Assembly (NCBI GenBank): GCA_944324495.1
Contig: CALUWN010000002.1
Span: 124,001-188,000 of the forward strand
Length of the DNA: 64,000 bases
Direction: 5' to 3'
Source of the DNA: an uncultured Mucispirillum sp.
GTDB taxonomy: Bacteria > Chrysiogenota > Deferribacteres > Deferribacterales > Mucispirillaceae
Shown here: positions 1-64,000 of the stretch, one piece after another
How positions within the stretch are numbered: position 1 is the stretch's first letter
How the letters are laid out: each line of letters begins with the position of its first letter
Translations under genes and position numbers: made by a program
Notes under the pieces: model-generated
Database searches by the model: none
What the model was told of the DNA's origin: nothing
The model's input: the letters and a program-made list of their open reading frames with translations, nothing else

Positions 1-872
1 AACCTGTCTAATCTGCCTGTAGAACGGTCAGTAAAACGAGTGCCTATTGCTATAATATAGTCTGATTCTGTAACAGCCATATTAGAAGCGTAGTTACCGT
101 GCATTCCAAGCCAGCCAATCCATTTTGCATCATTTGCAGGGTAGCCGCTTAAGCCCATAAATGAAGAAACAACAGGTATATTTAAAGTATTTGTAAATTT
201 AATAAGTTCTTCTGTTGCACCTTTACTAACTTTCACACCACCACCAATATATATAACTGGTTTTTTAGCAGATTCTAAAACTTTTAAAAGTTTTTTCACC
301 TGCATTGGGTGGCCTTCCACATTAGGCTGATAACCTGCTAAAAACACTTTTGTATCAGGCTCATATTTAGTTTTTGCAGCAAACACATCTTTTGGTATGT
401 CAACTAAAACAGGGCCAGGCCTGCCTGTAGTTGCAATATGTATTGCTTCATTTAATGTATTAGCAAGTTCATTTACATCTGTTACAAGATAGCTGTGTTT
501 TACAATAGGGCGTGTAATACCCACAATATCTGCTTCCTGAAAGGCATCTCCACCGATTAAGCTTGTAACAACCTGACCAGTAATCACAAGCATAGGTACG
601 CTGTCCATATAAGCCGTGCCAATACCTGTTACAAGGTTAGTAGCACCGGGACCGCTTGTAGCCATACATACACCGATTTTGCCAGTTGCTCTTGCATAAC
701 CGTCAGCAGCATGAGCTCCACCCTGCTCATGGCGAGGCAGAATATGTTTTAAATCAGAATCAAATAATGTATCGTAAAACCCAGTTAAAGAACCGCCCGG
801 GTAGCTAAATATAACTTCTACTCCGTTTCGTTTTAAGCAGTCTATAACTATTTCACCGCCTGAACAAATCAT
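1..872 (-). CDS. ilvB: Acetolactate synthase large subunit (partial, runs off left edge)
   Basis: Thiamine-diphosphate enzyme that condenses two pyruvates, or pyruvate with 2-ketobutyrate, in the first common step of valine/leucine/isoleucine synthesis. About 290 N-terminal residues are present. They contain the PYR-domain signature RHEQGGAHAADGYARATGK with the catalytic Glu, GPGATNLVTGI, and GRPGPVLVDIP leading into the central domain. The C-terminal ThDP-binding half lies outside the window. The start ATG (872 reading left) is preceded by GGAG. It begins 47 bp downstream of ilvD on the same strand, so the two are probably co-transcribed. The small regulatory subunit is not in view. A catabolic AlsS-type enzyme cannot be fully excluded without the C-terminus, but the ilvD neighbour argues for the biosynthetic form. 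Confidence 0.93.
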   Translation of the reverse strand, partial: MICSGGEIVIDCLKRNGVEVIFSYPGGSLTGFYDTLFDSDLKHILPRHEQGGAHAADGYARATGKIGVCMATSGPGATNLVTGIGTAYMDSVPMLVITGQVVTSLIGGDAFQEADIVGITRPIVKHSYLVTDVNELANTLNEAIHIATTGRPGPVLVDIPKDVFAAKTKYEPDTKVFLAGYQPNVEGHPMQVKKLLKVLESAKKPVIYIGGGVKVSKGATEELIKFTNTLNIPVVSSFMGLSGYPANDAKWIGWLGMHGNYASNMAVTESDYIIAIGTRFTDRSTGRLDR

Positions 873-919
873 TTTATTTACTCCAATATTTTTGCTTTTT
901 TGGGTATTGCCCCAAAAAA

Positions 920-2578
920 TTATATATCTCTTTTAAAAATAGCCCCTTCATTTGCACTGGATACGCCTTTTGCATATTTTGCTAAATATCCACTTACAAC
1001 TTTTTTAGCAGGCATTTTGAAATTAGCACGTCTTTTTTCAAGCTCATCATCACTAACTTCTAAATGTATTTTTCTTTCAGGTATATTTATAGATATTTTA
1101 TCACCATCTTCAACTAAGCCGATAATACCGCCTTCTGCTGCTTCTGGTGAAATGTGACCAATGCAAGGCCCTCTTGTACCACCTGAAAACCTGCCGTCAG
1201 TAATTAATGCCACTTGAGTAAGCCCAAGCCCCATAATAGCAGCGGTAGGAGCAAGCATTTCTCTCATACCTGGGCCACCTTTTGGACCTTCATATCTAAT
1301 AACAACTATATCGCCGTTTTTGATTTTACCGCCCATAATAGCTGCCATTGCATCTTCTTCAGAATTAAAAGTTTTTGCGCTTCCTGTAAATACCATCATA
1401 TCTGGGTTAACTGCACTTTGTTTAATAACTGAGCCACCGGGAGCAATATTACCACGAAGTACAGCAATACCACCTTCAGCGTGGTATGGGTTATCTAAGC
1501 TTCTAATAATATCACTATCGTAATTTTCAGCAGCTTTGCATATTTCTTTAACAGTCATACCGCTTACAGTAATATTATCTTCTAATAAACTTTCTAAAGA
1601 TTTCATAACAGCAGGAACACCACCTGCAAACTCTAAGTCTTCCATAAAATATTTTCCACCCGGAAGCAGGCTTGTAATATGTGGTGTTTCTTTAGATAGT
1701 GCATCAAAAGAATCTAAGTTTAAAGGAACACCTGCTTCATAAGCAATAGCTGGCAGGTGAAGTGTAGTATTTGTAGAGCCACCAAGAGCTAAATCTGCCC
1801 TAATAGCATTTTTAAATGCTTTTTCATTCATAATATCAAGTGGTTTAATATCTTCTTTAACTAATGATACAAGCCTAACACCAGAATCAAAAGCAATACG
1901 GCGTTTTTTAGCCATACCTGCCATAGCTGTAGCACAGCCTGGCATACTCATACCCATAACTTCTGTAAGGCAGGCCATAGTGTTAGCTGTAAAAAGCCCC
2001 TGACATGAACCTTCCCCAGGGCATGCAGTCATTTCAAGGTTAGTCATTTCTTCTTCATCAATTTCCCCAGTTGCTGCTTTTGAAGCTGCCTCAAAGGAAT
2101 CAGTGATAAAATCACGCCTTTTCATACGGTAGTTACCGCTCATCATAGGCCCTGCTGTTACAAATATAGAAGGAACATTAAGCCTTGCTGATGCCATAAG
2201 CATACCCGGAGTAATTTTATCGCAGTTTGTAATGAATAATACGCCGTCAAGAGAATGGGCGTTAACAATACATTCTATCATATCAGCAATTGCATCTCTG
2301 CTTGGCAGGCTGTAACGCATACCAGAGTGCCCCATAGAAATACCGTCACAAACTCCCGGCACGCTGAAAATAAAAGCCTGACCACCACCTGTATGTATTC
2401 CTTTTTCAGCAAACCTTTCTAGTATTCTCATGCCAGAGTGCCCTGGAATTAGGTCAGTAAAACTGGAGCATATTCCAATAAAAGGAGCGTTCATTTGCTC
2501 TTTAGAAACCCCAGTACCATATATTAAAGCTCTGTTTGGTGCACGCTGGCAACCCTGCTTAATAATATCACTTCTCAT
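920..2578 (-). CDS. ilvD: Dihydroxy-acid dehydratase
   Basis: Dehydrates 2,3-dihydroxy-isovalerate and -methylvalerate to the 2-keto acids, the third step of branched-chain amino-acid synthesis, using an Fe-S cluster. It has 552 residues, the usual family length. Cluster-ligand and active-site motifs are intact: [43 protein letters not shown], and GGPGMREM followed by [11 protein letters not shown] near the C-terminus. The ATG is preceded by AAGGA. It is the first gene of an ilvD-ilvB unit. A TTGCTA-N17-TAATTT promoter lies upstream, with no visible leader attenuator. Confidence 0.97.
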
Positions 2579-2623
2579 AGTCTTATCCTTAAAATTAAAA
2601 GTAAAATTGTAAAATAATTTATT

Positions 2624-2652
2624 AAATTATCACTATAAATATAATTTAGCAA
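2624..2652 (-). promoter_or_regulatory. Putative sigma-70 promoter of ilvD-ilvB
   Basis: On the minus strand TTGCTA (2652-2647) and TAATTT (2629-2624) are separated by 17 bp, about 46 bp upstream of the ilvD start. This is a match by eye in an AT-rich region, where chance matches are common. Confidence 0.35.
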
Positions 2653-2776
2653 TTATTTTTTTATATAAATTCATAAATTGTAATATAAATAGACTTTATC
2701 AAATTACGTATTGAAAAAAGATGAAATAGATATTATAAATAATAGTATATATTTACTACTTGTTAGGAGTTATGTT

Positions 2777-4702
2777 ATGGAACAGGTTAAAGGAAAAAAA
2801 TTCACTCTTTCATTACGTATCAGGATGATGATAACATCTGCTGTATTAATTACACTTGGTATGATTTCTATTATCATTTTTGATTACATTAAAAATTCTT
2901 CATACTCTGAATATTTGCTTGCAAAAGAAGCACAGAAAATAACAGAGTCCATAACATCGCGTACTAATGACTGGCTTGAAGGAAACAGAATAACCATTGA
3001 ATATGTTTCTAAAACATTTGTTTTTGAGAATGCTGATGATTTTGCAAAATATGAAAATATATTAAATCTTTTAGAAGACAGGGAAGAAATTATACAAGTT
3101 ATTGTAGGCTTTAGTAATGGTAAATTATACACATCAAAAAATGTAAAAGTCCCTGCAGATTACTATGCTCCTGCTAGAGACTGGTATAAAGCAGCTGTCG
3201 CATCAGATAAATCTATTGTTACAGAAGCTTACATAGATGCAATTACAGGTAACCCTTGTATTACAGTAGCTGCTAAAATTGTTGCAAAAGACGGCACTGT
3301 TGGTGCAATATGCGTAGATTTTAACCTTACATTATTAAGGGAGATTTTAGACAGTACAAAAGATAAAGAGTTGAATGGGTTTGTAAATGTAGTGGATAAT
3401 GAAGGTGGTATTGTAATTGGTTCTAAAGCAGAATATACTACTCAGAAGATATTAGAAGTACTGCCTTATCTTGCACCAGTTGAGAAAGCTATAAAAGATA
3501 AAAATAGAGATGCTGTGAAAGTAAAAGATGAGAAAGGTCAAGAGTGGGTATGTTTTACTAATAGTGCAGAAGATTTAGGCTGGCATGTTATGTATAGAAT
3601 ACCTAGTAAAGTATTTTATGCAACACAGGTTAAAAATATGCTGGAATCTATATTAATAGGTGCAGTTTTAACAGTTATAGCACTACTGCTTTCCATGGTA
3701 ACTGTTAGCAGGTCACTTAAAAAGCTTGTAACATTTCAAAAAATTATGCTTGATGCAAGCTCAAATAACGACTTAACAGTTAGAATACCTGTTGAATCAA
3801 ATGATGAGCTTGGCAAAATTGCTGAAAGTATGAACGTATTTATAAGCAAAGTACAAGAGATTGTATCTGCTGTAAGAAGTGCCACTATTGAAGTTGCCAC
3901 AAGTAATAATCAGCTTGCAGCTACAATGGAAGAGCTTTCCACCACATTTGATTCTCAAGCAGAACAGGTGGATAACATGGTTGGCAGTATGGAGCAGGTG
4001 GGAACAGTCTTTCAAGCTACATCAAGAGCATTATCTGAAAATATGACAGCACTGGAAAATACTGCGAAAATGTCTAAAGAAGAAACTAAAAAACTTGAAA
4101 TTGTATCAAACGATATGTCTGAAATAGAAAAAGATACAGTAATCCTTTCAAAAAATATTGATAATCTCTCAGAAAGTTCTAATCAGATTGGTGAAATTAT
4201 TAATGTTATTAATGATATTGCAGACCAAACAAACCTGCTTGCATTAAATGCGGCAATTGAGGCAGCTCGTGCAGGGGATGCTGGCCGCGGTTTTGCTGTA
4301 GTTGCTGATGAGGTTAGGAAGTTAGCAGAAAGAACACAAAAAGCAACAGGCGAAATCACTGATATTATAAACACATTACAACACGAAGCAGTTTCAGCCA
4401 GCGAAGCTATGACTCACTCTGCAGAAAGTGTTAAAACTGGTGCAGGAAATATTAGCGATGTTACACTTGAAATCCAAAAAGTTACAAGGGAAGTTGCAAA
4501 CCTGTATAGATATATGAAACCAGTTGTATCTTCAGTTGATAATCAGCAGACAACAGTGCAAAATGTGGTGGATAACGCCCAAGTAATTGCAGCAGGTATT
4601 GAGGAAAGTAATGCAGCAGTTAGCGAAGTAAATAGAACAGTGGCACATTTGCAGCAAAGAACTGAAAGTTTAAAACTTTTAATAGAACAGTTTAAAGTAT
4701 AG
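2777..4702 (+). CDS. Methyl-accepting chemotaxis protein with dCache sensor
   Basis: Inner-membrane chemoreceptor feeding the CheA/CheY system encoded further right. The start is placed at the ATG preceded by AGGAG (641 aa). A TTG 66 bp upstream is in frame but has no ribosome site. Order: TM1 near residues 15-37; a periplasmic dCache-type domain to about 275, including WYKAAVA and a Y-x-D-x-x-T-G-x-x-x-I-T core; TM2; HAMP; then a long coiled-coil signalling domain. The domain's hairpin tip contains [17 protein letters not shown] and [15 protein letters not shown]. There is no C-terminal CheR/CheB tether pentapeptide. The dCache fold commonly binds amino acids, but the ligand cannot be read from the sequence. 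The cytoplasmic half closely resembles the receptor at 21062. Confidence 0.93.
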
Positions 4703-4729
4703 TTTAGTATATGTATTTTACAAATTTAA

Positions 4730-4766
4730 GGGAAAGTATAAACAATACTTTCCCTATTTATTTTTT
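4730..4766 (+). terminator. Rho-independent terminator after the chemoreceptor gene
   Basis: A perfect 10-bp stem (GGGAAAGTAT, loop AAACA, ATACTTTCCC) is followed by TATTTATTTTTT. It lies between convergent genes, so it could also partly stop transcription of the permease from the other side. Confidence 0.8.
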
Positions 4767-4796
4767 GACAGCCTTAAAAGTTTATTTAATTGATTA

Positions 4797-6089
4797 TTAA
4801 GTAAATATTTCTTTTAGTATAAAAATAATTGAAAGCACAAGCATTGTGGCAGAAACATCTTTAAATTTACCTGTACCAATTTTAATTATTACATAAGCTA
4901 ATATGGAAAGCTCAATACCCATAGCTATGTTATATGTAAGCGGAGTCATAACTATTGCTATTACAGCAGGTGTAAGCTCTGTCCAGTCTTTAAAAGTTAT
5001 GTTTTCTACTACAGAAAACATTAAAATACCCACAAATATTAAAGCAGGTGCAGTAGCAGCAGAAGGCACAATTAATATGATAGGTGCAAAAAACATAGCA
5101 AGTAAAAATAATATACCAATTGTAACAGCTGTAAGCCCAGTTCTGCCACCTGATTCTACCCCTGTTATGCTTTCAATATAAGCACCGACTGTAGAAACAC
5201 CAAAAATACTGCCAGCAGTTGAGCCTGCAGCATCAGCCATAAAAGCTTTTTTTGCTCGCTCCATATTACCGTTTTTATCTATAAGGCCAGCACGTTGAGC
5301 CACACCCATTAATGTACCTATAGTATCAAAAACAGCCATAAATAATAATGTAAATACTGCCATTAAAAAATCAGGATTTAAAATATTAGAAAAATCCATT
5401 TTGAAAAATACTGGTGCAATAGATGGTGGAAGTGACACTATTTCATTTGGCATCTCAGTAATATTTAAAGGGATACCAATTAATGTAACTACTGCAATAC
5501 TAATTAAAATAGCACCTGTTACTTTTTTAATGTATAATATTATCATAAGTAAAAGCCCAAAAATTGAAAGCAGTGTGGCAGGGTTGGTTAAATCACCATA
5601 TGTAACAAGCGTATGGGGGTTTGAAACTACAATTCCAGCATTTTGCAGGCCTATAAACATTAAAAATATACCAATACCAGCAGGAATACCCATTTTTAAT
5701 GAAGCAGGAATAGCATCCATTATAAGTTCCCTTACTTTACCTACAGTTATAATAATGAAAAGGATACCAACTATAAAAACAGCAGCTAAACCCTCCTGCC
5801 ATGAAAGACCCATAGATTTAACAATAACAAATGCAAAAAATGAGTTAGAAGTCATACTTGTTGCAAGCCCAATAGGGTAGTTTGCATAAAGACCCATTAA
5901 AATACTTGCAAAAGCAGCAGCAAGACAGGTGGCAGTAATTAGAGCATCCCGCGGCATACCAGCATTAGATAAAATATCTGGGTTTACAAATATAATATAG
6001 CTCATTGTCATAAATGTAGTAAGCCCAGCAATTAATTCACGCTGAACAGTTGTGTTTGTACTTTTCAGCTTAAAAAACTTGTTTAACAT
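4797..6089 (-). CDS. NCS2/AzgA-type purine permease with altered signature motif
   Basis: Polytopic membrane transporter (430 aa, about 12-14 hydrophobic segments) of the AzgA-like branch of NCS2, whose members import hypoxanthine, guanine or adenine with protons. The family opening RELIAGLTTFMTMSYIIFVNP and the later segment STVGAYIESITGVESGGRTG are well conserved. The substrate-site motif usually read as APGMGLNAFF is ATSMTSNSFF here (residues 76-85): Met79 and Asn82 remain, while the Pro-Gly and Gly-Leu pairs are replaced. The substrate may therefore differ from the classic nucleobases. It is monocistronic, convergent with the chemoreceptor gene, and has no recognisable purine riboswitch in its short leader. 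Confidence 0.85.
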   Translation of the reverse strand: MLNKFFKLKSTNTTVQRELIAGLTTFMTMSYIIFVNPDILSNAGMPRDALITATCLAAAFASILMGLYANYPIGLATSMTSNSFFAFVIVKSMGLSWQEGLAAVFIVGILFIIITVGKVRELIMDAIPASLKMGIPAGIGIFLMFIGLQNAGIVVSNPHTLVTYGDLTNPATLLSIFGLLLMIILYIKKVTGAILISIAVVTLIGIPLNITEMPNEIVSLPPSIAPVFFKMDFSNILNPDFLMAVFTLLFMAVFDTIGTLMGVAQRAGLIDKNGNMERAKKAFMADAAGSTAGSIFGVSTVGAYIESITGVESGGRTGLTAVTIGILFLLAMFFAPIILIVPSAATAPALIFVGILMFSVVENITFKDWTELTPAVIAIVMTPLTYNIAMGIELSILAYVIIKIGTGKFKDVSATMLVLSIIFILKEIFT

Positions 6090-6140
6090 TGTTATCCTCT
6101 TTAAATATTAGTGAAAAAATATATTTTCTAAAATTTTTAC

Positions 6141-6168
6141 TTGTGTAATATGATTTATTTTATATACT
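6141..6168 (+). promoter_or_regulatory. Putative sigma-70 promoter for the M1/ChaN genes
   Basis: TTGTGT (6141-6146) and TATACT (6163-6168) have 16-bp spacing, 46 bp upstream of the M1-like gene start. No clear Fur-type operator overlaps it. Confidence 0.35.
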
Positions 6169-6214
6169 ATATAATTTCAAATATTCATATACTTTTTTAC
6201 ATTATGGAACAAAA

Positions 6215-8077
6215 ATGAAAAAAATACTACCATTACTGTTATTATTTATATTATTTTATCAATATGAAAGCTACGCGGCTGTAGCTATGTTTAAGACGGA
6301 TGTAGATGTTGAATACGGCATAATTAAGGGTACTATTACTATTGCATCATCTAAAAAAGAGCAGGTAGTTTTAACCCCTTATGATGATATGCATATTTTA
6401 TCAGATGATACAAGAGTAGTATATAGTAAAAATACTAACTCATATGTTATTAATATTGATGAACTTTCACCTGTAATTATGTCATATATAAAGCACCCAG
6501 CAAAACATATTGATAGAATAAATAAAGATTTTATTTCAATATATACAAGCATAATCCCTTATATAAGCAACATAGAAAAAGCAGAAGTATATCTAACAAT
6601 GCCTGAAGGGTTTTCGGGCTTGGTCAGCGAATTTTTTTCGGTGGATAAAATTAAAGATAATACAAATACATTTTTATATACGTATAACAGGCTTCCAAAA
6701 TCTATTTATTTAGCAGCTTCCACAAATTACACTATTAAAACTGTAATGCAAAATAATGTAAAAATATTTTCACTGCTTTTTAAAGAGCATGAAAATTTAA
6801 GCTATAAAATACTCCAAAAATCAGCATACTATATAGAGATGTATGAAAGACTTTTTGAAGTAAAATTTCCATATGACAGCTTTTTAGTTGTGGAAGATGT
6901 GCTTCCTTATGGACACGCAATGGATGGTATGGCAGTATTTGGTAAAGCTATTATTGATAAACCATTTATATATGAACGTTCCCTTGGCCATGAAGTGCTG
7001 CACCAGTATTTCGGTTCAAGTATTGAATGTAATATGAAAGACGGTAACTTTTTAGAAGCTGTTACCACATATTTTGCTGATTATTACTATGAAAAAGAAA
7101 ACAGAATAAAATATAGAAAAGATGTATTATCAGAATATGAAGCATACGTTGGAAATAATGGTTTTCCATTAAAAGATTTTGAATATAATGCAGGCAAAAA
7201 AGAACAGTCTGTAGGTTATGGTAAAGGATTAATGGTTCTGCATATGGCAAAAAATATTGTAGGTGAGGAAGCTTTTATGAGAGGCATTAGGTCTTTTGTA
7301 AAAGATAAAATGTTTTCCTCTGCTTCATGGTATGATTTGCTAAAATATATAGGCACAGATGATGATTTTTATAATACTTGGATATTGAAAAATGAAAATA
7401 TAGCATTATTTGTTGATAATATAATTTATAAGGATAAGCAGCTTTCTTTTAATCTGGTAAGAAAGGGTGGTCAGCAGCAGTTAAATGTTCCTTTTATACA
7501 CATAAGCAATGGTGAAATGAAAGCAGGCAGTTTTCTTACATCAATAGGTGGAAACAATATTACTTATACATTAAATGATGATAATGATACATTTATATTA
7601 GATGGCTCATACCATTTGATGAGGCATTTATATACAAGTGAACTTCACCCTGCCTTTTACTATCTATTTGGTAGTGATGATATAGTGTATGCAGGGCTTA
7701 GTAATACCGATAAATTATTTAGAGATGTTTTTCCAAATATAGGGGAAGTGGTACATATTAGAAAATTAAACCTTCATCATATAAAGAATAAAAATATAAT
7801 AATATCTCTTGATAACCAGATACCTGCTAATGTGGCAGAGTTATTAAAAGATTCTATAAATTTTACTTTTGATATGGGTAACACTACATATGCAGTTATA
7901 AGAAACCCATACTCTAAAGGCAATAAATTTATAATGTTTGCATTTAATGCAAGTAATACTACATTAAAAAGGCTTATACACTATGGTTCTTATTCATACA
8001 TATCTTTTAAAGATAATAAATTAGAAGATAAAAAGGAAGAAGATAGCCCATATGGTATTAAAATATATGGAAAATAA
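6215..8077 (+). CDS. Secreted M1-like zinc metallopeptidase
   Basis: A predicted exported protein (620 aa) with a cleavable signal peptide ending near SYAA. The M1 aminopeptidase core is visible: zinc motif HEVLH at residues 259-263, a third-ligand candidate Glu281 (17 residues after the second His, one fewer than the usual 18), and YGKG at 335-338, where the family's catalytic Tyr sits. The typical N-terminal GAMEN exopeptidase motif is not obvious; VLPYGHAMDGMAVFG at 229-243 occupies that place. The C-terminal 220 residues form a module also present in the next protein. The gene lies 14 bp upstream of the ChaN/PDZ gene, so the two are likely co-transcribed. The substrate is unknown; haem or metal uptake is suggested only by the ChaN neighbour. 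Confidence 0.75.
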   Translation: MKKILPLLLLFILFYQYESYAAVAMFKTDVDVEYGIIKGTITIASSKKEQVVLTPYDDMHILSDDTRVVYSKNTNSYVINIDELSPVIMSYIKHPAKHIDRINKDFISIYTSIIPYISNIEKAEVYLTMPEGFSGLVSEFFSVDKIKDNTNTFLYTYNRLPKSIYLAASTNYTIKTVMQNNVKIFSLLFKEHENLSYKILQKSAYYIEMYERLFEVKFPYDSFLVVEDVLPYGHAMDGMAVFGKAIIDKPFIYERSLGHEVLHQYFGSSIECNMKDGNFLEAVTTYFADYYYEKENRIKYRKDVLSEYEAYVGNNGFPLKDFEYNAGKKEQSVGYGKGLMVLHMAKNIVGEEAFMRGIRSFVKDKMFSSASWYDLLKYIGTDDDFYNTWILKNENIALFVDNIIYKDKQLSFNLVRKGGQQQLNVPFIHISNGEMKAGSFLTSIGGNNITYTLNDDNDTFILDGSYHLMRHLYTSELHPAFYYLFGSDDIVYAGLSNTDKLFRDVFPNIGEVVHIRKLNLHHIKNKNIIISLDNQIPANVAELLKDSINFTFDMGNTTYAVIRNPYSKGNKFIMFAFNASNTTLKRLIHYGSYSYISFKDNKLEDKKEEDSPYGIKIYGK

Positions 8078-8091
8078 AGTATGAGGTTATA

Positions 8092-10260
8092 ATGAAGAAA
8101 GTTTTAATAATATTTACATTAGTTTTAATAAATGCAACCTATTCCTATGCAGCAATTTATAATCAAGATAATAGAGTATCTGTAAATAATATATTAGAAA
8201 CAATAGATACTTTTGAAAAAAATGCAAACAGCGAAAATGGTATAAAAACAAGAAAAAATATCTTAAATATGATATCTCTTTACGGTGCAAATAAGTCGGC
8301 TGAAATAGATGAGTATATATTAGGTTTTATTTTCCATATGGTAAAATTAAATATTGGAGAAGAAAAATTTAATGCAGGGCTTATAAAAGTAAAAAATTTA
8401 AAGGAGATGCCTTCTCTTACTTATTTACAGATATTAAGATGTTTTGAAGGAATTGATGCTGAAAGTTTTTATGATGCATATTTTAATAAAAACCCATTAA
8501 TCAAATTAAATATAAGTAATGCAGAATATATTGCAGAACAGGGCAGGTATTATTTTTCATTTACTATATTAAGGAGAAATGGTGATAAATTTATTAATCT
8601 TCCTTATGTAATAGAATACGGCAACAGGAAAGAATACGGCAGGCTGCAATCCAGCATAGACAGGGAAGAAACATTTAAAGTGCCTGTGGAGCTTGGTGCT
8701 TCTGCTTTATATATAGACCCAAATTATCATATTTTAAGGGAGTTAGGCGATACAGAGAAAACTCCAGTAATTGCAGATATGCTTGTAAAAGATAATATCA
8801 CATATATTACTAAAGATGATGATATAAATGTAGGCAGTTATTTTAAAATTACAGAAACATTAAAAGATGATAATAATATATTATTTAGCCAGATTGAAAA
8901 TAAAAATGTTATAATAAACGGTTATAATAATAAAATAGCAAAATTTTTTACAGATAAGAATGTAACTTCAAATGATACAAGCCAGTACTATATTTTTAAA
9001 AACCCGCAAAATAAGGAAAAATATATACTTATAATGAATAATCCAAAAGATGAAAATTTAAGGCTTTTATCTCAATATGGCATGAATGAAGAAATTGTAT
9101 TTAAAGGTAGTTCAGTTGTACAAGAATATTCAAGGCCTGTAGAAATGGGTTTAAAAATATATGAGCATAAACCAGATACTATTTTGGCAGCAAAAGATGT
9201 AAGCAGTTTTGATTTAATGATTACAAAAGCTCTTCCATATAAAAATATATTTGTTGGTGAAACACATACAGAGTATAGCCACCATGCCACACAGCTTGCT
9301 GTTATTGAGCAGATGTATAAAAGGAAGAAAAAAATAGCTATTGCTATGGAGATGGTGCAGGTAAAATATCTTGATGCAATAAATGATTTTGTAAGAGGCA
9401 GAATATCAGAAAAAGAAATGCTTGAAAATATAAAATATTATGAAAACTGGAGCTATGATTACAGCCTTTATGCTCCTATATTTAAGTTTGCTAGAGATAA
9501 TAATATAGATATTATACCATTAAATATACCAAGGGATGTTACATCTAAAGTATTTAATGGCAGCATTGATAATTTAACATTGGAAGAAAAATCATACCTT
9601 CCTGCAAAAATGAATGTAGTAAATGATGAATATGAAAGCAGGCTTTATAATATATTCAGCATACATGCAGATGACAGTAAAGAGTTTAATAATTTTTATC
9701 TTTCACAAAATATATGGGATGAAGTAATGGCAAAAAATATGGCAGATTATAGAAAAGTAAACCCAGATACTACAATTATTACCATATGTGGTAACGGCCA
9801 TGCAGGTAAAAATTCAGGTATTCCATATAGATATAAAAGGATAACAGGTGAAGATAGTTTTGTAATTATACAGGGTGATAATATGGACAGCCAAACAGCA
9901 GACTTTTTTATATACCCAGAAGATGTAAAAGGTAGCCCAACGCCTAAAATAGGTGTTACACTTGAAAATAAAGATAATAAGGTAAAAATATCATCTGTTG
10001 CAAAAAAGTCACCAGCTGAAAAAGCAGGGTTAAAAACAGGTGATGAATTTATAAAATGCGGTTATCATAATATTGAAAATATTGGTAACCTAAAATATGC
10101 TCTTTATGAAAAAGGGTATAATACTGTACTTGAATGTGATATTAAACGAGGAAAAGATTTAATAAAAAAACAGATTAAGCTTGTTGATTTTGAAGATGAA
10201 AGTATGGATGAAATGATGAAAGCCCATATGAAAAAATTTAAAGAGAAAAATAATAAATAG
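8092..10260 (+). CDS. Degenerate M1 C-half fused to ChaN-type domain and PDZ domain
   Basis: Exported protein (722 aa) with an N-terminal signal peptide. Residues 70-360 align by eye with residues 332-620 of the preceding M1-like protein; shared landmarks are a LNIGEEKFNAG-like segment, a YHILREL-like segment and a GLKIYE-like segment. The zinc motif and catalytic Tyr are absent. Residues 360-610 are a ChaN/TIKI-type domain with FVGETHTEYSHH (387-398) and a later GNGHAG, positions that carry metal or haem ligands in that superfamily. Residues about 625-715 form a PDZ domain (IGVTLENKDNKVKISSVAKK, then SPAEKAGLKTGDEF). ChaN lipoproteins have been linked to haem-iron uptake. No lipobox is seen here, so it is probably periplasmic. 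Confidence 0.75.
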   Translation: MKKVLIIFTLVLINATYSYAAIYNQDNRVSVNNILETIDTFEKNANSENGIKTRKNILNMISLYGANKSAEIDEYILGFIFHMVKLNIGEEKFNAGLIKVKNLKEMPSLTYLQILRCFEGIDAESFYDAYFNKNPLIKLNISNAEYIAEQGRYYFSFTILRRNGDKFINLPYVIEYGNRKEYGRLQSSIDREETFKVPVELGASALYIDPNYHILRELGDTEKTPVIADMLVKDNITYITKDDDINVGSYFKITETLKDDNNILFSQIENKNVIINGYNNKIAKFFTDKNVTSNDTSQYYIFKNPQNKEKYILIMNNPKDENLRLLSQYGMNEEIVFKGSSVVQEYSRPVEMGLKIYEHKPDTILAAKDVSSFDLMITKALPYKNIFVGETHTEYSHHATQLAVIEQMYKRKKKIAIAMEMVQVKYLDAINDFVRGRISEKEMLENIKYYENWSYDYSLYAPIFKFARDNNIDIIPLNIPRDVTSKVFNGSIDNLTLEEKSYLPAKMNVVNDEYESRLYNIFSIHADDSKEFNNFYLSQNIWDEVMAKNMADYRKVNPDTTIITICGNGHAGKNSGIPYRYKRITGEDSFVIIQGDNMDSQTADFFIYPEDVKGSPTPKIGVTLENKDNKVKISSVAKKSPAEKAGLKTGDEFIKCGYHNIENIGNLKYALYEKGYNTVLECDIKRGKDLIKKQIKLVDFEDESMDEMMKAHMKKFKEKNNK

Positions 10261-10271
10261 GAAAATAAATA

Positions 10272-10297
10272 TATATATTGATAAACTTCAATATATA
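10272..10297 (+). promoter_or_regulatory. Perfect 10-bp inverted repeat, candidate ArsR operator
   Basis: TATATATTGA, spacer TAAACT, TCAATATATA, ending 10 bp before the arsR start. The TTGA/TCAA inner ends resemble AT-rich operators of SmtB/ArsR repressors. No T-run follows, which argues against a terminator for the upstream gene. Autoregulation is the simplest reading. Confidence 0.45.
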
Positions 10298-10307
10298 GGT
10301 TATAAGT

Positions 10308-10613
10308 ATGGAACATAAGGAAGTAGTAAGGATATTTAAAGCATTAGGTGATGAAAACAGGCTGCATATACTTGAGCTTATTGGCAGTAATCAAGTATGT
10401 GCGTGTAAGCTTTTGGAGCATTTAAAAATAGGCCAGCCAACATTATCACATCATATGAAAATATTATGTGGAAGTGGTATTGTAGAAGGCACTAAAGAAG
10501 GCAAATGGATTTATTATAAAATGAATATTGAAAAATATATGCAGGCTGTTTCCTTTCTAGAAAATAATTTTAAAAATAACAGCCAAATCAGTATAAAATG
10601 TGATAAATGCTGA
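10308..10613 (+). CDS. arsR: ArsR/SmtB-family metalloregulator
   Basis: A winged-helix repressor of 101 residues. FKALGDENRLHILELI opens the family domain. VCACKLLEHLKIGQPTLSHH contains the Cys-x-Cys pair that, in Gram-positive-type ArsR proteins, binds As(III)/Sb(III) on the recognition helix region. The C-terminus adds CDKC, a possible extra thiol site. The gene is 47 bp downstream of the ChaN/PDZ gene, with its own candidate operator between. No arsenite pump or arsenate reductase is adjacent, so the target could be only itself, the upstream pair by read-through, or genes elsewhere. Confidence 0.9.
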   Translation: MEHKEVVRIFKALGDENRLHILELIGSNQVCACKLLEHLKIGQPTLSHHMKILCGSGIVEGTKEGKWIYYKMNIEKYMQAVSFLENNFKNNSQISIKCDKC

Positions 10614-10641
10614 TGGGTAAGAAAACAGATATTTTACCCAT
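10613..10641. repeat. 29-bp palindrome, copy 1 (before fic)
   Basis: ATGGGTAA, 13-bp spacer, TTACCCAT. It begins at the last base of the arsR stop. It matches two further copies of the same 29-bp total length around the fic gene. Confidence 0.75.
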
Positions 10642-10653
10642 AGAGATAAAACT

Positions 10654-10682
10654 ATGGGTAAAATATTAAAAAATTTACCCAT
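10654..10682. repeat. 29-bp palindrome, copy 2 (abuts fic promoter)
   Basis: ATGGGTAAA, 11-bp spacer, TTTACCCAT. It ends 6 bp before the putative -35 box of fic and starts 41 bp after copy 1, close to four helical turns. No T-run follows, so it does not look like a terminator. Confidence 0.75.
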
Positions 10683-10688
10683 TAGCTA

Positions 10689-10717
10689 TTGATATTTTAT
10701 ACCTAATTATATATAAT
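10689..10717 (+). promoter_or_regulatory. Putative sigma-70 promoter of fic
   Basis: TTGATA (10689-10694) and TATAAT (10712-10717) with 17-bp spacing. The expected start of transcription is about 14 bp before the TTG start codon. Palindrome copies 1 and 2 lie immediately upstream. Confidence 0.55.
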
Positions 10718-10737
10718 CAGCAGTATAAGGTGAACTG

Positions 10738-11799
10738 TTGGATAAAATATATATTACAGATAATATGGAAACAATTTCCATATTGCGAAAAGCAAATCTT
10801 GCCAATAAAAAGCTTGCTGAGTTAAAAGGCATTGTGAAAACAATTCCAAATGAGAAAATATTAATTAATTTTATATTTTTACAGGAAGCAAAGGACAGCT
10901 CAGCTGTTGAAAATATTATAACAACCCATGATGAACTATACAAACAGTTTATTTTTGATGAGCCTCAAAGTATTTCAGCAAAGGAAGTAGAAAATTATGT
11001 GGAAGCACTATATAAAGGTTATGATATAATACGTGAAACTGGTTTGTTAACTATTAATGGAATTTGTGAAATACAGTCTATACTTGAAAAAAATAACGCT
11101 GGTATTAGAAGCCAAAGTGGAACAAAGTTAATAAATAGCATAACGGGGCAGGTTATCTACGTACCACCGCAATCAAAACAGGAAATTGAAATATTATTTT
11201 CAGATTTAGAAAGGTTTATTAATGACGATAGCTTATATCCAGAGCTTGATACTTTAATTAAAATGGCAATAATTCATTATCAGTTTGAAAAAATCCATCC
11301 ATTTTTTGATGGAAACGGAAGGACAGGGCGTATTATAAATGTGCTGTATTTAACATTAAAAAAACTATTAGACAGCCCAGTTTTATACTTAAGTAAATAT
11401 ATTATAGAGCACAAGTTAGAATATTATAAATCAATAAATGATGTTGCAGAAACAAAAAATTATGAGCCATTTATATTATTTATGCTTGATGCAGTCTATG
11501 AAACATCATGTAATACTATTAGTATTGTTGGAAAAATATCTCAAGCTATGATGGATGTAAAACATAAAATACGAGATGAATTGAAACTAAATTATTACTC
11601 GCAGGAATTAATAAATGCACTTTTCTATATGCCATATACAAAAATAGCTTTTATAGAAGAACATTTGAAAATTACTAGAAAAACTGCTGCTAAATATTTA
11701 AATGAATTGACGGAATACAATATTTTATCTAAGCACAGGCTAGGCAATAATATATTTTATGTAAATAAAAAACTATTAAATTTACTGATTAATGAATAA
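10738..11799 (+). CDS. Fic-family AMPylase with inhibitory helix and C-terminal winged helix
   Basis: Fic proteins transfer AMP (or related groups) from nucleotides to hydroxyls of target proteins. This 353-residue protein carries the full active motif HPFFDGNGRTGR (187-198). At 54-59 is SSAVEN, the S/T-x3-E-G/N inhibitory motif placed before the Fic core (class II arrangement), so activity is expected to be self-restrained. After the core, residues about 285-350 form a helical winged-helix-like domain (EEHLKITRKTAAKYLNELTE), common in chromosomal Fic proteins. The TTG start is chosen because AAGGTG precedes it; the next ATG (10765) has no ribosome site. No separate antitoxin gene is nearby. 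Three copies of one palindrome flank the gene. Confidence 0.9.
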   Translation: MDKIYITDNMETISILRKANLANKKLAELKGIVKTIPNEKILINFIFLQEAKDSSAVENIITTHDELYKQFIFDEPQSISAKEVENYVEALYKGYDIIRETGLLTINGICEIQSILEKNNAGIRSQSGTKLINSITGQVIYVPPQSKQEIEILFSDLERFINDDSLYPELDTLIKMAIIHYQFEKIHPFFDGNGRTGRIINVLYLTLKKLLDSPVLYLSKYIIEHKLEYYKSINDVAETKNYEPFILFMLDAVYETSCNTISIVGKISQAMMDVKHKIRDELKLNYYSQELINALFYMPYTKIAFIEEHLKITRKTAAKYLNELTEYNILSKHRLGNNIFYVNKKLLNLLINE

Positions 11800-11801
11800 T
11801 A

Positions 11802-11830
11802 ATGGGTAAAAAAATGAATAATTTACCCAT
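11802..11830. repeat. 29-bp palindrome, copy 3 (after fic)
   Basis: ATGGGTAAA, 11-bp spacer, TTTACCCAT, starting 2 bp after the fic stop. It has the same arms and the same length as copy 2. Confidence 0.75.
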
Positions 11831-11872
11831 ATATTGTATTTAACTTAAATAATATATATTTCCATAATGCAA

Positions 11873-11893
11873 AAGCCCTCAATATGAGGGCTT
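11873..11893 (-). terminator. Terminator of htpX
   Basis: A 9-bp stem (AAGCCCTCA / TGAGGGCTT) with a 3-base loop, 6 bp beyond the htpX stop. On the minus strand it is followed by TTTT. Confidence 0.6.
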
Positions 11894-11899
11894 AATTTA

Positions 11900-12805
11900 T
11901 TATCTAATAAAAGAATTTGTACTAACATATCCAGAAGAAACTGGGTTTAACTGCATATTATTTAAACGTTTTATCCTTTCATCTATAGGTGGATGAGTAG
12001 AAAAAAGGCTTAATGCTTTTCCACCAGAAAAAGGGCTTGCAATAAACATATGAGCTGTAGCTGGTTTTGCATTTTCCATAGGATGTTCCTGTACACCGTA
12101 TGCTATTTTATGCAGAGCTGAAGCTAAAGCTCTAGGATTACCGCAAAACTGTGCACCTCTTTCATCTGCAATATATTCTCTAGAGCGAGATACAGCCATT
12201 TGTATAAGTGTAGCAGCAATAGGTGCTAAGATAATCATTGCAATAGAGCCAATAAACCCTAAAGGATTAGAATTTTCTTCATCATTATTGCCACCACCTA
12301 AAATCATAGACCATTGAAAAATATCTACAATCATCATAATAGTACCTGCCATCATAGCGACTATAGTACCTATTAATATATCTTTACCATAAATATGGGC
12401 AAGCTCATGGCCTATAACACCTGAAAGTTCTTCATCATCAAGCATATTCATTAATGTATTTGTAACAGCAACTGCTGCATGGTTTTTGTTTCTGCCTGTA
12501 GCAAAGGCATTTGGTGTGCCACTTGGAATAATATAAACTTTTGGCATAGGAAGGTTTGCTCGCTGGGCAAGGCGTGCTACAATATTATAAAGCCTTGGGT
12601 TTTCTTCTGCTGTTACTTCTTGAGCTTTATACATTTTTAATACAATCTTGTCGCTAAACCAGTATGAGAAAAAGTTCATACCAATAGCAAAAACAAACGC
12701 TATAAGCATACCTGATGTGCCACCTATGGCTTTGCCTATAACTATCAATAATGCTGTCATTAATACAATTAAAAAGACCGTTTTTATTGTGTTAGTTGTT
12801 GTCAT
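11900..12805 (-). CDS. htpX: Membrane-bound zinc metalloprotease HtpX
   Basis: Inner-membrane quality-control protease of the M48 family that degrades damaged membrane proteins. The 301-residue protein has two N-terminal hydrophobic segments. The zinc motif is in GVIGHELAHIYGKD, followed by two further membrane segments and the third ligand Glu in SREYIADERGAQ. Length and layout match canonical HtpX. The ATG is preceded by AAGGGAT. It is separated from the upstream nucleotidase gene by 152 bp of AT-rich DNA and is probably transcribed alone. HtpX is often envelope-stress controlled, but no such site can be recognised here. Confidence 0.95.
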   Translation of the reverse strand: MTTTNTIKTVFLIVLMTALLIVIGKAIGGTSGMLIAFVFAIGMNFFSYWFSDKIVLKMYKAQEVTAEENPRLYNIVARLAQRANLPMPKVYIIPSGTPNAFATGRNKNHAAVAVTNTLMNMLDDEELSGVIGHELAHIYGKDILIGTIVAMMAGTIMMIVDIFQWSMILGGGNNDEENSNPLGFIGSIAMIILAPIAATLIQMAVSRSREYIADERGAQFCGNPRALASALHKIAYGVQEHPMENAKPATAHMFIASPFSGGKALSLFSTHPPIDERIKRLNNMQLNPVSSGYVSTNSFIR

Positions 12806-12957
12806 CTCATATCCCTTTTTTTTATTTTATAAGTATGTTATACCTATAATATAGTTACAAATATATTATGAATAAATTTATAATCAATATGAATTATAAA
12901 ATATTTACATAATTTATACAAAAATGTAAAAATGTGATTTTGTCAATAAATTGGATA

Positions 12958-14619
12958 TTATTCGGTAATAGTAATAGTATCCTCTATTTTTGAAACAGGT
13001 GAGTTTTTTATAATATAATCGCTGTAAACCTGTTTATCTGTCATATGAAGTTCTGTTTTAGATAAAATATTATTTATAAATTCTTCTTTATTATCAGCTA
13101 AATATGATGAAAGAATAACTTTATATGTTTTATCTGCTGTTATATCCTGCAATAAACCGTTTTCGTCTTTATATTTAGCAGAAGATAATGTTTTAGTATT
13201 ATTATCAAAAGTAAATTCAGCATTATAAATATATGGAAATGAGTTTACATCAAGTGTAGGTGGAAAAAAGTTTGTAATAGTTGATGTAACATAATTTAAT
13301 ATTACACTGCCTTTAAGTTCTACAACATAAAGCTGATTTTCAAATGGGGCAGATTTATTAATATCACCTGCTGTAATATCACCTTTATATATATTTGTAC
13401 GTATTGCACCAGAATTAATCAGAGAAAAATCTGCCCTAATGTTTCTAGTAATTGAATAATCATAAAGTGATTTGGCAAGTAGAGTGCCAAGAGATGAATT
13501 ATATTTATTATTAATATCAAAATTGGCATAGTTTTCTTTAACAGTATATAAATCATCTAATGTTTGCCCTATTATCTCATTCATATTTTGGGAAATTTGG
13601 CTGTAAAAAACTTTTGCTCTTTCTGCTGCTTGAGAGTTTTCTTCTACAAGCATAACACCTTTTAATGAAGCAGCATAATCATTAATACTGCTGTTATCAA
13701 ATGGATTAATTAAAAATTTAGGCTCTGTTTTGTCTGAAATAATAATACCGTCTTTATTAAATTTAAATGTAATATTTCCTAAAATCATACCTTTAGAGCC
13801 TGCTGTTACAATATAAGTATTACCAATTTTTAAAGGGTATGATTTTTCATAAGACTCAATATTTAAACTGGAAAAATCACCTTGGATAGTATGAGTGTGA
13901 CCACCAATAATTACATCAATATCTGGCACTTTTGAAGCCAAAATTTTATCATCTTCAAAGCCTAAGTGAGATACGGCAATTATTTTATTGATATTTTCTT
14001 TTTTAATATCTTCCACCACTTTTTTTGCAGTTTCAAAAGGGTCTGTAATTACCATACCTTTTGTGCCAGCCATGCCAGATTCATTAGTAGTTACACCAAA
14101 ATAAGCAACTTTTTGATTACCATATGTTTTTATAATGTATGGTTTTATATGTTTTTTTATCTTCTCATCAGAAAAAGTAACGTTTGCTAAAACTATTTGA
14201 AAATCACACTGGTTTTTTCCAGTATCAAAATAATCCATAAAAGTGGATAATATACCAGTATCTGTTTCATAAAGTTCATGGTTTCCAAAGGTAATAATAT
14301 CTGATGATGTCATGCACAGCATTTCATAATCATATTTGCCTTGAGTATAAGTAAAAAGAGGATATCCCTGTTGAAAAATATCGCCTGCGAAAATTATTTC
14401 ATGGGCAGGTATTTTATATGTATTATTTAATGCTTGAATAAGGCGGGCATATCCGCCAACATTTGCAGTATAATCAGTATTATTTACTTTTACATTATAT
14501 TCAAGAGATTCTGAAGTGTGTATGTCATTAAAATGTAGAAACTGTAGAGAAAACTCATCTTTAGTAGAATCATTACAGGAAGTAAGAATAATAAAAAATA
14601 ATACAAACAGTTTTTTCAT
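12958..14619 (-). CDS. 5'-nucleotidase/UshA-family metallophosphoesterase lipoprotein
   Basis: Predicted lipoprotein (553 aa) starting MKKLFVLFFIILTSC, with lipobox LTSC. An in-frame ATG 36 bp upstream overlaps fmt and would bury the signal peptide, so the inner start is preferred. The N-terminal calcineurin-like domain shows LHFNDIHTS, FAGDIFQQG, TFGNHELYE and GGHTH, the dinuclear-metal ligands. The C-terminal 5'-nucleotidase domain has NSGAIRTNIYKGDIT and PFENQLYVVELKG. Relatives hydrolyse nucleotides, UDP-sugars or 2',3'-cyclic nucleotides outside the inner membrane; the substrate is not decidable. It lies 19 bp after fmt on the same strand. Confidence 0.88.
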   Translation of the reverse strand: MKKLFVLFFIILTSCNDSTKDEFSLQFLHFNDIHTSESLEYNVKVNNTDYTANVGGYARLIQALNNTYKIPAHEIIFAGDIFQQGYPLFTYTQGKYDYEMLCMTSSDIITFGNHELYETDTGILSTFMDYFDTGKNQCDFQIVLANVTFSDEKIKKHIKPYIIKTYGNQKVAYFGVTTNESGMAGTKGMVITDPFETAKKVVEDIKKENINKIIAVSHLGFEDDKILASKVPDIDVIIGGHTHTIQGDFSSLNIESYEKSYPLKIGNTYIVTAGSKGMILGNITFKFNKDGIIISDKTEPKFLINPFDNSSINDYAASLKGVMLVEENSQAAERAKVFYSQISQNMNEIIGQTLDDLYTVKENYANFDINNKYNSSLGTLLAKSLYDYSITRNIRADFSLINSGAIRTNIYKGDITAGDINKSAPFENQLYVVELKGSVILNYVTSTITNFFPPTLDVNSFPYIYNAEFTFDNNTKTLSSAKYKDENGLLQDITADKTYKVILSSYLADNKEEFINNILSKTELHMTDKQVYSDYIIKNSPVSKIEDTITITE

Positions 14620-14638
14620 AACAGGACATCCAATGTAA

Positions 14639-15565
14639 TTATGAGAATAATGCACCAGTCTGCAATTTAAAGCCAGCTAGAAAGCTTTTTGTATCCATTC
14701 TTTTTTTACCTTCAATCTGAAGTTCAAAAATCTCTAAAGCGTTAGTTTTACATGCAACAATAAAACTATCCTTTTTTACATCAATTACAGTACCTGCTTT
14801 TTGGTTGTGGCTGCATTCATATACTTTAGTTTTAAATATTTTTACTTTTTTATCATCAAGGTTAGTATAGCTTGCAGGCCATGGTGTAAAAGCTCGCACC
14901 ATTCTTTCTATATAACAGGCATCATTATTCCAGTTAATAAGCCCCATTTCTTTATTCATCATAGGTGCTTTTGTAGCTTTTGCATCATCTTGTTTTTGAG
15001 GTGTTATATTATCAAAATTATTAATAGTTTCAATTAAAAGTTCAGCACCGCTTATGGCAAGTTCATCAGCAAGCTCACCAGCATTTTTATAAAGAACAGG
15101 TGTTTTTTTAGTAAGCAGAATATCACCAGTATCCATACCAGCATCCATAAGCATAGTATTTACACCAGTTTCTTCCTCACCATTTAAAATAGCCCAGTTT
15201 ACAGGGGCAGGACCTCTGTATTTTGGAAGCAGTGAAAAATGCACGTTGATTGGTGCTTTTTTTGGTATATCTAATATTTCCTGTGGAAGAATTTTACCGT
15301 AAGCTACAACTGCAAAAAAATCAGGCTCACAGCTTTTAATAACTTCCATAGCTTCACTATTATTTTTAATTTTTTCTGGCTGATAACATTTAAGACCAAG
15401 GGATAAGGCACACTCTTTTACAGGAGAGAACGCCATATTTTGACCTCTGCCTTTTGGTTTGTCTGGCTGAGTAATAACAAGGGCTACATCAAACCCATTT
15501 TCTACTAATGCTTTTAAGGACGGTACGGCAATATCAGGCGTACCCATAAATACTATCTTTTTCAT
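14639..15565 (-). CDS. fmt: Methionyl-tRNA formyltransferase
   Basis: Formylates initiator Met-tRNA using 10-formyl-tetrahydrofolate. The 308 residues match the family. The N-terminus is KKIVFMGTPDIAVPSLKAL. The catalytic block has NVHFSLLPKYRG followed by PAPVNWAI, with the Asn-His pair, and MDAGMDTGDIL follows. The C-terminal OB-fold is present. The usual def and rsmB partners are not adjacent. No Shine-Dalgarno sequence precedes the ATG, and the candidate -10 box ends only 7 bp before it, so the message may be leaderless. Confidence 0.96.
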   Translation of the reverse strand: MKKIVFMGTPDIAVPSLKALVENGFDVALVITQPDKPKGRGQNMAFSPVKECALSLGLKCYQPEKIKNNSEAMEVIKSCEPDFFAVVAYGKILPQEILDIPKKAPINVHFSLLPKYRGPAPVNWAILNGEEETGVNTMLMDAGMDTGDILLTKKTPVLYKNAGELADELAISGAELLIETINNFDNITPQKQDDAKATKAPMMNKEMGLINWNNDACYIERMVRAFTPWPASYTNLDDKKVKIFKTKVYECSHNQKAGTVIDVKKDSFIVACKTNALEIFELQIEGKKRMDTKSFLAGFKLQTGALFS

Positions 15566-15572
15566 AAGGGCT

Positions 15573-15600
15573 ATTATATATTAAGTTTTTAATTTATCAA
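15573..15600 (-). promoter_or_regulatory. Putative promoter of fmt giving a leaderless mRNA
   Basis: On the minus strand TTGATA (15600-15595), 16-bp spacer, TATAAT (15578-15573). The fmt ATG begins 8 bp downstream of the -10 box, about where transcription would start. Confidence 0.5.
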
Positions 15601-15619
15601 GAAAAATTTTAAATATTAC

Positions 15620-15647
15620 TTGATATTAAAGATTAAATGATTATACT
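15620..15647 (+). promoter_or_regulatory. Putative sigma-70 promoter of pta
   Basis: TTGATA (15620-15625) and TATACT (15642-15647) with 16-bp spacing. The pta start lies 27 bp downstream, behind a GGTGAG ribosome site. Confidence 0.5.
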
Positions 15648-15673
15648 ATTAAAAAAATTAAAGTGGTGAGAGT

Positions 15674-16669
15674 ATGGGAATATTAGCAAAATTAAGAGAT
15701 AATGCTTTAAAATCAGATAAATCTATTATACTTCCTGACGGTAATGATGAAAGGACAATTAGGGCAGCATATGAATTATTACATGAAAAATTATGCCGCC
15801 TTAGTGTAATAGGTGATAGGCAGTATATTCTTCCAATATACGAAAAATATAATCCAGAGCATGAACTAGATATTATTGATATAAATAATAATGAGCATAT
15901 GGAAAAATTTTCTGATTATTATTATAACCTGCGAAAAAATAAAGGTGAAACTAAGGAGAGTGCAGCAGAGGCTGTAAAACGCCCATGTTATTTTGGTGCA
16001 TTATCTGTTGCTTTAGGGTTTTATGATGGATGTGTGGCAGGCTCAATATCTTCTAGTGCAGAAGTTTTGCGTGCAGCAATAAAGTGTATTGGTATGCAAA
16101 AAGGAATGAGTAAAATTTCTTCTTTTATTATTATGGAAACACCAATTCAAGAATACGGTTCTAATGGCACATTTTTCTTAGCTGATATTGCAATCAACCC
16201 AAACCCAGATGCAGAAACTTTAGCAGATATTGCAATTTCCACATCAGAAAGCTTTAAACTTTTAATGGAAGAAGAAGCAAAAACAGCACTGCTTTCTTAT
16301 TCTACATTAGGCAGTGCAGAGGGTGAAAGTGTAGATAAAGTAAGGCAGGCTTTAAAAATAGTAAAAGAAAAAAGAAGTGATATTTTAATAGAAGGTGAAA
16401 TACAGCTTGACGCTGCCTTAATAGGAGAAGTTGGTAAAAGAAAAGCACCTAATAGCTGCGTGGCAGGTAATGCTAATGTATTAATTTTCCCTAATTTAGA
16501 TGCAGGAAATATAGGATATAAATTAACTGAAAGGATGTGTAAGGGAGCTTATGCAACAGGTCCGATACTGCAGGGGCTTGCAAAGCCAATGAATGATTTA
16601 TCTCGCGGCTGCTCATATACTGATATAAAAAACGCAGCTCTTGTTACAATTTATCAATCTGGAATGTAG
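15674..16669 (+). CDS. pta: Phosphate acetyltransferase
   Basis: Interconverts acetyl-CoA and acetyl phosphate. At 331 residues this is the short single-domain class I form, without the DRTGG/CobB-like N-terminal extension. Signatures are IILPDGNDERTIRAA, GALSVALGFYDGCVAGS, SYSTLGSAEGESVDKV, and the C-terminal NVLIFPNLDAGNIGYK with GPILQGLAKPMNDLSRG. Acetate kinase is not adjacent. The following permease gene starts 2 bp after the stop, so the two are translationally close and co-transcribed. Confidence 0.94.
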   Translation: MGILAKLRDNALKSDKSIILPDGNDERTIRAAYELLHEKLCRLSVIGDRQYILPIYEKYNPEHELDIIDINNNEHMEKFSDYYYNLRKNKGETKESAAEAVKRPCYFGALSVALGFYDGCVAGSISSSAEVLRAAIKCIGMQKGMSKISSFIIMETPIQEYGSNGTFFLADIAINPNPDAETLADIAISTSESFKLLMEEEAKTALLSYSTLGSAEGESVDKVRQALKIVKEKRSDILIEGEIQLDAALIGEVGKRKAPNSCVAGNANVLIFPNLDAGNIGYKLTERMCKGAYATGPILQGLAKPMNDLSRGCSYTDIKNAALVTIYQSGM

Positions 16670-16671
16670 AA

Positions 16672-17502
16672 ATGATTAATGTACTGTTGCTTATATTTGT
16701 AGGTGTTATTGTTGGTATATTAGGTGCGATACTTGGTCTTGGTGGCGGCATTATTATGGTGCCTGTTTTAACTTTTTTATTTGATATGCCAATTCATGAT
16801 GCTATTGCTGTTTCATTAGTTGTAATTACAGCAAACAGTATGTCCACATCAGCAGTGTATCTAAAAACTGGGGTAGCAAACTTAAATTTAGGTATTGCTT
16901 TATCCACTTTATCAGTACTTGGGGCATTAGCAGGCAGTAAGACAGCAGTACATCTGCCAGAACATTTAGTAATGATAGTGCTTGGTGCTATACAGCTTTT
17001 AATGGCTTATCTTACTTATATTAAAATGAAAAAAGGCTCAAAAGAACATACAGATACAGCTGATATGAAACAATCGTTTTTTTATGGGGAGTTTTACGAT
17101 AAAGCATCAAATAAGCTTGTTAAATATAACCCAGTAAAAACAGGTTATAATTTTTTATTTAGTGCTTTTTCAGGTGTTTTTTCAGGTTTAAGTGGTGCAG
17201 GTGGTGGGGCATTAATTATACCCGGCATGAACCTTATATCAAATATACCTATAAAAGCAGCAACAGCAACAAGTTCATTTGTAATAGGCTTTACAGCAGC
17301 AGCAGGCAGTATAGTATATATGCAGGCAGGGTTTGTGGATGTAAAAGTGGCCTGCTATATAATTTTTGGTATTTTTGCTGGTACATTTATAAGTATGAGG
17401 TATTTTTCTAAAATCACAGACAAAAAAGTATCATACCTTTTAATAATACTTTTACTGCTTGTAGCATTCCAAATGTTTTATAAGGGGGTAGCAGGGTTTT
17501 GA
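16672..17502 (+). CDS. TauE/SafE-family membrane permease
   Basis: A 276-residue polytopic protein with two homologous halves, each opening with a glycine-rich segment (GAILGLGGGIIMVP and GLSGAGGGALIIPG), typical of TauE/SafE (DUF81) transporters. Family members export sulfite, sulfoacetate or other small organic anions. Placement right after pta suggests an anion linked to acetyl-phosphate metabolism, but this is weak inference. The stop TGA overlaps the TTG start of the next small membrane gene. Confidence 0.85.
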   Translation: MINVLLLIFVGVIVGILGAILGLGGGIIMVPVLTFLFDMPIHDAIAVSLVVITANSMSTSAVYLKTGVANLNLGIALSTLSVLGALAGSKTAVHLPEHLVMIVLGAIQLLMAYLTYIKMKKGSKEHTDTADMKQSFFYGEFYDKASNKLVKYNPVKTGYNFLFSAFSGVFSGLSGAGGGALIIPGMNLISNIPIKAATATSSFVIGFTAAAGSIVYMQAGFVDVKVACYIIFGIFAGTFISMRYFSKITDKKVSYLLIILLLLVAFQMFYKGVAGF

Positions 17503-17798
17503 GTGAGATAAGAAACATAATTGCAGTATGTATGAAATATATGTTTTATTTCATACTTGCCATGATAGTTTTTGCATTTATAGTATCAGCATTTGAATAT
17601 GCTGGTATAAAGTTTATACATATAAAAAGTGATGATGTATATTATATTGCAGCATTAATTGTGTGTATATCACCATTTATGTGGGCATTTCTTTTTATAC
17701 TTGGTTACTTATTAAAAGGTAACATAAAAGCAGTACTTCTAGGTTTTGGGTTAGTTTTTGTACTTATACTATCATTTTTTATGAAAAATATATCATAA
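17499..17798 (+). CDS. Small membrane protein partner of TauE/SafE (DUF1634-like)
   Basis: A 99-residue protein with three hydrophobic segments (about 7-30, 45-68 and 76-95) and little else. It begins at TTG, overlapping the preceding stop in TTGA, with AAGGGGG 9 bp upstream, so translation is coupled to the permease. DUF1634 proteins of this size and topology commonly sit beside TauE/SafE genes. I assign it mainly by context and topology, not by a diagnostic motif. Confidence 0.55.
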   Translation: MSEIRNIIAVCMKYMFYFILAMIVFAFIVSAFEYAGIKFIHIKSDDVYYIAALIVCISPFMWAFLFILGYLLKGNIKAVLLGFGLVFVLILSFFMKNIS

Positions 17799-17801
17799 CA
17801 C

Positions 17802-18212
17802 TTATTTAGCTCTGCTGCTGATTAATTTTTTTATTGTGGCTTTATCCTGCTCTTTCATCATAATAATGCTGACGCCTGCCTCCTCATTATTTCTCCATAT
17901 AATTTTACCAATAAAAGAACTAAATGAAGGGCTTTCAGGCAGAGTTTTAAAATTAATGCATGTTAAGCACTGGTGGTCTTCAAGAGCATGTTTCGTTCTA
18001 AACTCTAAAATATCACCTTTTTTAAGACTATTGCTGTGGCGTACTGTGATAGATGATAAAGAGATGCTTACAACATCTATTGTAAAACACTGACCATAAT
18101 CTAAAGTTTCTGTTTTTTCATCATATGATATTAGAGGAAGAACACACATTTTTGTTTTGATTGCAACATGACCAAATTTTCTTCTTCTAAACCCGAACAA
18201 TTTATTAAACAA
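17802..18212 (-). CDS. PilZ-like domain protein
   Basis: A 136-residue soluble protein. The order of segments recalls PilZ domains: a basic N-terminus (FGFRRRKFG), FTIDVVSISLSSITV in place of the D/N-x-S-x-x-G strand, KKGDILEF, and a closing GKIIWRNNEEAGVSI. The RxxxR motif needed for c-di-GMP binding is not clear, and the Gly of DxSxxG is Ser. It may be a degenerate, non-binding PilZ domain. It is a solitary gene convergent with the TauE pair. Confidence 0.45.
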   Translation of the reverse strand: MFNKLFGFRRRKFGHVAIKTKMCVLPLISYDEKTETLDYGQCFTIDVVSISLSSITVRHSNSLKKGDILEFRTKHALEDHQCLTCINFKTLPESPSFSSFIGKIIWRNNEEAGVSIIMMKEQDKATIKKLISSRAK

Positions 18213-18376
18213 TACATACTCTCCAATTTGCTATTGAATAAGTTATAGCACATGTTTTATGGTTTGTAATCAAAAAAATAAAAATATGAAAAAATAATTG
18301 GTTTGTAGTACGTTATTTGCTTGATAATAAAAAGAAAAATATTTTTTATAAATTTATTGAAAATATAACAAATAAA

Positions 18377-18402
18377 AAAGCAGGCTTAATTTTGCCTGCT
18401 TT
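18377..18402 (-). terminator. Terminator of the ankyrin lipoprotein gene
   Basis: A 9-bp stem (AAAGCAGGC / GCCTGCTTT) with an 8-base loop. Read on the minus strand it runs into TTTTTTATT, 21 bp after the gene's stop. Confidence 0.8.
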
Positions 18403-18423
18403 AAAGTATTAGTTTGAAAACTT

Positions 18424-20412
18424 TTATCTATATCCACCTGCTGCCTGTAAAAGCCCTAATATTTCTTTAGAGCCTTCGTTATAGGCAATTAAATAAGGGG
18501 AAACGCCGTCGTTATTACGTTTATTAGGGTCAGCACCTGCTGTTAAAAGCATACGTACCATATCAGTATTTTTAAGTTTTGTAGCCCATATAAGAGCAGT
18601 ATCGCCATTTTTATTTGCAGCATTCACTTGTGATTTTGCTTTTATTAAAGTTTCCACCATAGCAGCATCAGCTGATGTAACAGCTACAATTAATGGAATA
18701 TTGCCTTGATTATTTTTAATATTAACATCAGCACCATTTGCAATTAATGCTTGAGTAATATATAAATAGTTATTTGCAACTGCTGTAAAAATAGGAGTGT
18801 TTCCAGTATTTTTATCTCTAGCATTTGGGTTTGCTCCCATTTTTATAGCATTTATTGCACCATCTGTATCGTTTCTTGCAACTTGAGAAAATAGTGCAAT
18901 AGAAGCATCATCAAAAGTTTTCATATTCTGCCCTATAATTCTTTGAAGCTGTGCATAGCCGTTATCTTGAGCTAAATCAAAGGCAGTTTTATCTTCTTTA
19001 TTTTTTATTTGAATATCTGGTTTATGTTTTAAAAGCTCTCTAACCATTGGAGTATCACCAGATAATGTGGCAGTCATAAGTGGAGTATTACCTAGCGGGT
19101 CTTTAGCATTAATATCAGCTCCTGCTTTTAAAAGGTCGTTTGTAATATCTGTATTACCTTCTTGCACAACAGCCATTAATGGTGTATATCCTTTTCTATT
19201 TTTAACATCAGGGTTTAATCCTTTAGAAAGCAGGTTTTCTAATGTATATTTATTGTTTTCAACTGCTGCTTTCATTACAGCACCATTACCTTGATTATCT
19301 ACCACATTAGGGTTGGCACCTTTTTTCATTAAATTTTCAACAGTTTTTGTATTACCTGTACGGGCTGCAATTAAAAGAGGTGTTTCACCATCTTTATTTC
19401 TGTCTTCTATTCTTGCGCCATTTTCCACTAACATATCAGTAAGATAAGTGTTAGGAGAAGCTGCAGCATACATTAATGGAGTATTGCCGCCATTATCTTT
19501 ATCATTTACAGGAAGCCCAGCTTTTAAAAGCCTTGAAGCAATATCATAAAGCCCATAATTTGAAGCAATATGTAGAGCAGATTGACCTGCATTATTTTTA
19601 TGGCTGGCATTAATACCTTTATCCAGCAATAAATTAGCAATACTTTCATCCCCATTAATAATGGCAGCTGTTAGTGCATTATCGCCGTTTTCTGGGTTTA
19701 GTTCATTAATATTTGCATTATTTTCAATCATTTTTAAAAGCCTGTCATATTGACCGTTTGTAGCAGCTGTAATTAACGGTCTGTCTTTTACTACTGCATT
19801 TTTATTTGTAGTATTAAAAGTGTTATCTCCTTTTACAATAGGAGCAGGAGTGTTATTAACAGGTGGTGCAGTACTTGTAAGCTGGTTTGCTAAATCAAGC
19901 CCATTTAAAAGCACTAAATGAGAAAGTTCTTCTTTATTATAAAGGGCAGCACCATCAACTACTATTAATTTAGTAAAACCAGTATTGTTTTTGCCGGGAA
20001 GTAATTCTTTTAATTTAAAGGAATCGTTTGGACCAAATTTATTAATATATGTTCTCACATCATCTTTTGGCATTTCATAAACAGCACCACCTGCAAAATC
20101 AATTATTATGCCAAAATCACTTCCCTGAGATGAAAGTGGTTTTGAACTAAAAGCGTTCCAGCCATTTATATCATTATTTAATATAACACTAACAGGTGAT
20201 GAACCTTCTTTTTCAAATTTAAGCGTAACATTTTTCTTATCGCTAGGCAGTTTGAAATAAACAGGCATATCAGTTTTTTTCTTATTTACTTTATATAAAA
20301 GGACAGGTTTCTTGCTTTTTTCCTGAGCAGAAGGGTCTTTAAATATATTGTTTTTTGAAGCACATCCAAAAGTAAGTAAAGTAATTAATAGTAGTAAAAA
20401 TAATTTGCGCAT
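18424..20412 (-). CDS. Ankyrin-repeat lipoprotein
   Basis: A 662-residue predicted lipoprotein with signal peptide and lipobox LTFGC (Cys17). Residues about 30-170 form a domain I do not recognise, with NGWNAFSS near its middle. Residues about 210-660 are some 14 ankyrin repeats of 33 residues with the usual NTPLMxAA...G-N...V..LL..GADxN pattern; repeat 9 is shortened. Bacterial periplasmic ankyrin proteins often act as inhibitors or protein-binding scaffolds (for example AnkB-type partners of catalase), but no partner is evident. The start ATG has AAGGAG upstream. A sigma-54-type promoter lies 43 bp further up, so expression may need RpoN and an activator. Confidence 0.85.
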   Translation of the reverse strand: MRKLFLLLLITLLTFGCASKNNIFKDPSAQEKSKKPVLLYKVNKKKTDMPVYFKLPSDKKNVTLKFEKEGSSPVSVILNNDINGWNAFSSKPLSSQGSDFGIIIDFAGGAVYEMPKDDVRTYINKFGPNDSFKLKELLPGKNNTGFTKLIVVDGAALYNKEELSHLVLLNGLDLANQLTSTAPPVNNTPAPIVKGDNTFNTTNKNAVVKDRPLITAATNGQYDRLLKMIENNANINELNPENGDNALTAAIINGDESIANLLLDKGINASHKNNAGQSALHIASNYGLYDIASRLLKAGLPVNDKDNGGNTPLMYAAASPNTYLTDMLVENGARIEDRNKDGETPLLIAARTGNTKTVENLMKKGANPNVVDNQGNGAVMKAAVENNKYTLENLLSKGLNPDVKNRKGYTPLMAVVQEGNTDITNDLLKAGADINAKDPLGNTPLMTATLSGDTPMVRELLKHKPDIQIKNKEDKTAFDLAQDNGYAQLQRIIGQNMKTFDDASIALFSQVARNDTDGAINAIKMGANPNARDKNTGNTPIFTAVANNYLYITQALIANGADVNIKNNQGNIPLIVAVTSADAAMVETLIKAKSQVNAANKNGDTALIWATKLKNTDMVRMLLTAGADPNKRNNDGVSPYLIAYNEGSKEILGLLQAAGGYR

Positions 20413-20454
20413 GAGTTTAAGCTCCTTTAAATTATTTTGCTTATAAAGATTGTA

Positions 20455-20470
20455 AGCAAAAAATGTGCCA
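20455..20470 (-). promoter_or_regulatory. Sigma-54-type promoter of the ankyrin lipoprotein gene
   Basis: On the minus strand TGGCAC, five bases, TTGCT: an exact match to the -24/-12 consensus TGGCAC-N5-TTGCW. It lies 43-58 bp upstream of the start codon. I saw no second such site upstream of a gene in the window. Confidence 0.6.
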
Positions 20471-20671
20471 TATAATACTATTAATAATATTAGTAAAATA
20501 TTAAAAAAAATTCAAGTATTTATATATAATTATGGTGTTTTAAGTATCAATAATATTTTTATACTTGAATAAAAAGATAAAATCAATTAGATTAATAAGT
20601 ATATAAAGGTATATTTAAGCGCGTGAATATATCTTTTAAACTTACGGATAAATATATATGTGGAGCGAACT

Positions 20672-20980
20672 ATGAGTATCGAAACAATCGGGCTTAGAGC
20701 CATTGCTACTACAGACACCCGCCCTAGAGATTATGTTAATAAATATATGAAAATTTCTCAGGCGCGTCGTGACTATTTTCAAGAAAGTGTTAAACTTTCC
20801 CAAATGGCAGTCAATAAGCGTATTGCATTAGAATCAGAAAGAGTAGCAGATATTAACAGGTTTAATAAGCATGGTCAGTGGGCACCATCACCAAATCTAA
20901 CATACCATAAATCTCTTAAAATACAGAGTGCTTATTCTGCTATGTCACAAGCTGAAAGAAGATTTGATGTTAAGGCGTAA
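20672..20980 (+). CDS. Hypothetical protein, helical, 102 aa
   Basis: Not recognised. It starts at the ATG after GGAG; a GTG 12 bp upstream lacks a ribosome site. The protein is basic and helix-rich with no signal peptide or membrane segment: an N-terminal region with DTRPRDYVNKYMK, a central amphipathic helix ending in RIALESERVADINRF, and a C-terminal stretch ending AMSQAERRF. It lies 81 bp upstream of a chemoreceptor gene that seems to have its own promoter. A role with motility is possible by context only. Confidence 0.6.
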   Translation: MSIETIGLRAIATTDTRPRDYVNKYMKISQARRDYFQESVKLSQMAVNKRIALESERVADINRFNKHGQWAPSPNLTYHKSLKIQSAYSAMSQAERRFDVKA

Positions 20981-20996
20981 AATTATATAATAATGC

Positions 20997-21024
20997 TTGC
21001 TTTTGTATGAAATCTTGCTATACT
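20997..21024 (+). promoter_or_regulatory. Putative sigma-70 promoter of the second chemoreceptor
   Basis: TTGCTT (20997-21002) and TATACT (21019-21024) with 16-bp spacing, 37 bp upstream of the ATG. A GAGGTGG ribosome site lies between. It does not resemble a FliA promoter. Confidence 0.5.
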
Positions 21025-21061
21025 CTCTATAGTAAAATGGATAAGTAAGTGAGGTGGGTTT

Positions 21062-23029
21062 ATGAGTATGACTATTGCTCAGAAAATATTTCTTACAATA
21101 GCAGGCATAATGGTATTCTCATTTTTAAACGGTGTGTATGCCGTTTATACTATTGCTACATCTTCTAACTCTATTAATGTAGTTGCTACTGATTTAGCAG
21201 ATGCAAACACCATAATGTCTAAAATTAACTTTAATACATTAGTATTGCAGTATACGATTTTAGGTTACACTATGCAGGCCGATGAACAGAAGGCAAATGA
21301 TATAACTGCTCTTGTAGCAGAGATTAAAAAAGAGCTGGATATTTATGAAAAATATGTTCAAAAACCAGCAACCAAAAAACATTCCCCAAAAACTGTTGCA
21401 GAATTTGCAGCCTACAAACAAAATATGTATACATATCTTGGTATTGTAGAAAAGAATTTAGCTTTATTAAAACAGATTAATCCTACAGAACAATCTTTTA
21501 AGAAAAATATGGAAGATATGGTAAAAGCATCAAACAATGCATATGCAATTATTGAAAAAGATGAAAATATGATTGCTACTATGGGTCATATCAGTGAATT
21601 AAATGAAATAGTACTTACTGTAAAAAGTAATATTAGAGAAGTTATTATTGCAAGGAATTTATCTTATTTAGCAGATATTCAAAAACTTGAACCATTGATG
21701 GAAGCTAAAATCAGACAATTAAAAAATACTGATGTTTCTAGAGCATTTAGAAATGAAATCAATAATGTTGAAAGACTTTATAATGCAGCTAAAAAAGATA
21801 TTAGTAATATTGCTAAAGTTTATTCAGAAATAGTTGAAGTTGAGAAAGAGCGTCTTAAATATGCTCTTCTTTCTAGGGAAGAAAATTCAAAATTTGGCGG
21901 ATACATTACAGGCAGTGTACAACGGGAAGCATCGGCAGTAAATAAAGCACTTGCTACAGCTAATGTTGTAATGGTTGTTGTTTTTCTTTTAATGGTAGCA
22001 GTTGCAGTGCTTGGTACACTTTATTTACAAATTAGCGTTATAAGACAGTTAAGAAACTTTATTACAAAAGTTGGTGATTTAACTTCTGGTGAGGGTGATT
22101 TAACAGTTAGGATTAAAGCATTACATAAAGATGAGCTTAATGAACTGGCAGAAAACTTTAACAGGTTTATAGAAAATGTACAGCAGATAGTTAGGGAAGT
22201 TAAGGAAGCATCAGAGGATGTGGCAAGTGGTAACAATCAGCTTGCAGCCACAATGGAAGAGCTTTCTACTACATTTAACTCTCAAGCAGAGCAAATATCA
22301 AGTATCGTTAATGATATGCAGAATATTAGTAATGTATCAAGAGAATCATCAAAAGACTTATCTGATGTACTTGCTGTAATGAATACATCATCAGAACAGA
22401 CAAACCATGGTAATACTCAGCTTTTAGAAGTAAAAAAATCTATTATGGAAATCCATGAAAAAGCAGATACATTATCACATACTATTGGTGAGCTTGCAGA
22501 AAGCTCAAGGCAGATTGGTGAAATATTAGTTGTTATTAACGATATTGCAAACCAAACAAACTTACTTGCATTAAATGCTGCTATTGAGGCAGCTCGTGCA
22601 GGGGATGCAGGCCGTGGGTTTGCAGTAGTTGCTGATGAGGTTAGAAAACTTGCTGAAAGAACAACTAAAGCTACAAGTGAGATAGAAACAATTATTACTA
22701 CTCTGCAGCAGGAATCTGAAAAAGCATCAAATGAAATGAAAGCATCAGGTGAAGCAGTTATTAAAGGTGTTGAAATTATTGAAGAAACATCTAAGGCTTT
22801 TGGTGCTGTTGTTGAAGGGGTGGATACTGCTGTTACAAATACAAACAGCGTTGTTATGTCTGTTAGCGAGCAAAACTTATTGATTCAAGATGTGGATGAT
22901 AAAACACAAATTATTGCTTCAGGTGTAGAAGAAAGTAACTCTGCAGTATCTGAAGTAACATCAACAGTAAGTCACTTGCAGGAAAGAGCAGAACAGCTTA
23001 AAAATATTGTAAAACAGTTTAAAGCATAA
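21062..23029 (+). CDS. Methyl-accepting chemotaxis protein with helical-bundle sensor
   Basis: Chemoreceptor of 655 residues. TM1 is near residues 8-30. A long all-helical periplasmic sensor (about 32-300, HBM/four-helix-bundle type) follows, then TM2 near 302-324, HAMP, and a signalling domain with [17 protein letters not shown] and [15 protein letters not shown]. The ligand is unknown; helical-bundle sensors often see organic acids. The cytoplasmic region is close to that of the receptor at 2777, including the [15 protein letters not shown] segment, so both should join the same arrays. It lacks a C-terminal CheR tether. Confidence 0.92.
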
Positions 23030-23054
23030 AATAATTTTGTTTAATTTATTTTGG

Positions 23055-23079
23055 GAGTACATTGTACTCTCTTTATTTG
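23055..23079 (+). terminator. Weak terminator after the second chemoreceptor
   Basis: A short stem GAGTAC/GTACTC with loop ATT, followed by TCTTTATTTG, 26 bp after the stop. Confidence 0.45.
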
Positions 23080-23231
23080 TTAATTTTTCAGAATATAATT
23101 TAAATACAAAAAATTACTGCAATATATAATATAATCGTATGAACCATTATATTTTTTGTATGATTTAATTGATTATAGTAGAATATATTATTAAATTATA
23201 TGTGATTAATGTTATTCAAAGTTTGAGTGTT

Positions 23232-23262
23232 TAAAAAATAATGGGAGCTTACAAGCTCCCAT
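23232..23262 (-). terminator. Terminator of the hypothetical gene at 23288
   Basis: A 9-bp stem ATGGGAGCT / AGCTCCCAT with a 4-base loop. On the minus strand it is followed by TATTTTTTAA. Confidence 0.8.
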
Positions 23263-23287
23263 ATTTATAATAATTTGTTATAAATAA

Positions 23288-24181
23288 TTATTTTGCAATT
23301 ACTTCTACTTTTAATTCTTTAAAAGAATTAAGAAGTTTTCTATATCCTGTAAAATCTAACGTATTAAAAGTATTACTTATAGACATATTGTCATCAGCAT
23401 TTAATTTTAAAGAAATGCTGTCGCTGCTTAATAAAAATTTTTCAAGCTGATGATAGTTTGCTTTAGTGAAATTATCAGCATTTAATGACCTTTTATAAAT
23501 AGCATTTGATGCCCTTGTTTTTACATTATCAGGTTCAAGCTCAAAAACAGAAGCAACTTTTTCAAACATTTTGTTTTTAAGCCCTTTATCAGTAAATGTA
23601 ATAAAGAAAGATGCATTATTGTTCTGTATATTGTTTATAAGATTTTTTATATCTTTATCATAAGCATTAATCACTTTTACATCACCTTGTATAAGCCCAA
23701 AATCAGAAGCAAGTATATTTAATGTAACGATTTTAAATTCTTTAGAAGCTTTACCTAAAGTGTAAGATATTCTGCCTTGAAAATCAATTTTATCATATCC
23801 AGCATCTGCTACAGCTTTACCATAATCTTTAAAAAAAGAAGCCTTATTGTAAAGAGTACCGCCTGTAATATCCACCTGTAAATTAGCAGGAACAGGGTTG
23901 CTTCTAACAATGTGGTTAAATTCAGCTTTTTTTAAATCGGCAATTTTTTCATTGTTACAGTTAAGTGAAATATCTTCCACAATTAGATGTCTGTTTAAAA
24001 TGTTATATGATACATTACCATACTTAATATCACATATACTTTTAAAATTATTGGTAAAATCTGCCACATTAGATTTTGCATTAGTATTGGCAATAAAATA
24101 TGCAGCTATTGGTAATATTATAAGGAGTAGTATAAGAAATATAACAATAAATAAAATAGTCTTTTTTTTAGAGAGAGCCAT
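23288..24181 (-). CDS. Hypothetical membrane-anchored periplasmic protein
   Basis: Not recognised. The 297-residue protein has a basic start (ALSKKK), one long hydrophobic segment (residues 8-30) that should anchor it in the inner membrane, then about 265 periplasmic residues. The region YGNVSYNILNRHLIVEDISL resembles the beta-strand opening of AsmA/DUF748-type envelope proteins, but the similarity is too slight to name a family. It stands alone behind its own terminator. Confidence 0.65.
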   Translation of the reverse strand: MALSKKKTILFIVIFLILLLIILPIAAYFIANTNAKSNVADFTNNFKSICDIKYGNVSYNILNRHLIVEDISLNCNNEKIADLKKAEFNHIVRSNPVPANLQVDITGGTLYNKASFFKDYGKAVADAGYDKIDFQGRISYTLGKASKEFKIVTLNILASDFGLIQGDVKVINAYDKDIKNLINNIQNNNASFFITFTDKGLKNKMFEKVASVFELEPDNVKTRASNAIYKRSLNADNFTKANYHQLEKFLLSSDSISLKLNADDNMSISNTFNTLDFTGYRKLLNSFKELKVEVIAK

Positions 24182-24251
24182 ATTGCACCACTAATATTTT
24201 TGATAATTAAAGCATATAATATAGAAGAGTACGGTAAAAGTAAAGAAATAT

Positions 24252-24280
24252 ATAAAGGCTTTAAATTAATAAGCCTTTAT
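24252..24280 (-). terminator. Terminator of the small coiled-coil gene
   Basis: A 10-bp stem ATAAAGGCTT / AAGCCTTTAT with a 9-base loop. It touches the stop codon of the upstream minus-strand gene. Confidence 0.5.
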
Positions 24281-24519
24281 TATTTATGTTCACCGCTTAA
24301 TTTGTAAGCATTATTACGCAGATTCTCCACAAGCAAAGAAAGCTCATCAATTGATTTATCTAAATCAGAAAGGGTTTTCTGTGCCGTATTGATTAAAGAG
24401 TATGATACTTTAATATCATTTGCTATGCTGTACTCTTTATTCACTAATTCGTTCATAATATGCTCCATAATATTTTTATTATGGATATCTTCTTGCAAAA
24501 GTTGTGCCAAATTACTCAT
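24280..24519 (-). CDS. Small coiled-coil protein
   Basis: A 79-residue, acidic, all-helical protein of unknown function with heptad-like spacing through TLSDLDKSIDELSLLVENLR. The start is set at the ATG preceded by GAGGTG; a GTG three codons earlier lies inside that ribosome site. No membrane segment or metal motif is present. It is a single-gene unit with its own terminator. Confidence 0.6.
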   Translation of the reverse strand: MSNLAQLLQEDIHNKNIMEHIMNELVNKEYSIANDIKVSYSLINTAQKTLSDLDKSIDELSLLVENLRNNAYKLSGEHK

Positions 24520-24613
24520 TTTTATCACCTCTTATGGTGTTATCGGCAAAAAAAAATTTTTCTTAATTGAATTATTTAAAAAATAGATATATAAAATATA
24601 TGAAAGGTGAAAA

Positions 24614-24881
24614 ATGATTTATATTCCTGATAGTTTAAAAGATGGTTCTAAAGTATGTGTAGGTGACAAGATATTGGAATGTTATGACAGTGCAGAAGAA
24701 GTTTTAAAAATAGTAAAAGTAAGGGATAATAAATAAAAATATTACAATAATAGCAGCAGGTGGCATAAAATTTTCAAATATAGAAGAGTATGCAGCCACT
24801 ATGGCAGATGTTATTGTATCATCAAGTTTTTTTCATGCAAGCCCAATGGATATAAAGGTTGTAATGGAAAAAGAATGTTAA
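24614..24881 (+). pseudogene. Decayed modD/nadC-like phosphoribosyltransferase
   Basis: An intact ribosome site and ATG open a 40-codon frame (24614-24736) that begins MIYIPDS like ModD and contains GDKILECYDSAEEVLKIVK, resembling the central K-x-x-x-E-x-D-S-x-E-E strand-helix of NadC/ModD. It then stops. In the next frame (from about 24723 to the stop at 24879) the C-terminal family region reads on: ITIIAAGGIKFSNIEEYAAT, then a MADVIVSS segment and SPMDIKV. ModD enzymes have about 280 residues, so roughly two thirds is deleted and the frame is shifted. ModD is associated with molybdenum use. A new small functional peptide from the first frame is an alternative. Confidence 0.6.
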
Positions 24882-24909
24882 AATGGAAGATTTTTAGGTA
24901 GTGGTTTTT

Positions 24910-25803
24910 ATGGATAGAAAAACATTTGCATTTGTTGTTGCTTTATTTTCATTTTTAATATGGGGTGCTTTAGTTATATACTGGCACCAGCTTTCAAGTG
25001 TTAATCCTTTAGAAGTTGTAGCTCACAGGGCAATATGGAGTTTAATTTTTACATCATTTATAATATTATTTATGAAGCGTGCAGGTGAAGTTATAAGGGT
25101 AATCAAAAACCCAAAAAATGTAATACCGCTTATAATTTCCAGTATAATAATTGCAAGTAACTGGGGTATATTTATATGGGCAGTTGCAAACGATAAGATA
25201 ATAGAAAGCAGTATGGGTAACTATATTACGCCACTTTTAAATGTGGCAGCTTCAGCAATTATATTTAAAGTAGTGTTAAATAAATATCAAAAACTTTCTG
25301 TTTTACTTGCGTTATCAGGCGTTGTTTATATGATAATAGTCTATGGCAAAGTGCCATATATTGCCATATTTTTTGCTGTAACATTTTGTACTTATGGAAT
25401 TATAAAAAAGTTAGTGCGTGCCAGTGCGATAACAGGGCTTTTTATAGAAACATTAATTATTTCTATACCGTCAGCAGTATATGTACTTTATCTTATTTCA
25501 ACAGGTGAAAGTGCAGTATTAAGAGGGGACAGTTTTATTACATTTTTACTTGTATGTGGTGGCATTGTAACTACGCTTCCTCTTTTAGGGTTTTCTTACA
25601 GTGCCCAAGTTCTTCATTTATCTACATTAGGTATATTGCAGTATATAACACCAACTATTGCATTTTTGCTGGGTGTATTTGTATACCATGAATATTTTAG
25701 TAAAAATATGCTTATAACATTTATATTAATATGGGCAGGTTTAATAATTTATTCTGTAGACGGGCTTTATCAGCTTAAAAAAATGAAGAAAACTGATAAA
25801 TAA
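24910..25803 (+). CDS. rarD: EamA-family transporter RarD
   Basis: A 297-residue inner-membrane protein with ten hydrophobic segments. RarD features include WGALVIYWHQLSSVNPLEVV, HRAIWSLIF, NWGIFIWAVANDKIIESSMG and YITPLLNV. Near the C-terminus are STLGILQYITPTIAFLLGVF and YHEYF. RarD is a drug/metabolite-superfamily permease; chloramphenicol sensitivity was the original E. coli phenotype, and the natural substrate is unsettled. The start is the ATG three codons after an in-frame GTG, because AGGTAGTGG fits it better. It follows the modD remnant by 28 bp. Confidence 0.88.
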   Translation: MDRKTFAFVVALFSFLIWGALVIYWHQLSSVNPLEVVAHRAIWSLIFTSFIILFMKRAGEVIRVIKNPKNVIPLIISSIIIASNWGIFIWAVANDKIIESSMGNYITPLLNVAASAIIFKVVLNKYQKLSVLLALSGVVYMIIVYGKVPYIAIFFAVTFCTYGIIKKLVRASAITGLFIETLIISIPSAVYVLYLISTGESAVLRGDSFITFLLVCGGIVTTLPLLGFSYSAQVLHLSTLGILQYITPTIAFLLGVFVYHEYFSKNMLITFILIWAGLIIYSVDGLYQLKKMKKTDK

Positions 25804-25871
25804 ATACACTTTATAGTAGTATATGGCATCCTTATTCAAATTGGTTAAATAATTATATTTTCCCAAATCCC

Positions 25872-25895
25872 AAATAAATTTAAAAAAATTTATTT
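25872..25895. repeat. 24-bp AT palindrome upstream of flhF
   Basis: AAATAAATTT, four A, AAATTTATTT, ending 7 bp before the putative -35 box of flhF. It could be a regulator site or merely an AT-rich UP-type element. Confidence 0.35.
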
Positions 25896-25902
25896 CTAAG
25901 TG

Positions 25903-25931
25903 TTGCATTTATTAATTTAATAATCTATACT
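25903..25931 (+). promoter_or_regulatory. Putative sigma-70 promoter of the flhF-cheB operon
   Basis: TTGCAT (25903-25908) and TATACT (25926-25931) with 17-bp spacing, 58 bp upstream of flhF. Confidence 0.5.
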
Positions 25932-25989
25932 ATATACTGAAGTATTGTTTTATTACTTATTAATAAGTTGCAAGGAGTTTTATCTTTAT

Positions 25990-27594
25990 ATGAAGATAAA
26001 AAAGTATGAAGTAACAGACATGAAGGAAGCTTTGCGTATGATAAAAGAGGATTTAGGTCCTGATGCTGTAATTTTATCTACGCGTAAAGTAATGAAAAGC
26101 AATAACTTTGGTCTTTTTGCCCGCCCTGTTTTAGAGGTGACAGCTGCTGTTGAGTATGACGGTATGCCTGCTGCTAGGAAAAAACAGGCTTCAAGAACTA
26201 TTGCAAGAGAAGAAAGTGTGCAAAGTGGCTTTGGTTATGATGCTTATCCTTCTGCATATACTGCTGTTACTAAAAAGCAGGCTCCTAAAAAAACAGTACC
26301 AGTTATGGAAAAGCAGAGCGTAATGCAGGTTCCACAAAGGCAAAAAACTACAGTTGAGCACAGGGGTTATGGTCCATATGCTCATCAAAGTTATCAAGCT
26401 AACTATGGTATGCATGATGATTATTTATCTGAAGCTATGGCTGAAGCTGGCATTACAGATGAAGAACCATTTTACGCTCCACCTGTAAGAAAGCCTAAAT
26501 TGCAGGAAGATGATTTACCACCTGCATATATGCCGCAGGAAGAAGAATATTATGAAGAAGTAAAAAAACCTGCTAGAAAAGAAAAATATGTTGACGTAAA
26601 AGAAGAAAAAAGAGTAAACAGTGAAGAAGAAATTAGGAAGCAGGCTGAAATAAATGCAGAAAGAATGGCGGCAGTAATAAAAGCTGTTGGACTTGATAAA
26701 TTTGCAAACCTTTTGGAAGATATTGGTGAGATAAAAAAACAAATATCTTCAATGCAGAGCAATATTAACGATAATATTGTTATAGATTTACCGCCAAAAT
26801 TAAAAGATTATCATACATTATTTATAAAAAATGGCGTAGATGATATAATATCATACAGGCTTTTAAAAGAAATTGAGATGCGTATAGACGGTAAAGATGC
26901 TACCCCTGCTCAGATAAAAAGCATAGCAGTGGATAAATTATCGGAGCTTATACCTCTTGAGAAAAATTATGCTGAAGTTATGACAAGCAGAATAGTGGCT
27001 CTGGCAGGCCCTACTGGCGTTGGTAAAACTACTACAATTGCAAAAATTGCAGCATCACTTACATTAAAATATGGTAAGAAAGTATGCCTTATAACTGTTG
27101 ATAATTTTAGAATAGGTGCTGTGGAGCAGTTAAAAACTTATGCTGAAATTGTAAACCTGCCATTATATGTTGCTACAAGCCCGGAAGAGCTTGCTCGTAT
27201 TATTGCAAAAGTGAAAGGAAGGTATGACAGCATATTAATTGACTCTATGGGGCGTGGTCAGTTTGATACAAGCCAGATAGCAGGCATAAAAGATTTTTTT
27301 CAAGTAGATTCTAGAATAACAACAGCCGTAGTGCTTTCTATGGCATCAAACCATATAGAGCTGTATGATACATTTGAAAGGTATGAAGTATTAAAACCAG
27401 ATTACTTGATTTTTACCAAGCTGGACGAAACGAAATATTTTGGTCCGCTAATTAATATACCTGTTAAGAAAAAGCTTCCATTACTGCTTGTTACAACAGG
27501 GCAAAATGTACCAGATGACATGGAAGTACCAGATGGCAAGAAAATTGCTAGAAGAATGTTACAGGAAATACCTACATTATGGAGCGACAAATGA
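25990..27594 (+). CDS. flhF: Flagellar SRP-type GTPase FlhF
   Basis: SIMIBI-class GTPase that recruits early flagellar parts to the cell pole. The start is at MKIKKYEVTDMKEALRMIKE, the canonical opening; AAGGAG lies about 13 bp upstream. A long low-complexity linker (residues about 65-215, rich in Pro, Lys, Glu, Tyr) follows the B domain. The N and G domains hold GPTGVGKTTTIAKIA, TVDNFRIGAVEQLKTYAEI and TKLDET. In G3, IDSMGRGQFD replaces the usual DTAGR-like sequence. The stop overlaps the flhG start, as usual for this pair. Confidence 0.95.
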   Translation: MKIKKYEVTDMKEALRMIKEDLGPDAVILSTRKVMKSNNFGLFARPVLEVTAAVEYDGMPAARKKQASRTIAREESVQSGFGYDAYPSAYTAVTKKQAPKKTVPVMEKQSVMQVPQRQKTTVEHRGYGPYAHQSYQANYGMHDDYLSEAMAEAGITDEEPFYAPPVRKPKLQEDDLPPAYMPQEEEYYEEVKKPARKEKYVDVKEEKRVNSEEEIRKQAEINAERMAAVIKAVGLDKFANLLEDIGEIKKQISSMQSNINDNIVIDLPPKLKDYHTLFIKNGVDDIISYRLLKEIEMRIDGKDATPAQIKSIAVDKLSELIPLEKNYAEVMTSRIVALAGPTGVGKTTTIAKIAASLTLKYGKKVCLITVDNFRIGAVEQLKTYAEIVNLPLYVATSPEELARIIAKVKGRYDSILIDSMGRGQFDTSQIAGIKDFFQVDSRITTAVVLSMASNHIELYDTFERYEVLKPDYLIFTKLDETKYFGPLINIPVKKKLPLLLVTTGQNVPDDMEVPDGKKIARRMLQEIPTLWSDK

Positions 27595-28436
27595 CAGATC
27601 AGGCATTTACATTAAGAAGAAGAGCATGGGAAGCAAACAGAAACAGCCATTATATTGCAGTTTCCAGTGGGAAAGGCGGTGTAGGTAAGACAAATTTTAC
27701 TGTGAACTTCGCATGTCAGCTGGCAAATCTTGGCAAGAAAGTATTAGTATTTGATGCAGACTTAGGTCTTGCCAATGTGGATATTATGTTATCACTTTCT
27801 GTTACTTCTACAATTAAAAAATACCTTGAAGGCAGAGCAGGGATAGATGATATATTAAAAAAAGACATTTACGGGTTTGATGTGTTCCCAGCTTCTAGTG
27901 GTTTTATGGAGCTTGCCCATTTATCAGATGAAGATTTTGATAAAATTTTTAATATATTTATAACATTAGATGACAGGTATGATTTTATTATTTTTGATAC
28001 AGGTGCAGGTATATCTGATTCTGTTGTAAGATTTAGTTCTATATCAGATACTGTTATTGTGGTAACGCAGCCAGAACCTACAGCTATTACAGATGCTTAT
28101 GCATTTATGAAAGTAGTAAAGCAGACATATGATATTAAGCTTATTAATGTTGTATTTAACAGGGTTGATGATATTCAAAATTCTGATAATGTATTTGCAA
28201 GTCTTAAAAATGTAGCATCTAAGTTTTTAAATATGGACCTTCGTTTACTTGGGCATCTTCGTGATGATAAAAACGTTCGTAAAGCAATAAGGGCCCAAAA
28301 ACCTGTAAGTATACTAGACCCAAAAACAGCATTTTCAAAAGATATTCAGGATTGTGCAAGGCGTTTTATAGGTGCACCTCTTGAAAAACAAAAAAGTGCA
28401 AATGTATATAATCTCTTTAAGGGGGTGTTTAAATGA
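27591..28436 (+). CDS. flhG: Flagellar number regulator FlhG (MinD-like ATPase)
   Basis: MinD/ParA-family ATPase that limits flagellar number and stimulates FlhF GTPase. The N-terminus contains DQAFTLRRRA, the FlhF-activating helix. The deviant Walker A SSGKGGVGKTN and the Walker B region DADLGLANVD follow. The start is the ATG that overlaps the flhF stop (ATGA), preceded by GGAG at 7 bp; an earlier in-frame ATG lacks that spacing. The C-terminal end has an amphipathic stretch suited to membrane binding. Confidence 0.95.
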   Translation: MTDQAFTLRRRAWEANRNSHYIAVSSGKGGVGKTNFTVNFACQLANLGKKVLVFDADLGLANVDIMLSLSVTSTIKKYLEGRAGIDDILKKDIYGFDVFPASSGFMELAHLSDEDFDKIFNIFITLDDRYDFIIFDTGAGISDSVVRFSSISDTVIVVTQPEPTAITDAYAFMKVVKQTYDIKLINVVFNRVDDIQNSDNVFASLKNVASKFLNMDLRLLGHLRDDKNVRKAIRAQKPVSILDPKTAFSKDIQDCARRFIGAPLEKQKSANVYNLFKGVFK

Positions 28437-28639
28437 TTACATCTCTTAAATATTATCCCATATTAATTGCGTCAGTTGTAATGATGGCATCATTTTTATT
28501 TAAAATACTTTTGGTGCCTGAATTAAAAGTTACATATTTTGCGCGTGATATTATACTATTTTTTATAGTATATTATGTAGTAAAAGTATTAACAAATAGC
28601 CTTGCCAGAATATTAAAAAATTACTGGAAAATACTCTAG
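28433..28639 (+). CDS. Small two-helix membrane protein between flhG and fliA
   Basis: 68 residues with hydrophobic segments at about 9-27 and 36-56 and a basic tail (LARILKNYWK). Its ATG overlaps the flhG stop (ATGA), and fliA starts 18 bp later, so it is translated within the flagellar operon. I do not recognise a family. The position suggests a role in flagellar placement or regulation of FlhG/FliA at the membrane; this is inference from location only. Confidence 0.65.
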   Translation: MITSLKYYPILIASVVMMASFLFKILLVPELKVTYFARDIILFFIVYYVVKVLTNSLARILKNYWKIL

Positions 28640-28657
28640 TAATACTGGGAGAGTTTG

Positions 28658-29371
28658 GTGGAAAAGTTCACTGAGGAAGAAAAGCAGAATATTGTTGCAG
28701 AATTTTTGCCAAAAATTAAATCATGGACAATCAGACTAAAAGGTACGCTTCCTGATAGTGTTGATGTAGATGATTTATTTTCTGCTGCATCTATTGGATT
28801 GATAGAATCTATGGACAGGTTTGATAAAAGCCGTAATGTAAGTTTTAGTACATATGCTGAACGACGCATTAAAGGTGCTATTTTAGATTCCCTGCGTAAC
28901 CTTGATTTTTTACCTAGAAATGTGCGTACAAGGTTGAAAGCTCTTGATGCTGCTATTAACGAACTTTCAGGAAAATTAGGTAGAAAACCTACTATTCAAG
29001 AGATTATAGATAATACAGAATACAGCGAAGAAGATATTTATCGTCTTATGGGTTTACAAGAAAACGAAAAAATGTTATCATTAGATGAGAGCATTGGTGA
29101 TAGTGATGACGCAAGTCTTGTAGATTTTGTTAAAAGCACCGGGCTTACCCCAGAAGATGAGGTAATGAAAAACAATTTAACAGAAAAAATGGCAGAAGAA
29201 ATAGATAAACTTTCAGAAAAAGAACGTCAAGTTGTTACTCTTTATTATTATGAAGAGCTTACAATGAAAGAGGTAGCGGAAGTTTTAGATATTACAGAAT
29301 CAAGAGTGTCTCAGATACACACATCTGCTATGCAGAAGCTGAAAAGGAGGCTAAAAGATATTTATGAATAA
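28658..29371 (+). CDS. fliA: Flagellar sigma factor FliA (sigma-28)
   Basis: Alternative sigma factor for late flagellar and chemotaxis genes. Regions 2, 3 and 4 are present: VDVDDLFSAASIGLIESMDR and SFSTYAERRIKGAILDSLR (region 2), a region 3 segment, and KERQVVTLYYYEELTMKEVA with ESRVSQIHTSAM (region 4). 237 residues is typical. The GTG start has GGGAG at a good distance; the TTG one codon earlier is too close. It overlaps cheB by 8 bp. No anti-sigma FlgM is in the window. Confidence 0.95.
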   Translation: MEKFTEEEKQNIVAEFLPKIKSWTIRLKGTLPDSVDVDDLFSAASIGLIESMDRFDKSRNVSFSTYAERRIKGAILDSLRNLDFLPRNVRTRLKALDAAINELSGKLGRKPTIQEIIDNTEYSEEDIYRLMGLQENEKMLSLDESIGDSDDASLVDFVKSTGLTPEDEVMKNNLTEKMAEEIDKLSEKERQVVTLYYYEELTMKEVAEVLDITESRVSQIHTSAMQKLKRRLKDIYE

Positions 29372-30491
29372 AATTAAAGTGTTGATTGTGGATGATTCAA
29401 TATTTATGAGAAAGGCGTTAGAAACTCTTTTATCAGGTGAGCCTGATATAGAGATTGTTGGTATGGCTAAAAACGGACTGGAAGCTATTGAAATGGCAGA
29501 ACAGTTTAAGCCTGACATTATAACTATGGATATTGAAATGCCTACGATGGATGGTATTACTGCATTAGAGCGTATTATGAAATCTAACCCTACACCAGTT
29601 ATTATGGTGAGTTCATTAACAAAAGAGGGTGCAGATGCTACTTTAAAAGCCTTAGATTTAGGTGCTGTTGATTTTATGACAAAAGATTCTCAGTCATTTG
29701 GTGGCACTGATATTGAAAAAGGTTTAAAAGATAAAATCAGAAAATTCGCTAAAAATAAAAGTTTAGTAAAACTTTTAACAACATCAAGCACATCTAATTT
29801 TAATTCTAATCAATCTTTTAGAATTCCGGGTACTCATAGTCATCCTACAGGTGTATCAACTCCTTTTGCTCATCCATCTCATGTAGATGGTTCAAAACGT
29901 GTTGTTATAAATAAAACTGGTATTAAAAGAGTGGTTGCATTAGGAACATCAACTGGCGGTCCGCAGTCTTTACAAAAAGTTATACCTTTGCTTCCTGCTG
30001 ATTTAGGTGTACCTGTGGTTGTAACACAGCATATGCCGCCTAACTTTACACAATCTCTTGCTACAAGACTTAACACTTTATCAAAAGTAGAGGTTGTGGA
30101 AGCTCAAGGTAAAGAAAAACTAGAACCAAATGTTGTATATATTGCAAAAGGAGGCTATCACTTAAAATTTCAAAAAGTGGGAGCATCTGTTTATACAGAG
30201 CTTTCTACAGAACCAAGTAATGTATTTAACATTCCGGGTGTTGATGTAATGGTTGATTCTATTGCTGAAATATACGGCAAAGAATGCCTTGGTGTTATTA
30301 TGACTGGTATGGGAAGTGATGGCTGTAAAGGTTTAAAGAACCTTAAAAATATGGGTGGTACAATTATCGCTCAGAACGAACCATCATGTATTGTATATGG
30401 TATGCCGCGTGCAGTAGTTGATGCAGGTATTGCAGATGAAATAGTACCCCTTGAGGAAATTGCAGCAAGAATAACATACCATGTTAAATAA
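29364..30491 (+). CDS. cheB: Chemotaxis methylesterase/glutamine deamidase CheB
   Basis: Removes methyl groups from receptor glutamates for adaptation. The N-terminal receiver has VDDSIFMRKA, with phospho-Asp in TMDIEMPTMDG. After a linker of about 60 residues comes the esterase, with catalytic Ser in LGTSTGGPQSL, His in VVTQHMPPNFTQSLA, and Asp in VIMTGMGSDGCKG. 375 residues is normal. It overlaps fliA. Its partner CheR lies about 11 kb downstream rather than adjacent. Confidence 0.96.
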   Translation: MNKIKVLIVDDSIFMRKALETLLSGEPDIEIVGMAKNGLEAIEMAEQFKPDIITMDIEMPTMDGITALERIMKSNPTPVIMVSSLTKEGADATLKALDLGAVDFMTKDSQSFGGTDIEKGLKDKIRKFAKNKSLVKLLTTSSTSNFNSNQSFRIPGTHSHPTGVSTPFAHPSHVDGSKRVVINKTGIKRVVALGTSTGGPQSLQKVIPLLPADLGVPVVVTQHMPPNFTQSLATRLNTLSKVEVVEAQGKEKLEPNVVYIAKGGYHLKFQKVGASVYTELSTEPSNVFNIPGVDVMVDSIAEIYGKECLGVIMTGMGSDGCKGLKNLKNMGGTIIAQNEPSCIVYGMPRAVVDAGIADEIVPLEEIAARITYHVK

Positions 30492-30500
30492 ATAAATTAA

Positions 30501-30530
30501 TTGACTAATTGGTCAAAATAATTGTATTAT
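30501..30530 (+). promoter_or_regulatory. Putative promoter of fliM with overlapping palindrome
   Basis: TTGACT (30501-30506) and TATTAT (30525-30530) with 18-bp spacing. The -35 box is part of TTGAC-N6-GTCAA (30501-30516), a candidate repressor site. Confidence 0.4.
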
Positions 30531-30574
30531 AAAATGCTGGTAATGGCATTATTAAGTATTATTAAAGGTGAGTA

Positions 30575-31606
30575 ATGGCTGATATATTAAGTCAGGACGA
30601 AATTGATGCACTTTTATCCACCGTATCAGACGATAGTGGTGATGTAGGTGGTGGGGATAGTAGTGATGATTTTGATGATTATGAAAGCCCCGATTTTGTC
30701 CCTAAGAAAATATCTGTATATGACTTTAGACGGCCAGACAGGGTTTCTAAAGAACAGTTAAGGTCTATTAGAAACCTGCATGATAAGTTTGCTAGGAACT
30801 TCAGCTCCAACTTATCAAGCTTTTTAAGAACTATTACAGATATTTCACTTGTTGGTGTGGACCAGATGACATATGGTGAGTTCCTTATGTCGCTTCCTGA
30901 CCCTACAAGTTTTAATATTATATCAATGATACCGTTACAGGGTAATGCTGTTTTAGAAATTAACCCATCCCTTATATTCCCAATAGTAGATAAACTTTTG
31001 GGAGGGCAAGGGCAGCCGCTTTTCCATGTACGTGAGCTTACGCCACTGGAAATGACTATTATTGACAGTATTATTACATTGATACTTAAAGATTTAGAAG
31101 ATGTTTGGAAGCAGATTATACCAAATGTTAGGCTTAAAAAAGAATTAAGTGAAAACAGCCCGCACGTTATCCAGATTGTTGCTCAAAACGAAGTTGTAGT
31201 TTTAGTAGTTTTTGAAGTTAAGTTTGGTGATGCTACAGGTATGATGAATATATGCCTTCCTGCCTTGATTTTAGAGCCTATACTTAATAAAATCAGTTCG
31301 CAGGACTGGCTTATTGGTGCGAAAAAAGGGCGTTCTGGGGAGTATGAATCCAGAATATTAGAGCTTTTAGAAAATATTAATGTACCTTTAATTGTTGAGC
31401 TTGGTAGGACAAAACTTAAAATTGGTGAAATTTTAAATCTGCGTGAAAATGATACAGTAATATTAAGTAAAAAAGCAAAACGACCATTAAATGTATATAT
31501 TAGTAATAAACATAAATTTTTTGGAGCTTTAGGCATTCTTGGTATTAAAAAAGCTATCAAGATAACAAGAGCTACTACGGAGCAGGATGATGAAAGAAGC
31601 AGTTAA
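30575..31606 (+). CDS. fliM: Flagellar motor switch protein FliM
   Basis: C-ring switch subunit. The N-terminal CheY-P binding peptide LSQDEIDALL is intact at residues 5-14. An acidic linker, the CheC-like middle domain (YGEFLMSLPDPTSFNIISM, LLGGQGQPL) and a C-terminal FliN-like SpoA domain follow. 343 residues. It overlaps the next gene by 20 bp. Confidence 0.96.
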   Translation: MADILSQDEIDALLSTVSDDSGDVGGGDSSDDFDDYESPDFVPKKISVYDFRRPDRVSKEQLRSIRNLHDKFARNFSSNLSSFLRTITDISLVGVDQMTYGEFLMSLPDPTSFNIISMIPLQGNAVLEINPSLIFPIVDKLLGGQGQPLFHVRELTPLEMTIIDSIITLILKDLEDVWKQIIPNVRLKKELSENSPHVIQIVAQNEVVVLVVFEVKFGDATGMMNICLPALILEPILNKISSQDWLIGAKKGRSGEYESRILELLENINVPLIVELGRTKLKIGEILNLRENDTVILSKKAKRPLNVYISNKHKFFGALGILGIKKAIKITRATTEQDDERSS

Positions 31607-32498
31607 TTTTATTTCAAGCCCTCATTTAGAAAAGTTTGCAAATCTGGTTTCTTCTACTTTTGCTTCATCTCTTTCTGCTATTAGCTCAAGGTCAGTAGAT
31701 TTATCAGTAGATGAAGTAAATAAATGTGATGGTGAAACATTATTTTCAGATTATGAAAATGAAACATATGTAGTTTCAAAAGAAGATGTTGGTGATTATG
31801 AAACAGGTTTATTTTTCAGAACCCGTGATATTACCAAACTGGCAGATTTTATGCTTGCAGGCGATGGCGAAAGCAAGGATGAAATAGATGATGATACAAA
31901 AGATGCAGTGCAGGAAATGACATCACAGCTGCTTAGTGGCTTAAATGTACCTTTTGAAGAGGCATTTGGAAAGAAATTTTCATTTAAATGTGATGATATA
32001 ATAAAAAACAGTTCTGCTTCGGCTTTTAATGCAGCAGAATATATATCTATTGACTTAGCAGGTACAATAGATGGCGAAGAGTTAAAATTTAGATTTTTTT
32101 GTGACAGTAATTTAGAATCAAAATTAGGTGCAGAAGAAGATGACAACCTGCTTACAGATGGTGGTATTGAAGCACTTTTAGGAAATGCAGGTATTTCTTT
32201 TGACCCAGAACCAGCACAAAACGGTGGTTCTACACCAAAAAATCTTGACTTACTACTGGATATTGATATACCTATAAGTGTAAGGATGGGTAGTGCTAAA
32301 TTATTTTTAAAAGATATTTTAGGTTTAGGACCCGGAAATATTGTAGAACTTGAGCAAAATGCAGATGACCCAATTGAACTTGCCATTAATGATAAGGTAA
32401 TTGCAAGAGGGGAAGTTGTTATTGTAGACGGCTATTTTGGCTTTAGAATAAAAGAGATTGTAAGTAAAGCTGAAAGGATACGTAAATTAAAAGATTGA
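31587..32498 (+). CDS. fliY: Flagellar switch protein FliY/FliN with degenerate CheC-like domain
   Basis: The C-terminal 80 residues form a FliN/SpoA domain (LLLDIDIPISVRMG, DILGLGPGNIVEL) that builds the C-ring base. The first 200 residues resemble CheC/CheX phosphatase domains. The expected motif D/S-x3-E-x2-N reads D106-x3-E110-x2-S113, and the conserved downstream Pro is also absent, so CheY-P phosphatase activity is doubtful. No FliM-type N-terminal CheY-binding peptide is present. Either of two consecutive ATGs could start it; GGAG lies 5-8 bp before them. 303 residues. fliN is an acceptable alternative name. Confidence 0.88.
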   Translation: MMKEAVNFISSPHLEKFANLVSSTFASSLSAISSRSVDLSVDEVNKCDGETLFSDYENETYVVSKEDVGDYETGLFFRTRDITKLADFMLAGDGESKDEIDDDTKDAVQEMTSQLLSGLNVPFEEAFGKKFSFKCDDIIKNSSASAFNAAEYISIDLAGTIDGEELKFRFFCDSNLESKLGAEEDDNLLTDGGIEALLGNAGISFDPEPAQNGGSTPKNLDLLLDIDIPISVRMGSAKLFLKDILGLGPGNIVELEQNADDPIELAINDKVIARGEVVIVDGYFGFRIKEIVSKAERIRKLKD

Positions 32499-32556
32499 CA
32501 TATTGAATTTTATGAATAAAAATAAAAGGATACTAACCTATATAATGGAGGATTAA

Positions 32557-32934
32557 ATGGGTTACGAACACTCAATTATAACAGTTGATGATTCTTCTAC
32601 TATGAGAAGAATTATTAAAAACACACTTCAAAAGCTTGGTTTTGAAACAATTTTAGAAGCTGGTAACGGTGTTGAAGCTTTAGAAGTAATGTCTAAAAAT
32701 AAGGTAGATATGATTGTTACAGACTGGAATATGCCAGAGATGGACGGTCTTACATTCGTAAAAGCTGTAAGAGCAAAAGACGAATATAAAGATTTACCTA
32801 TTTTAATGATTACAACAGAGGCAGCAAAAGAAGATATTCTTACAGCACTTCGCAGTGGTGTAAATAACTATGTTGTAAAACCTTTTACCCCTGAAACATT
32901 ACAAGAAAAGGTATTTAAATTACTGGATTTATAA
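32557..32934 (+). CDS. cheY: Chemotaxis response regulator CheY
   Basis: Single-domain receiver that binds FliM when phosphorylated by CheA. VDDSSTMRRI gives the acidic pocket, and Asp56 in VTDWNMPEMDG is the phospho-acceptor. The switch Thr is in LMITTEAAKED and the Lys in VVKPFTPETL. 125 residues with GGAGG before the ATG. It directly precedes the CheZ-like gene (1-bp gap). Confidence 0.97.
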   Translation: MGYEHSIITVDDSSTMRRIIKNTLQKLGFETILEAGNGVEALEVMSKNKVDMIVTDWNMPEMDGLTFVKAVRAKDEYKDLPILMITTEAAKEDILTALRSGVNNYVVKPFTPETLQEKVFKLLDL

Positions 32935-32935
32935 A

Positions 32936-33568
32936 ATGAGCGAATTCAAAGACCTTAATGAGTTATTAAGTATAGCACGCAACATTAACGAAGGTAAGTA
33001 TGATGTTGTGGATGTTACCGTTGAGCCTGAAAGTGAGTTGTATGAAATAGCACAGTATTTTAACGATTCTCTTAAAAAACTGCAAACTGTATCATCAGCT
33101 ATGGAAGGAGCGTACAGCGACCTGCCTACTTTTGAAAAAGTACTTAATGGTGTAATTAATGATTCTAAAAGTGCATCTGAAGATGTGCTGGCATTTGTAG
33201 ATAAGATAAACTTTAATATTGATGATATTAAGGAAAATCTTGAGCTTGTTAGGCAGTTTATGACATCAGGGGATTATGCTCGTGCCGGTGGTATGCTTGA
33301 CAGGCTGTCTGAGTGTGCTGTTCAAGGTCAAGATATTTGTTGTGATATTGTTTCTTCTTTAGAGTTTAAAGAAGTTACAAAATCAAAGATAAATGAGAGT
33401 ATCAAGGTGGTTAATTCTTTAGAAGAACGACTTGCAGCAGTATTAATTAAACTTGGTATAAAACAAAACGTAATAGATGTTGATGTACTTGATAAGTTTA
33501 AGGATACTAAAGAGATACTTCAAGATCAAGATTTAGTGGATAAACTCCTTAAAGAATTTGGTGTATAA
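32936..33568 (+). CDS. CheZ-like protein with substituted catalytic residues
   Basis: A 210-residue helical protein directly after cheY, where CheZ would lie. The segment SLEFKEVTKSKI (141-152) matches the CheZ active helix pattern F-Q-D-x-T-x-Q-x-I, but the catalytic Asp is Glu146 and the catalytic Gln is Ser150. The C-terminal end (QDQDLVDKLLKEFGV) looks like the short CheY-binding tail of CheZ. It probably binds CheY; enzymatic activity is uncertain. Confidence 0.65.
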   Translation: MSEFKDLNELLSIARNINEGKYDVVDVTVEPESELYEIAQYFNDSLKKLQTVSSAMEGAYSDLPTFEKVLNGVINDSKSASEDVLAFVDKINFNIDDIKENLELVRQFMTSGDYARAGGMLDRLSECAVQGQDICCDIVSSLEFKEVTKSKINESIKVVNSLEERLAAVLIKLGIKQNVIDVDVLDKFKDTKEILQDQDLVDKLLKEFGV

Positions 33569-33585
33569 GGAAAGCAGGTGGATAT

Positions 33586-35730
33586 ATGAATAATGATGAT
33601 ATGCAGGAATTAGTTCAAGACTTTCTTGTTGAAACTAATGAAATAATAGAAAACTTAGACCATGACCTTGTGGAGCTGGAAAGTAACCAAAACGATTTGG
33701 AACTTTTAAATAAGATTTTCCGTGGTGCTCACACAATGAAGGGTTCATCTTCATTTTTAGGTTTTAATAAATTAGCTGATCTTACACACCATGCTGAAGA
33801 TATCCTTAATAAACTCCGTAAAGGTGAAATGGTTGTTACTAGAGAGATTATGGATACTCTTTTAGAGTTTGTTGATAAAACAAAACAAATCATTAGTGAT
33901 ATTGAAAATGGTACTGATACAGCAGATGTAGCATCAGTTATTAATGATTTAAAATTAGCAAGTGAAGGTAAGCTTGTTGGTAAAAAACCAGCGGCAGCTT
34001 CTGCACCAGCAGCACAGGCTTCTGCAGCAGCTCCAAAAGCAGCTCCAAAAACAGCTCCAAAACAGGAAGCAAAACAGCATCAAGCAACACAGGTTGAGCA
34101 GACTATTCGTGTTGATGTTAGCAGGCTTGACTCTCTTGTTAACTTAGTTGGTGAGCTTGTGTTAAGCAGAAACAGGCTTTCTCAGATTGCAGGTGAATTA
34201 GAAAATAAATTTGAAAACGAATACCTTGTTGAACAGCTTTTAGATGTTACAAGTGCAATTGGTATGAATACTACAGAATTACAGCTTGCAATTATGAAAA
34301 CAAGAATGATTGCAATTGGTAAGGTATTTAATAAATTCCCTCGTGTTGTACGTGATATTGCAAGAGATACAGGTAAAGAAATAGATTTAATAATTTCAGG
34401 TGAAGAAACAGAGCTTGATAAACAAGTTATTGAATCTATTGGTGACCCACTCCTCCATATGATTAGAAACTCTTGCGACCATGGTGTTGAAACTCCAGAA
34501 GTTCGTTTAGCAAAGGGGAAACCACGTACTGGTACAGTGCTTCTTTCTGCATACCATGAAGGTAACCACGTTGTTATTGAGATTAAAGATGACGGCGCAG
34601 GTATGGACCCAGATAAATTAAAAAGAAAAGCAATAGAAAAAGGTGTTATTACTTTAGATGAAGCTAATAATATGGATGATAAGCAGGCATTTGGTTTAAT
34701 ATTCAAAGCTGGTTTTTCTACTGCTGAAAAAATAACAAACATATCTGGCCGTGGTGTTGGTATGGACGTTGTACGTAATAACATTGAAAAATTAAATGGT
34801 ATTATTACAATTGATTCTAAAATTAATGAAGGTTCTACATTCTTCTTAAAACTTCCATTAACACTTGCTATTATTCAAGCATTACTTGTTGAAGTTGCAG
34901 GTGAAACATTTGCAATACCACTTGCTTCAGTTGTGGAAACAGTTCGTATTACAAACGAAGAAATCCACTCATTTGAAGGAAGGGAAGTTTTAAAACTTAG
35001 GGATAGAGTACTTTCACTTGTAAGGCTTGATGAAGCATTTGCATTAGATGAGCTTGAGCAGGATGAAATATATGTAGTTGTTGTGGCATTAGCTGAAAAA
35101 CAACTTGGTTTTATTGTTGATAAATTAATCGGACAGGAAGAGATAGTTATTAAATCTCTTGGTGAATACCTTGGTGGTAACCCGGGTATTGCAGGTGCTA
35201 CAATTACTGGTGATGGTAGGGTTAGACTTATCCTTGATGTATCAGGTGTAATTGAAGTTGCACAGAATATGCCAAGAAGAATAAGAAACGTTAAAAAACT
35301 TGCTGGCAACAGAAGAAGTGCTGTTCAGGCACAAGCTAAAAAAACAAATGCTATCAAAGTATTAATATGTGATGATTCATCAACTGATAGAAAAATTTGT
35401 AAAAAAGTGCTTGAATCTCAAGACTGGATAGAAACAGTGGAAGCACCTTCAGCAAAAGATGCGTTAAATATACTTGATAGAGATAAAGGTATAGATTTAA
35501 TTATCAGTGATATTATGATGCCAGATATGGATGGTTTTAGGCTTTCAAGAAGCATTAGAGAAAAAGGTTATGAAGTACCTATAATAGCGGTATCTGCAAG
35601 AATGGAGCCATCAGATAGGAAAAAAATCAGTGCTTCTGGTATAAATGCATTTGTACAAAAGCCATTAAACCAGCAGTTATTATTGGATAAGATTGATGAG
35701 CTTATCTCGCAGCAAAATAATAACGGTTAG
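33586..35730 (+). CDS. cheA: Hybrid chemotaxis histidine kinase CheA with receiver
   Basis: Kinase core of the chemosensory array (714 aa). P1/Hpt has His49 in FRGAHTMKGSSSFLGF. A 45-residue Ala/Pro/Lys/Gln linker then leads straight to P3 (RVDVSRLDSLVNLVGELVL), so the CheY-binding P2 domain is missing. P4 has the N box HMIRNSCDHGVE, G1 DDGAGMD and G2 GRGVGMDVV. P5 (CheW-like) follows, then a C-terminal receiver with phospho-Asp in IISDIMMPDMDG. No separate cheW is in the window. The receiver may act as a phosphate sink. Confidence 0.95.
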   Translation: MNNDDMQELVQDFLVETNEIIENLDHDLVELESNQNDLELLNKIFRGAHTMKGSSSFLGFNKLADLTHHAEDILNKLRKGEMVVTREIMDTLLEFVDKTKQIISDIENGTDTADVASVINDLKLASEGKLVGKKPAAASAPAAQASAAAPKAAPKTAPKQEAKQHQATQVEQTIRVDVSRLDSLVNLVGELVLSRNRLSQIAGELENKFENEYLVEQLLDVTSAIGMNTTELQLAIMKTRMIAIGKVFNKFPRVVRDIARDTGKEIDLIISGEETELDKQVIESIGDPLLHMIRNSCDHGVETPEVRLAKGKPRTGTVLLSAYHEGNHVVIEIKDDGAGMDPDKLKRKAIEKGVITLDEANNMDDKQAFGLIFKAGFSTAEKITNISGRGVGMDVVRNNIEKLNGIITIDSKINEGSTFFLKLPLTLAIIQALLVEVAGETFAIPLASVVETVRITNEEIHSFEGREVLKLRDRVLSLVRLDEAFALDELEQDEIYVVVVALAEKQLGFIVDKLIGQEEIVIKSLGEYLGGNPGIAGATITGDGRVRLILDVSGVIEVAQNMPRRIRNVKKLAGNRRSAVQAQAKKTNAIKVLICDDSSTDRKICKKVLESQDWIETVEAPSAKDALNILDRDKGIDLIISDIMMPDMDGFRLSRSIREKGYEVPIIAVSARMEPSDRKKISASGINAFVQKPLNQQLLLDKIDELISQQNNNG

Positions 35731-36034
35731 TTTGGCAGCTTTAATACTATTTGTGATATTAGTTCAGGTTGCTGCGGCAAGAGTCTATGTATATGAAGTG
35801 ACTACTGCAGCAACCCGTTTTCAAACTGCATCAAAATTACCACCTGATGCCTTTTTATATTATAATGGTGGTTATGATGTAATATACGACCTTAAAGTAT
35901 TAGCTACATATCCTGATGAAAAAATGGCACAAGCCTTAAAGGATTATAATCTTGAAGAAAATAATAGTAATGCTCTTATTCACAACCCTGTTCCTCGCAA
36001 TATCCCCAAAAAGCCATATTATTGGTGGAGATAA
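35693..36034 (+). CDS. Small secreted protein overlapping cheA and the OmpA-like gene
   Basis: A 113-residue protein of unknown function with an N-terminal signal sequence (hydrophobic residues about 10-28, AAA before the mature part). The mature part reads VYVYEVTTAATRF and ends in KKPYYWWR. Its first 38 bp lie inside cheA in another frame, and its last 83 bp lie inside the next gene. The 221 bp used by neither neighbour encode a protein-like sequence, so I consider it real. The start could be the second of two adjacent ATGs. Confidence 0.6.
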   Translation: MMSLSRSKIITVSLAALILFVILVQVAAARVYVYEVTTAATRFQTASKLPPDAFLYYNGGYDVIYDLKVLATYPDEKMAQALKDYNLEENNSNALIHNPVPRNIPKKPYYWWR

Positions 36035-36746
36035 TGTTTTTGCAACTACATATGAAGAATTAAATATGTATGAAGTGAAAATAGAGAATAACCTTTCAAA
36101 AATTATTACAACAATGACAGTTATGGCAGAAGATGAACAGCAGGCAAGGGAAAATGTATCTCTTAATGGCTGGAGCGTAATTGGCGTTAGGCTTTTAAAA
36201 GAAAGAGTGAAAGAAACATATTCATTAAATACTGATTTGGTATCAACGACTATTCCAAACGATATTGATTTAGAAGGGAAAATCAATATACCAGCAGCAG
36301 AAAATAAGCCAGCTAAAAAAGAAAACAATATAGCAGTATCAAAAGATGCAGGCAATAAAAATGTAGCAGATAATTTAGAGCTTTTACCAACATCTAATGA
36401 GCTTGAATTAATATTAACAATACATTTTGGGCTAGGTAATGTATCACCTGTTTTTGATGATAATATATCAAAAATATTTGAAAACCTGCCAAAGGATAGA
36501 GATTATGTACTTTTTGGTAATGCGGATGATGTGCGTGTTGGTAAAAATGCAACATATGGCAGCAATTACGAACTTTCATACCTGCGGGCAGAACATATCA
36601 AAAAACTTCTAATTGAAAAAGGGTATAATGCCGATAAGATAAGAACAGTGGGGCTGGGTACAAGATACCCACTTGAAAAAACTGGTAAAAAAGGCAGTTT
36701 CAAAAATAGAAGAGTAGAGATATATGGATTCAGAACGCAAGGCTAG
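35952..36746 (+). CDS. OmpA-like peptidoglycan-binding protein
   Basis: 264 residues: a signal peptide (TTG start with AAAGGA 8 bp upstream, then KKIIVMLLFTTLFLAI), a variable middle, and a C-terminal OmpA domain from about 150. The domain has FGLGNVSPVF, LFGNADDVRVGKNA, LSYLRAEHIKKLLIEKG, TVGLGTRYP and a closing NRRVEIYG, in which the DAP-contacting Asp and Arg are placed as in Pal/MotB domains. It may tie the cell wall to the chemosensory or flagellar apparatus. It overlaps its neighbours by 83 and 23 bp. Confidence 0.8.
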   Translation: MKKIIVMLLFTTLFLAISPKSHIIGGDNVFATTYEELNMYEVKIENNLSKIITTMTVMAEDEQQARENVSLNGWSVIGVRLLKERVKETYSLNTDLVSTTIPNDIDLEGKINIPAAENKPAKKENNIAVSKDAGNKNVADNLELLPTSNELELILTIHFGLGNVSPVFDDNISKIFENLPKDRDYVLFGNADDVRVGKNATYGSNYELSYLRAEHIKKLLIEKGYNADKIRTVGLGTRYPLEKTGKKGSFKNRRVEIYGFRTQG

Positions 36747-37698
36747 ATACGAACAGCTTTATAACATTAAACTTACAGAATTTTATAATTTTGTTAGTGA
36801 AGTTATGGGCGATTTCAATTACTCACTTCATAGAACAGTAAAAGATATAGAAAACAAAAGGCGTATTGAAATATGGGCTTATCAGAGCAGGGAGGACCAG
36901 TCTGCAGTTGTGTGGATTGAAGTAGTAAAGCCCGGTGAAGTTTTAGACCCATATATTACAACTGACGTTCTCCGCACAATGAATGATGAAAATGTTACTC
37001 GTCTTTTCTTTTTTACAAATGGTCAAATGGGGCCTGAAGAAAAAGAAGTATTAGAAGGTTCAAATCACTTTGTTTTTGGAACAGATGAAATAGTTGAAAC
37101 ATTAATAGCCATAGATATGAAGCGTTCTATCAAGGTGGTAAGAAAACGTAAAAAAGTTCAAGTGCCTTCTGCTATGGTATTAATTAAAAATTTCTTAAAG
37201 GCAAATAGAGTAACAAGAAGGGAAATAAAATTAAAAACAAGTGCTGTGCCTGAGCTTGCAGGTCAGTATTACAAGCTTATAAGACGAGTATTAAACGAAA
37301 TAGATAAAATACCAGATATTAATGATATACCAGCACAATCAAGGGAAAGGCTTAAAAAAATACAGTATGATTTACTGCCAGAGCTTTTAAAAACACCTTA
37401 TTATACTTTTACATATCAATTTGCATACCTAAGAAATGCACTTTTTTCACTGATAGAATATACTATTGTGTATATTGGTAATGTAATTGAGTATGAATCA
37501 GAAGATGATTTGAAAAAAAACAGGGAAGTTATTGAAGAAATAATGAGTAAGCTTGACAGTGTAGATGACCAGATAGCAAATTATAAATCGGATTTAATGT
37601 TTTCATCAGAAAAAATAGCATTGAAACTGATTATGTTTGCAGGGTTATTTAGCGTTATAGCACTTTTTATATTAATAGTATTAAAGTTTACACGATAA
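36724..37698 (+). CDS. Tail-anchored protein with nuclease-fold-like N-domain
   Basis: 324 residues, family not recognised. Residues about 25-125 read as alternating strands and helices (RRIEIWAYQSREDQSAVVWI, a TRLFFFTNGQMGPEEKEVLE stretch, then TDEIVETLIAID) in the order of an Mrr-type restriction-endonuclease fold. The catalytic D...(E/Q)xK set is not convincingly present. A helical middle and a C-terminal membrane anchor (about 299-321) follow. It is last in the fliM-to-here run, overlapping the OmpA-like gene by 23 bp, so a structural role near the chemosensory array is likelier than DNA cleavage. Confidence 0.6.
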   Translation: MDSERKARYEQLYNIKLTEFYNFVSEVMGDFNYSLHRTVKDIENKRRIEIWAYQSREDQSAVVWIEVVKPGEVLDPYITTDVLRTMNDENVTRLFFFTNGQMGPEEKEVLEGSNHFVFGTDEIVETLIAIDMKRSIKVVRKRKKVQVPSAMVLIKNFLKANRVTRREIKLKTSAVPELAGQYYKLIRRVLNEIDKIPDINDIPAQSRERLKKIQYDLLPELLKTPYYTFTYQFAYLRNALFSLIEYTIVYIGNVIEYESEDDLKKNREVIEEIMSKLDSVDDQIANYKSDLMFSSEKIALKLIMFAGLFSVIALFILIVLKFTR

Positions 37699-37716
37699 TA
37701 ATTCTGGATATTAAAG

Positions 37717-37731
37717 GGGGTATTAATTATA
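37717..37731 (+). terminator. Possible weak hairpin after the fliM operon
   Basis: GGTAT, loop TAATT, ATACC (with partial extension on both sides), 18 bp after the stop and followed by an AT-rich, not strictly T-rich, stretch. Confidence 0.25.
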
Positions 37732-37902
37732 CCTCAAAATTTATTAACTAAAGAAAAAAAGTTTATAAAAAGATAAGATGATAATGGCAGTAAATCCTAC
37801 AAAAATAATACAAAAAAAATCTTATCTCTTGTAAAATAAAAATCTTTTTAGTATAATTGATATAATTGAGATGTAGTAATACTTGTATATAAAGTGGGAG
37901 CT

Positions 37903-39507
37903 ATGGATTCTAACACATTAAACAGGCTTTTTGATGGCATTGATTCATATATTATTACAGTAGATAATGATTTTAATATAAAATTTGCCAATGGAAAAAT
38001 ATCCTTAATTTCAGGAACTCATCCTGATGAAATGCTCAATAAAAAATGCTATAATGTTATACATGGTTATTTAAAGCCATGTAAAGGCTGTCCTATTGCA
38101 GAGAAAAAAGATTTTAAAGGTACAGAAACATTAATTAAAGATGTAGTTACATACAAAGGAAACAGGCTTTTTGTAAAAGCATCTTTTACGCGTATTGCAG
38201 AAAATCTGTATGTATCATCATTTATAGATATTACAGATATTGAGCAGGCTCGTTTAGACCTTACACACTTTCATAAAGAATCAAAGGCTAATAATTTCAG
38301 GCTTATTCACGAACGGAATACAAAAGATGCAGAAGTGCATTTTCTTTCCCGTGCAATAGATACTATGGCTCAAGGCATAATGATAGTTGATGAAGATTAT
38401 AATATTAAGACTATTAATAAAATGCTGCGAGATACTTCAAAAATCGGCAAGCAGGATATTAATAAAATCAAATGTTATAATGTATATGGCTATGAAGAGC
38501 CTTGTAAAGACTGCCCTTTTAAAACTGATGCTCAAAAATCACTTAGGCAGATGCATGATAAACATATGACAATTATGTTTTCTAAATTTGACAGATATAT
38601 GGTGGAAAGTTTAAGGGATACCACAAGAGAGATAAAGTTAATTGATGATATAAGAGAATCTCAAGAAGAGATTAGGGAAAAGCAAAGGCAGATGTCTATA
38701 TTAAATGCAGACCTTCTGCGTATGAATGAAAAATTAAAAGCTGTACAGGCTGTTATAGAAGATGAATTAAAGCAGGTTGGCCACATTCAAGAAAGTTTAC
38801 TGCCAGAGCATTTACCTGTAGTAGACGGCTATGGGTTTGCAGCTACATATATACCTGCTGAGCAGGCAGGCGGTGACTATTACGATACAATCCAGATGAG
38901 TAACAATTACTGGGGTTTTGTAGTGGCAGACGTTTCAGGTCACGGTACACCTGCTGCTGTTATTATGGCAATTACAAGAGCAATTATGCGAAGCTATACT
39001 TTTGATGTAATTTCAGCTTCAGATGCATTGACTATGGTTAATGATATTTTATGTGATAATATACATACAAAAGATTTTGTTACAATGTTTTATGCAGTAT
39101 TAAACACCCATAATGGAACATTTAATTTAGCTTCAGCTGGGCACAACCCTGTATTATTTTTTGATTCATCAGAATTTATTGTTAAAAAAATTACAGCTTC
39201 AGGGATGTTTTTAGGTACATTTGAAGGGCTTACATTTGAAGAAAAGAAATGGTCTATTGATAGTGGTGACATATTTTTTATGTACACTGATGGGTTAGTG
39301 GAAGCTATGAATTCATCTCGTGAGCAGTATGGTTATGACAGGCTTGTATCAAAACTTATGATGTTTAGTGATTATCCTGCTGATAGGCTTATAAAAGAGA
39401 TTATGGAAGATGTGAAAGATTTTACAGCTGGGGCACCTTTTGAAGATGATATTACAATACTTGTAATTAAAAGAGATAAGGAAGATAAAGAAAAAGAAAA
39501 AAAATAA
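37903..39507 (+). CDS. PAS-PAS-PP2C (SpoIIE/RsbU-type) serine phosphatase
   Basis: 534 residues. Two PAS domains (about 5-120 and 150-235) each carry a Cys-rich loop: KCYNVIHGYLKPCKGCP and KCYNVYGYEEPCKDCP. A coiled coil (about 245-300) leads into a PP2C SpoIIE domain with QAGGDYYDT, VADVSGHGTPAA, ASAGHNPVL, YTDGLVEA and FEDDITILVIK, so the metal-binding Asps are intact. Such enzymes dephosphorylate STAS anti-anti-sigma proteins; one is encoded next door. The Cys loops could sense redox or bind a metal. The ATG after GGGAG is chosen over a GTG three codons earlier. Confidence 0.9.
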   Translation: MDSNTLNRLFDGIDSYIITVDNDFNIKFANGKISLISGTHPDEMLNKKCYNVIHGYLKPCKGCPIAEKKDFKGTETLIKDVVTYKGNRLFVKASFTRIAENLYVSSFIDITDIEQARLDLTHFHKESKANNFRLIHERNTKDAEVHFLSRAIDTMAQGIMIVDEDYNIKTINKMLRDTSKIGKQDINKIKCYNVYGYEEPCKDCPFKTDAQKSLRQMHDKHMTIMFSKFDRYMVESLRDTTREIKLIDDIRESQEEIREKQRQMSILNADLLRMNEKLKAVQAVIEDELKQVGHIQESLLPEHLPVVDGYGFAATYIPAEQAGGDYYDTIQMSNNYWGFVVADVSGHGTPAAVIMAITRAIMRSYTFDVISASDALTMVNDILCDNIHTKDFVTMFYAVLNTHNGTFNLASAGHNPVLFFDSSEFIVKKITASGMFLGTFEGLTFEEKKWSIDSGDIFFMYTDGLVEAMNSSREQYGYDRLVSKLMMFSDYPADRLIKEIMEDVKDFTAGAPFEDDITILVIKRDKEDKEKEKK

Positions 39508-39546
39508 TATATACAAATATTATTAATAACATTATGGAGGCATAAT

Positions 39547-39864
39547 ATGAACATTAAATCAGCAAATGGAAAAAGCGTAGCTTATCTTGAAGGGGAGATA
39601 AACGCAGAAACTGGGGCGGCTGTTAAAGCTGAAATCAATGCATTATTAGATAAAGGTGGTGCAGTTGTTTTATCTTTTAAAAGCGTAGTATATATGAACT
39701 CATCTGGTTTAAGAGAAATCATTGACCTTTTTAAAACAGCAAATAAAAATAAAAAAGAAGTATCACTTTGTGATATGAATTCTGATATAAGAGAAATGTT
39801 CTCTTTTACAGGGCTTGATAAAGTATTTAAAATATATGATACAGAAGCTCAAGCATTAGGATAA
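39547..39864 (+). CDS. STAS anti-sigma-factor antagonist
   Basis: A 105-residue SpoIIAA/RsbV-type protein. VYMNSSGLREI carries the Ser that is phosphorylated by an anti-sigma kinase and dephosphorylated by PP2C enzymes. GGAGG precedes the ATG. It sits between its likely phosphatase and a STAS/HEAT protein. No RsbW-type kinase is visible in the window. Confidence 0.92.
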   Translation: MNIKSANGKSVAYLEGEINAETGAAVKAEINALLDKGGAVVLSFKSVVYMNSSGLREIIDLFKTANKNKKEVSLCDMNSDIREMFSFTGLDKVFKIYDTEAQALG

Positions 39865-39868
39865 GGAT

Positions 39869-41287
39869 ATGGGTGATTTAAAATACGAAATAAAAAATGG
39901 AATATTAAAAGCACATATCAACCCAGAAAATGATTTAGCAGATATTCAAGAAGTATTAAAAGTTGTAGAATCCCACAGTGAAGTTGTTTTAATTGGGATA
40001 GATATGTATAAATGCTCCTATATTCAAAGCAGATTTTTAGCAGGGCTTGTGGCAGTAAAAAAACTTGCTATGGTTAGAAAAATAACTATAGAGCTTTTAA
40101 ATATAAGCGACCAGATTGCTCAAGTATTACAGTCTACAAACCTTCAAAAACTGTTTGTTATTAGGGATGATTATTCATCATACCCACTTGATGCATTATG
40201 CGAAAAATTTTATGATACAGAAAAAGCTGGAATTGTATCAGAGTATTTATCAGCAAACTATGATGATGATATAAAAAATAAATTAATAGAAATCATCAAC
40301 GGTGGTAACCCAATACTTGTGGAATATGCTTTATTAACAATGGGAAGAGCTCAAGATTACGATAATATTGAGATATACCGTAAAGCCTTAGAAGCAAGTG
40401 AAGCAAGTGTTAAGGCTGCTGCTATATTAGTGCTTGGCTGGGTTGGTGATACTCACTCTAAAGATAAACTGTACTCATACCTTACAAGTAAAGAAATAAA
40501 TGTGCCAGAATCGGCTGCGGCATCTATTGCACTGCTTTCAGATGATACAGATTCTGAAAAGCTGGCAAAATATTTGCGTGATGAAGATACAAGAATAAGG
40601 ATAGTTGCCATATATGCGCTTTCTCTTATTAATGATGAAAAAGCATTTGAATATCTTGCTGAAGCATTAAAATATGAGAAGGAAGAACAGGTAAGAATTC
40701 AGCTTGCTAAAAAAATAGCACTTTTTAGAGATAAACGTGCAGGTACAATATTATTAGAGCTTTTAGATGATGGTTCTATACCTTTAAGGGAGGCAGCAGC
40801 TTCAGGTCTTTCTCGCAGAGGAACTGGTGAGTTTACTGACAAACTTTTAGAAAAAGTATGTGATAATGATAACTGGGTTGGCTTTTTTGCTGCAAAATCT
40901 TTAGCTGGTATTGAAGATGAAAACGTTATTAAAAAACTGGAAAGCTTTTATGATAAAGTGGAGCAGAACGTTAAACTTGCAATTGTAGAAGTGCTTGGTA
41001 AATGTCAAGGTGTAGATGCAGCATTTCTTTTATCTAAAATAAATGATGAAAACGAGGATATAAGAAAAGAGGCTTTAAACTCACTTAATTTAAGGCACGG
41101 ACCAGTTGCACTTACTGCTGCTATGAAATTATACAATACAGACAGCAGCTGGCTTGTAAGGTATAAAGCAGTAAATATTATACTTGAACAAAAGCCTGTA
41201 GGTTATGATACTCTTTTAAGAGCAAGACTTAAAGATGAAACAAATAAGTATATCCTTGAGCATATAATAGGCGAAATTGGAGAATAG
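39869..41287 (+). CDS. STAS-like domain fused to HEAT repeats
   Basis: 472 residues. Residues 1-105 follow the STAS fold, with IGIDMYKCSYIQSRFLAGLV where a phosphorylatable Ser would normally be in an SSG motif; here it is SRF, so the domain is likely non-phosphorylatable. Residues about 120-470 are some ten HEAT/PBS-lyase-type repeats (AAAILVLGWVGD, AVYAL-like helices, LREAAASGLSRRG). It starts 4 bp after the STAS gene and ends 5 bp before cheR. A scaffold linking partner switching to receptor methylation is possible. Confidence 0.8.
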   Translation: MGDLKYEIKNGILKAHINPENDLADIQEVLKVVESHSEVVLIGIDMYKCSYIQSRFLAGLVAVKKLAMVRKITIELLNISDQIAQVLQSTNLQKLFVIRDDYSSYPLDALCEKFYDTEKAGIVSEYLSANYDDDIKNKLIEIINGGNPILVEYALLTMGRAQDYDNIEIYRKALEASEASVKAAAILVLGWVGDTHSKDKLYSYLTSKEINVPESAAASIALLSDDTDSEKLAKYLRDEDTRIRIVAIYALSLINDEKAFEYLAEALKYEKEEQVRIQLAKKIALFRDKRAGTILLELLDDGSIPLREAAASGLSRRGTGEFTDKLLEKVCDNDNWVGFFAAKSLAGIEDENVIKKLESFYDKVEQNVKLAIVEVLGKCQGVDAAFLLSKINDENEDIRKEALNSLNLRHGPVALTAAMKLYNTDSSWLVRYKAVNIILEQKPVGYDTLLRARLKDETNKYILEHIIGEIGE

Positions 41288-41292
41288 GTGTT

Positions 41293-42120
41293 ATGCTTTT
41301 AAATTCAATAAAAATAAATGACCAAGAGTTTGTTGAGCTAAAGGATATAATTTACCAAAATTCTGGTATAATGTTTGCGGAGAATAAAAAGTATCTGCTT
41401 GAAAACAGGTTATCTAAAAGGCTTAATGATTTAAACTTTACATCATTTAAAGACTACATATATTATTTAAAATATGACATTAAAAAAAGGCAGGAGCTTG
41501 ATACATTAATCAACCTTGTAACAATTAATGAAACATATTTTTTAAGGGAGCGTGGTCAGCTTGACTATTTAGTTTCAAATATTGTGCCTGATTTAATTAA
41601 GGCAGGCAAAAGAAGCATTAAAATATGGTCAGCACCGTGTTCTACAGGTGAAGAACCGTACTCTATATCAATCCTTTTAAAAGATGCTGGTCTTTTTGAT
41701 AAAGCATCTATTGAGATTATTGCAACAGATATTAACTCTGAAGTGGTAGCTCTTGCAAAAAAAGGCGAGTACAGGCAGGCATCATTTAGGGGTGTACCTG
41801 CTGATTTTATGAGAAATTTTGACATGCAGGGTCAAAGTTATTTTATAAAAGAAGAAATAAAAAGGCACGTTCGTTTTAATACTGGTAACATTACAATCCC
41901 TTCAATTACAGCAATGATAGGAAAAGTAGATGTTATTTTCTGCCGTAACGTACTTATTTATTTTGATATGGACGGAAAACAACGTACCATTAAAAACTTT
42001 CATAATATGCTTACAGATCCAGGTTATTTATGCCTTGGTCACTCAGAAACATTAAACAAAATCTCAGAAGATTTTGTTATGAAAAACGCAGGAACGTGTA
42101 TCATATATATGAAAAAATAA
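41293..42120 (+). CDS. cheR: Chemoreceptor methyltransferase CheR
   Basis: Methylates receptor glutamates with S-adenosylmethionine, opposing CheB. 275 residues. The N-terminal helical domain contains ENRLSKRLNDLN. VTINETYFLRE and KIWSAPCSTGEEPYSISIL form the AdoMet pocket, with IEIIATDIN and VIFCRNVLIYFD following. It closes the phosphatase/STAS/HEAT block, ahead of a strong terminator. Confidence 0.96.
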   Translation: MLLNSIKINDQEFVELKDIIYQNSGIMFAENKKYLLENRLSKRLNDLNFTSFKDYIYYLKYDIKKRQELDTLINLVTINETYFLRERGQLDYLVSNIVPDLIKAGKRSIKIWSAPCSTGEEPYSISILLKDAGLFDKASIEIIATDINSEVVALAKKGEYRQASFRGVPADFMRNFDMQGQSYFIKEEIKRHVRFNTGNITIPSITAMIGKVDVIFCRNVLIYFDMDGKQRTIKNFHNMLTDPGYLCLGHSETLNKISEDFVMKNAGTCIIYMKK

Positions 42121-42128
42121 TATAAAAT

Positions 42129-42164
42129 AAAGCCCAGCGGGTAAAAACTCACTGGGCTTTTTTT
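42129..42164 (+). terminator. Strong terminator after cheR
   Basis: A 9-bp perfect stem AAAGCCCAG / CTGGGCTTT, extended by a few inner pairs, with seven Ts. Confidence 0.92.
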
Positions 42165-42194
42165 GTGTTTTGAAAATGTATTAATGTAAACATC

Positions 42195-42223
42195 TTGATA
42201 TTTCAATAAAATTCAATTATATT
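42195..42223 (+). promoter_or_regulatory. Putative sigma-70 promoter of the 42283-44981 genes
   Basis: TTGATA (42195-42200) and TATATT (42218-42223) with 17-bp spacing. Confidence 0.45.
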
Positions 42224-42282
42224 TTAGTTATATAAGACTTAATATTATATGAGATACATCAATTACAATAAGGAGGTGTAAT

Positions 42283-42579
42283 ATGGCCACTCCCTATGAT
42301 ATATCTACAGTAGTATCAAGAAGTTATATACCTGAACAGCTGCAGGATAGTATGCAGAAAGGTCAGGAACAAAAAAACGCTATGTTTTTAGCAGAATTTC
42401 AAAAGGAATTTGAAAAGAAGCATCAGGAAGTTGGTAAAGCAATAAAAACAGAAAGTACTGGTGTTGCGGAAAAATCTATAAAATTAGAAGAAGAAAAAAA
42501 GAAAAAACAAAAAAGAAAACATCAGAACAAAAAAACAGCAGAGAAAAACACAGAGCACAGGATAGATATTCAGGCATAA
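42283..42579 (+). CDS. Small highly charged protein, flagellar-locus context
   Basis: 98 residues, not recognised. The first 60 residues are amphipathic helix. The C-terminal third is extremely Lys/Glu-rich with a KKKKQKRKHQNKK run. It has a strong AAGGAGGTG ribosome site. It is first of four genes packed within a few bases of each other, the others resembling PilZ, SwrB and FliK proteins, so an accessory motility role is plausible. Confidence 0.6.
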   Translation: MATPYDISTVVSRSYIPEQLQDSMQKGQEQKNAMFLAEFQKEFEKKHQEVGKAIKTESTGVAEKSIKLEEEKKKKQKRKHQNKKTAEKNTEHRIDIQA

Positions 42580-42580
42580 A

Positions 42581-43354
42581 ATGGGAAAACGAGTAAAATT
42601 ATCAGTTATTTATAGAGAAGACATAAAAGCAGTTTATGGAAGTATAGTTGAAAGTGATGAAATAAAAATAGAATTTGAAAATACAGCAGTTTTTGAAAAC
42701 TATGATTTAATAATATACCCTTGTATAAAAGATGATAAAAGAGAGATTTTCATTTTACAAGTCAAAAATATAAGTGAAAATGTAGTAGAATTTATAGTAT
42801 CAAATAATGTTACAGATATATTTTTCAAAAACCATTATGTTGAATTTTTCCATGATTTTACAATTAAGGAGTTCCAAGAAAACGAAAAAGAAAAATATAA
42901 TAAAATGGTTACTTCATTAAATATTTCTGAGTTAAATTCCACTGCCAGCAGGTTAAAAGAAGTATATTCAAGAGATGATGTGGAAAACAGGGAACTTATT
43001 TCTTTTTTAATTGATATAAATGCGAAAATAGATGAAATATTATATATATTAAAACCAAAGGCAGAAATAGAGGGTGGCAGTAGTTTTAAATCTATAATGC
43101 TTGGTGAAGAAGGAATATTTTTTATAAGTGATAAAAATATTGATAAAGAAGAGATAATGATATATACAACCATAAGGGATAGTGGTGGTTTTTTCTCATT
43201 TGCTGCCATATGCCGAGTATATGAATTTATAAAATATGGTAATTACATTATATATAAAGCATTATTTAATAATTTAAATACAGATACGGAAGATAAAATT
43301 ATAAAATATATTTTCATACTTGAAAGAGAAATGTTAAAAGAGGCAACAAGGTAA
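42581..43354 (+). CDS. PilZ-like protein, 257 aa
   Basis: The N-terminal domain of about 95 residues is beta-rich. A central helix, NRELISFLIDINAKIDEILYIL, resembles the helical linker seen before PilZ domains in some delta-proteobacterial proteins. The C-terminal 90 residues (FKSIMLGEEGIFFISDK and onward) could be a PilZ variant. Neither RxxxR nor DxSxxG is intact, so c-di-GMP binding is doubtful. It starts 1 bp after the previous stop and overlaps the next ATG. Confidence 0.45.
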   Translation: MGKRVKLSVIYREDIKAVYGSIVESDEIKIEFENTAVFENYDLIIYPCIKDDKREIFILQVKNISENVVEFIVSNNVTDIFFKNHYVEFFHDFTIKEFQENEKEKYNKMVTSLNISELNSTASRLKEVYSRDDVENRELISFLIDINAKIDEILYILKPKAEIEGGSSFKSIMLGEEGIFFISDKNIDKEEIMIYTTIRDSGGFFSFAAICRVYEFIKYGNYIIYKALFNNLNTDTEDKIIKYIFILEREMLKEATR

Positions 43355-43950
43355 TGGGAAATACTTTAATAATACTGCTTGGTTATGTTATTACGTTTAT
43401 ATTAATATTAGTAATAATAAGTTTACTTTTAAGAATAAGAAAGATAGAAAGGAAGCTTATTAATTTTTCACCAACAGAAGCATATGCTATTATGGAAAAT
43501 ATGCATGAAATGGTATTAGAAAGCAGCCGTATTGCAGACAGCCTTGATGCAGCAATAAAGCAGAAAGAAGCAGTGCTTGAAGATTTATCAGACTTAGTAG
43601 ATGAAAAACTAAAACTTTATGAAAGAGCTGTGAAAAACAGTAAAGAGCAGGAGATAGTAAGTTTTAGAAAAGAAGAAATAAAAAGCCCATTAAAAAAAGA
43701 AGATGAATTTATCAGCAGTGAAAAGTTAATTAAGGAAAGCATAAATAAGCAACAGTTAAGTATGCCACAGCCTCAAGCAGCACCTGTTCAGACACCTAAA
43801 ACCACAAGTGATATGGATAGTAAAGGTGATAAAAAATCACGTATAATAGCAATGCATAAAGAAGGCAGGCAGGATATAGAAATAGCAAGGGAGCTTGGTA
43901 TTTCTGTTACAGAAGTGCAGCTTGCTTTAAGGCTTTTGCCTAAGGTATAG
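43354..43950 (+). CDS. SwrB-like membrane coiled-coil protein with C-terminal HTH
   Basis: 198 residues: one N-terminal membrane segment (5-26), a coiled coil (about 45-100), a low-complexity Pro/Gln region, and a C-terminal helix-turn-helix-like segment (IAMHKEGRQDIEIARELGIS, then VTEVQLALRLL). Single-pass proteins with this layout (DUF2802/DUF6115, including SwrB of Bacillus) occur in flagellar loci, where SwrB helps mature the export apparatus. Assignment rests on layout, not close similarity. Confidence 0.5.
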   Translation: MGNTLIILLGYVITFILILVIISLLLRIRKIERKLINFSPTEAYAIMENMHEMVLESSRIADSLDAAIKQKEAVLEDLSDLVDEKLKLYERAVKNSKEQEIVSFRKEEIKSPLKKEDEFISSEKLIKESINKQQLSMPQPQAAPVQTPKTTSDMDSKGDKKSRIIAMHKEGRQDIEIARELGISVTEVQLALRLLPKV

Positions 43951-43952
43951 AA

Positions 43953-44981
43953 ATGGATATGAAAATCTCTGCTTACAGGCAGAGTGTAAGAGAGACACCA
44001 TTAAAAGAAGGCGATATAGTAAACGCAGTAAATGTTAAGCATGGTAAAGACGGCAGCTACATTTTAACTATTAATGGAAAGAATGTAGAAGCAGTATCTA
44101 AAGATTTATTATTTAACCCACCATTAAGACTACAGGTTATAAAAACATCACCGCTTGAAGTAGAGCTTTTAAAGCAAAACAGTATGCAGCAGCTTCAGAT
44201 TGGTGATAAAGTAAATGTAAAATTAATATCCACACTAAACCAAGGCTATATGGTTGAAATAAACGGCAAGCCATATAACGCTTCATTTATAAATACACCT
44301 CAAGGCAGCAGGATAATAGCAGAAGTTATAAAAACAGATGGTATGCTTTTATTAAAAGATACAAATATTTCACCAAAACTTTTATCACTTTCTCTTATGG
44401 CGCGTGAAATATCATCATTTAATCAAAGAGAAATAATGCAGATATTAAAAGACTATGGTGCATTACAGTTACCTTCATTTCTAGCAGATGATATTAAGAA
44501 GTTTTTAAGAAATTCTGGTCAGTTTTTTGAAAACAAACTATCTAAAGGAGTAAGTATAGATAGTGACAGCAAGCTTGCAGCATATATTCAAGGCAATAAT
44601 ACAGCAGAAAACGCCATTACAAAATTACAAATAGCAAATGTATTAATGGGCAGCGATTTTTTTGCATTTTTTGAAAATGAGGAGCTTGATTTTAATGAGG
44701 GAGTAATGCGGTTTTCAAGAAATAATAAGGGCTCATACAGCTTATTTATAAAGATGAATTTTACAAAAATAGGCGAAACAATTATTAGCTTTATAAAACA
44801 TTATGAAAATACATATAATATAACGGTTAGGACAAAAATAAATATTTCAGCCGAATTATCAAGACTGCATATAAAAAACTGTAAAATATACTGGAAAGAA
44901 ATGCAGGAAAGAGATAAAGAATTTTTTATAATACAAAAAGATAACCTAAAAGAAATGCAGGGTTTTGAAATAATAGGGTAA
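43953..44981 (+). CDS. FliK-like flagellar protein (tentative)
   Basis: 342 residues. The N-terminal half has repeated small beta units (GDIVNAVNVKHGKDGSYILT, GDKVNVKLISTLNQGYMVEI). The C-terminal 90 residues (MRFSRNNKGSYSLFIKMNFT, then a KIGETIISFI stretch) resemble the last domain of hook-length proteins, where an LG.V.V.L strand pattern is found. The long disordered Gln/Ser-rich ruler typical of FliK is missing. An outer alternative is an unrelated flagellar accessory protein. Confidence 0.4.
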   Translation: MDMKISAYRQSVRETPLKEGDIVNAVNVKHGKDGSYILTINGKNVEAVSKDLLFNPPLRLQVIKTSPLEVELLKQNSMQQLQIGDKVNVKLISTLNQGYMVEINGKPYNASFINTPQGSRIIAEVIKTDGMLLLKDTNISPKLLSLSLMAREISSFNQREIMQILKDYGALQLPSFLADDIKKFLRNSGQFFENKLSKGVSIDSDSKLAAYIQGNNTAENAITKLQIANVLMGSDFFAFFENEELDFNEGVMRFSRNNKGSYSLFIKMNFTKIGETIISFIKHYENTYNITVRTKINISAELSRLHIKNCKIYWKEMQERDKEFFIIQKDNLKEMQGFEIIG

Positions 44982-45007
44982 AAAGCCACTATATTATAAG
45001 TGGCTTT
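44982..45007. terminator. Bidirectional terminator between convergent genes
   Basis: A 9-bp stem AAAGCCACT / AGTGGCTTT with an 8-base loop. On the minus strand it is followed by TTTTT, so it best serves the porin-like gene. It begins right at the plus-strand stop. Confidence 0.7.
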
Positions 45008-45021
45008 ATATATAAAAATTA

Positions 45022-46263
45022 TTAAAAAATAACTCTAAATTGTATACCAGCCATTAATGCATTACTTTCTTCATATGTAGTATATTTAAATGACGGAAGT
45101 ATTGATTCTCCAATAATAACACTTCCATAATATGCAACTTGAGGTACAAGCATAAAATTATCACTTAAACTATACTGACCTTGCAAAAAGACAGCATAAG
45201 AAGAAAGGGTTGATGTTTCATTAGGAAGATATAAAGATGGAAAATCTGCCTGAGCACCAAGGCCAGCTACTACTGTAAATTTATCATTAATTTTTGCACC
45301 ATATTCAAAAGTTGTACCTATGCGGTGATTATTAAAAAAACTATTAGTTGGCAAATCAACATATGGTACAATTGCCACATTGTAAGAACGAGTACCATTA
45401 AATGAATATGTAAATGCTGTTTCGCCATACACATCTTCATTCATACCATATCTTGCTTGAAAAGAAAGCCACATACTTTTATCTTGAAAATACGATTTAA
45501 AGCCTATAACAATACCAAAAGCATGGAGATTAAGCCATTTTTTTGTTAAATCATTATTTATAAAACTACCATTATATGCAGTGTAGGTAGCAGCAAATTT
45601 AGCAAGGATAGTTTCATTTTCATACACATAGGATACTGCAGCTCTTGGAGTATATACATCAGCCAAGTTAAATGATAAAAAATACTCATTATCAATAAGT
45701 CTATCATCTTCTATTAAAGCTAAAGTAAGCCCTTTTATAGAATACTGGATTTGAAACCTTCTGTGGTAAACTGTACTGCCACCAGTTCCATAAAGCCCAG
45801 CATCATTATTAAATATATCAGAGGAAAAGCCTATCATAGATGTTGGAGTATCGGTTTTACCAAATAATAACCTGCCGCCATTTTTGAAATTCCAAGCACC
45901 CCATATATAGCGTAAACCAACAGATTCAGCAGCAGCTGGCCCGTTAAAAAAAGTAGGTTCATTTAAACCAAGCTCTATTTTACTTTCAAACTGGTTAATT
46001 TTAATATAAGTGCCAATATTTGATTTGTTTAAAGGGCTTAATATCATATCATGACTTAAGGTATAGTCAGTAGGAAAGCCAGTACTAGATACACCATTAA
46101 TTTTTTCATCTTTTTTACCTTGAAAGGTAAATGAATACTGAAGTACAACACGTAAATCAGCGTAAATATCTACTTTAGTATCACCATTACTATATATTTC
46201 AACAGCAAAAGCATTAATGTTAAGTATAAAAAATAAAAAAATTATTATTAAAAAATTTTTCAT
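45022..46263 (-). CDS. Outer-membrane beta-barrel (porin-like) protein
   Basis: 413 residues with a signal peptide ending AFA and repeated amphipathic beta strands ending in aromatic residues. The final strand, GIQFRVIF, ends in Phe as outer-membrane barrels do. RYIWGAWNFKNGGRLLFGKT resembles the plug/constriction side of trimeric porins. It is last in an operon with the membrane-anchored HEAT protein (9-bp gap) and a large lipoprotein. The solute is unknown. Confidence 0.8.
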   Translation of the reverse strand: MKNFLIIIFLFFILNINAFAVEIYSNGDTKVDIYADLRVVLQYSFTFQGKKDEKINGVSSTGFPTDYTLSHDMILSPLNKSNIGTYIKINQFESKIELGLNEPTFFNGPAAAESVGLRYIWGAWNFKNGGRLLFGKTDTPTSMIGFSSDIFNNDAGLYGTGGSTVYHRRFQIQYSIKGLTLALIEDDRLIDNEYFLSFNLADVYTPRAAVSYVYENETILAKFAATYTAYNGSFINNDLTKKWLNLHAFGIVIGFKSYFQDKSMWLSFQARYGMNEDVYGETAFTYSFNGTRSYNVAIVPYVDLPTNSFFNNHRIGTTFEYGAKINDKFTVVAGLGAQADFPSLYLPNETSTLSSYAVFLQGQYSLSDNFMLVPQVAYYGSVIIGESILPSFKYTTYEESNALMAGIQFRVIF

Positions 46264-46272
46264 AGTGTACCT

Positions 46273-48000
46273 TTATTTGCTTCCTAAAATATGTCTAATA
46301 TTAACTTTTTCTTGAGCAGAAATATTTGAAGATGTCATCAACTCTTGAAGAAATTTTTCTGCTTCAGGTTGTTTTGAATTTCTTTTTAAATAGTTTAACA
46401 TACTGTTTTGCACTACAGATGATTCTTGTTTAAAATTTTCTTTAACAATATTTGTCATTTGAGCTGTAGGGCGCATACTTTCTGTAAAAGCATCATAAAC
46501 TTTACTTCTAACACCAGCACTTGATTCATTACTTAAAAATGATTCTGCACCCTGTATAAATTCATTGAAGTTTGTGCTTGCTGCTGCAAATACTGCTGCT
46601 TCCCTGTTATATTCATTTGGGCTGGTAAGGTATGGGGTAACTTTATTATAAAAATATTCATCACTTGTATTACCTATTCCAAGCAGTGTATTATATGTAG
46701 TTTCATCACTGCCAGCAAGGGTTGTATCAAAGTAGTTACGTACATCCTCATATTTATCTGTTTTACCTAGCAGTTTTGAGCCAGCAGAACCTAATGCCAA
46801 AACAGAAGTATCTGCTATAAAATTATTTTCATCACTACTGCGTATAGATGAAAGCTGTATAAGGCTGTCTATAGTGTGGTCAGATGGGTTTGAAACACCA
46901 TTTAATGCAACTATTGCGCGAATTCTGTTAGCTGTAATTATCTCTTTATCTTTCATAATTATAGTGAGAGTATTTTGTGCATCAGCAGTACCAATTTTTT
47001 CAAGAATACCTATAAGCATTCTTGCAGCAACATCATTAGATTCGCCTATTTCTTTTATTTTCTTTGGGATTGATGCAAGTAACTGTGGGTTATTTTGTAA
47101 AAGTTTCAACATTGCAAAATAACTTTTATTACTATCATCATTCATAGCATTAAATTTTTCATTAAAATCAGCAAGTAAAGCAGCCATAGATTTATTATCT
47201 ATAGGGATATATTTTGCAATATAGTTTCTATTAGTATCAAACAAAGTTTTTTTATTTTCTTTATATTCTGCTAAAAGTTTGCTGTATGGTTTATTAAAAT
47301 ACTTCTCTAAATTATTATCAAAAGGAATTTGTACAAGTTTAATAGTATTGGTTACTTCAGAATTAGCAAGTCCAGATGCTTTAATGGTAACTATTTCATT
47401 ACTGGAAGCATTTTCAAGCCAAAAAGAATTAGAAAGAGTTAATGATATATCTGATAATTTAATATTTACATTAACATTATATTCTTCTATTAAATTTTTA
47501 ACTTTTTTTATATTTTTACCATTTTGCATATAATGGTATTTTATAAAGCCATTATTAGTATAGAGGATATCTTCCCATTCATTTATGCTGCTGTTATATA
47601 CAGGGCTTATGGTTTGAAAAATATATTGAAATAAACTATAAAGCGTTTTGTCATTTTCTATACCAGCAGGGTATTCAATATGTATAATACTACCGTTATT
47701 TGACATTTCAACAGGAATAATAATATTTTTTATACTACTGCCGCTTATATTATTTATTAGGAAATATATTATATTATTACCATTATATTCTTCAATATAT
47801 TTAGCATATGCAGTAATTTTGGTATGGTGTTTATCAGCAGCAATGTTTTTTATGTGAGAATTGACTATAATCTCATAACCTGAAGAGCCCCTTAATACTA
47901 AAGAGTGTTTACCTGTATTTTTTACTGCTATGATTAATGCAACTATGGCAGTAGCCACAGTTGCAAATATTATTATTTTTTTAAATGTAATATTTAACAT
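46273..48000 (-). CDS. Membrane-anchored beta-domain plus HEAT-repeat protein (lipid-transfer-like layout)
   Basis: 575 residues from the preferred ATG; an ATG 18 bp upstream would overlap the previous gene. One N-terminal membrane segment (about 7-26) anchors a periplasmic part. Residues about 30-220 are beta-rich, and residues about 250-575 are helical repeats (ALNGVSNPSDHTIDSLIQL, ADTSVLALGSAG, SAGVRSKVYDAFTES). Beta sheet then helical superhelix is the layout of vitellogenin/microsomal triglyceride-transfer N-domains, but I see no diagnostic residues. It is the middle gene of a lipoprotein-HEAT-barrel operon. Confidence 0.55.
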   Translation of the reverse strand: MLNITFKKIIIFATVATAIVALIIAVKNTGKHSLVLRGSSGYEIIVNSHIKNIAADKHHTKITAYAKYIEEYNGNNIIYFLINNISGSSIKNIIIPVEMSNNGSIIHIEYPAGIENDKTLYSLFQYIFQTISPVYNSSINEWEDILYTNNGFIKYHYMQNGKNIKKVKNLIEEYNVNVNIKLSDISLTLSNSFWLENASSNEIVTIKASGLANSEVTNTIKLVQIPFDNNLEKYFNKPYSKLLAEYKENKKTLFDTNRNYIAKYIPIDNKSMAALLADFNEKFNAMNDDSNKSYFAMLKLLQNNPQLLASIPKKIKEIGESNDVAARMLIGILEKIGTADAQNTLTIIMKDKEIITANRIRAIVALNGVSNPSDHTIDSLIQLSSIRSSDENNFIADTSVLALGSAGSKLLGKTDKYEDVRNYFDTTLAGSDETTYNTLLGIGNTSDEYFYNKVTPYLTSPNEYNREAAVFAAASTNFNEFIQGAESFLSNESSAGVRSKVYDAFTESMRPTAQMTNIVKENFKQESSVVQNSMLNYLKRNSKQPEAEKFLQELMTSSNISAQEKVNIRHILGSK

Positions 48001-48001
48001 T

Positions 48002-50398
48002 TTATGGTGTGTTTCCATTTATTTTTATCATATGGCTGTTATTAATTGGCTGTATTAAATTAATATTATTAGGCTGCTGCCCTGTTGAATCAAATAAAGT
48101 AGGGCCATATTTATCATCAATAATTTTAATCCATGCTATGATTTTAATATAGAAATTAATACTAAATCCAACCCATGCTTTACCTTTTAATAAAGAGTAG
48201 TAAAGTGGTGCATTAAAATTATATTTAAGATAAATATAATTATTTGTATCAACTGGTGAGTTACCTATACCTACAAAGCCATCTAAAGTTATAGGTGCTT
48301 TAATATCAAGAATTGGGTCTAGTTTTGCTTCTGCCCCAACGCCAACCCCAAATTTTGCAAGTTTCCAGTTTTTTGCAACTCCAAACCCGCCTTCACCATA
48401 TCCAGAAATATTAGCATAAGGTTCACCTTTAAACAGCATACTTAAACCTAAAGGTTGTTCTTTAATTGTTTGTGTAGTAGTAACAAGTGCTGGAATATTT
48501 TCTTTATAATCATTAATTGCACTATTAAACCTTATTCGTTTTTGATATTCTATTAAAAGTTTATTATAGTAGTCATGTACAATATTACCATTTTTTTCTA
48601 TGCCACTGCTATCTACAAAAGTTTTTGCCCATTGTGGCAGTTCATTATAATTATATTCATGGTTAAACCTGCCTATATTTGGAATAACATCAGCTTCTAA
48701 TGGTGTTTGTGTTGGTTTTTGAGTAGGGTTAGCAATAGTGGATACTTCAGTAATATTTACTGTATTATCAAATTCGCCTTTAGTATAAGCAATATCTATA
48801 CTAGGAACAAAACCGATAGCTCCTCTGCCACCTATTATATAGTAAAAAGGTACAACGTATGTTAGTGTTTGGCTTTGCTCAAAATCTTTTTCAAAAGTCA
48901 ATTTATCGTATGACATACTAAAGCTTGTAGGTGCACTTATTACTTTATTATTTAAAACTTTTTTACCTAAAACAGATAAATCCATTTCAAAAGATATACT
49001 ACCGTCATAATCGTTTGCAGTGGAGTTTGGTATACATACAGCTTCAACATAGCCATCATAAGCATTCATTTCACTGCCAAAAAGTGTAAGATACCCATAG
49101 CTTTCAACTCTGCTGCGCATTTGCTGCATTTTAGTATCGTTTTTTGTTACTTCTTCCACATAAAGCCCTGCTTTTATATTGCCCCTAATTTTAAACTGGT
49201 CATTACCGCTTGAAAAATCTTTAGGAGCTTCATATTTTAAAGGAGAAAACGCTTGTTCCTGTTGATTTGAACCAGCATTATCATGACCATTTAAATATTC
49301 TGATGTGAAAATACTTTCATAATAATCACGTATATCATATATTAAGCTGCCAAAATCAATGGTAACTGTTTTATTGGCACTTGTATATTCAATGCCATCT
49401 TTTTCGGCAATTACTGTAAAAGATACTGGTATTTCGTTTGTATATATAGGTGATGGAATTAAATGTGTTTTATTATCTGCTACTTTTTGCAGAAAAGGTT
49501 CTAAATCTTTAAAAGGAATATTTATTTTAATTGATGCTGTAACATCAGGCAGCACATTAGCATCTGTAGTAGAATGGTTTGCAAAATTAACACTGCTAAT
49601 AATATTATCATAGTTATCGGCTATATTTGTATTAATTTTAGTTGGCTCAAGGATAGTAGATTCTAAAGTATAGGAAATATTTCCTTTAACTTGACCATCA
49701 AGCCCCATAACTTGTGCAGAGCCTGTAGCAGAGCCAGAAAATGTACCAGCATATATTTTAATAGCATCAGCTGTTTCACCTTTAATCGTCATATCAATTT
49801 CTGCTGTTGCTGTAATAAACTCTGGTTTTTTAGCATCTTTTATGCTCCAAACTGATGAATTATCTATAACAGTAGATGAATGAAAACCATATTTTGGAGT
49901 AACTTCAGGGTCTGGCTTAACTATAGTTTCTTTATCTAGAAAATATATTTGTTCAAAATCACCTTCTACCATAAGGCTTACATATGTATCACCATAAATA
50001 TATTGGTTGCCTTCTAAGTCTTTAATAGCATCTAGTACATTAAACCTCAAATCCTTACTGGCTTCATTATAAAATGAATGTGTTACAGAAGTACACCCTT
50101 GGATTTGAAAACCCATTCTTTCATATTCTGGAGCTGTTATTTTTCCTACCCTGTCAACTACCATGCCTGTTGGGTTTTGTAAAAAACAAAGTGTAATAGA
50201 TATTGGGTATTCTTCAGGCTGGTATACTCTTAATGAAATATCTTTTATATATGTATTATTATCTTGGTTCCAAACTGAATTAGAAGCATTAACTGATAAT
50301 ATTTTTGGGGCAATATCATCATATACAGGCATAATCTGTTCATTAGCACAAGATAGTACAAACACTGATAATAATGAAAATAATATAATATTTTTCAT
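48002..50398 (-). CDS. Large lipoprotein of unknown function
   Basis: 798 residues, lipobox VLSC at Cys17, AGGAGGG before the ATG. The mature protein is almost entirely beta-rich with many Asn, Thr and Ser. An early region mentions paired Cys (residues about 71 and 101) and there are no recognised enzyme motifs. The C-terminal 120 residues (GVGVGAEAKLDPILDIKAPI and on, ending near KIIAWIKIIDDKYGP) are the most hydrophobic. The first gene of the three-gene envelope operon; it ends 1 bp before the HEAT gene start. Confidence 0.6.
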   Translation of the reverse strand: MKNIILFSLLSVFVLSCANEQIMPVYDDIAPKILSVNASNSVWNQDNNTYIKDISLRVYQPEEYPISITLCFLQNPTGMVVDRVGKITAPEYERMGFQIQGCTSVTHSFYNEASKDLRFNVLDAIKDLEGNQYIYGDTYVSLMVEGDFEQIYFLDKETIVKPDPEVTPKYGFHSSTVIDNSSVWSIKDAKKPEFITATAEIDMTIKGETADAIKIYAGTFSGSATGSAQVMGLDGQVKGNISYTLESTILEPTKINTNIADNYDNIISSVNFANHSTTDANVLPDVTASIKINIPFKDLEPFLQKVADNKTHLIPSPIYTNEIPVSFTVIAEKDGIEYTSANKTVTIDFGSLIYDIRDYYESIFTSEYLNGHDNAGSNQQEQAFSPLKYEAPKDFSSGNDQFKIRGNIKAGLYVEEVTKNDTKMQQMRSRVESYGYLTLFGSEMNAYDGYVEAVCIPNSTANDYDGSISFEMDLSVLGKKVLNNKVISAPTSFSMSYDKLTFEKDFEQSQTLTYVVPFYYIIGGRGAIGFVPSIDIAYTKGEFDNTVNITEVSTIANPTQKPTQTPLEADVIPNIGRFNHEYNYNELPQWAKTFVDSSGIEKNGNIVHDYYNKLLIEYQKRIRFNSAINDYKENIPALVTTTQTIKEQPLGLSMLFKGEPYANISGYGEGGFGVAKNWKLAKFGVGVGAEAKLDPILDIKAPITLDGFVGIGNSPVDTNNYIYLKYNFNAPLYYSLLKGKAWVGFSINFYIKIIAWIKIIDDKYGPTLFDSTGQQPNNINLIQPINNSHMIKINGNTP

Positions 50399-50418
50399 TT
50401 TGCCCTCCTAGACATTTT

Positions 50419-50447
50419 AATATATATCTATATCATCATATTGTCAA
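50419..50447 (-). promoter_or_regulatory. Promoter of the three-gene envelope operon
   Basis: On the minus strand TTGACA (50447-50442), 17-bp spacer, TATATT (50424-50419), 21 bp upstream of the lipoprotein start. This is close to consensus and among the best sigma-70-type matches in the window. Confidence 0.6.
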
Positions 50448-50519
50448 TCAGTACTTAAGAAAATTAGTTATAACTTAGTTGTAAAAGAATTTATTTTTGG
50501 CATATGACAAAAATAAATC

Positions 50520-50548
50520 TTGTAAAAACAACAAAAAAGTAGTATAAA
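50520..50548 (+). promoter_or_regulatory. Putative promoter of the DUF134-mrp operon
   Basis: TTGTAA (50520-50525) and TATAAA (50543-50548) with 17-bp spacing, 21 bp before the DUF134 start. Confidence 0.45.
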
Positions 50549-50568
50549 TCAACCAAGGGAGAATAATA

Positions 50569-50913
50569 ATGTCGCGTCCTAAAAAATGCAGGAAAGTATG
50601 TTGTATGCCTTTGATTGATAAGTTTGCACCAGTTGATTACGAAGGCAGTGATAATACAATTATTATGACTGTTGATGAGTATGAAACTATAAGGCTTATT
50701 GATAAGAAAGGTTTTTCCCAAGAGGAGTGCAGCAGGTTTATGAATGTGGCACGTACAACCATACAAAACGTATATAACAGTGCAAGGAAAAAGCTGGCAG
50801 AAGCACTGGTAAACGGGCAGGCGTTATATATAAGCGGTGGTGATTACACCATATGCAGTAAAAGGGAGCTTCACAGTCTTTGTGCAGACTGTAAAGCACA
50901 TAATATAGAGTAA
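50569..50913 (+). CDS. DUF134 (UPF0251) DNA-binding protein
   Basis: A 114-residue member of DUF134. The signature opening RPKKCRKVCCMP is followed by the helix-turn-helix YETIRLIDKKGFSQEECSRF and VARTTIQNVYNSARKKLAEAL, which is like sigma region 4. A C-terminal Cys pair is in SLCADCKAH. Proteins of this family often sit with Mrp/Nbp35 ATPases and NifX/NafY-type cluster-binding proteins, as here, and may sense Fe-S or metal status. Confidence 0.9.
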   Translation: MSRPKKCRKVCCMPLIDKFAPVDYEGSDNTIIMTVDEYETIRLIDKKGFSQEECSRFMNVARTTIQNVYNSARKKLAEALVNGQALYISGGDYTICSKRELHSLCADCKAHNIE

Positions 50914-50928
50914 GAAAAGGAGAATAAT

Positions 50929-51762
50929 ATGGCAGGTGAAAGTTGTTCACATAACTGCAGTGGCTGCGGTGAAGACTGTGGTGATAGAGAGCAGGAAAGT
51001 TTATTTGAAAAATTAAATTCGCACAGTAGTGTAAAAAAAGTTATAGGTGTTGTTAGTGGTAAAGGTGGTGTTGGTAAAAGTCTTGTAACATCTCTTTTAG
51101 CTGTTGCAGCACAGAAAAAAGGCTTACGAGCAGCTATTATGGATGCAGATATTACAGGGCCATCCATTCCAAAATCTTTTGGTATACATGAAAAAGCAAG
51201 GGCAAGCCAGATGGGTATGATGCCATCATTATCAAGCAACGGTATTCAGATAATGTCATTAAATTTAATTGCAGAAAACGAAACAGACCCTGTTATATGG
51301 CGTGGACCTGTTATTGCTGGTGTTGTTAAACAGTTTTGGACAGATGTTGTATGGAAAGATGTGGATATTATGTTTATAGATATGCCACCGGGAACTGGTG
51401 ATGTGCCATTAACAGTATTTCAGTCTATACCAGTTGACGGTATAGTTATTGTATCATCTCCGCAGGAGCTTGTAGGTATGATTGTGGAAAAAGCAGTTAA
51501 TATGGCAGCTATGATGGATATTGATGTGCTTGCACTTGTGGAGAATATGAGCTATGTAAAATGCCCAGACTGTGGCAAAGAAATAAGGATATTTGGCGAA
51601 AGCAGTATAGATAAAATAGCTAAGAAACATAATATAAAATTAACGGCAAAACTTCCTATTGACCCAAGTATTGCTTCCCTTGTGGATAGCGGTAAAATAG
51701 AAGAAAGTAATGTAGATAGCCTAGATGAAATATTGGAAAAACTGCTTAGCCATAAAAAATAG
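50929..51762 (+). CDS. Mrp/Nbp35-family iron-sulfur carrier ATPase
   Basis: 277 residues. The N-terminus carries a Cys cluster (CSHNCSGCGEDCG) like Nbp35. The deviant Walker A is VSGKGGVGKS. Then come MDADITGPSIPKSFGI, IDMPPGTGDVPLTV, and the C-terminal CPDC motif that binds a bridging 4Fe-4S cluster at the dimer interface. It transfers Fe-S clusters to apo-enzymes. It is co-transcribed with the DUF134 regulator 15 bp upstream. Confidence 0.93.
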   Translation: MAGESCSHNCSGCGEDCGDREQESLFEKLNSHSSVKKVIGVVSGKGGVGKSLVTSLLAVAAQKKGLRAAIMDADITGPSIPKSFGIHEKARASQMGMMPSLSSNGIQIMSLNLIAENETDPVIWRGPVIAGVVKQFWTDVVWKDVDIMFIDMPPGTGDVPLTVFQSIPVDGIVIVSSPQELVGMIVEKAVNMAAMMDIDVLALVENMSYVKCPDCGKEIRIFGESSIDKIAKKHNIKLTAKLPIDPSIASLVDSGKIEESNVDSLDEILEKLLSHKK

Positions 51763-51775
51763 TAAAAGGTGATAT

Positions 51776-51835
51776 ATGATAATAGCGGCAGCAGTGGAAA
51801 AAGTAGTCATTAATATTATTTATATAAAAGTGTAG
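51776..51835 (+). pseudogene. Possible stub of a NifX/NafY-like gene
   Basis: After AAAAGGTG an ATG opens a 19-codon frame whose first residues, MIIAAAVE, match the opening of NifX/NafY-type cluster-binding proteins (usually MKIAVAVE or similar), and then it degenerates into the terminator. Such a gene often follows DUF134 and Mrp genes. The match covers only eight residues, so this is a suggestion. Confidence 0.3.
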
Positions 51836-51857
51836 GGAATATTCTCTACATTTTTTT
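51831..51857 (+). terminator. Terminator of the DUF134-mrp operon
   Basis: TGTAGGGAATATTCTCTACA folds into an eight-pair stem with one G-T pair, followed by seven Ts. Confidence 0.75.
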
Positions 51858-51871
51858 ATATGGAGTAAAAT

Positions 51872-52618
51872 ATGGGTAAAATAGATTATTCTAAAATATA
51901 TAATAAACAGTATTATAGTGAATATTCTAAAGGCATGGGCTATGAAAATAATTTTATATGGATTGAATTATTTGATAGCATAGCAGAAAATATAGTAAAT
52001 CAATTACACCCAAAAACAGTGCTTGATATGGGATGTGCTTTTGGATATTTAGTAGAGGCTCTGCGTAAAAAAGGTGTTGAAGCATATGGCATAGATATAT
52101 CAGAATACGCCATTAATAATGCAGAAGAAAGTATTAAGCCCTATGTAAAAAATATGTCAGCACTTGATGAACTGCCTAATGATTTCCCAAAACATTTTGA
52201 TTTAGTAGTAAGTATAGAGATGATAGAGCATTTATATGAAGAAGATGGGTTAAAGGTAATAGATAAAATGGTCTCATATGCTGATAAGGTGCTTATTTCA
52301 TCCACCGATGATGATTTTGATGATGTAACTCATGTAAACGTGCAGAAAAAAGAATACTGGATAGATAAGTTTGCAAAAAAAGGCTTCCTGCGTAATCTAG
52401 ATATTGATACCACATTTATATCATATAACACATATTTATTTGAAAAAGCAGAAAGTATGGATTTGTATGATGTAATAAACCATTATGAAAAATCCATAAA
52501 AATACAAAAAAAGATATACAGTAAACCAAGGCAGTTTATAAATAATTTATTTAATACAAAACTTATTCGCTTTAAACCATTGGTAAAGAAAATATTAAAA
52601 ACTATACATATAAAATAG
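51872..52618 (+). CDS. SAM-dependent methyltransferase
   Basis: 248 residues. The class I motifs are TVLDMGCAFGYLVEALR (motif I) and YGIDISEYAI, followed by FDLVVSIEMIEHL. The substrate is unknown: the sequence is closest in layout to methyltransferases acting on surface glycans or small molecules. The C-terminal basic tail (about 205-248) is unusual. GGAG precedes the ATG. Confidence 0.82.
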   Translation: MGKIDYSKIYNKQYYSEYSKGMGYENNFIWIELFDSIAENIVNQLHPKTVLDMGCAFGYLVEALRKKGVEAYGIDISEYAINNAEESIKPYVKNMSALDELPNDFPKHFDLVVSIEMIEHLYEEDGLKVIDKMVSYADKVLISSTDDDFDDVTHVNVQKKEYWIDKFAKKGFLRNLDIDTTFISYNTYLFEKAESMDLYDVINHYEKSIKIQKKIYSKPRQFINNLFNTKLIRFKPLVKKILKTIHIK

Positions 52619-52640
52619 TGGAAAAAATAATTTATTATAC

Positions 52641-52669
52641 TTGAACTATTTAAAATATTATTCTATGAT
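52641..52669 (+). promoter_or_regulatory. Putative promoter of the phosphohexomutase gene
   Basis: TTGAAC (52641-52646) and TATGAT (52664-52669) with 17-bp spacing, 36 bp before the start. Confidence 0.45.
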
Positions 52670-52705
52670 GAATAAATAGGGATAAGTTTTGTTGGAGGTA
52701 TGTCC

Positions 52706-54499
52706 ATGTCATATGAGTTTTCAAAAAAAATCAAAGATAATAATAACAAATTATTTAAAAAAACTTCTTACGATATAAGGGCTTATGTTGGTGAACCGGG
52801 CAATTTTTTTGGAGATGATGCAGTATTTACTCCAGAAGCTGCAGAAACAGCCGGCATGCTTATGGCAGGGCTTACTTTTAAAGCAGAAAATGGTGACAAT
52901 GTATCTTTAAAAGAAGGTGATACAATAGTTATTGGTTATGATAACGGCCCTACATCAAAAGCATTGGCAGAAGCTTTTGGCAAAGGCGTATCTTCTCAAG
53001 GCGTAAATGTTTATGATATAGGTGTTTCTTCATCAGGTCAGGTGTACCAAAACCAAGAGCAGTTAAAAACTATGGGGCACTGTCAAATAACTAGAAGCCA
53101 TGTGGAAGTTACCACAAACGGCGCAAAATTTGGCATAGGCACCCAAGGCATACATACATATCTTTTAGGTCAGATGAATGAAGCTGTAGCTGGTAACACT
53201 TTTACAAGCAGAAATTGTGCAAAAGGCACAATTACAGATAAATCAGCAGAAGGCAAGCAAATCTATTTTGAAAAAATGAAAAAAATATATAAAGATTATT
53301 TTTCAAAAAGGGATAACTCTATGGTAGCTGTCAATGTGTTTGGTGGCACAGGGTTACAGTATATAAGCCTTTTTAAAGATATTTTTGGTGCAGATGTTAC
53401 TATACTTGGCGATACTGTAAATGTAAATGCTGGTGATTTACTTGCAGACCCAACAAGAAAAGAAATGCTTGAAAGAGTGCCTTCATTACAGGAAGTATTA
53501 GATAAAGGAATGAGAGTTCATTCTTTTGATTTAGATGCAGACAGGGGCTCTATTACAGAAGGCAAGGATGCTTTAACATTAAATGGAGAAGGCCATTATC
53601 TAGGTGATGGGCTTGCCTTTATTTTAGCAGGTCATAAACTTTCTATTGCTGTTCCTGCTTTAAGGAAAAAATTAGAAGAATTGCAGGTAGCAAAAGATAA
53701 AATAGATGAGATAGTAAAAATTGCAAGCATCATATATGTAGACCCACGCTATACATCAAGCGTAAAAAGCTATGTGGAAAAAGAATTAAAAGGCACAACA
53801 GAGTTCCACAGAAAAGGTCATTCATTATGGAAAGAAACTATTACAGCTAATATGAAAAAAATGGCTTCACTTGCTGGTTTTTCTTCCATAAAAGAATTTG
53901 TGGCAAAAACAGGTTATAGAGATATCCAGATAGAAGCATCACTTCATATGTTTGCAACAGATACAGAAGACGGAATACCTAGAGATGATGCAGTTGAAAA
54001 TATTTTTTTACTGGAAAAACTTTTAGATGAAATGAATATAAAAACATTAAAACCATTTTTTGATAAAATGCCAAAACGCTTTATTACAAAAGAGATACGT
54101 ACTACTTCAGTATCCAACGAAGCAAAGGATGCTATAACTGCATCAATCTTAGATAATTTAAGAAAGACTTTTGCAAATAAAGCAGGCTTTTCAATAGTGG
54201 AGTTTGACGGGCAGATTAGGGTGGACTGGTCAAGCGGCTTTTTAATGTATGGTATGAGTAACACTTCACCAAAACTCACTTTTATGGCGGAAGGGGAAAC
54301 TGTAAAAGAGAGAAATATGGTGCTTGCTTATATTATGGCACTACATAACGAAGCTAAAAGAAAAGAAAACGACAACCTGCCTATGGATGTTTCAGAAAAC
54401 CCATTTTATATTAAGGATGCCTCTTATGAAATGGATAAGCCAGATTTAGTAGACTTTAACGATGAAAGAGTAAAAGAGTTTATTAAATTTATTGGCTAG
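52706..54499 (+). CDS. Atypical alpha-D-phosphohexomutase (phosphomannomutase/phosphoglucomutase family)
   Basis: 597 residues, longer than the usual 450-550. The phosphoserine loop, usually TASHNP, reads ITRSHVEVTTNGAKFG: the Ser-His survives while Ala and Asn-Pro do not. The metal loop, usually DGDGDR, reads FDLDADRGS. The sugar and phosphate loops are hard to identify. It may act on an unusual sugar or show relaxed specificity. The second ATG (GGAGG 7 bp upstream) is preferred over one 6 bp earlier, which is too close to the ribosome site. Confidence 0.75.
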   Translation: MSYEFSKKIKDNNNKLFKKTSYDIRAYVGEPGNFFGDDAVFTPEAAETAGMLMAGLTFKAENGDNVSLKEGDTIVIGYDNGPTSKALAEAFGKGVSSQGVNVYDIGVSSSGQVYQNQEQLKTMGHCQITRSHVEVTTNGAKFGIGTQGIHTYLLGQMNEAVAGNTFTSRNCAKGTITDKSAEGKQIYFEKMKKIYKDYFSKRDNSMVAVNVFGGTGLQYISLFKDIFGADVTILGDTVNVNAGDLLADPTRKEMLERVPSLQEVLDKGMRVHSFDLDADRGSITEGKDALTLNGEGHYLGDGLAFILAGHKLSIAVPALRKKLEELQVAKDKIDEIVKIASIIYVDPRYTSSVKSYVEKELKGTTEFHRKGHSLWKETITANMKKMASLAGFSSIKEFVAKTGYRDIQIEASLHMFATDTEDGIPRDDAVENIFLLEKLLDEMNIKTLKPFFDKMPKRFITKEIRTTSVSNEAKDAITASILDNLRKTFANKAGFSIVEFDGQIRVDWSSGFLMYGMSNTSPKLTFMAEGETVKERNMVLAYIMALHNEAKRKENDNLPMDVSENPFYIKDASYEMDKPDLVDFNDERVKEFIKFIG

Positions 54500-54542
54500 T
54501 GTTGGCAGCTAATGTATAGCAATATGTTATAAGGGGGAAGCT

Positions 54543-54740
54543 ATGCATAATCTTATTCATTACAAAGAACATTACGGGCGAATTTCTTTTTCACACACGG
54601 AAAATAATTATTCCAGCAGTGTAAAAGGGGTGAAAGCAGGTAACAATGTATCAGTTAAAGGCACATCAGAAGATGAAGTGAAAAAAGCCTTTAGAGATTA
54701 CATTGATGAGCTTACTTTAAAGGATAATAAAAAAATATAG
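54543..54740 (+). CDS. HicB-like orphan small protein
   Basis: 65 residues behind AAGGGGGA. The pattern HYKEHYGRISFSHTENNYSSS, with VKG, NVSVKGTSEDEVKKAF and YIDEL, matches the partially degraded RNase-H-like HicB antitoxin fold. The usual C-terminal helix-turn-helix is missing, and no HicA toxin gene (about 60 residues with a G-S-H motif) lies on either side. It ends 4 bp from the convergent acetyltransferase. Confidence 0.7.
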   Translation: MHNLIHYKEHYGRISFSHTENNYSSSVKGVKAGNNVSVKGTSEDEVKKAFRDYIDELTLKDNKKI

Positions 54741-54744
54741 CAGT

Positions 54745-55287
54745 TTATAAATCATTAAAGTTTATAAAAGGTTTTGGTGGTGTATTGTGGTTTGAGATAA
54801 TCTTTTCAAGCCACAATATATCGTGCCATAAGTTAAATTTATAGCCACATTTATGAAAATGGGCTGCTTTTTCAAACCCATATTTTTCATGAAACAGTAT
54901 ACTTTCTTTATTACTTGCTGTAATGCAGGCGTATATATTTATAATATTCTGCTTTTCTATATAGTCAAAAAGTTTATTATACAAGGCTTTGCCAATTGAT
55001 TTATTTAAATATTCATGGTGGATATATATAGTGGTTTCGCAGGAATAATCATAAGCTTTTCTAGTTCTCAATGGTGCAGCATATGCAAAGCCAATAATTT
55101 TATTATTATAAATAGCAGTTAAATAAGGATATTTTTTTTGGATATTACAAACTCTTGATTTAAACTCATCATATTCTGGAATATCAATTTCAAATGTAGC
55201 AGGTGAATTTATGATGTAGTATGAGTAAATATCTAAAATATCTTTTATATGGTCATCTTTTGTAACAGTAATCTCTAAATTATCCAT
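54745..55287 (-). CDS. GNAT acetyltransferase (phosphinothricin-acetyltransferase type)
   Basis: 180 residues. Hallmarks are IYSYYIINSPATFEIDIP, GFAYAAPLRTRKAYDYSCETT and IYIHHEYLNKSIGKALYNKL, with the acetyl-CoA loop in that last segment, then ASNKESILFHEKYGFEKAAHF. PAT-type enzymes acetylate phosphinothricin, methionine sulfoximine or related amino acids; the arsenic-linked ArsN1 group is a relative. The ATG overlaps the stop of the Sel1-type gene upstream (shared base), so the two are co-translated. Confidence 0.85.
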   Translation of the reverse strand: MDNLEITVTKDDHIKDILDIYSYYIINSPATFEIDIPEYDEFKSRVCNIQKKYPYLTAIYNNKIIGFAYAAPLRTRKAYDYSCETTIYIHHEYLNKSIGKALYNKLFDYIEKQNIINIYACITASNKESILFHEKYGFEKAAHFHKCGYKFNLWHDILWLEKIISNHNTPPKPFINFNDL

Positions 55288-55877
55288 TATTTATCCTTGG
55301 AAAGTGATTTATATTTTTGGCATCCTTTTTCAGATTTGAAGTAGCAGGCACGGTCATAAAAAGTTTTTGCTTTATCTATATTTTTCTTGCTGCCTTTTCC
55401 TTCTTCATACATTAGCCCTGCATTATAGCAGGCTGCTCCATCAAGAAGTGAGCAGGCTTTTTCATATAATTTCCTAGCTTTTCTATAACTATGCCTTACG
55501 GTATTATTATTTTTTTGATAGTACAGGCTGCCTAAAGCGGAGCATCCTTTAGCAATATTATTATCGCAGGCTGTGGTATATAATTTAATAGATTTTTTGC
55601 GAATAGATTTTGAATAATCTTTAATATATATATCGCCAAGATTAACGCAGGATTCATATATAAGGTTATTACAGGCTTTTTCATAAGAATTGATTGCAAG
55701 AAGAATAAAATCAGTATCTTCAAACACCTGCCCAGCATAAAAACAAGAAAGATAGTCATTTTCACTGCATTTTTCTTCTAATGTTTTAATATGCTCTGAA
55801 AAATTATTATTTTCAGCATAGGCATTAAAAGAGAAAAGTAAAAAAGAAAGTACAAGTACACTAATATATTTTTTCAT
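55287..55877 (-). CDS. Hcp-like secreted Sel1/TPR-repeat protein
   Basis: 196 residues with a signal peptide ending AYAEN. Five 36-residue Sel1-like repeats follow, with Cys pairs at about 8-residue distance (for example in ACNNLIYESCVNLG and SLLDGAACYNAGLM), as in the disulfide-linked Helicobacter cysteine-rich Hcp proteins. It probably works in the periplasm. The ATG lacks a ribosome site, and TATACT ends 7 bp upstream, so it may be leaderless; a TTG 27 bp earlier is not preferred. Confidence 0.78.
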   Translation of the reverse strand: MKKYISVLVLSFLLFSFNAYAENNNFSEHIKTLEEKCSENDYLSCFYAGQVFEDTDFILLAINSYEKACNNLIYESCVNLGDIYIKDYSKSIRKKSIKLYTTACDNNIAKGCSALGSLYYQKNNNTVRHSYRKARKLYEKACSLLDGAACYNAGLMYEEGKGSKKNIDKAKTFYDRACYFKSEKGCQKYKSLSKDK

Positions 55878-56169
55878 AAAATTAGTATAACTTGAAAAAA
55901 TCAATTATGGAAGAAAAATATATAATTTTATAAAAATAAAAGGTTGAAAAATGACTTTATCTTTCAATATTATAATAATATGAAAAATAGCAGTATAAAA
56001 CTAATAATTTAAAAAATATAACATTAATAGTATATTAGAAGAATAAAATATTAATATATTCATCCAAAAAAATATAATAAAAAATATGACTAATAATTTT
56101 AAAACACATCTAGCATTTTTTGAAAAATTATGAAATAATAGGACATATATTGAGAGAAAGAGGTAGAGT
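55878..56169. other. AT-rich divergent intergenic region without a gene
   Basis: 292 bp of very AT-rich DNA between the divergent Sel1-type and sfrB-like genes. It should hold both promoters. I saw only short frames (up to 14 codons) and no convincing hairpin or repeat. Confidence 0.6.
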
Positions 56170-58110
56170 ATGCCAAAAGTAGTCTATGGCTTTAGGAAAG
56201 GTGAGCGTCTTGATTTTAGAAATGTAAGAGAGCAGGACAGACCTGAAACTCCGTTTTTATTTGATGATTATGTTAATGGCAAACCTGTAAAACTTGTTAT
56301 TAGCTGGCATGGGTTTTTGGTATATGATGAGGGGATAGATATTGCTACTGCTATGTGTAAATTTATGAGGTATGTAAGCGAGCATGGCTGCTGTGGAAGA
56401 TGTATTCCGGGTAAAAACGGTACTACAAAACTGGCAGACATTATGGAAGAGCTTAGAAGCGACCCAAACCTTAGCAAAATGCCAGAAGCTTTGGAACTGG
56501 CAGAAAGCATTCAGGCTACTTCCAAATGCTCATTTGCTCCTTCCTCTGTAAGTATTGTTAAATCATTTTTATTAGAATATCCTGAGAAATTACATAAATA
56601 TATAAATGCACCAAAATTAGATTATCATTTTCATATGTCAGCACCATGCACTTCAGCCTGCCCTGCACATATTCAGATACCAGAGTTTATAGATGAGCTT
56701 AGAACGAAACGGTTTTTACCTGCTTTATCTATTATAAGAGAGCATATGCCACTTGCAGGGCTTTGTGGCAGAGTATGCCCTCACCCTTGTGAAGCAGTTT
56801 GCAGGCGTGGTGAAGTTGATGAGCCTATTAATATTATGAATTTAAAACAGTCTGCTTGGAATTACGAATATTTTAGAAACCAGATGGCTATTTTGCCAGA
56901 GAAAAAAGCATCAACTGGCAAGACTTGTGCAGTAATTGGGGCAGGGCCTGCTGGGCTAAGTGCTGCTTATTATCTTGCATTAATGGGGCATCAGGTAGAA
57001 GTGTTTGATAGAATGAATGAGCCCGGTGGAATGACAGCGGCAGGCATACCTGATTTTAGAGAGCCTAGGGAACATTTAGCATATGAAGCAAATATTGTAC
57101 GCAGTTTAGGAGTAAATATCCACTACGGTAAAACTTTAGGTAAGGAGATTACTTTAGAATATTTAAAAAATACATATGATGCAACACTGCTTGCCATAGG
57201 CAACTGGATGGCTCAAGACCCAAGAATTGAAGATATGGATAAAACTTCAGGAATATATAATGGTATAGAATACCTTGAAAAAGTATCACGCCATGAACTG
57301 CCATTTGAAAAAAGTAAAGTGATAGTTGTAGGTGGAGGCAATACTGCCATAGACTGTGCTAGAACTGCCATTAGGTTTCAAAATGATGTAACTGTAGTGT
57401 ATAGAAGAACACGGGAAGAAATGCCAGCAGAAGATTATGAAATAAAAGATGCAGAAGATGAAGGTGTTAAGTTTATATTTTTAGCAGCACCTGTAAGGGC
57501 AGTTAGTGAGAATGGAAAATTAAAAGGTATAATGTGCCATAAAATGAGGCTTGGCAGCACAGATGCCACAGGCAGAAGAAGCCCAGAAGTTGTACCGGGT
57601 GAAGATTTTATTATAGAATGTGACTATTTAATACCTGCTATTGGGCAAAAAACAGATATTAGTTTTAATACTGGTGATTTAAAATTAGATGTTACCAAAT
57701 GGAACACTATAATATGTGATAAGCTTTATTTTACCACATCAATAGAGGGTATATTTGCAGCAGGTGACTGTATAGATGGGGATAGTAATACGGTAGTTCG
57801 TGCTGTAGGTGATGGAAAAAAGGCAGCTTTAATGATGGATAGGTATATGATAAGCGGTAAACCTTATTTAGAGCCTTCAGAAGTTATGGAGCGTTACTTA
57901 TATGAAAATAAAATATTCAGCTATGGTGAAGCACCTGAGCCACCACGCCCAATAATTAAAAGATATGAAACCACAAAAATATCAATGGATGAAAGGTTAA
58001 GCACTTTTAATGAGGTGGAACAGCCATTTGATGAACAGACAGCAGCACTTGAAGCAAGAAGATGTTTAAGATGTATGCGTGTGGGAATGTTTGCAACAGG
58101 GGATGAATAA
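56170..58110 (+). CDS. SfrB-like NAD(P)H-dependent FAD/Fe-S oxidoreductase subunit
   Basis: 646 residues. An N-terminal region (to about 140) with EHGCCGRCIPGKNG and a later Cys resembles the Fe-S end of NuoF. The rest is a GltD-type unit: LAGLCGRVCPHPCEAVCRRG (cluster ligands), VIGAGPAGLSAAYYLA (FAD), VVGGGNTAIDCARTA (NAD(P)H), and GIFAAGDCIDGD. A C-terminal ARRCLRCMR extension adds Cys. This fusion plus a NuoG-type partner is the layout of Geobacter SfrAB, an NAD(P)H oxidoreductase studied for Fe(III) reduction. It overlaps the next gene by one base. Confidence 0.75.
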   Translation: MPKVVYGFRKGERLDFRNVREQDRPETPFLFDDYVNGKPVKLVISWHGFLVYDEGIDIATAMCKFMRYVSEHGCCGRCIPGKNGTTKLADIMEELRSDPNLSKMPEALELAESIQATSKCSFAPSSVSIVKSFLLEYPEKLHKYINAPKLDYHFHMSAPCTSACPAHIQIPEFIDELRTKRFLPALSIIREHMPLAGLCGRVCPHPCEAVCRRGEVDEPINIMNLKQSAWNYEYFRNQMAILPEKKASTGKTCAVIGAGPAGLSAAYYLALMGHQVEVFDRMNEPGGMTAAGIPDFREPREHLAYEANIVRSLGVNIHYGKTLGKEITLEYLKNTYDATLLAIGNWMAQDPRIEDMDKTSGIYNGIEYLEKVSRHELPFEKSKVIVVGGGNTAIDCARTAIRFQNDVTVVYRRTREEMPAEDYEIKDAEDEGVKFIFLAAPVRAVSENGKLKGIMCHKMRLGSTDATGRRSPEVVPGEDFIIECDYLIPAIGQKTDISFNTGDLKLDVTKWNTIICDKLYFTTSIEGIFAAGDCIDGDSNTVVRAVGDGKKAALMMDRYMISGKPYLEPSEVMERYLYENKIFSYGEAPEPPRPIIKRYETTKISMDERLSTFNEVEQPFDEQTAALEARRCLRCMRVGMFATGDE

Positions 58111-60236
58111 TGGAAAGGCATATTACAATAAACGGAGAAAAATATCCTTTTAAAGAAGGGGATACAATTTTATCAGTAGCAGAAAGAAATAATATTAAGA
58201 TACCAGTATTATGCTATTTAAAAGATATTGCAGAAACTGGAAGCTGTAGAATGTGCCTTGTAGAAGTGGAGGGCGTACCTCAGCCAGTTGCTTCCTGCTC
58301 TGCCTTTGCCACTGACGGTATGGTAGTAAATACTGAAACCGAAGAAGTAAAAAAACACAGGCTTAAAGCTTTAGAATTTATACTTTTAAAACATCCATTA
58401 AAATGTGGAATATGCGAAAATGCTGAAGATTGTATTTTAAGGGATTTGGCTCGTGAAATGGGCGTTAGTGAAGTAAGTGATGTAGTTGAGGAAGAAAAAA
58501 GTCCGCTTCATGACTGGAATATGCTTTCATATGATATGGATACATGTGTTTTATGTATGAGATGTATTAATGTATGCAGAGATGTGGCAGGCTGTGATGC
58601 TATTGATGTAGTAGCAAGGGGAAACAACGCCCATGTAGAGCCTGTAAACAGTCCATTAAATTGTGATTTTTGTGGAATATGCGTGGATTCTTGCCCTGTG
58701 GGAGCAATAAAAGATAAACCATTTACTGATTCATTAAAGGTGTGGGAGCTTTCCTATATTAATACAACCTGTAGTTTTTGCTCTGTAGGGTGCAATATTA
58801 ACTATGGTGTAGCTCAAAACCAGATACATAGAACAAGGCTTTCCTGTGGTAACTATATATGCTCAAAAGGAAGATACGGCTTTAAGTTTTTAGAAAGCAG
58901 TAGGCGTATAAAATCACCACTTATTAAAAAAGATGGAGAGTTTGTAAAAACTGACTGGCATAATGCAATGGAAGCAATATACCAAAATATTAATAAGGCA
59001 GGTTTTGAAAATACATTAATAGTTGCAGGTGGCTGGCTTTCTAATGAAGAGTTATTCAGCTATAAATTATTGGCAGAAAAAACGGGAATGAAGTTTTTAA
59101 CAGAGGCTGAAATTTATTTTGGTAGTTTTGCCCGTAAGTTTAAAGAAAAATTTGGACATTATGAAAGTGTTGGCACACTAAAGGATGTGGAAAATTCTGA
59201 TGTAATATTTGTAATAGGGGCAGATTTTGCAAGAGAAAATGTGGGTATTAAATGGAGCGTAATGAAAGCTATTAGGAAAAATGATGCGAAAGTTATAACT
59301 ATAGGTTTACAGCGTTATGATTATGACGAAAAAACATTTTTAAGTCTTTTAGCAGATTATGCAGATTTTGCAGGTGAATTTTATAATATAGAAAATTCTG
59401 ATAAAAGCATATATATAGCTTTAAGAAAACAGATTGCAAATAATAAGAAAATATCTATAATCGTAGGTAACGAATATTTTTGTGGTGAAAAAGACCAAGA
59501 ATCAGTATTAGCATTTGCTGATTTTATAGGCAGGGATAAGTTATCTGCTTTTATAGCAGCCCATGATAAGCTAAATTATACTGGTGGTTTATACGCAGAA
59601 GGCAGCACTATTGATGAAGTGATAAAATCTGCTCCAAAAGTAGTATTTGCTCTTGCTGTAAACCCATCTAAAGGAAAAGATGAGGCACTTTTAAAAATTA
59701 TAGAGCAGGCAGATTTTTATGCAACGCCTGATATGTTTTTAACAGGCAGTGTAAATAATGCTGATGTGGTACTGCCTGTAAAATCTGTGCTTGAGATAGA
59801 CGGCACAACTATTAGTTTAGATGGCAGATTAATGCATATAAATAAAGTGGTGCAGGCCCCTGTTAATACAAAATCAAACCTTGAAATAGCGAGTATTATT
59901 GGCGATTATTTTAGAAAGAAAATACAGATAGATACTAGAAAAATATATGATGATATTGCAGAAATTTTAGGCTTTGAAAAAGATGAAGTATATGGCAGGA
60001 AAGAAAAAACTTTCAACAAAACATCATATACATATACTCCGCACGAGCATAAAGAATGCATAGTATATGTAAACCCAAGGCACCATGAAGGTGTATTAAC
60101 TAAGATAATTTATGCTTATCCTGAAGATAAATACCCTGTTTTTCCTGAAGTGGAAAAAAGTATATCTCCGGGTTATAAACGGTTTAATAATATAGAAGAT
60201 AATATAGCAAAAGGCGTTAAGCTTGTGCCTAGATAA
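58110..60236 (+). CDS. SfrA-like NuoG/formate-dehydrogenase-type Fe-S subunit
   Basis: 708 residues. In order: 2Fe-2S ferredoxin (CYLKDIAETGSCRMCLVEVEG is split as Cys-x11-Cys-x2-Cys); the His-Cys cluster HRLKALEFILLKHPLKCGIC; two 4Fe-4S motifs, CVLCMRCINVC and CDFCGICVDSCPVG; a further Cys motif (CSFCSVGCN); then a molybdopterin-oxidoreductase-type domain. As in NuoG, I see no catalytic Cys or selenocysteine, so it is probably an electron conduit. It pairs with the upstream GltD/NuoF-type protein. Confidence 0.75.
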   Translation: MERHITINGEKYPFKEGDTILSVAERNNIKIPVLCYLKDIAETGSCRMCLVEVEGVPQPVASCSAFATDGMVVNTETEEVKKHRLKALEFILLKHPLKCGICENAEDCILRDLAREMGVSEVSDVVEEEKSPLHDWNMLSYDMDTCVLCMRCINVCRDVAGCDAIDVVARGNNAHVEPVNSPLNCDFCGICVDSCPVGAIKDKPFTDSLKVWELSYINTTCSFCSVGCNINYGVAQNQIHRTRLSCGNYICSKGRYGFKFLESSRRIKSPLIKKDGEFVKTDWHNAMEAIYQNINKAGFENTLIVAGGWLSNEELFSYKLLAEKTGMKFLTEAEIYFGSFARKFKEKFGHYESVGTLKDVENSDVIFVIGADFARENVGIKWSVMKAIRKNDAKVITIGLQRYDYDEKTFLSLLADYADFAGEFYNIENSDKSIYIALRKQIANNKKISIIVGNEYFCGEKDQESVLAFADFIGRDKLSAFIAAHDKLNYTGGLYAEGSTIDEVIKSAPKVVFALAVNPSKGKDEALLKIIEQADFYATPDMFLTGSVNNADVVLPVKSVLEIDGTTISLDGRLMHINKVVQAPVNTKSNLEIASIIGDYFRKKIQIDTRKIYDDIAEILGFEKDEVYGRKEKTFNKTSYTYTPHEHKECIVYVNPRHHEGVLTKIIYAYPEDKYPVFPEVEKSISPGYKRFNNIEDNIAKGVKLVPR

Positions 60237-60263
60237 ATAGTATTAGTTGTATGGGGAAAGTAT

Positions 60264-60782
60264 ATGAAAACAAAAATTATATTTATAATTTTATTTGCTG
60301 CTGTTTCAATTTTTGCATATGCAGAAGAAAGCCTTAATGGTATTATTAAAGTAATGGTTGATAATATTAAAGTTGAAAATTCAAGATGTATAACCATACC
60401 GGGTGATAAGGGTGTTTTAAGAATATATATGGAATCAAAAAATATTAGCCCTCACTCTATTGAATATTTGGTTATAGATTATAACGGTAATCAAACATCA
60501 TTTCAAGCAGGCAGCAATTTTTTAATAACTCAGGATGATAAACTTGTTTTTGGAAAGCATAAGGATAGAGTATATGCAAAAATAAATGATAATACCTATA
60601 AAGAACAGCTTAAAATAAAGCATAATAATTTTTTATATGATTATACAAGCAATAATATAAAAATTACTGTTGATGACAACAAATTTACAGCAGAAGAAGT
60701 GCTTTATGATAGAAGCAGTGAAAAGTTTGTAGTTTATAGTAACGGTATGGCAGTAAAACAGATAGAAGTAGGTGCAGAATAA
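60264..60782 (+). CDS. Small secreted protein, unknown function
   Basis: 172 residues: a signal peptide ending FAYAEE and a beta-rich mature domain with one Cys (SRCITIPGD). No recognised motif. GGGGA precedes the ATG, 27 bp after the sfrA-like stop. It may be read through from that operon but need not share a function. Confidence 0.62.
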   Translation: MKTKIIFIILFAAVSIFAYAEESLNGIIKVMVDNIKVENSRCITIPGDKGVLRIYMESKNISPHSIEYLVIDYNGNQTSFQAGSNFLITQDDKLVFGKHKDRVYAKINDNTYKEQLKIKHNNFLYDYTSNNIKITVDDNKFTAEEVLYDRSSEKFVVYSNGMAVKQIEVGAE

Positions 60783-60883
60783 ACATCTATAAAAAACAGC
60801 CTAATAATTTTTTAATGTAGATAATATTTCTTATTATAAGTTTAAAATAATCAATAACTTTTTTATGGTCTGTCCAAATATGG

Positions 60884-61585
60884 TTATTTTTCCATAACTG
60901 CTATTGTAACAGCACCAAATACTAATGTTTTAAAATGTATATTTTTAAAGCCAGCATCTTCAATAAGTTTTTTATATTCTTTATGTTTTGGAAAATGGTA
61001 AACAGAATCAGGCAGATATTTATACGCCTTGTGGGAAGAAAAAATACCACCAATAAGGGGCAATATATGCATAAAATAAAGCCTGTAGAAAAAACTTGTT
61101 AATTTATTTTCTGGTCTTGTAAGTTCTAATATACATACAATACCACCCTGTTTTATTACCCTGTAAAGCTCAGAAAGACCGCGAGCTTTATCTGTAACAT
61201 TTCTAAACCCAAAAGCAATTGTAAGCCTGTCAAAAGAGTTATCTTTAAAGGGCAGGTTATGGGCATCTGCTGCGGTAAATGGTATATTTTCAAGTTTTTT
61301 CTGGCTTATATGCAGCATATTAACACTAAAATCTGCACCGTAAATTACAGCATCTGGATGCTGTTTTTGGATTTCAGTAATCATATCACCAGTGCCGCAT
61401 GCTAAATCAAGCACTTTGTTGCCGGGTTTAATATTTGCAAGCCTGATTGCGTTTCTTCGCCAGTTATTATCAAGGGCAAAACTTAATAAGCCGTTTAAAA
61501 AATCGTACTTATCTGCAATATTATTAAACATTTCTTGTATTTTTTTAGATTGTTCCTGTTCTTTTATACTTTCATTATAAGACAT
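60884..61585 (-). CDS. menG: Demethylmenaquinone/ubiquinone methyltransferase
   Basis: A 233-residue UbiE/MenG-family enzyme that adds the last methyl group in quinone synthesis. MFNNIADKYDFLNGLLSF opens the domain. VLDLACGTGDMITEI is the AdoMet site, and GFRNVTDKARGLSELYRVIK and ILELTRP follow. Menaquinone is the likely product in an anaerobe. The start codon lies within the last 22 bp of the phosphatase gene, so the two are co-transcribed. No other men gene is near. ubiE is the alternative name. Confidence 0.92.
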   Translation of the reverse strand: MSYNESIKEQEQSKKIQEMFNNIADKYDFLNGLLSFALDNNWRRNAIRLANIKPGNKVLDLACGTGDMITEIQKQHPDAVIYGADFSVNMLHISQKKLENIPFTAADAHNLPFKDNSFDRLTIAFGFRNVTDKARGLSELYRVIKQGGIVCILELTRPENKLTSFFYRLYFMHILPLIGGIFSSHKAYKYLPDSVYHFPKHKEYKKLIEDAGFKNIHFKTLVFGAVTIAVMEK

Positions 61586-63150
61586 GTAAAATCATCCCTT
61601 TGGAGAGTAGTATCTGTAACAAGCTCTTTATATAAGTCTTCTGCAATATCTTTAGGTGAGTTTTTTGAGAGGGCTTTTACAAGGCACAGTAAATCATCTA
61701 AAGAAGAATATTCAATTAAACCATCGGTATATACAAATATAAGGCTGTTCTTATCTACTTTTAATTTTTTTGATTTATATTCTTCAGACATAATACCCAT
61801 AGGCATATAGTCAGAAGTAAGGTATTCTATTTTATTATCATTTAATACAGCAGCAGGGTCATGACCGCAGGAAATATATTCAAGTTCTGCTGTGTCCTCT
61901 CTATATATTCCAAAAAAGCTTGTAATAAACCTGTCGCTGAAATTTTTTGATATTAAAAATTCATTAATATCTGCCACCTGTTTTGTAAGGTTATCTGATG
62001 AATTAAACTTAGACATAAATACGCTTAATACAACAGTAAGTACAGCAGCAGAATATCCTTTACCACAAACATCTGCCACGCAGAAAAGATAATCGTTTCC
62101 TTTTTTTAACATATGTACAAAATCGCCCCCTGCGTTTCTTGCAGGATAACTTATACCATATACATTTGGGTTTTCTTCTAAAAATATATTTTTCTTAACA
62201 AATTTATTTAATATATCAGCAGTATATGCAATCTCAGTTTCTACTATTTTAAATTTTGTAAGTGCTTCATGGTTTAGTGCGTTTTCAGTAGCAATAGATA
62301 CAATGCTTGATACAAGAGAAGAAAAATCTTTATCTGGTACAATATCTACAATAATATTAAATAGAGCAAAATGTAAGTTTGCTACTTTATCATATATGAA
62401 AAAAGTATTTTTAATATTAAACTTAGGAGAAACAACTTCGTTTTCTATAAAAATTGTATCATCTAAGTTTTTAAGATAATCAGATATTGGAAAATCATTT
62501 ATAGTTATATTATTTTCTAAATCATCTTCTTCAAGCCCTATACCGTAGAATTCATCATTGTAATACACACATACAGCATCCGCAGAGAATACTTCCATAA
62601 AAAATGAAAGTGACATGGATATAACTTCCTGCAGTTCTAAAGCCATAAAGATTATACTTGCACGTTTAACAAAATCTACCTTTTTTTGATAGTCAATATA
62701 TAAATCCATCTGCCTTTCTTTTGAAAAAAGTTCCACAGCACGTCTTCCAAAATATGGAGCAATAAGTTTAATATGTTCTTCAATTTCTTTTGGCAGCTGA
62801 TGTTCAAATGTGATTACATGTGTTACTCTGTTATTATTTCTAAAGAATAACGCTGTATGGATATGGTATGTAACATCAAAATATGAAATATCAATATTTA
62901 TGTTGCTTGAGAAATCTTCATCTTTAAAACCCAGCTCATAAATATCAAAGGTGGCATATAAATCAGAAGGAATGTAAGAGCATGGTTCACACACATTACC
63001 CCTAACATCCCATATGCGAAAAGCATATATGTTGTGACTATTAAGCAGAGCATTAATCTGCTTAATAAACTCTTCTGTAGTTTCTGATGAAATGATTTTT
63101 AGTAAATCAAAATTAATATTACTATCGTTATTCTTTTCCATCTGCTGCAT
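61564..63150 (-). CDS. PP2C (SpoIIE/RsbU-type) serine phosphatase
   Basis: 528 residues. The first 300 are a mixed region, possibly with a degenerate GAF domain near 160-290 (no strict motif visible). The C-terminal PP2C domain has NAGGDFVHM, VADVCGKGYSAAV, ISCGHDPAAVL, VYTDGLIEYS and RDDFTCLIM. Metal ligands appear intact. Its substrate is presumably a STAS protein, possibly the one at 39547 or another elsewhere. It overlaps the HDOD gene by 23 bp and menG by 22 bp. Confidence 0.88.
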   Translation of the reverse strand: MQQMEKNNDSNINFDLLKIISSETTEEFIKQINALLNSHNIYAFRIWDVRGNVCEPCSYIPSDLYATFDIYELGFKDEDFSSNINIDISYFDVTYHIHTALFFRNNNRVTHVITFEHQLPKEIEEHIKLIAPYFGRRAVELFSKERQMDLYIDYQKKVDFVKRASIIFMALELQEVISMSLSFFMEVFSADAVCVYYNDEFYGIGLEEDDLENNITINDFPISDYLKNLDDTIFIENEVVSPKFNIKNTFFIYDKVANLHFALFNIIVDIVPDKDFSSLVSSIVSIATENALNHEALTKFKIVETEIAYTADILNKFVKKNIFLEENPNVYGISYPARNAGGDFVHMLKKGNDYLFCVADVCGKGYSAAVLTVVLSVFMSKFNSSDNLTKQVADINEFLISKNFSDRFITSFFGIYREDTAELEYISCGHDPAAVLNDNKIEYLTSDYMPMGIMSEEYKSKKLKVDKNSLIFVYTDGLIEYSSLDDLLCLVKALSKNSPKDIAEDLYKELVTDTTLQRDDFTCLIMKV

Positions 63151-64000
63151 CGCTCAAAACAGTCTGTATAGACTGTATAAGTAAATCCATATCTTTTATT
63201 GGGTAGTCTTTATTAAGTTGATAAATATATTCTTCATAATTATTTTTATTATGGTCAATTTTATTGGCATAGGCAACTATTTTGCCGTATAAATCATTAT
63301 CTGCATCATGGTGAGTTCTAACAGCTTCCACAATAGCAGGAGCAACAGACCATTTTTTTAGTATAACTGCTGCAATCTCTGCATGGTCGCAGCCTAGCTG
63401 CTCTCTTTCATCCTGTACGCAGTCTACCTCTCTAACAAGAAAATCAGCCATAACAACTTTACCAATATCATGCATTAAACCTGCCATATATAATGCATCG
63501 CTGTCCTGATTTAAAAACCTTGCAATTTCAGAAGAAATAAGTGCCACATTGTAAGCATGCTGCCATATAGCCTGCCCTGTAGTTTTATACATATTAAAAG
63601 GTTTTTGGTAGTACTGGTCTAAAGCAATAGCAAGTGCAATATTTTTAACAGAGCTAAAGCCTAAAAGCATAGTGGCTCTATCAATTGAAGCTATTTCCTT
63701 TCTTACACCATAAAAAGGCGAATTTACAAGCTTTATAACTTTTGAAGAAATACCTTGGTCCATTTTAATTTTTGCTGTAACCTGCCCAATGGCAGTTTGA
63801 GAATGGTTACGGGTAAGCCTAATTAAGTCTTGGGCAATAGTTGGCAGTGTAGGTATATTTTCTGCTTTTGCAATAATTTTTATACGCAGTGTTTCATAGT
63901 CTTTAGCATTAACAGTTGCAATAGTATGTTCTTTAGAACGTGTCATTTTATTCATTATAGCATCAGCATTTAATGGTGGAAATAAAATGCCTGTAATCTG
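63128..64000 (-). CDS. HDOD-domain protein (start probably beyond the window)
   Basis: A helical HDOD protein (HD-related output domain). ENIPTLPTIAQDLIRL opens the domain; IKLVNSPFYG, and GLMHDIGKVVMADFL with an HD pair, follow. HDOD proteins take part in signalling, often without enzyme activity. The first ATG (63955) has no ribosome site. The frame stays open for the remaining 15 codons to the right edge with protein-like content (GILFPPLNADAI), so the true start may lie outside. If 63955 is used the length is 275 residues. Confidence 0.82.
   Translation of the reverse strand, partial: QITGILFPPLNADAIMNKMTRSKEHTIATVNAKDYETLRIKIIAKAENIPTLPTIAQDLIRLTRNHSQTAIGQVTAKIKMDQGISSKVIKLVNSPFYGVRKEIASIDRATMLLGFSSVKNIALAIALDQYYQKPFNMYKTTGQAIWQHAYNVALISSEIARFLNQDSDALYMAGLMHDIGKVVMADFLVREVDCVQDEREQLGCDHAEIAAVILKKWSVAPAIVEAVRTHHDADNDLYGKIVAYANKIDHNKNNYEEYIYQLNKDYPIKDMDLLIQSIQTVLSDAADGKE

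Follow-up and report, generated by a model that had tools for sequence, protein, structure and literature searches.

An operon in an uncultured Mucispirillum species encoding a lipoprotein and a membrane-anchored protein with predicted similarity to large lipid-transfer proteins

The window, a 64,000-nucleotide stretch of the genome of an uncultured Mucispirillum sp., carries a compact operon of three envelope genes, referred to here as genes 1, 2 and 3 in the order of transcription (Table 1). If gene 2 were translated from the ATG at 48018, it would overlap gene 1 by 17 nt; the internal ATG at 48000, which leaves a gap of 1 nt behind gene 1, is the likely start because it agrees better with the N-termini of the related proteins. 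Genes 2 and 3 are spaced by 9 nt. The initial annotation had the genes packed within 1–9 bp behind a good promoter; with the start at 48000 this spacing holds, and the promoter is the best match of its region, where promoter-like sites are only slightly in excess (56, versus 44.8 with a standard deviation of 6.3 in shuffled sequences). The ATG of gene 1 is preceded by GGAGG, and a hairpin lies 3' of gene 3. A near-palindrome around GGCATATGACA (positions 50478–50529 of the window), also present in the sister species, is found upstream of a DUF134 gene and is perhaps the operator of the DUF134 regulator.

Table 1. Genes, protein regions and candidate signals of the operon (positions in the window)
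Feature	Positions	Strand	Basis and remarks
Gene 1, lipoprotein, 798 aa	48002–50398	minus	ORF; signal peptide ends VLSC
Gene 2, membrane-anchored LLTP-like protein (predicted), 581 aa	46273–48018	minus	ORF, Pfam Vitellogenin_N, model and fold search; likely start 48000
Gene 3, putative porin-like outer-membrane barrel, 413 aa	45022–46263	minus	ORF; paralogues in genus and family, weak porin matches; lineage-specific addition
Candidate promoter TTGACA-17-TATATT	50447–50419	minus	Best sigma-70-type match in region, 11/12
Candidate terminator hairpin between convergent genes	44982–45010		9-bp stem, -12.4 kcal/mol
Partner-type beta region, conserved, at the C-terminus of gene 1	48005–49294	minus	Alignment; homologue model; Foldseek of homologue
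Beta domain at the N-terminus of gene 2, predicted as an N-sheet-type barrel with one helix	47284–47898	minus	AlphaFold secondary structure, beta-only profile
HEAT superhelix of gene 2	46276–47200	minus	AlphaFold pLDDT mostly >85; HEAT_2 in 21/21 members scanned

Among the genomes sampled in the genus and the family, only that of the window has genes 1 and 2. In the sister species G001, G005 and G006 the flanking genes, with a flanking protein 78–80% identical to that of the window, adjoin each other without the operon, and this empty site indicates either a gain of the operon in the window species or its loss from the sister species. The G+C content is 30.2% in the operon and 31.9% in the window. 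Insertion as a mobile element was considered and rejected, as no direct repeats flank the junctions.

Homology of gene 2 extends across two groups of bacteria. The first, from the same order, adds three genomes to that of the window, one of them with three copies; the second is a Myxococcaceae group, in which 29 of the 79 genomes sampled around G078 match gene 2, and named carriers include Myxococcus xanthus (two copies, L106 and L118), Corallococcus, Archangium and Citreicoccus. A profile alignment of the two groups covers 531 columns (E 7.5e-22). Homologues are also present in two bins, one assigned to the Nannocystaceae and the other unplaced. Surveys of other phyla with the full profile were swamped by HEAT repeats, and a profile of the beta domain alone was used instead; over 290 genomes it matched only the window genome, the three same-order genomes, G078 and a remnant in G031, so that the module appears to be rare and patchy outside the Myxococcaceae. 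In G031 (L140:1501–2253, minus strand) the beta domain stands alone, its reading frame not continuing into a HEAT part, and this appears to be a decayed or separate version. Two records titled 'Comamonas sp. KCTC 72670' (L109 and L122) contain copies of the pair that are Myxococcus-like, and the record name is probably wrong.

The pairing of genes 1 and 2 is near-invariant. Among the 54 loci scanned (about 51 distinct), which span the two groups of bacteria and are related rather than independent counts, the partner adjoins the beta domain in all but L113, where the contig ends; in L076 the partner is divergent. In one subgroup of Myxococcus the pair is followed after 41–55 nt by the gene of an additional secreted protein, about 590 aa long (L118:7715–9487, with like sites in L115–L117, L119, L120 and L122), which has no Pfam match in L118.

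The gene 3 protein carries a signal peptide and terminates in F, and 35 of 37 homologues end in F or W. Its family has several copies or paralogues across the genus and the family; tandem duplication is seen in G000 (C58) and in arrays in G012, G013 and G014. The family profile matches the porin 3hw9 weakly (E 0.017) and 3 of 14 members match OMP_b-brl; the gene 3 protein itself matches no Pfam family. In none of the relatives with the pair does a gene 3 homologue lie beside it. Gene 3 is a genus-wide porin-like paralogue, an accessory added in the window species and external to the module. The initial annotation suggested looking for the same three genes side by side in other genomes; linkage is borne out for genes 1 and 2, in a few same-order relatives and across the Myxococcaceae, and fails for the barrel. 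A three-gene unit was therefore rejected.

Close to the N-terminus of the gene 2 product lies a single hydrophobic helix with lysines in front of it, and the body of the protein should thus be periplasmic. Pfam Vitellogenin_N matches the protein at 26.9 bits (E 2.3e-6; curated cut-off, 24 bits), with residues 214–474 on profile positions 231–515, mainly in the helical part; HEAT_2 falls slightly under its own Pfam cut-off. In a genome search, Vitellogenin_N exceeded its cut-off in the window's genome and two relatives and in none of 14 control genomes, and 14 of 21 members of the gene 2 family match it (best E 8.6e-18). In the PDB the profile of these 21 members finds lipovitellin as a single collinear alignment of profile positions 42–499 with chain positions 2–480 (E 1.2e-12), and MTP at E 7.7e-7. 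Much of the lipovitellin signal comes from the HEAT repeats at the C-terminal end. A profile trimmed to the beta domain and the first helices did not return lipovitellin at E <=1, which weakens the sequence case for a large lipid-transfer protein (LLTP), and phmmer with the best Vitellogenin_N member returned only HEAT designs from the PDB. With the beta-only profile lipovitellin is at the top of 177,635 PDB sequences, in register, at E 0.078, and the isolated beta domain of the homologue L098 matches Vitellogenin_N positions 84–150 collinearly (E 0.0017). Taken alone, the beta domain has marginal sequence evidence.

In the AlphaFold model of gene 2, for which 15 homologues, mostly from Myxococcales, served as input and the closest, same-order ones were left out, about 11 strands and one helix (124–137) are followed directly by about 19 helices (278–578); the strands and helix of the N-domain come in N-sheet order. 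The mean pLDDT is 72.5 (about 45–80 in the beta part). When the model was compared with 350,542 PDB chains by Foldseek, ranks 1–7 were all LLTPs (MTP, lipovitellin and apoB; E 8.5e-12 to 2.5e-6, 612–670 alignment columns), ahead of the best HEAT-only chains, which are HEAT designs and start at E 1.8e-5. The TM-scores are low (0.28–0.39), so that the orientation of the domains is unreliable. The fold search suggested in the initial annotation thus comes out in its favour for gene 2: the model contains the beta-rich N-half and helical-repeat C-half described there, its N-domain is not made of bare HEAT repeats, and by computation gene 2 is predicted to have an LLTP-like fold. In LLTPs the superhelix is followed by amphipathic beta-sheets that line the lipid cavity. 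The gene 2 chain stops after the superhelix and has no C- and A-sheets.

A candidate for the missing part is encoded by gene 1, which from about residue 370 to its C-terminus shows homology to the partners in the other bacteria. Taken alone, gene 1 is too diverged to match the partner profiles more than weakly by hhalign. When an HMM was made from 24 partner C-termini, with that of the window excluded, it found gene 1 at E 2.5e-9 (33.5 bits), versus 4.7 bits for the best of 2000 shuffles, and hhalign scored 45.7 where 150 shuffles reach at most 21.1; this settled the homology. Between the partner families of the two groups, hhalign aligns about 184 columns at the C-terminal end (E 8.1e-10). 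The partner of the same-order relatives is a lipoprotein encoded directly upstream of the gene 2 homologue, in some cases with an N-terminal CARDB domain, and that of the Myxococcaceae is secreted and roughly 730–920 aa long. The fold evidence comes from a model of the M. xanthus homologue, built without the same-order sequences (pLDDT 66.5), in which residues 531–799 are beta, with strands 24–27 residues long. Foldseek places MTP and lipovitellin in its first four PDB ranks (E 7.1e-6 to 7.2e-4) and apoB in the fifth (E 0.048), at TM-scores of 0.14–0.19 and with a poor domain orientation; Foldseek does not give the matched part of MTP. This model, like that of gene 2, is of middling confidence. 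By sequence, the partner has no significant LLTP match in the PDB or Pfam. Vit_open_b-sht, the domain behind Vitellogenin_N in LLTPs, is matched weakly by two of 19 partners (best E 0.05), and one homologue has a weak YdbH-like match (E 0.01). In its modelled fold the partner family resembles LLTPs, and the C-terminal region of gene 1 would be the second half of the module, which goes beyond the initial annotation.

These data lead us to propose, with a probability of about 0.58, that genes 1 and 2 encode an LLTP-like lipid-transfer unit split into two polypeptides, with gene 3 as an accessory. Gene 2 would be held in the inner membrane by its one helix, with a periplasmic part made of an LLTP-type N-sheet barrel and the helical superhelix, and the lipid cavity would be lined by long amphipathic beta-sheets from the C-terminal region of gene 1. 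Both products would come together in the periplasm and form this cavity between the membranes; at the inner membrane the pair would pick up a hydrophobic cargo, either phospholipid or neutral lipid, which it would then offer in the direction of the outer membrane, and the porin-like gene 3 product would be an accessory recruited in the window species. The assembly, the cavity, the lipid cargo and its direction are inferred. The initial annotation offered transfer of lipid or other hydrophobic cargo as one reading of all three genes; the LLTP-like fold predicted for genes 1 and 2 favours it, transfer as such is part of the same inference, and gene 3 drops out. The annotation also saw no recognised function in any of the products, which can now be amended for gene 2, above the Vitellogenin_N cut-off, and for gene 3, a member of a porin-like family.

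The main rival accepts descent from the LLTP-like fold and gives it another use: in the periplasm the pair would help outer-membrane or secreted proteins, as their scaffold or chaperone, and would hold no lipid cargo. HEAT superhelices commonly bind proteins, CARDB, found at the N-terminus of some relatives' partners, is an adhesion-type module, and lipid-metabolism genes were not found adjoining the pair in the loci read. We nevertheless consider this explanation unlikely, if a serious one, given that both genes show LLTP-like features, including the sheet region known to hold lipid, and that the partner strands reach 24–27 residues.

The LLTP likeness might instead be convergence, with gene 2 a HEAT-repeat protein joined to an unrelated beta domain and the model helped by AlphaFold's memory of LLTPs. 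Such an origin would fit the marginal sequence evidence for the beta domain taken alone, as well as the strong but unspecific matches of the HEAT repeats. It is made rather improbable by the collinear L098 match, by the in-register first rank of lipovitellin for the beta-only profile, by the Foldseek order, in which LLTPs stand well above HEAT-only chains, and by the partner, which points to LLTPs independently. Least probable by far is a three-part bridge in which the barrel is essential: the tight packing behind one promoter suggests it, whereas the barrel belongs to a multi-copy family of the genus and is unlinked to the pair elsewhere, so that such a bridge is not a conserved unit.

If the split lipid-transfer unit is real, a two-part, membrane-anchored bacterial LLTP would be a possible ancestor or parallel of the animal LLTPs, which carry yolk, LDL and chylomicron lipid and whose origin before animals is, to our knowledge, unsettled. 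We suggest tentatively, and with some doubt, that bacteria hold a true two-gene branch of the vitellogenin/apoB/MTP superfamily and that the single-chain animal proteins derive from, or share an ancestor with, the split module. The pair would also be a small system for studying the lipid loading of LLTP cavities and would add a new candidate to the routes by which lipid may cross the bacterial envelope; M. xanthus, with its two copies, is genetically tractable. A literature search, which mostly did not extend to subscription journals, found no paper on bacterial LLTPs; bacterial Vitellogenin_N matches may already stand unremarked in the databases.

Among known systems, general porins (Porin_2, DcaP, the P. 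aeruginosa porin 3hw9) resemble gene 3 in size, signal peptide, terminal aromatic residue and weak family matches, although the gene 3 protein itself, unlike them, has no family match. HEAT-repeat proteins and designed alphaRep proteins resemble the C-terminal half of gene 2 and have neither the beta domain nor the partner gene. The AsmA-like proteins YhdP, TamB and YdbH and the Mla and Lpt systems are comparable in the proposed job and place of the pair, with an inner-membrane helix and a periplasmic beta-rich body; the pair had no significant profile match to bacterial intermembrane lipid transporters, and we know of no HEAT superhelix or Vitellogenin_N in those families. The closest known system is that of the LLTPs (lipovitellin/vitellogenin 1lsh, the MTP large subunit 6i7s/8eoj and apoB-100 9bd1/9ea7). 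Gene 2 differs from them in ending after the superhelix and in having no cysteine in its 581 aa, so that the conserved disulfides of the N-terminal barrel are absent, and Pfam found no von Willebrand D domain in the pair. The pair is, moreover, bacterial, split into two genes with the sheet-bearing gene upstream, and anchored in membranes by a helix (gene 2) and a lipid (gene 1). For gene 2 the prediction is LLTP-like, with a beta barrel and a helix at the N-terminus ahead of a helical superhelix, and the pair further resembles LLTPs in the Vitellogenin_N match and in a partner whose predicted fold is also closest to MTP and lipovitellin.
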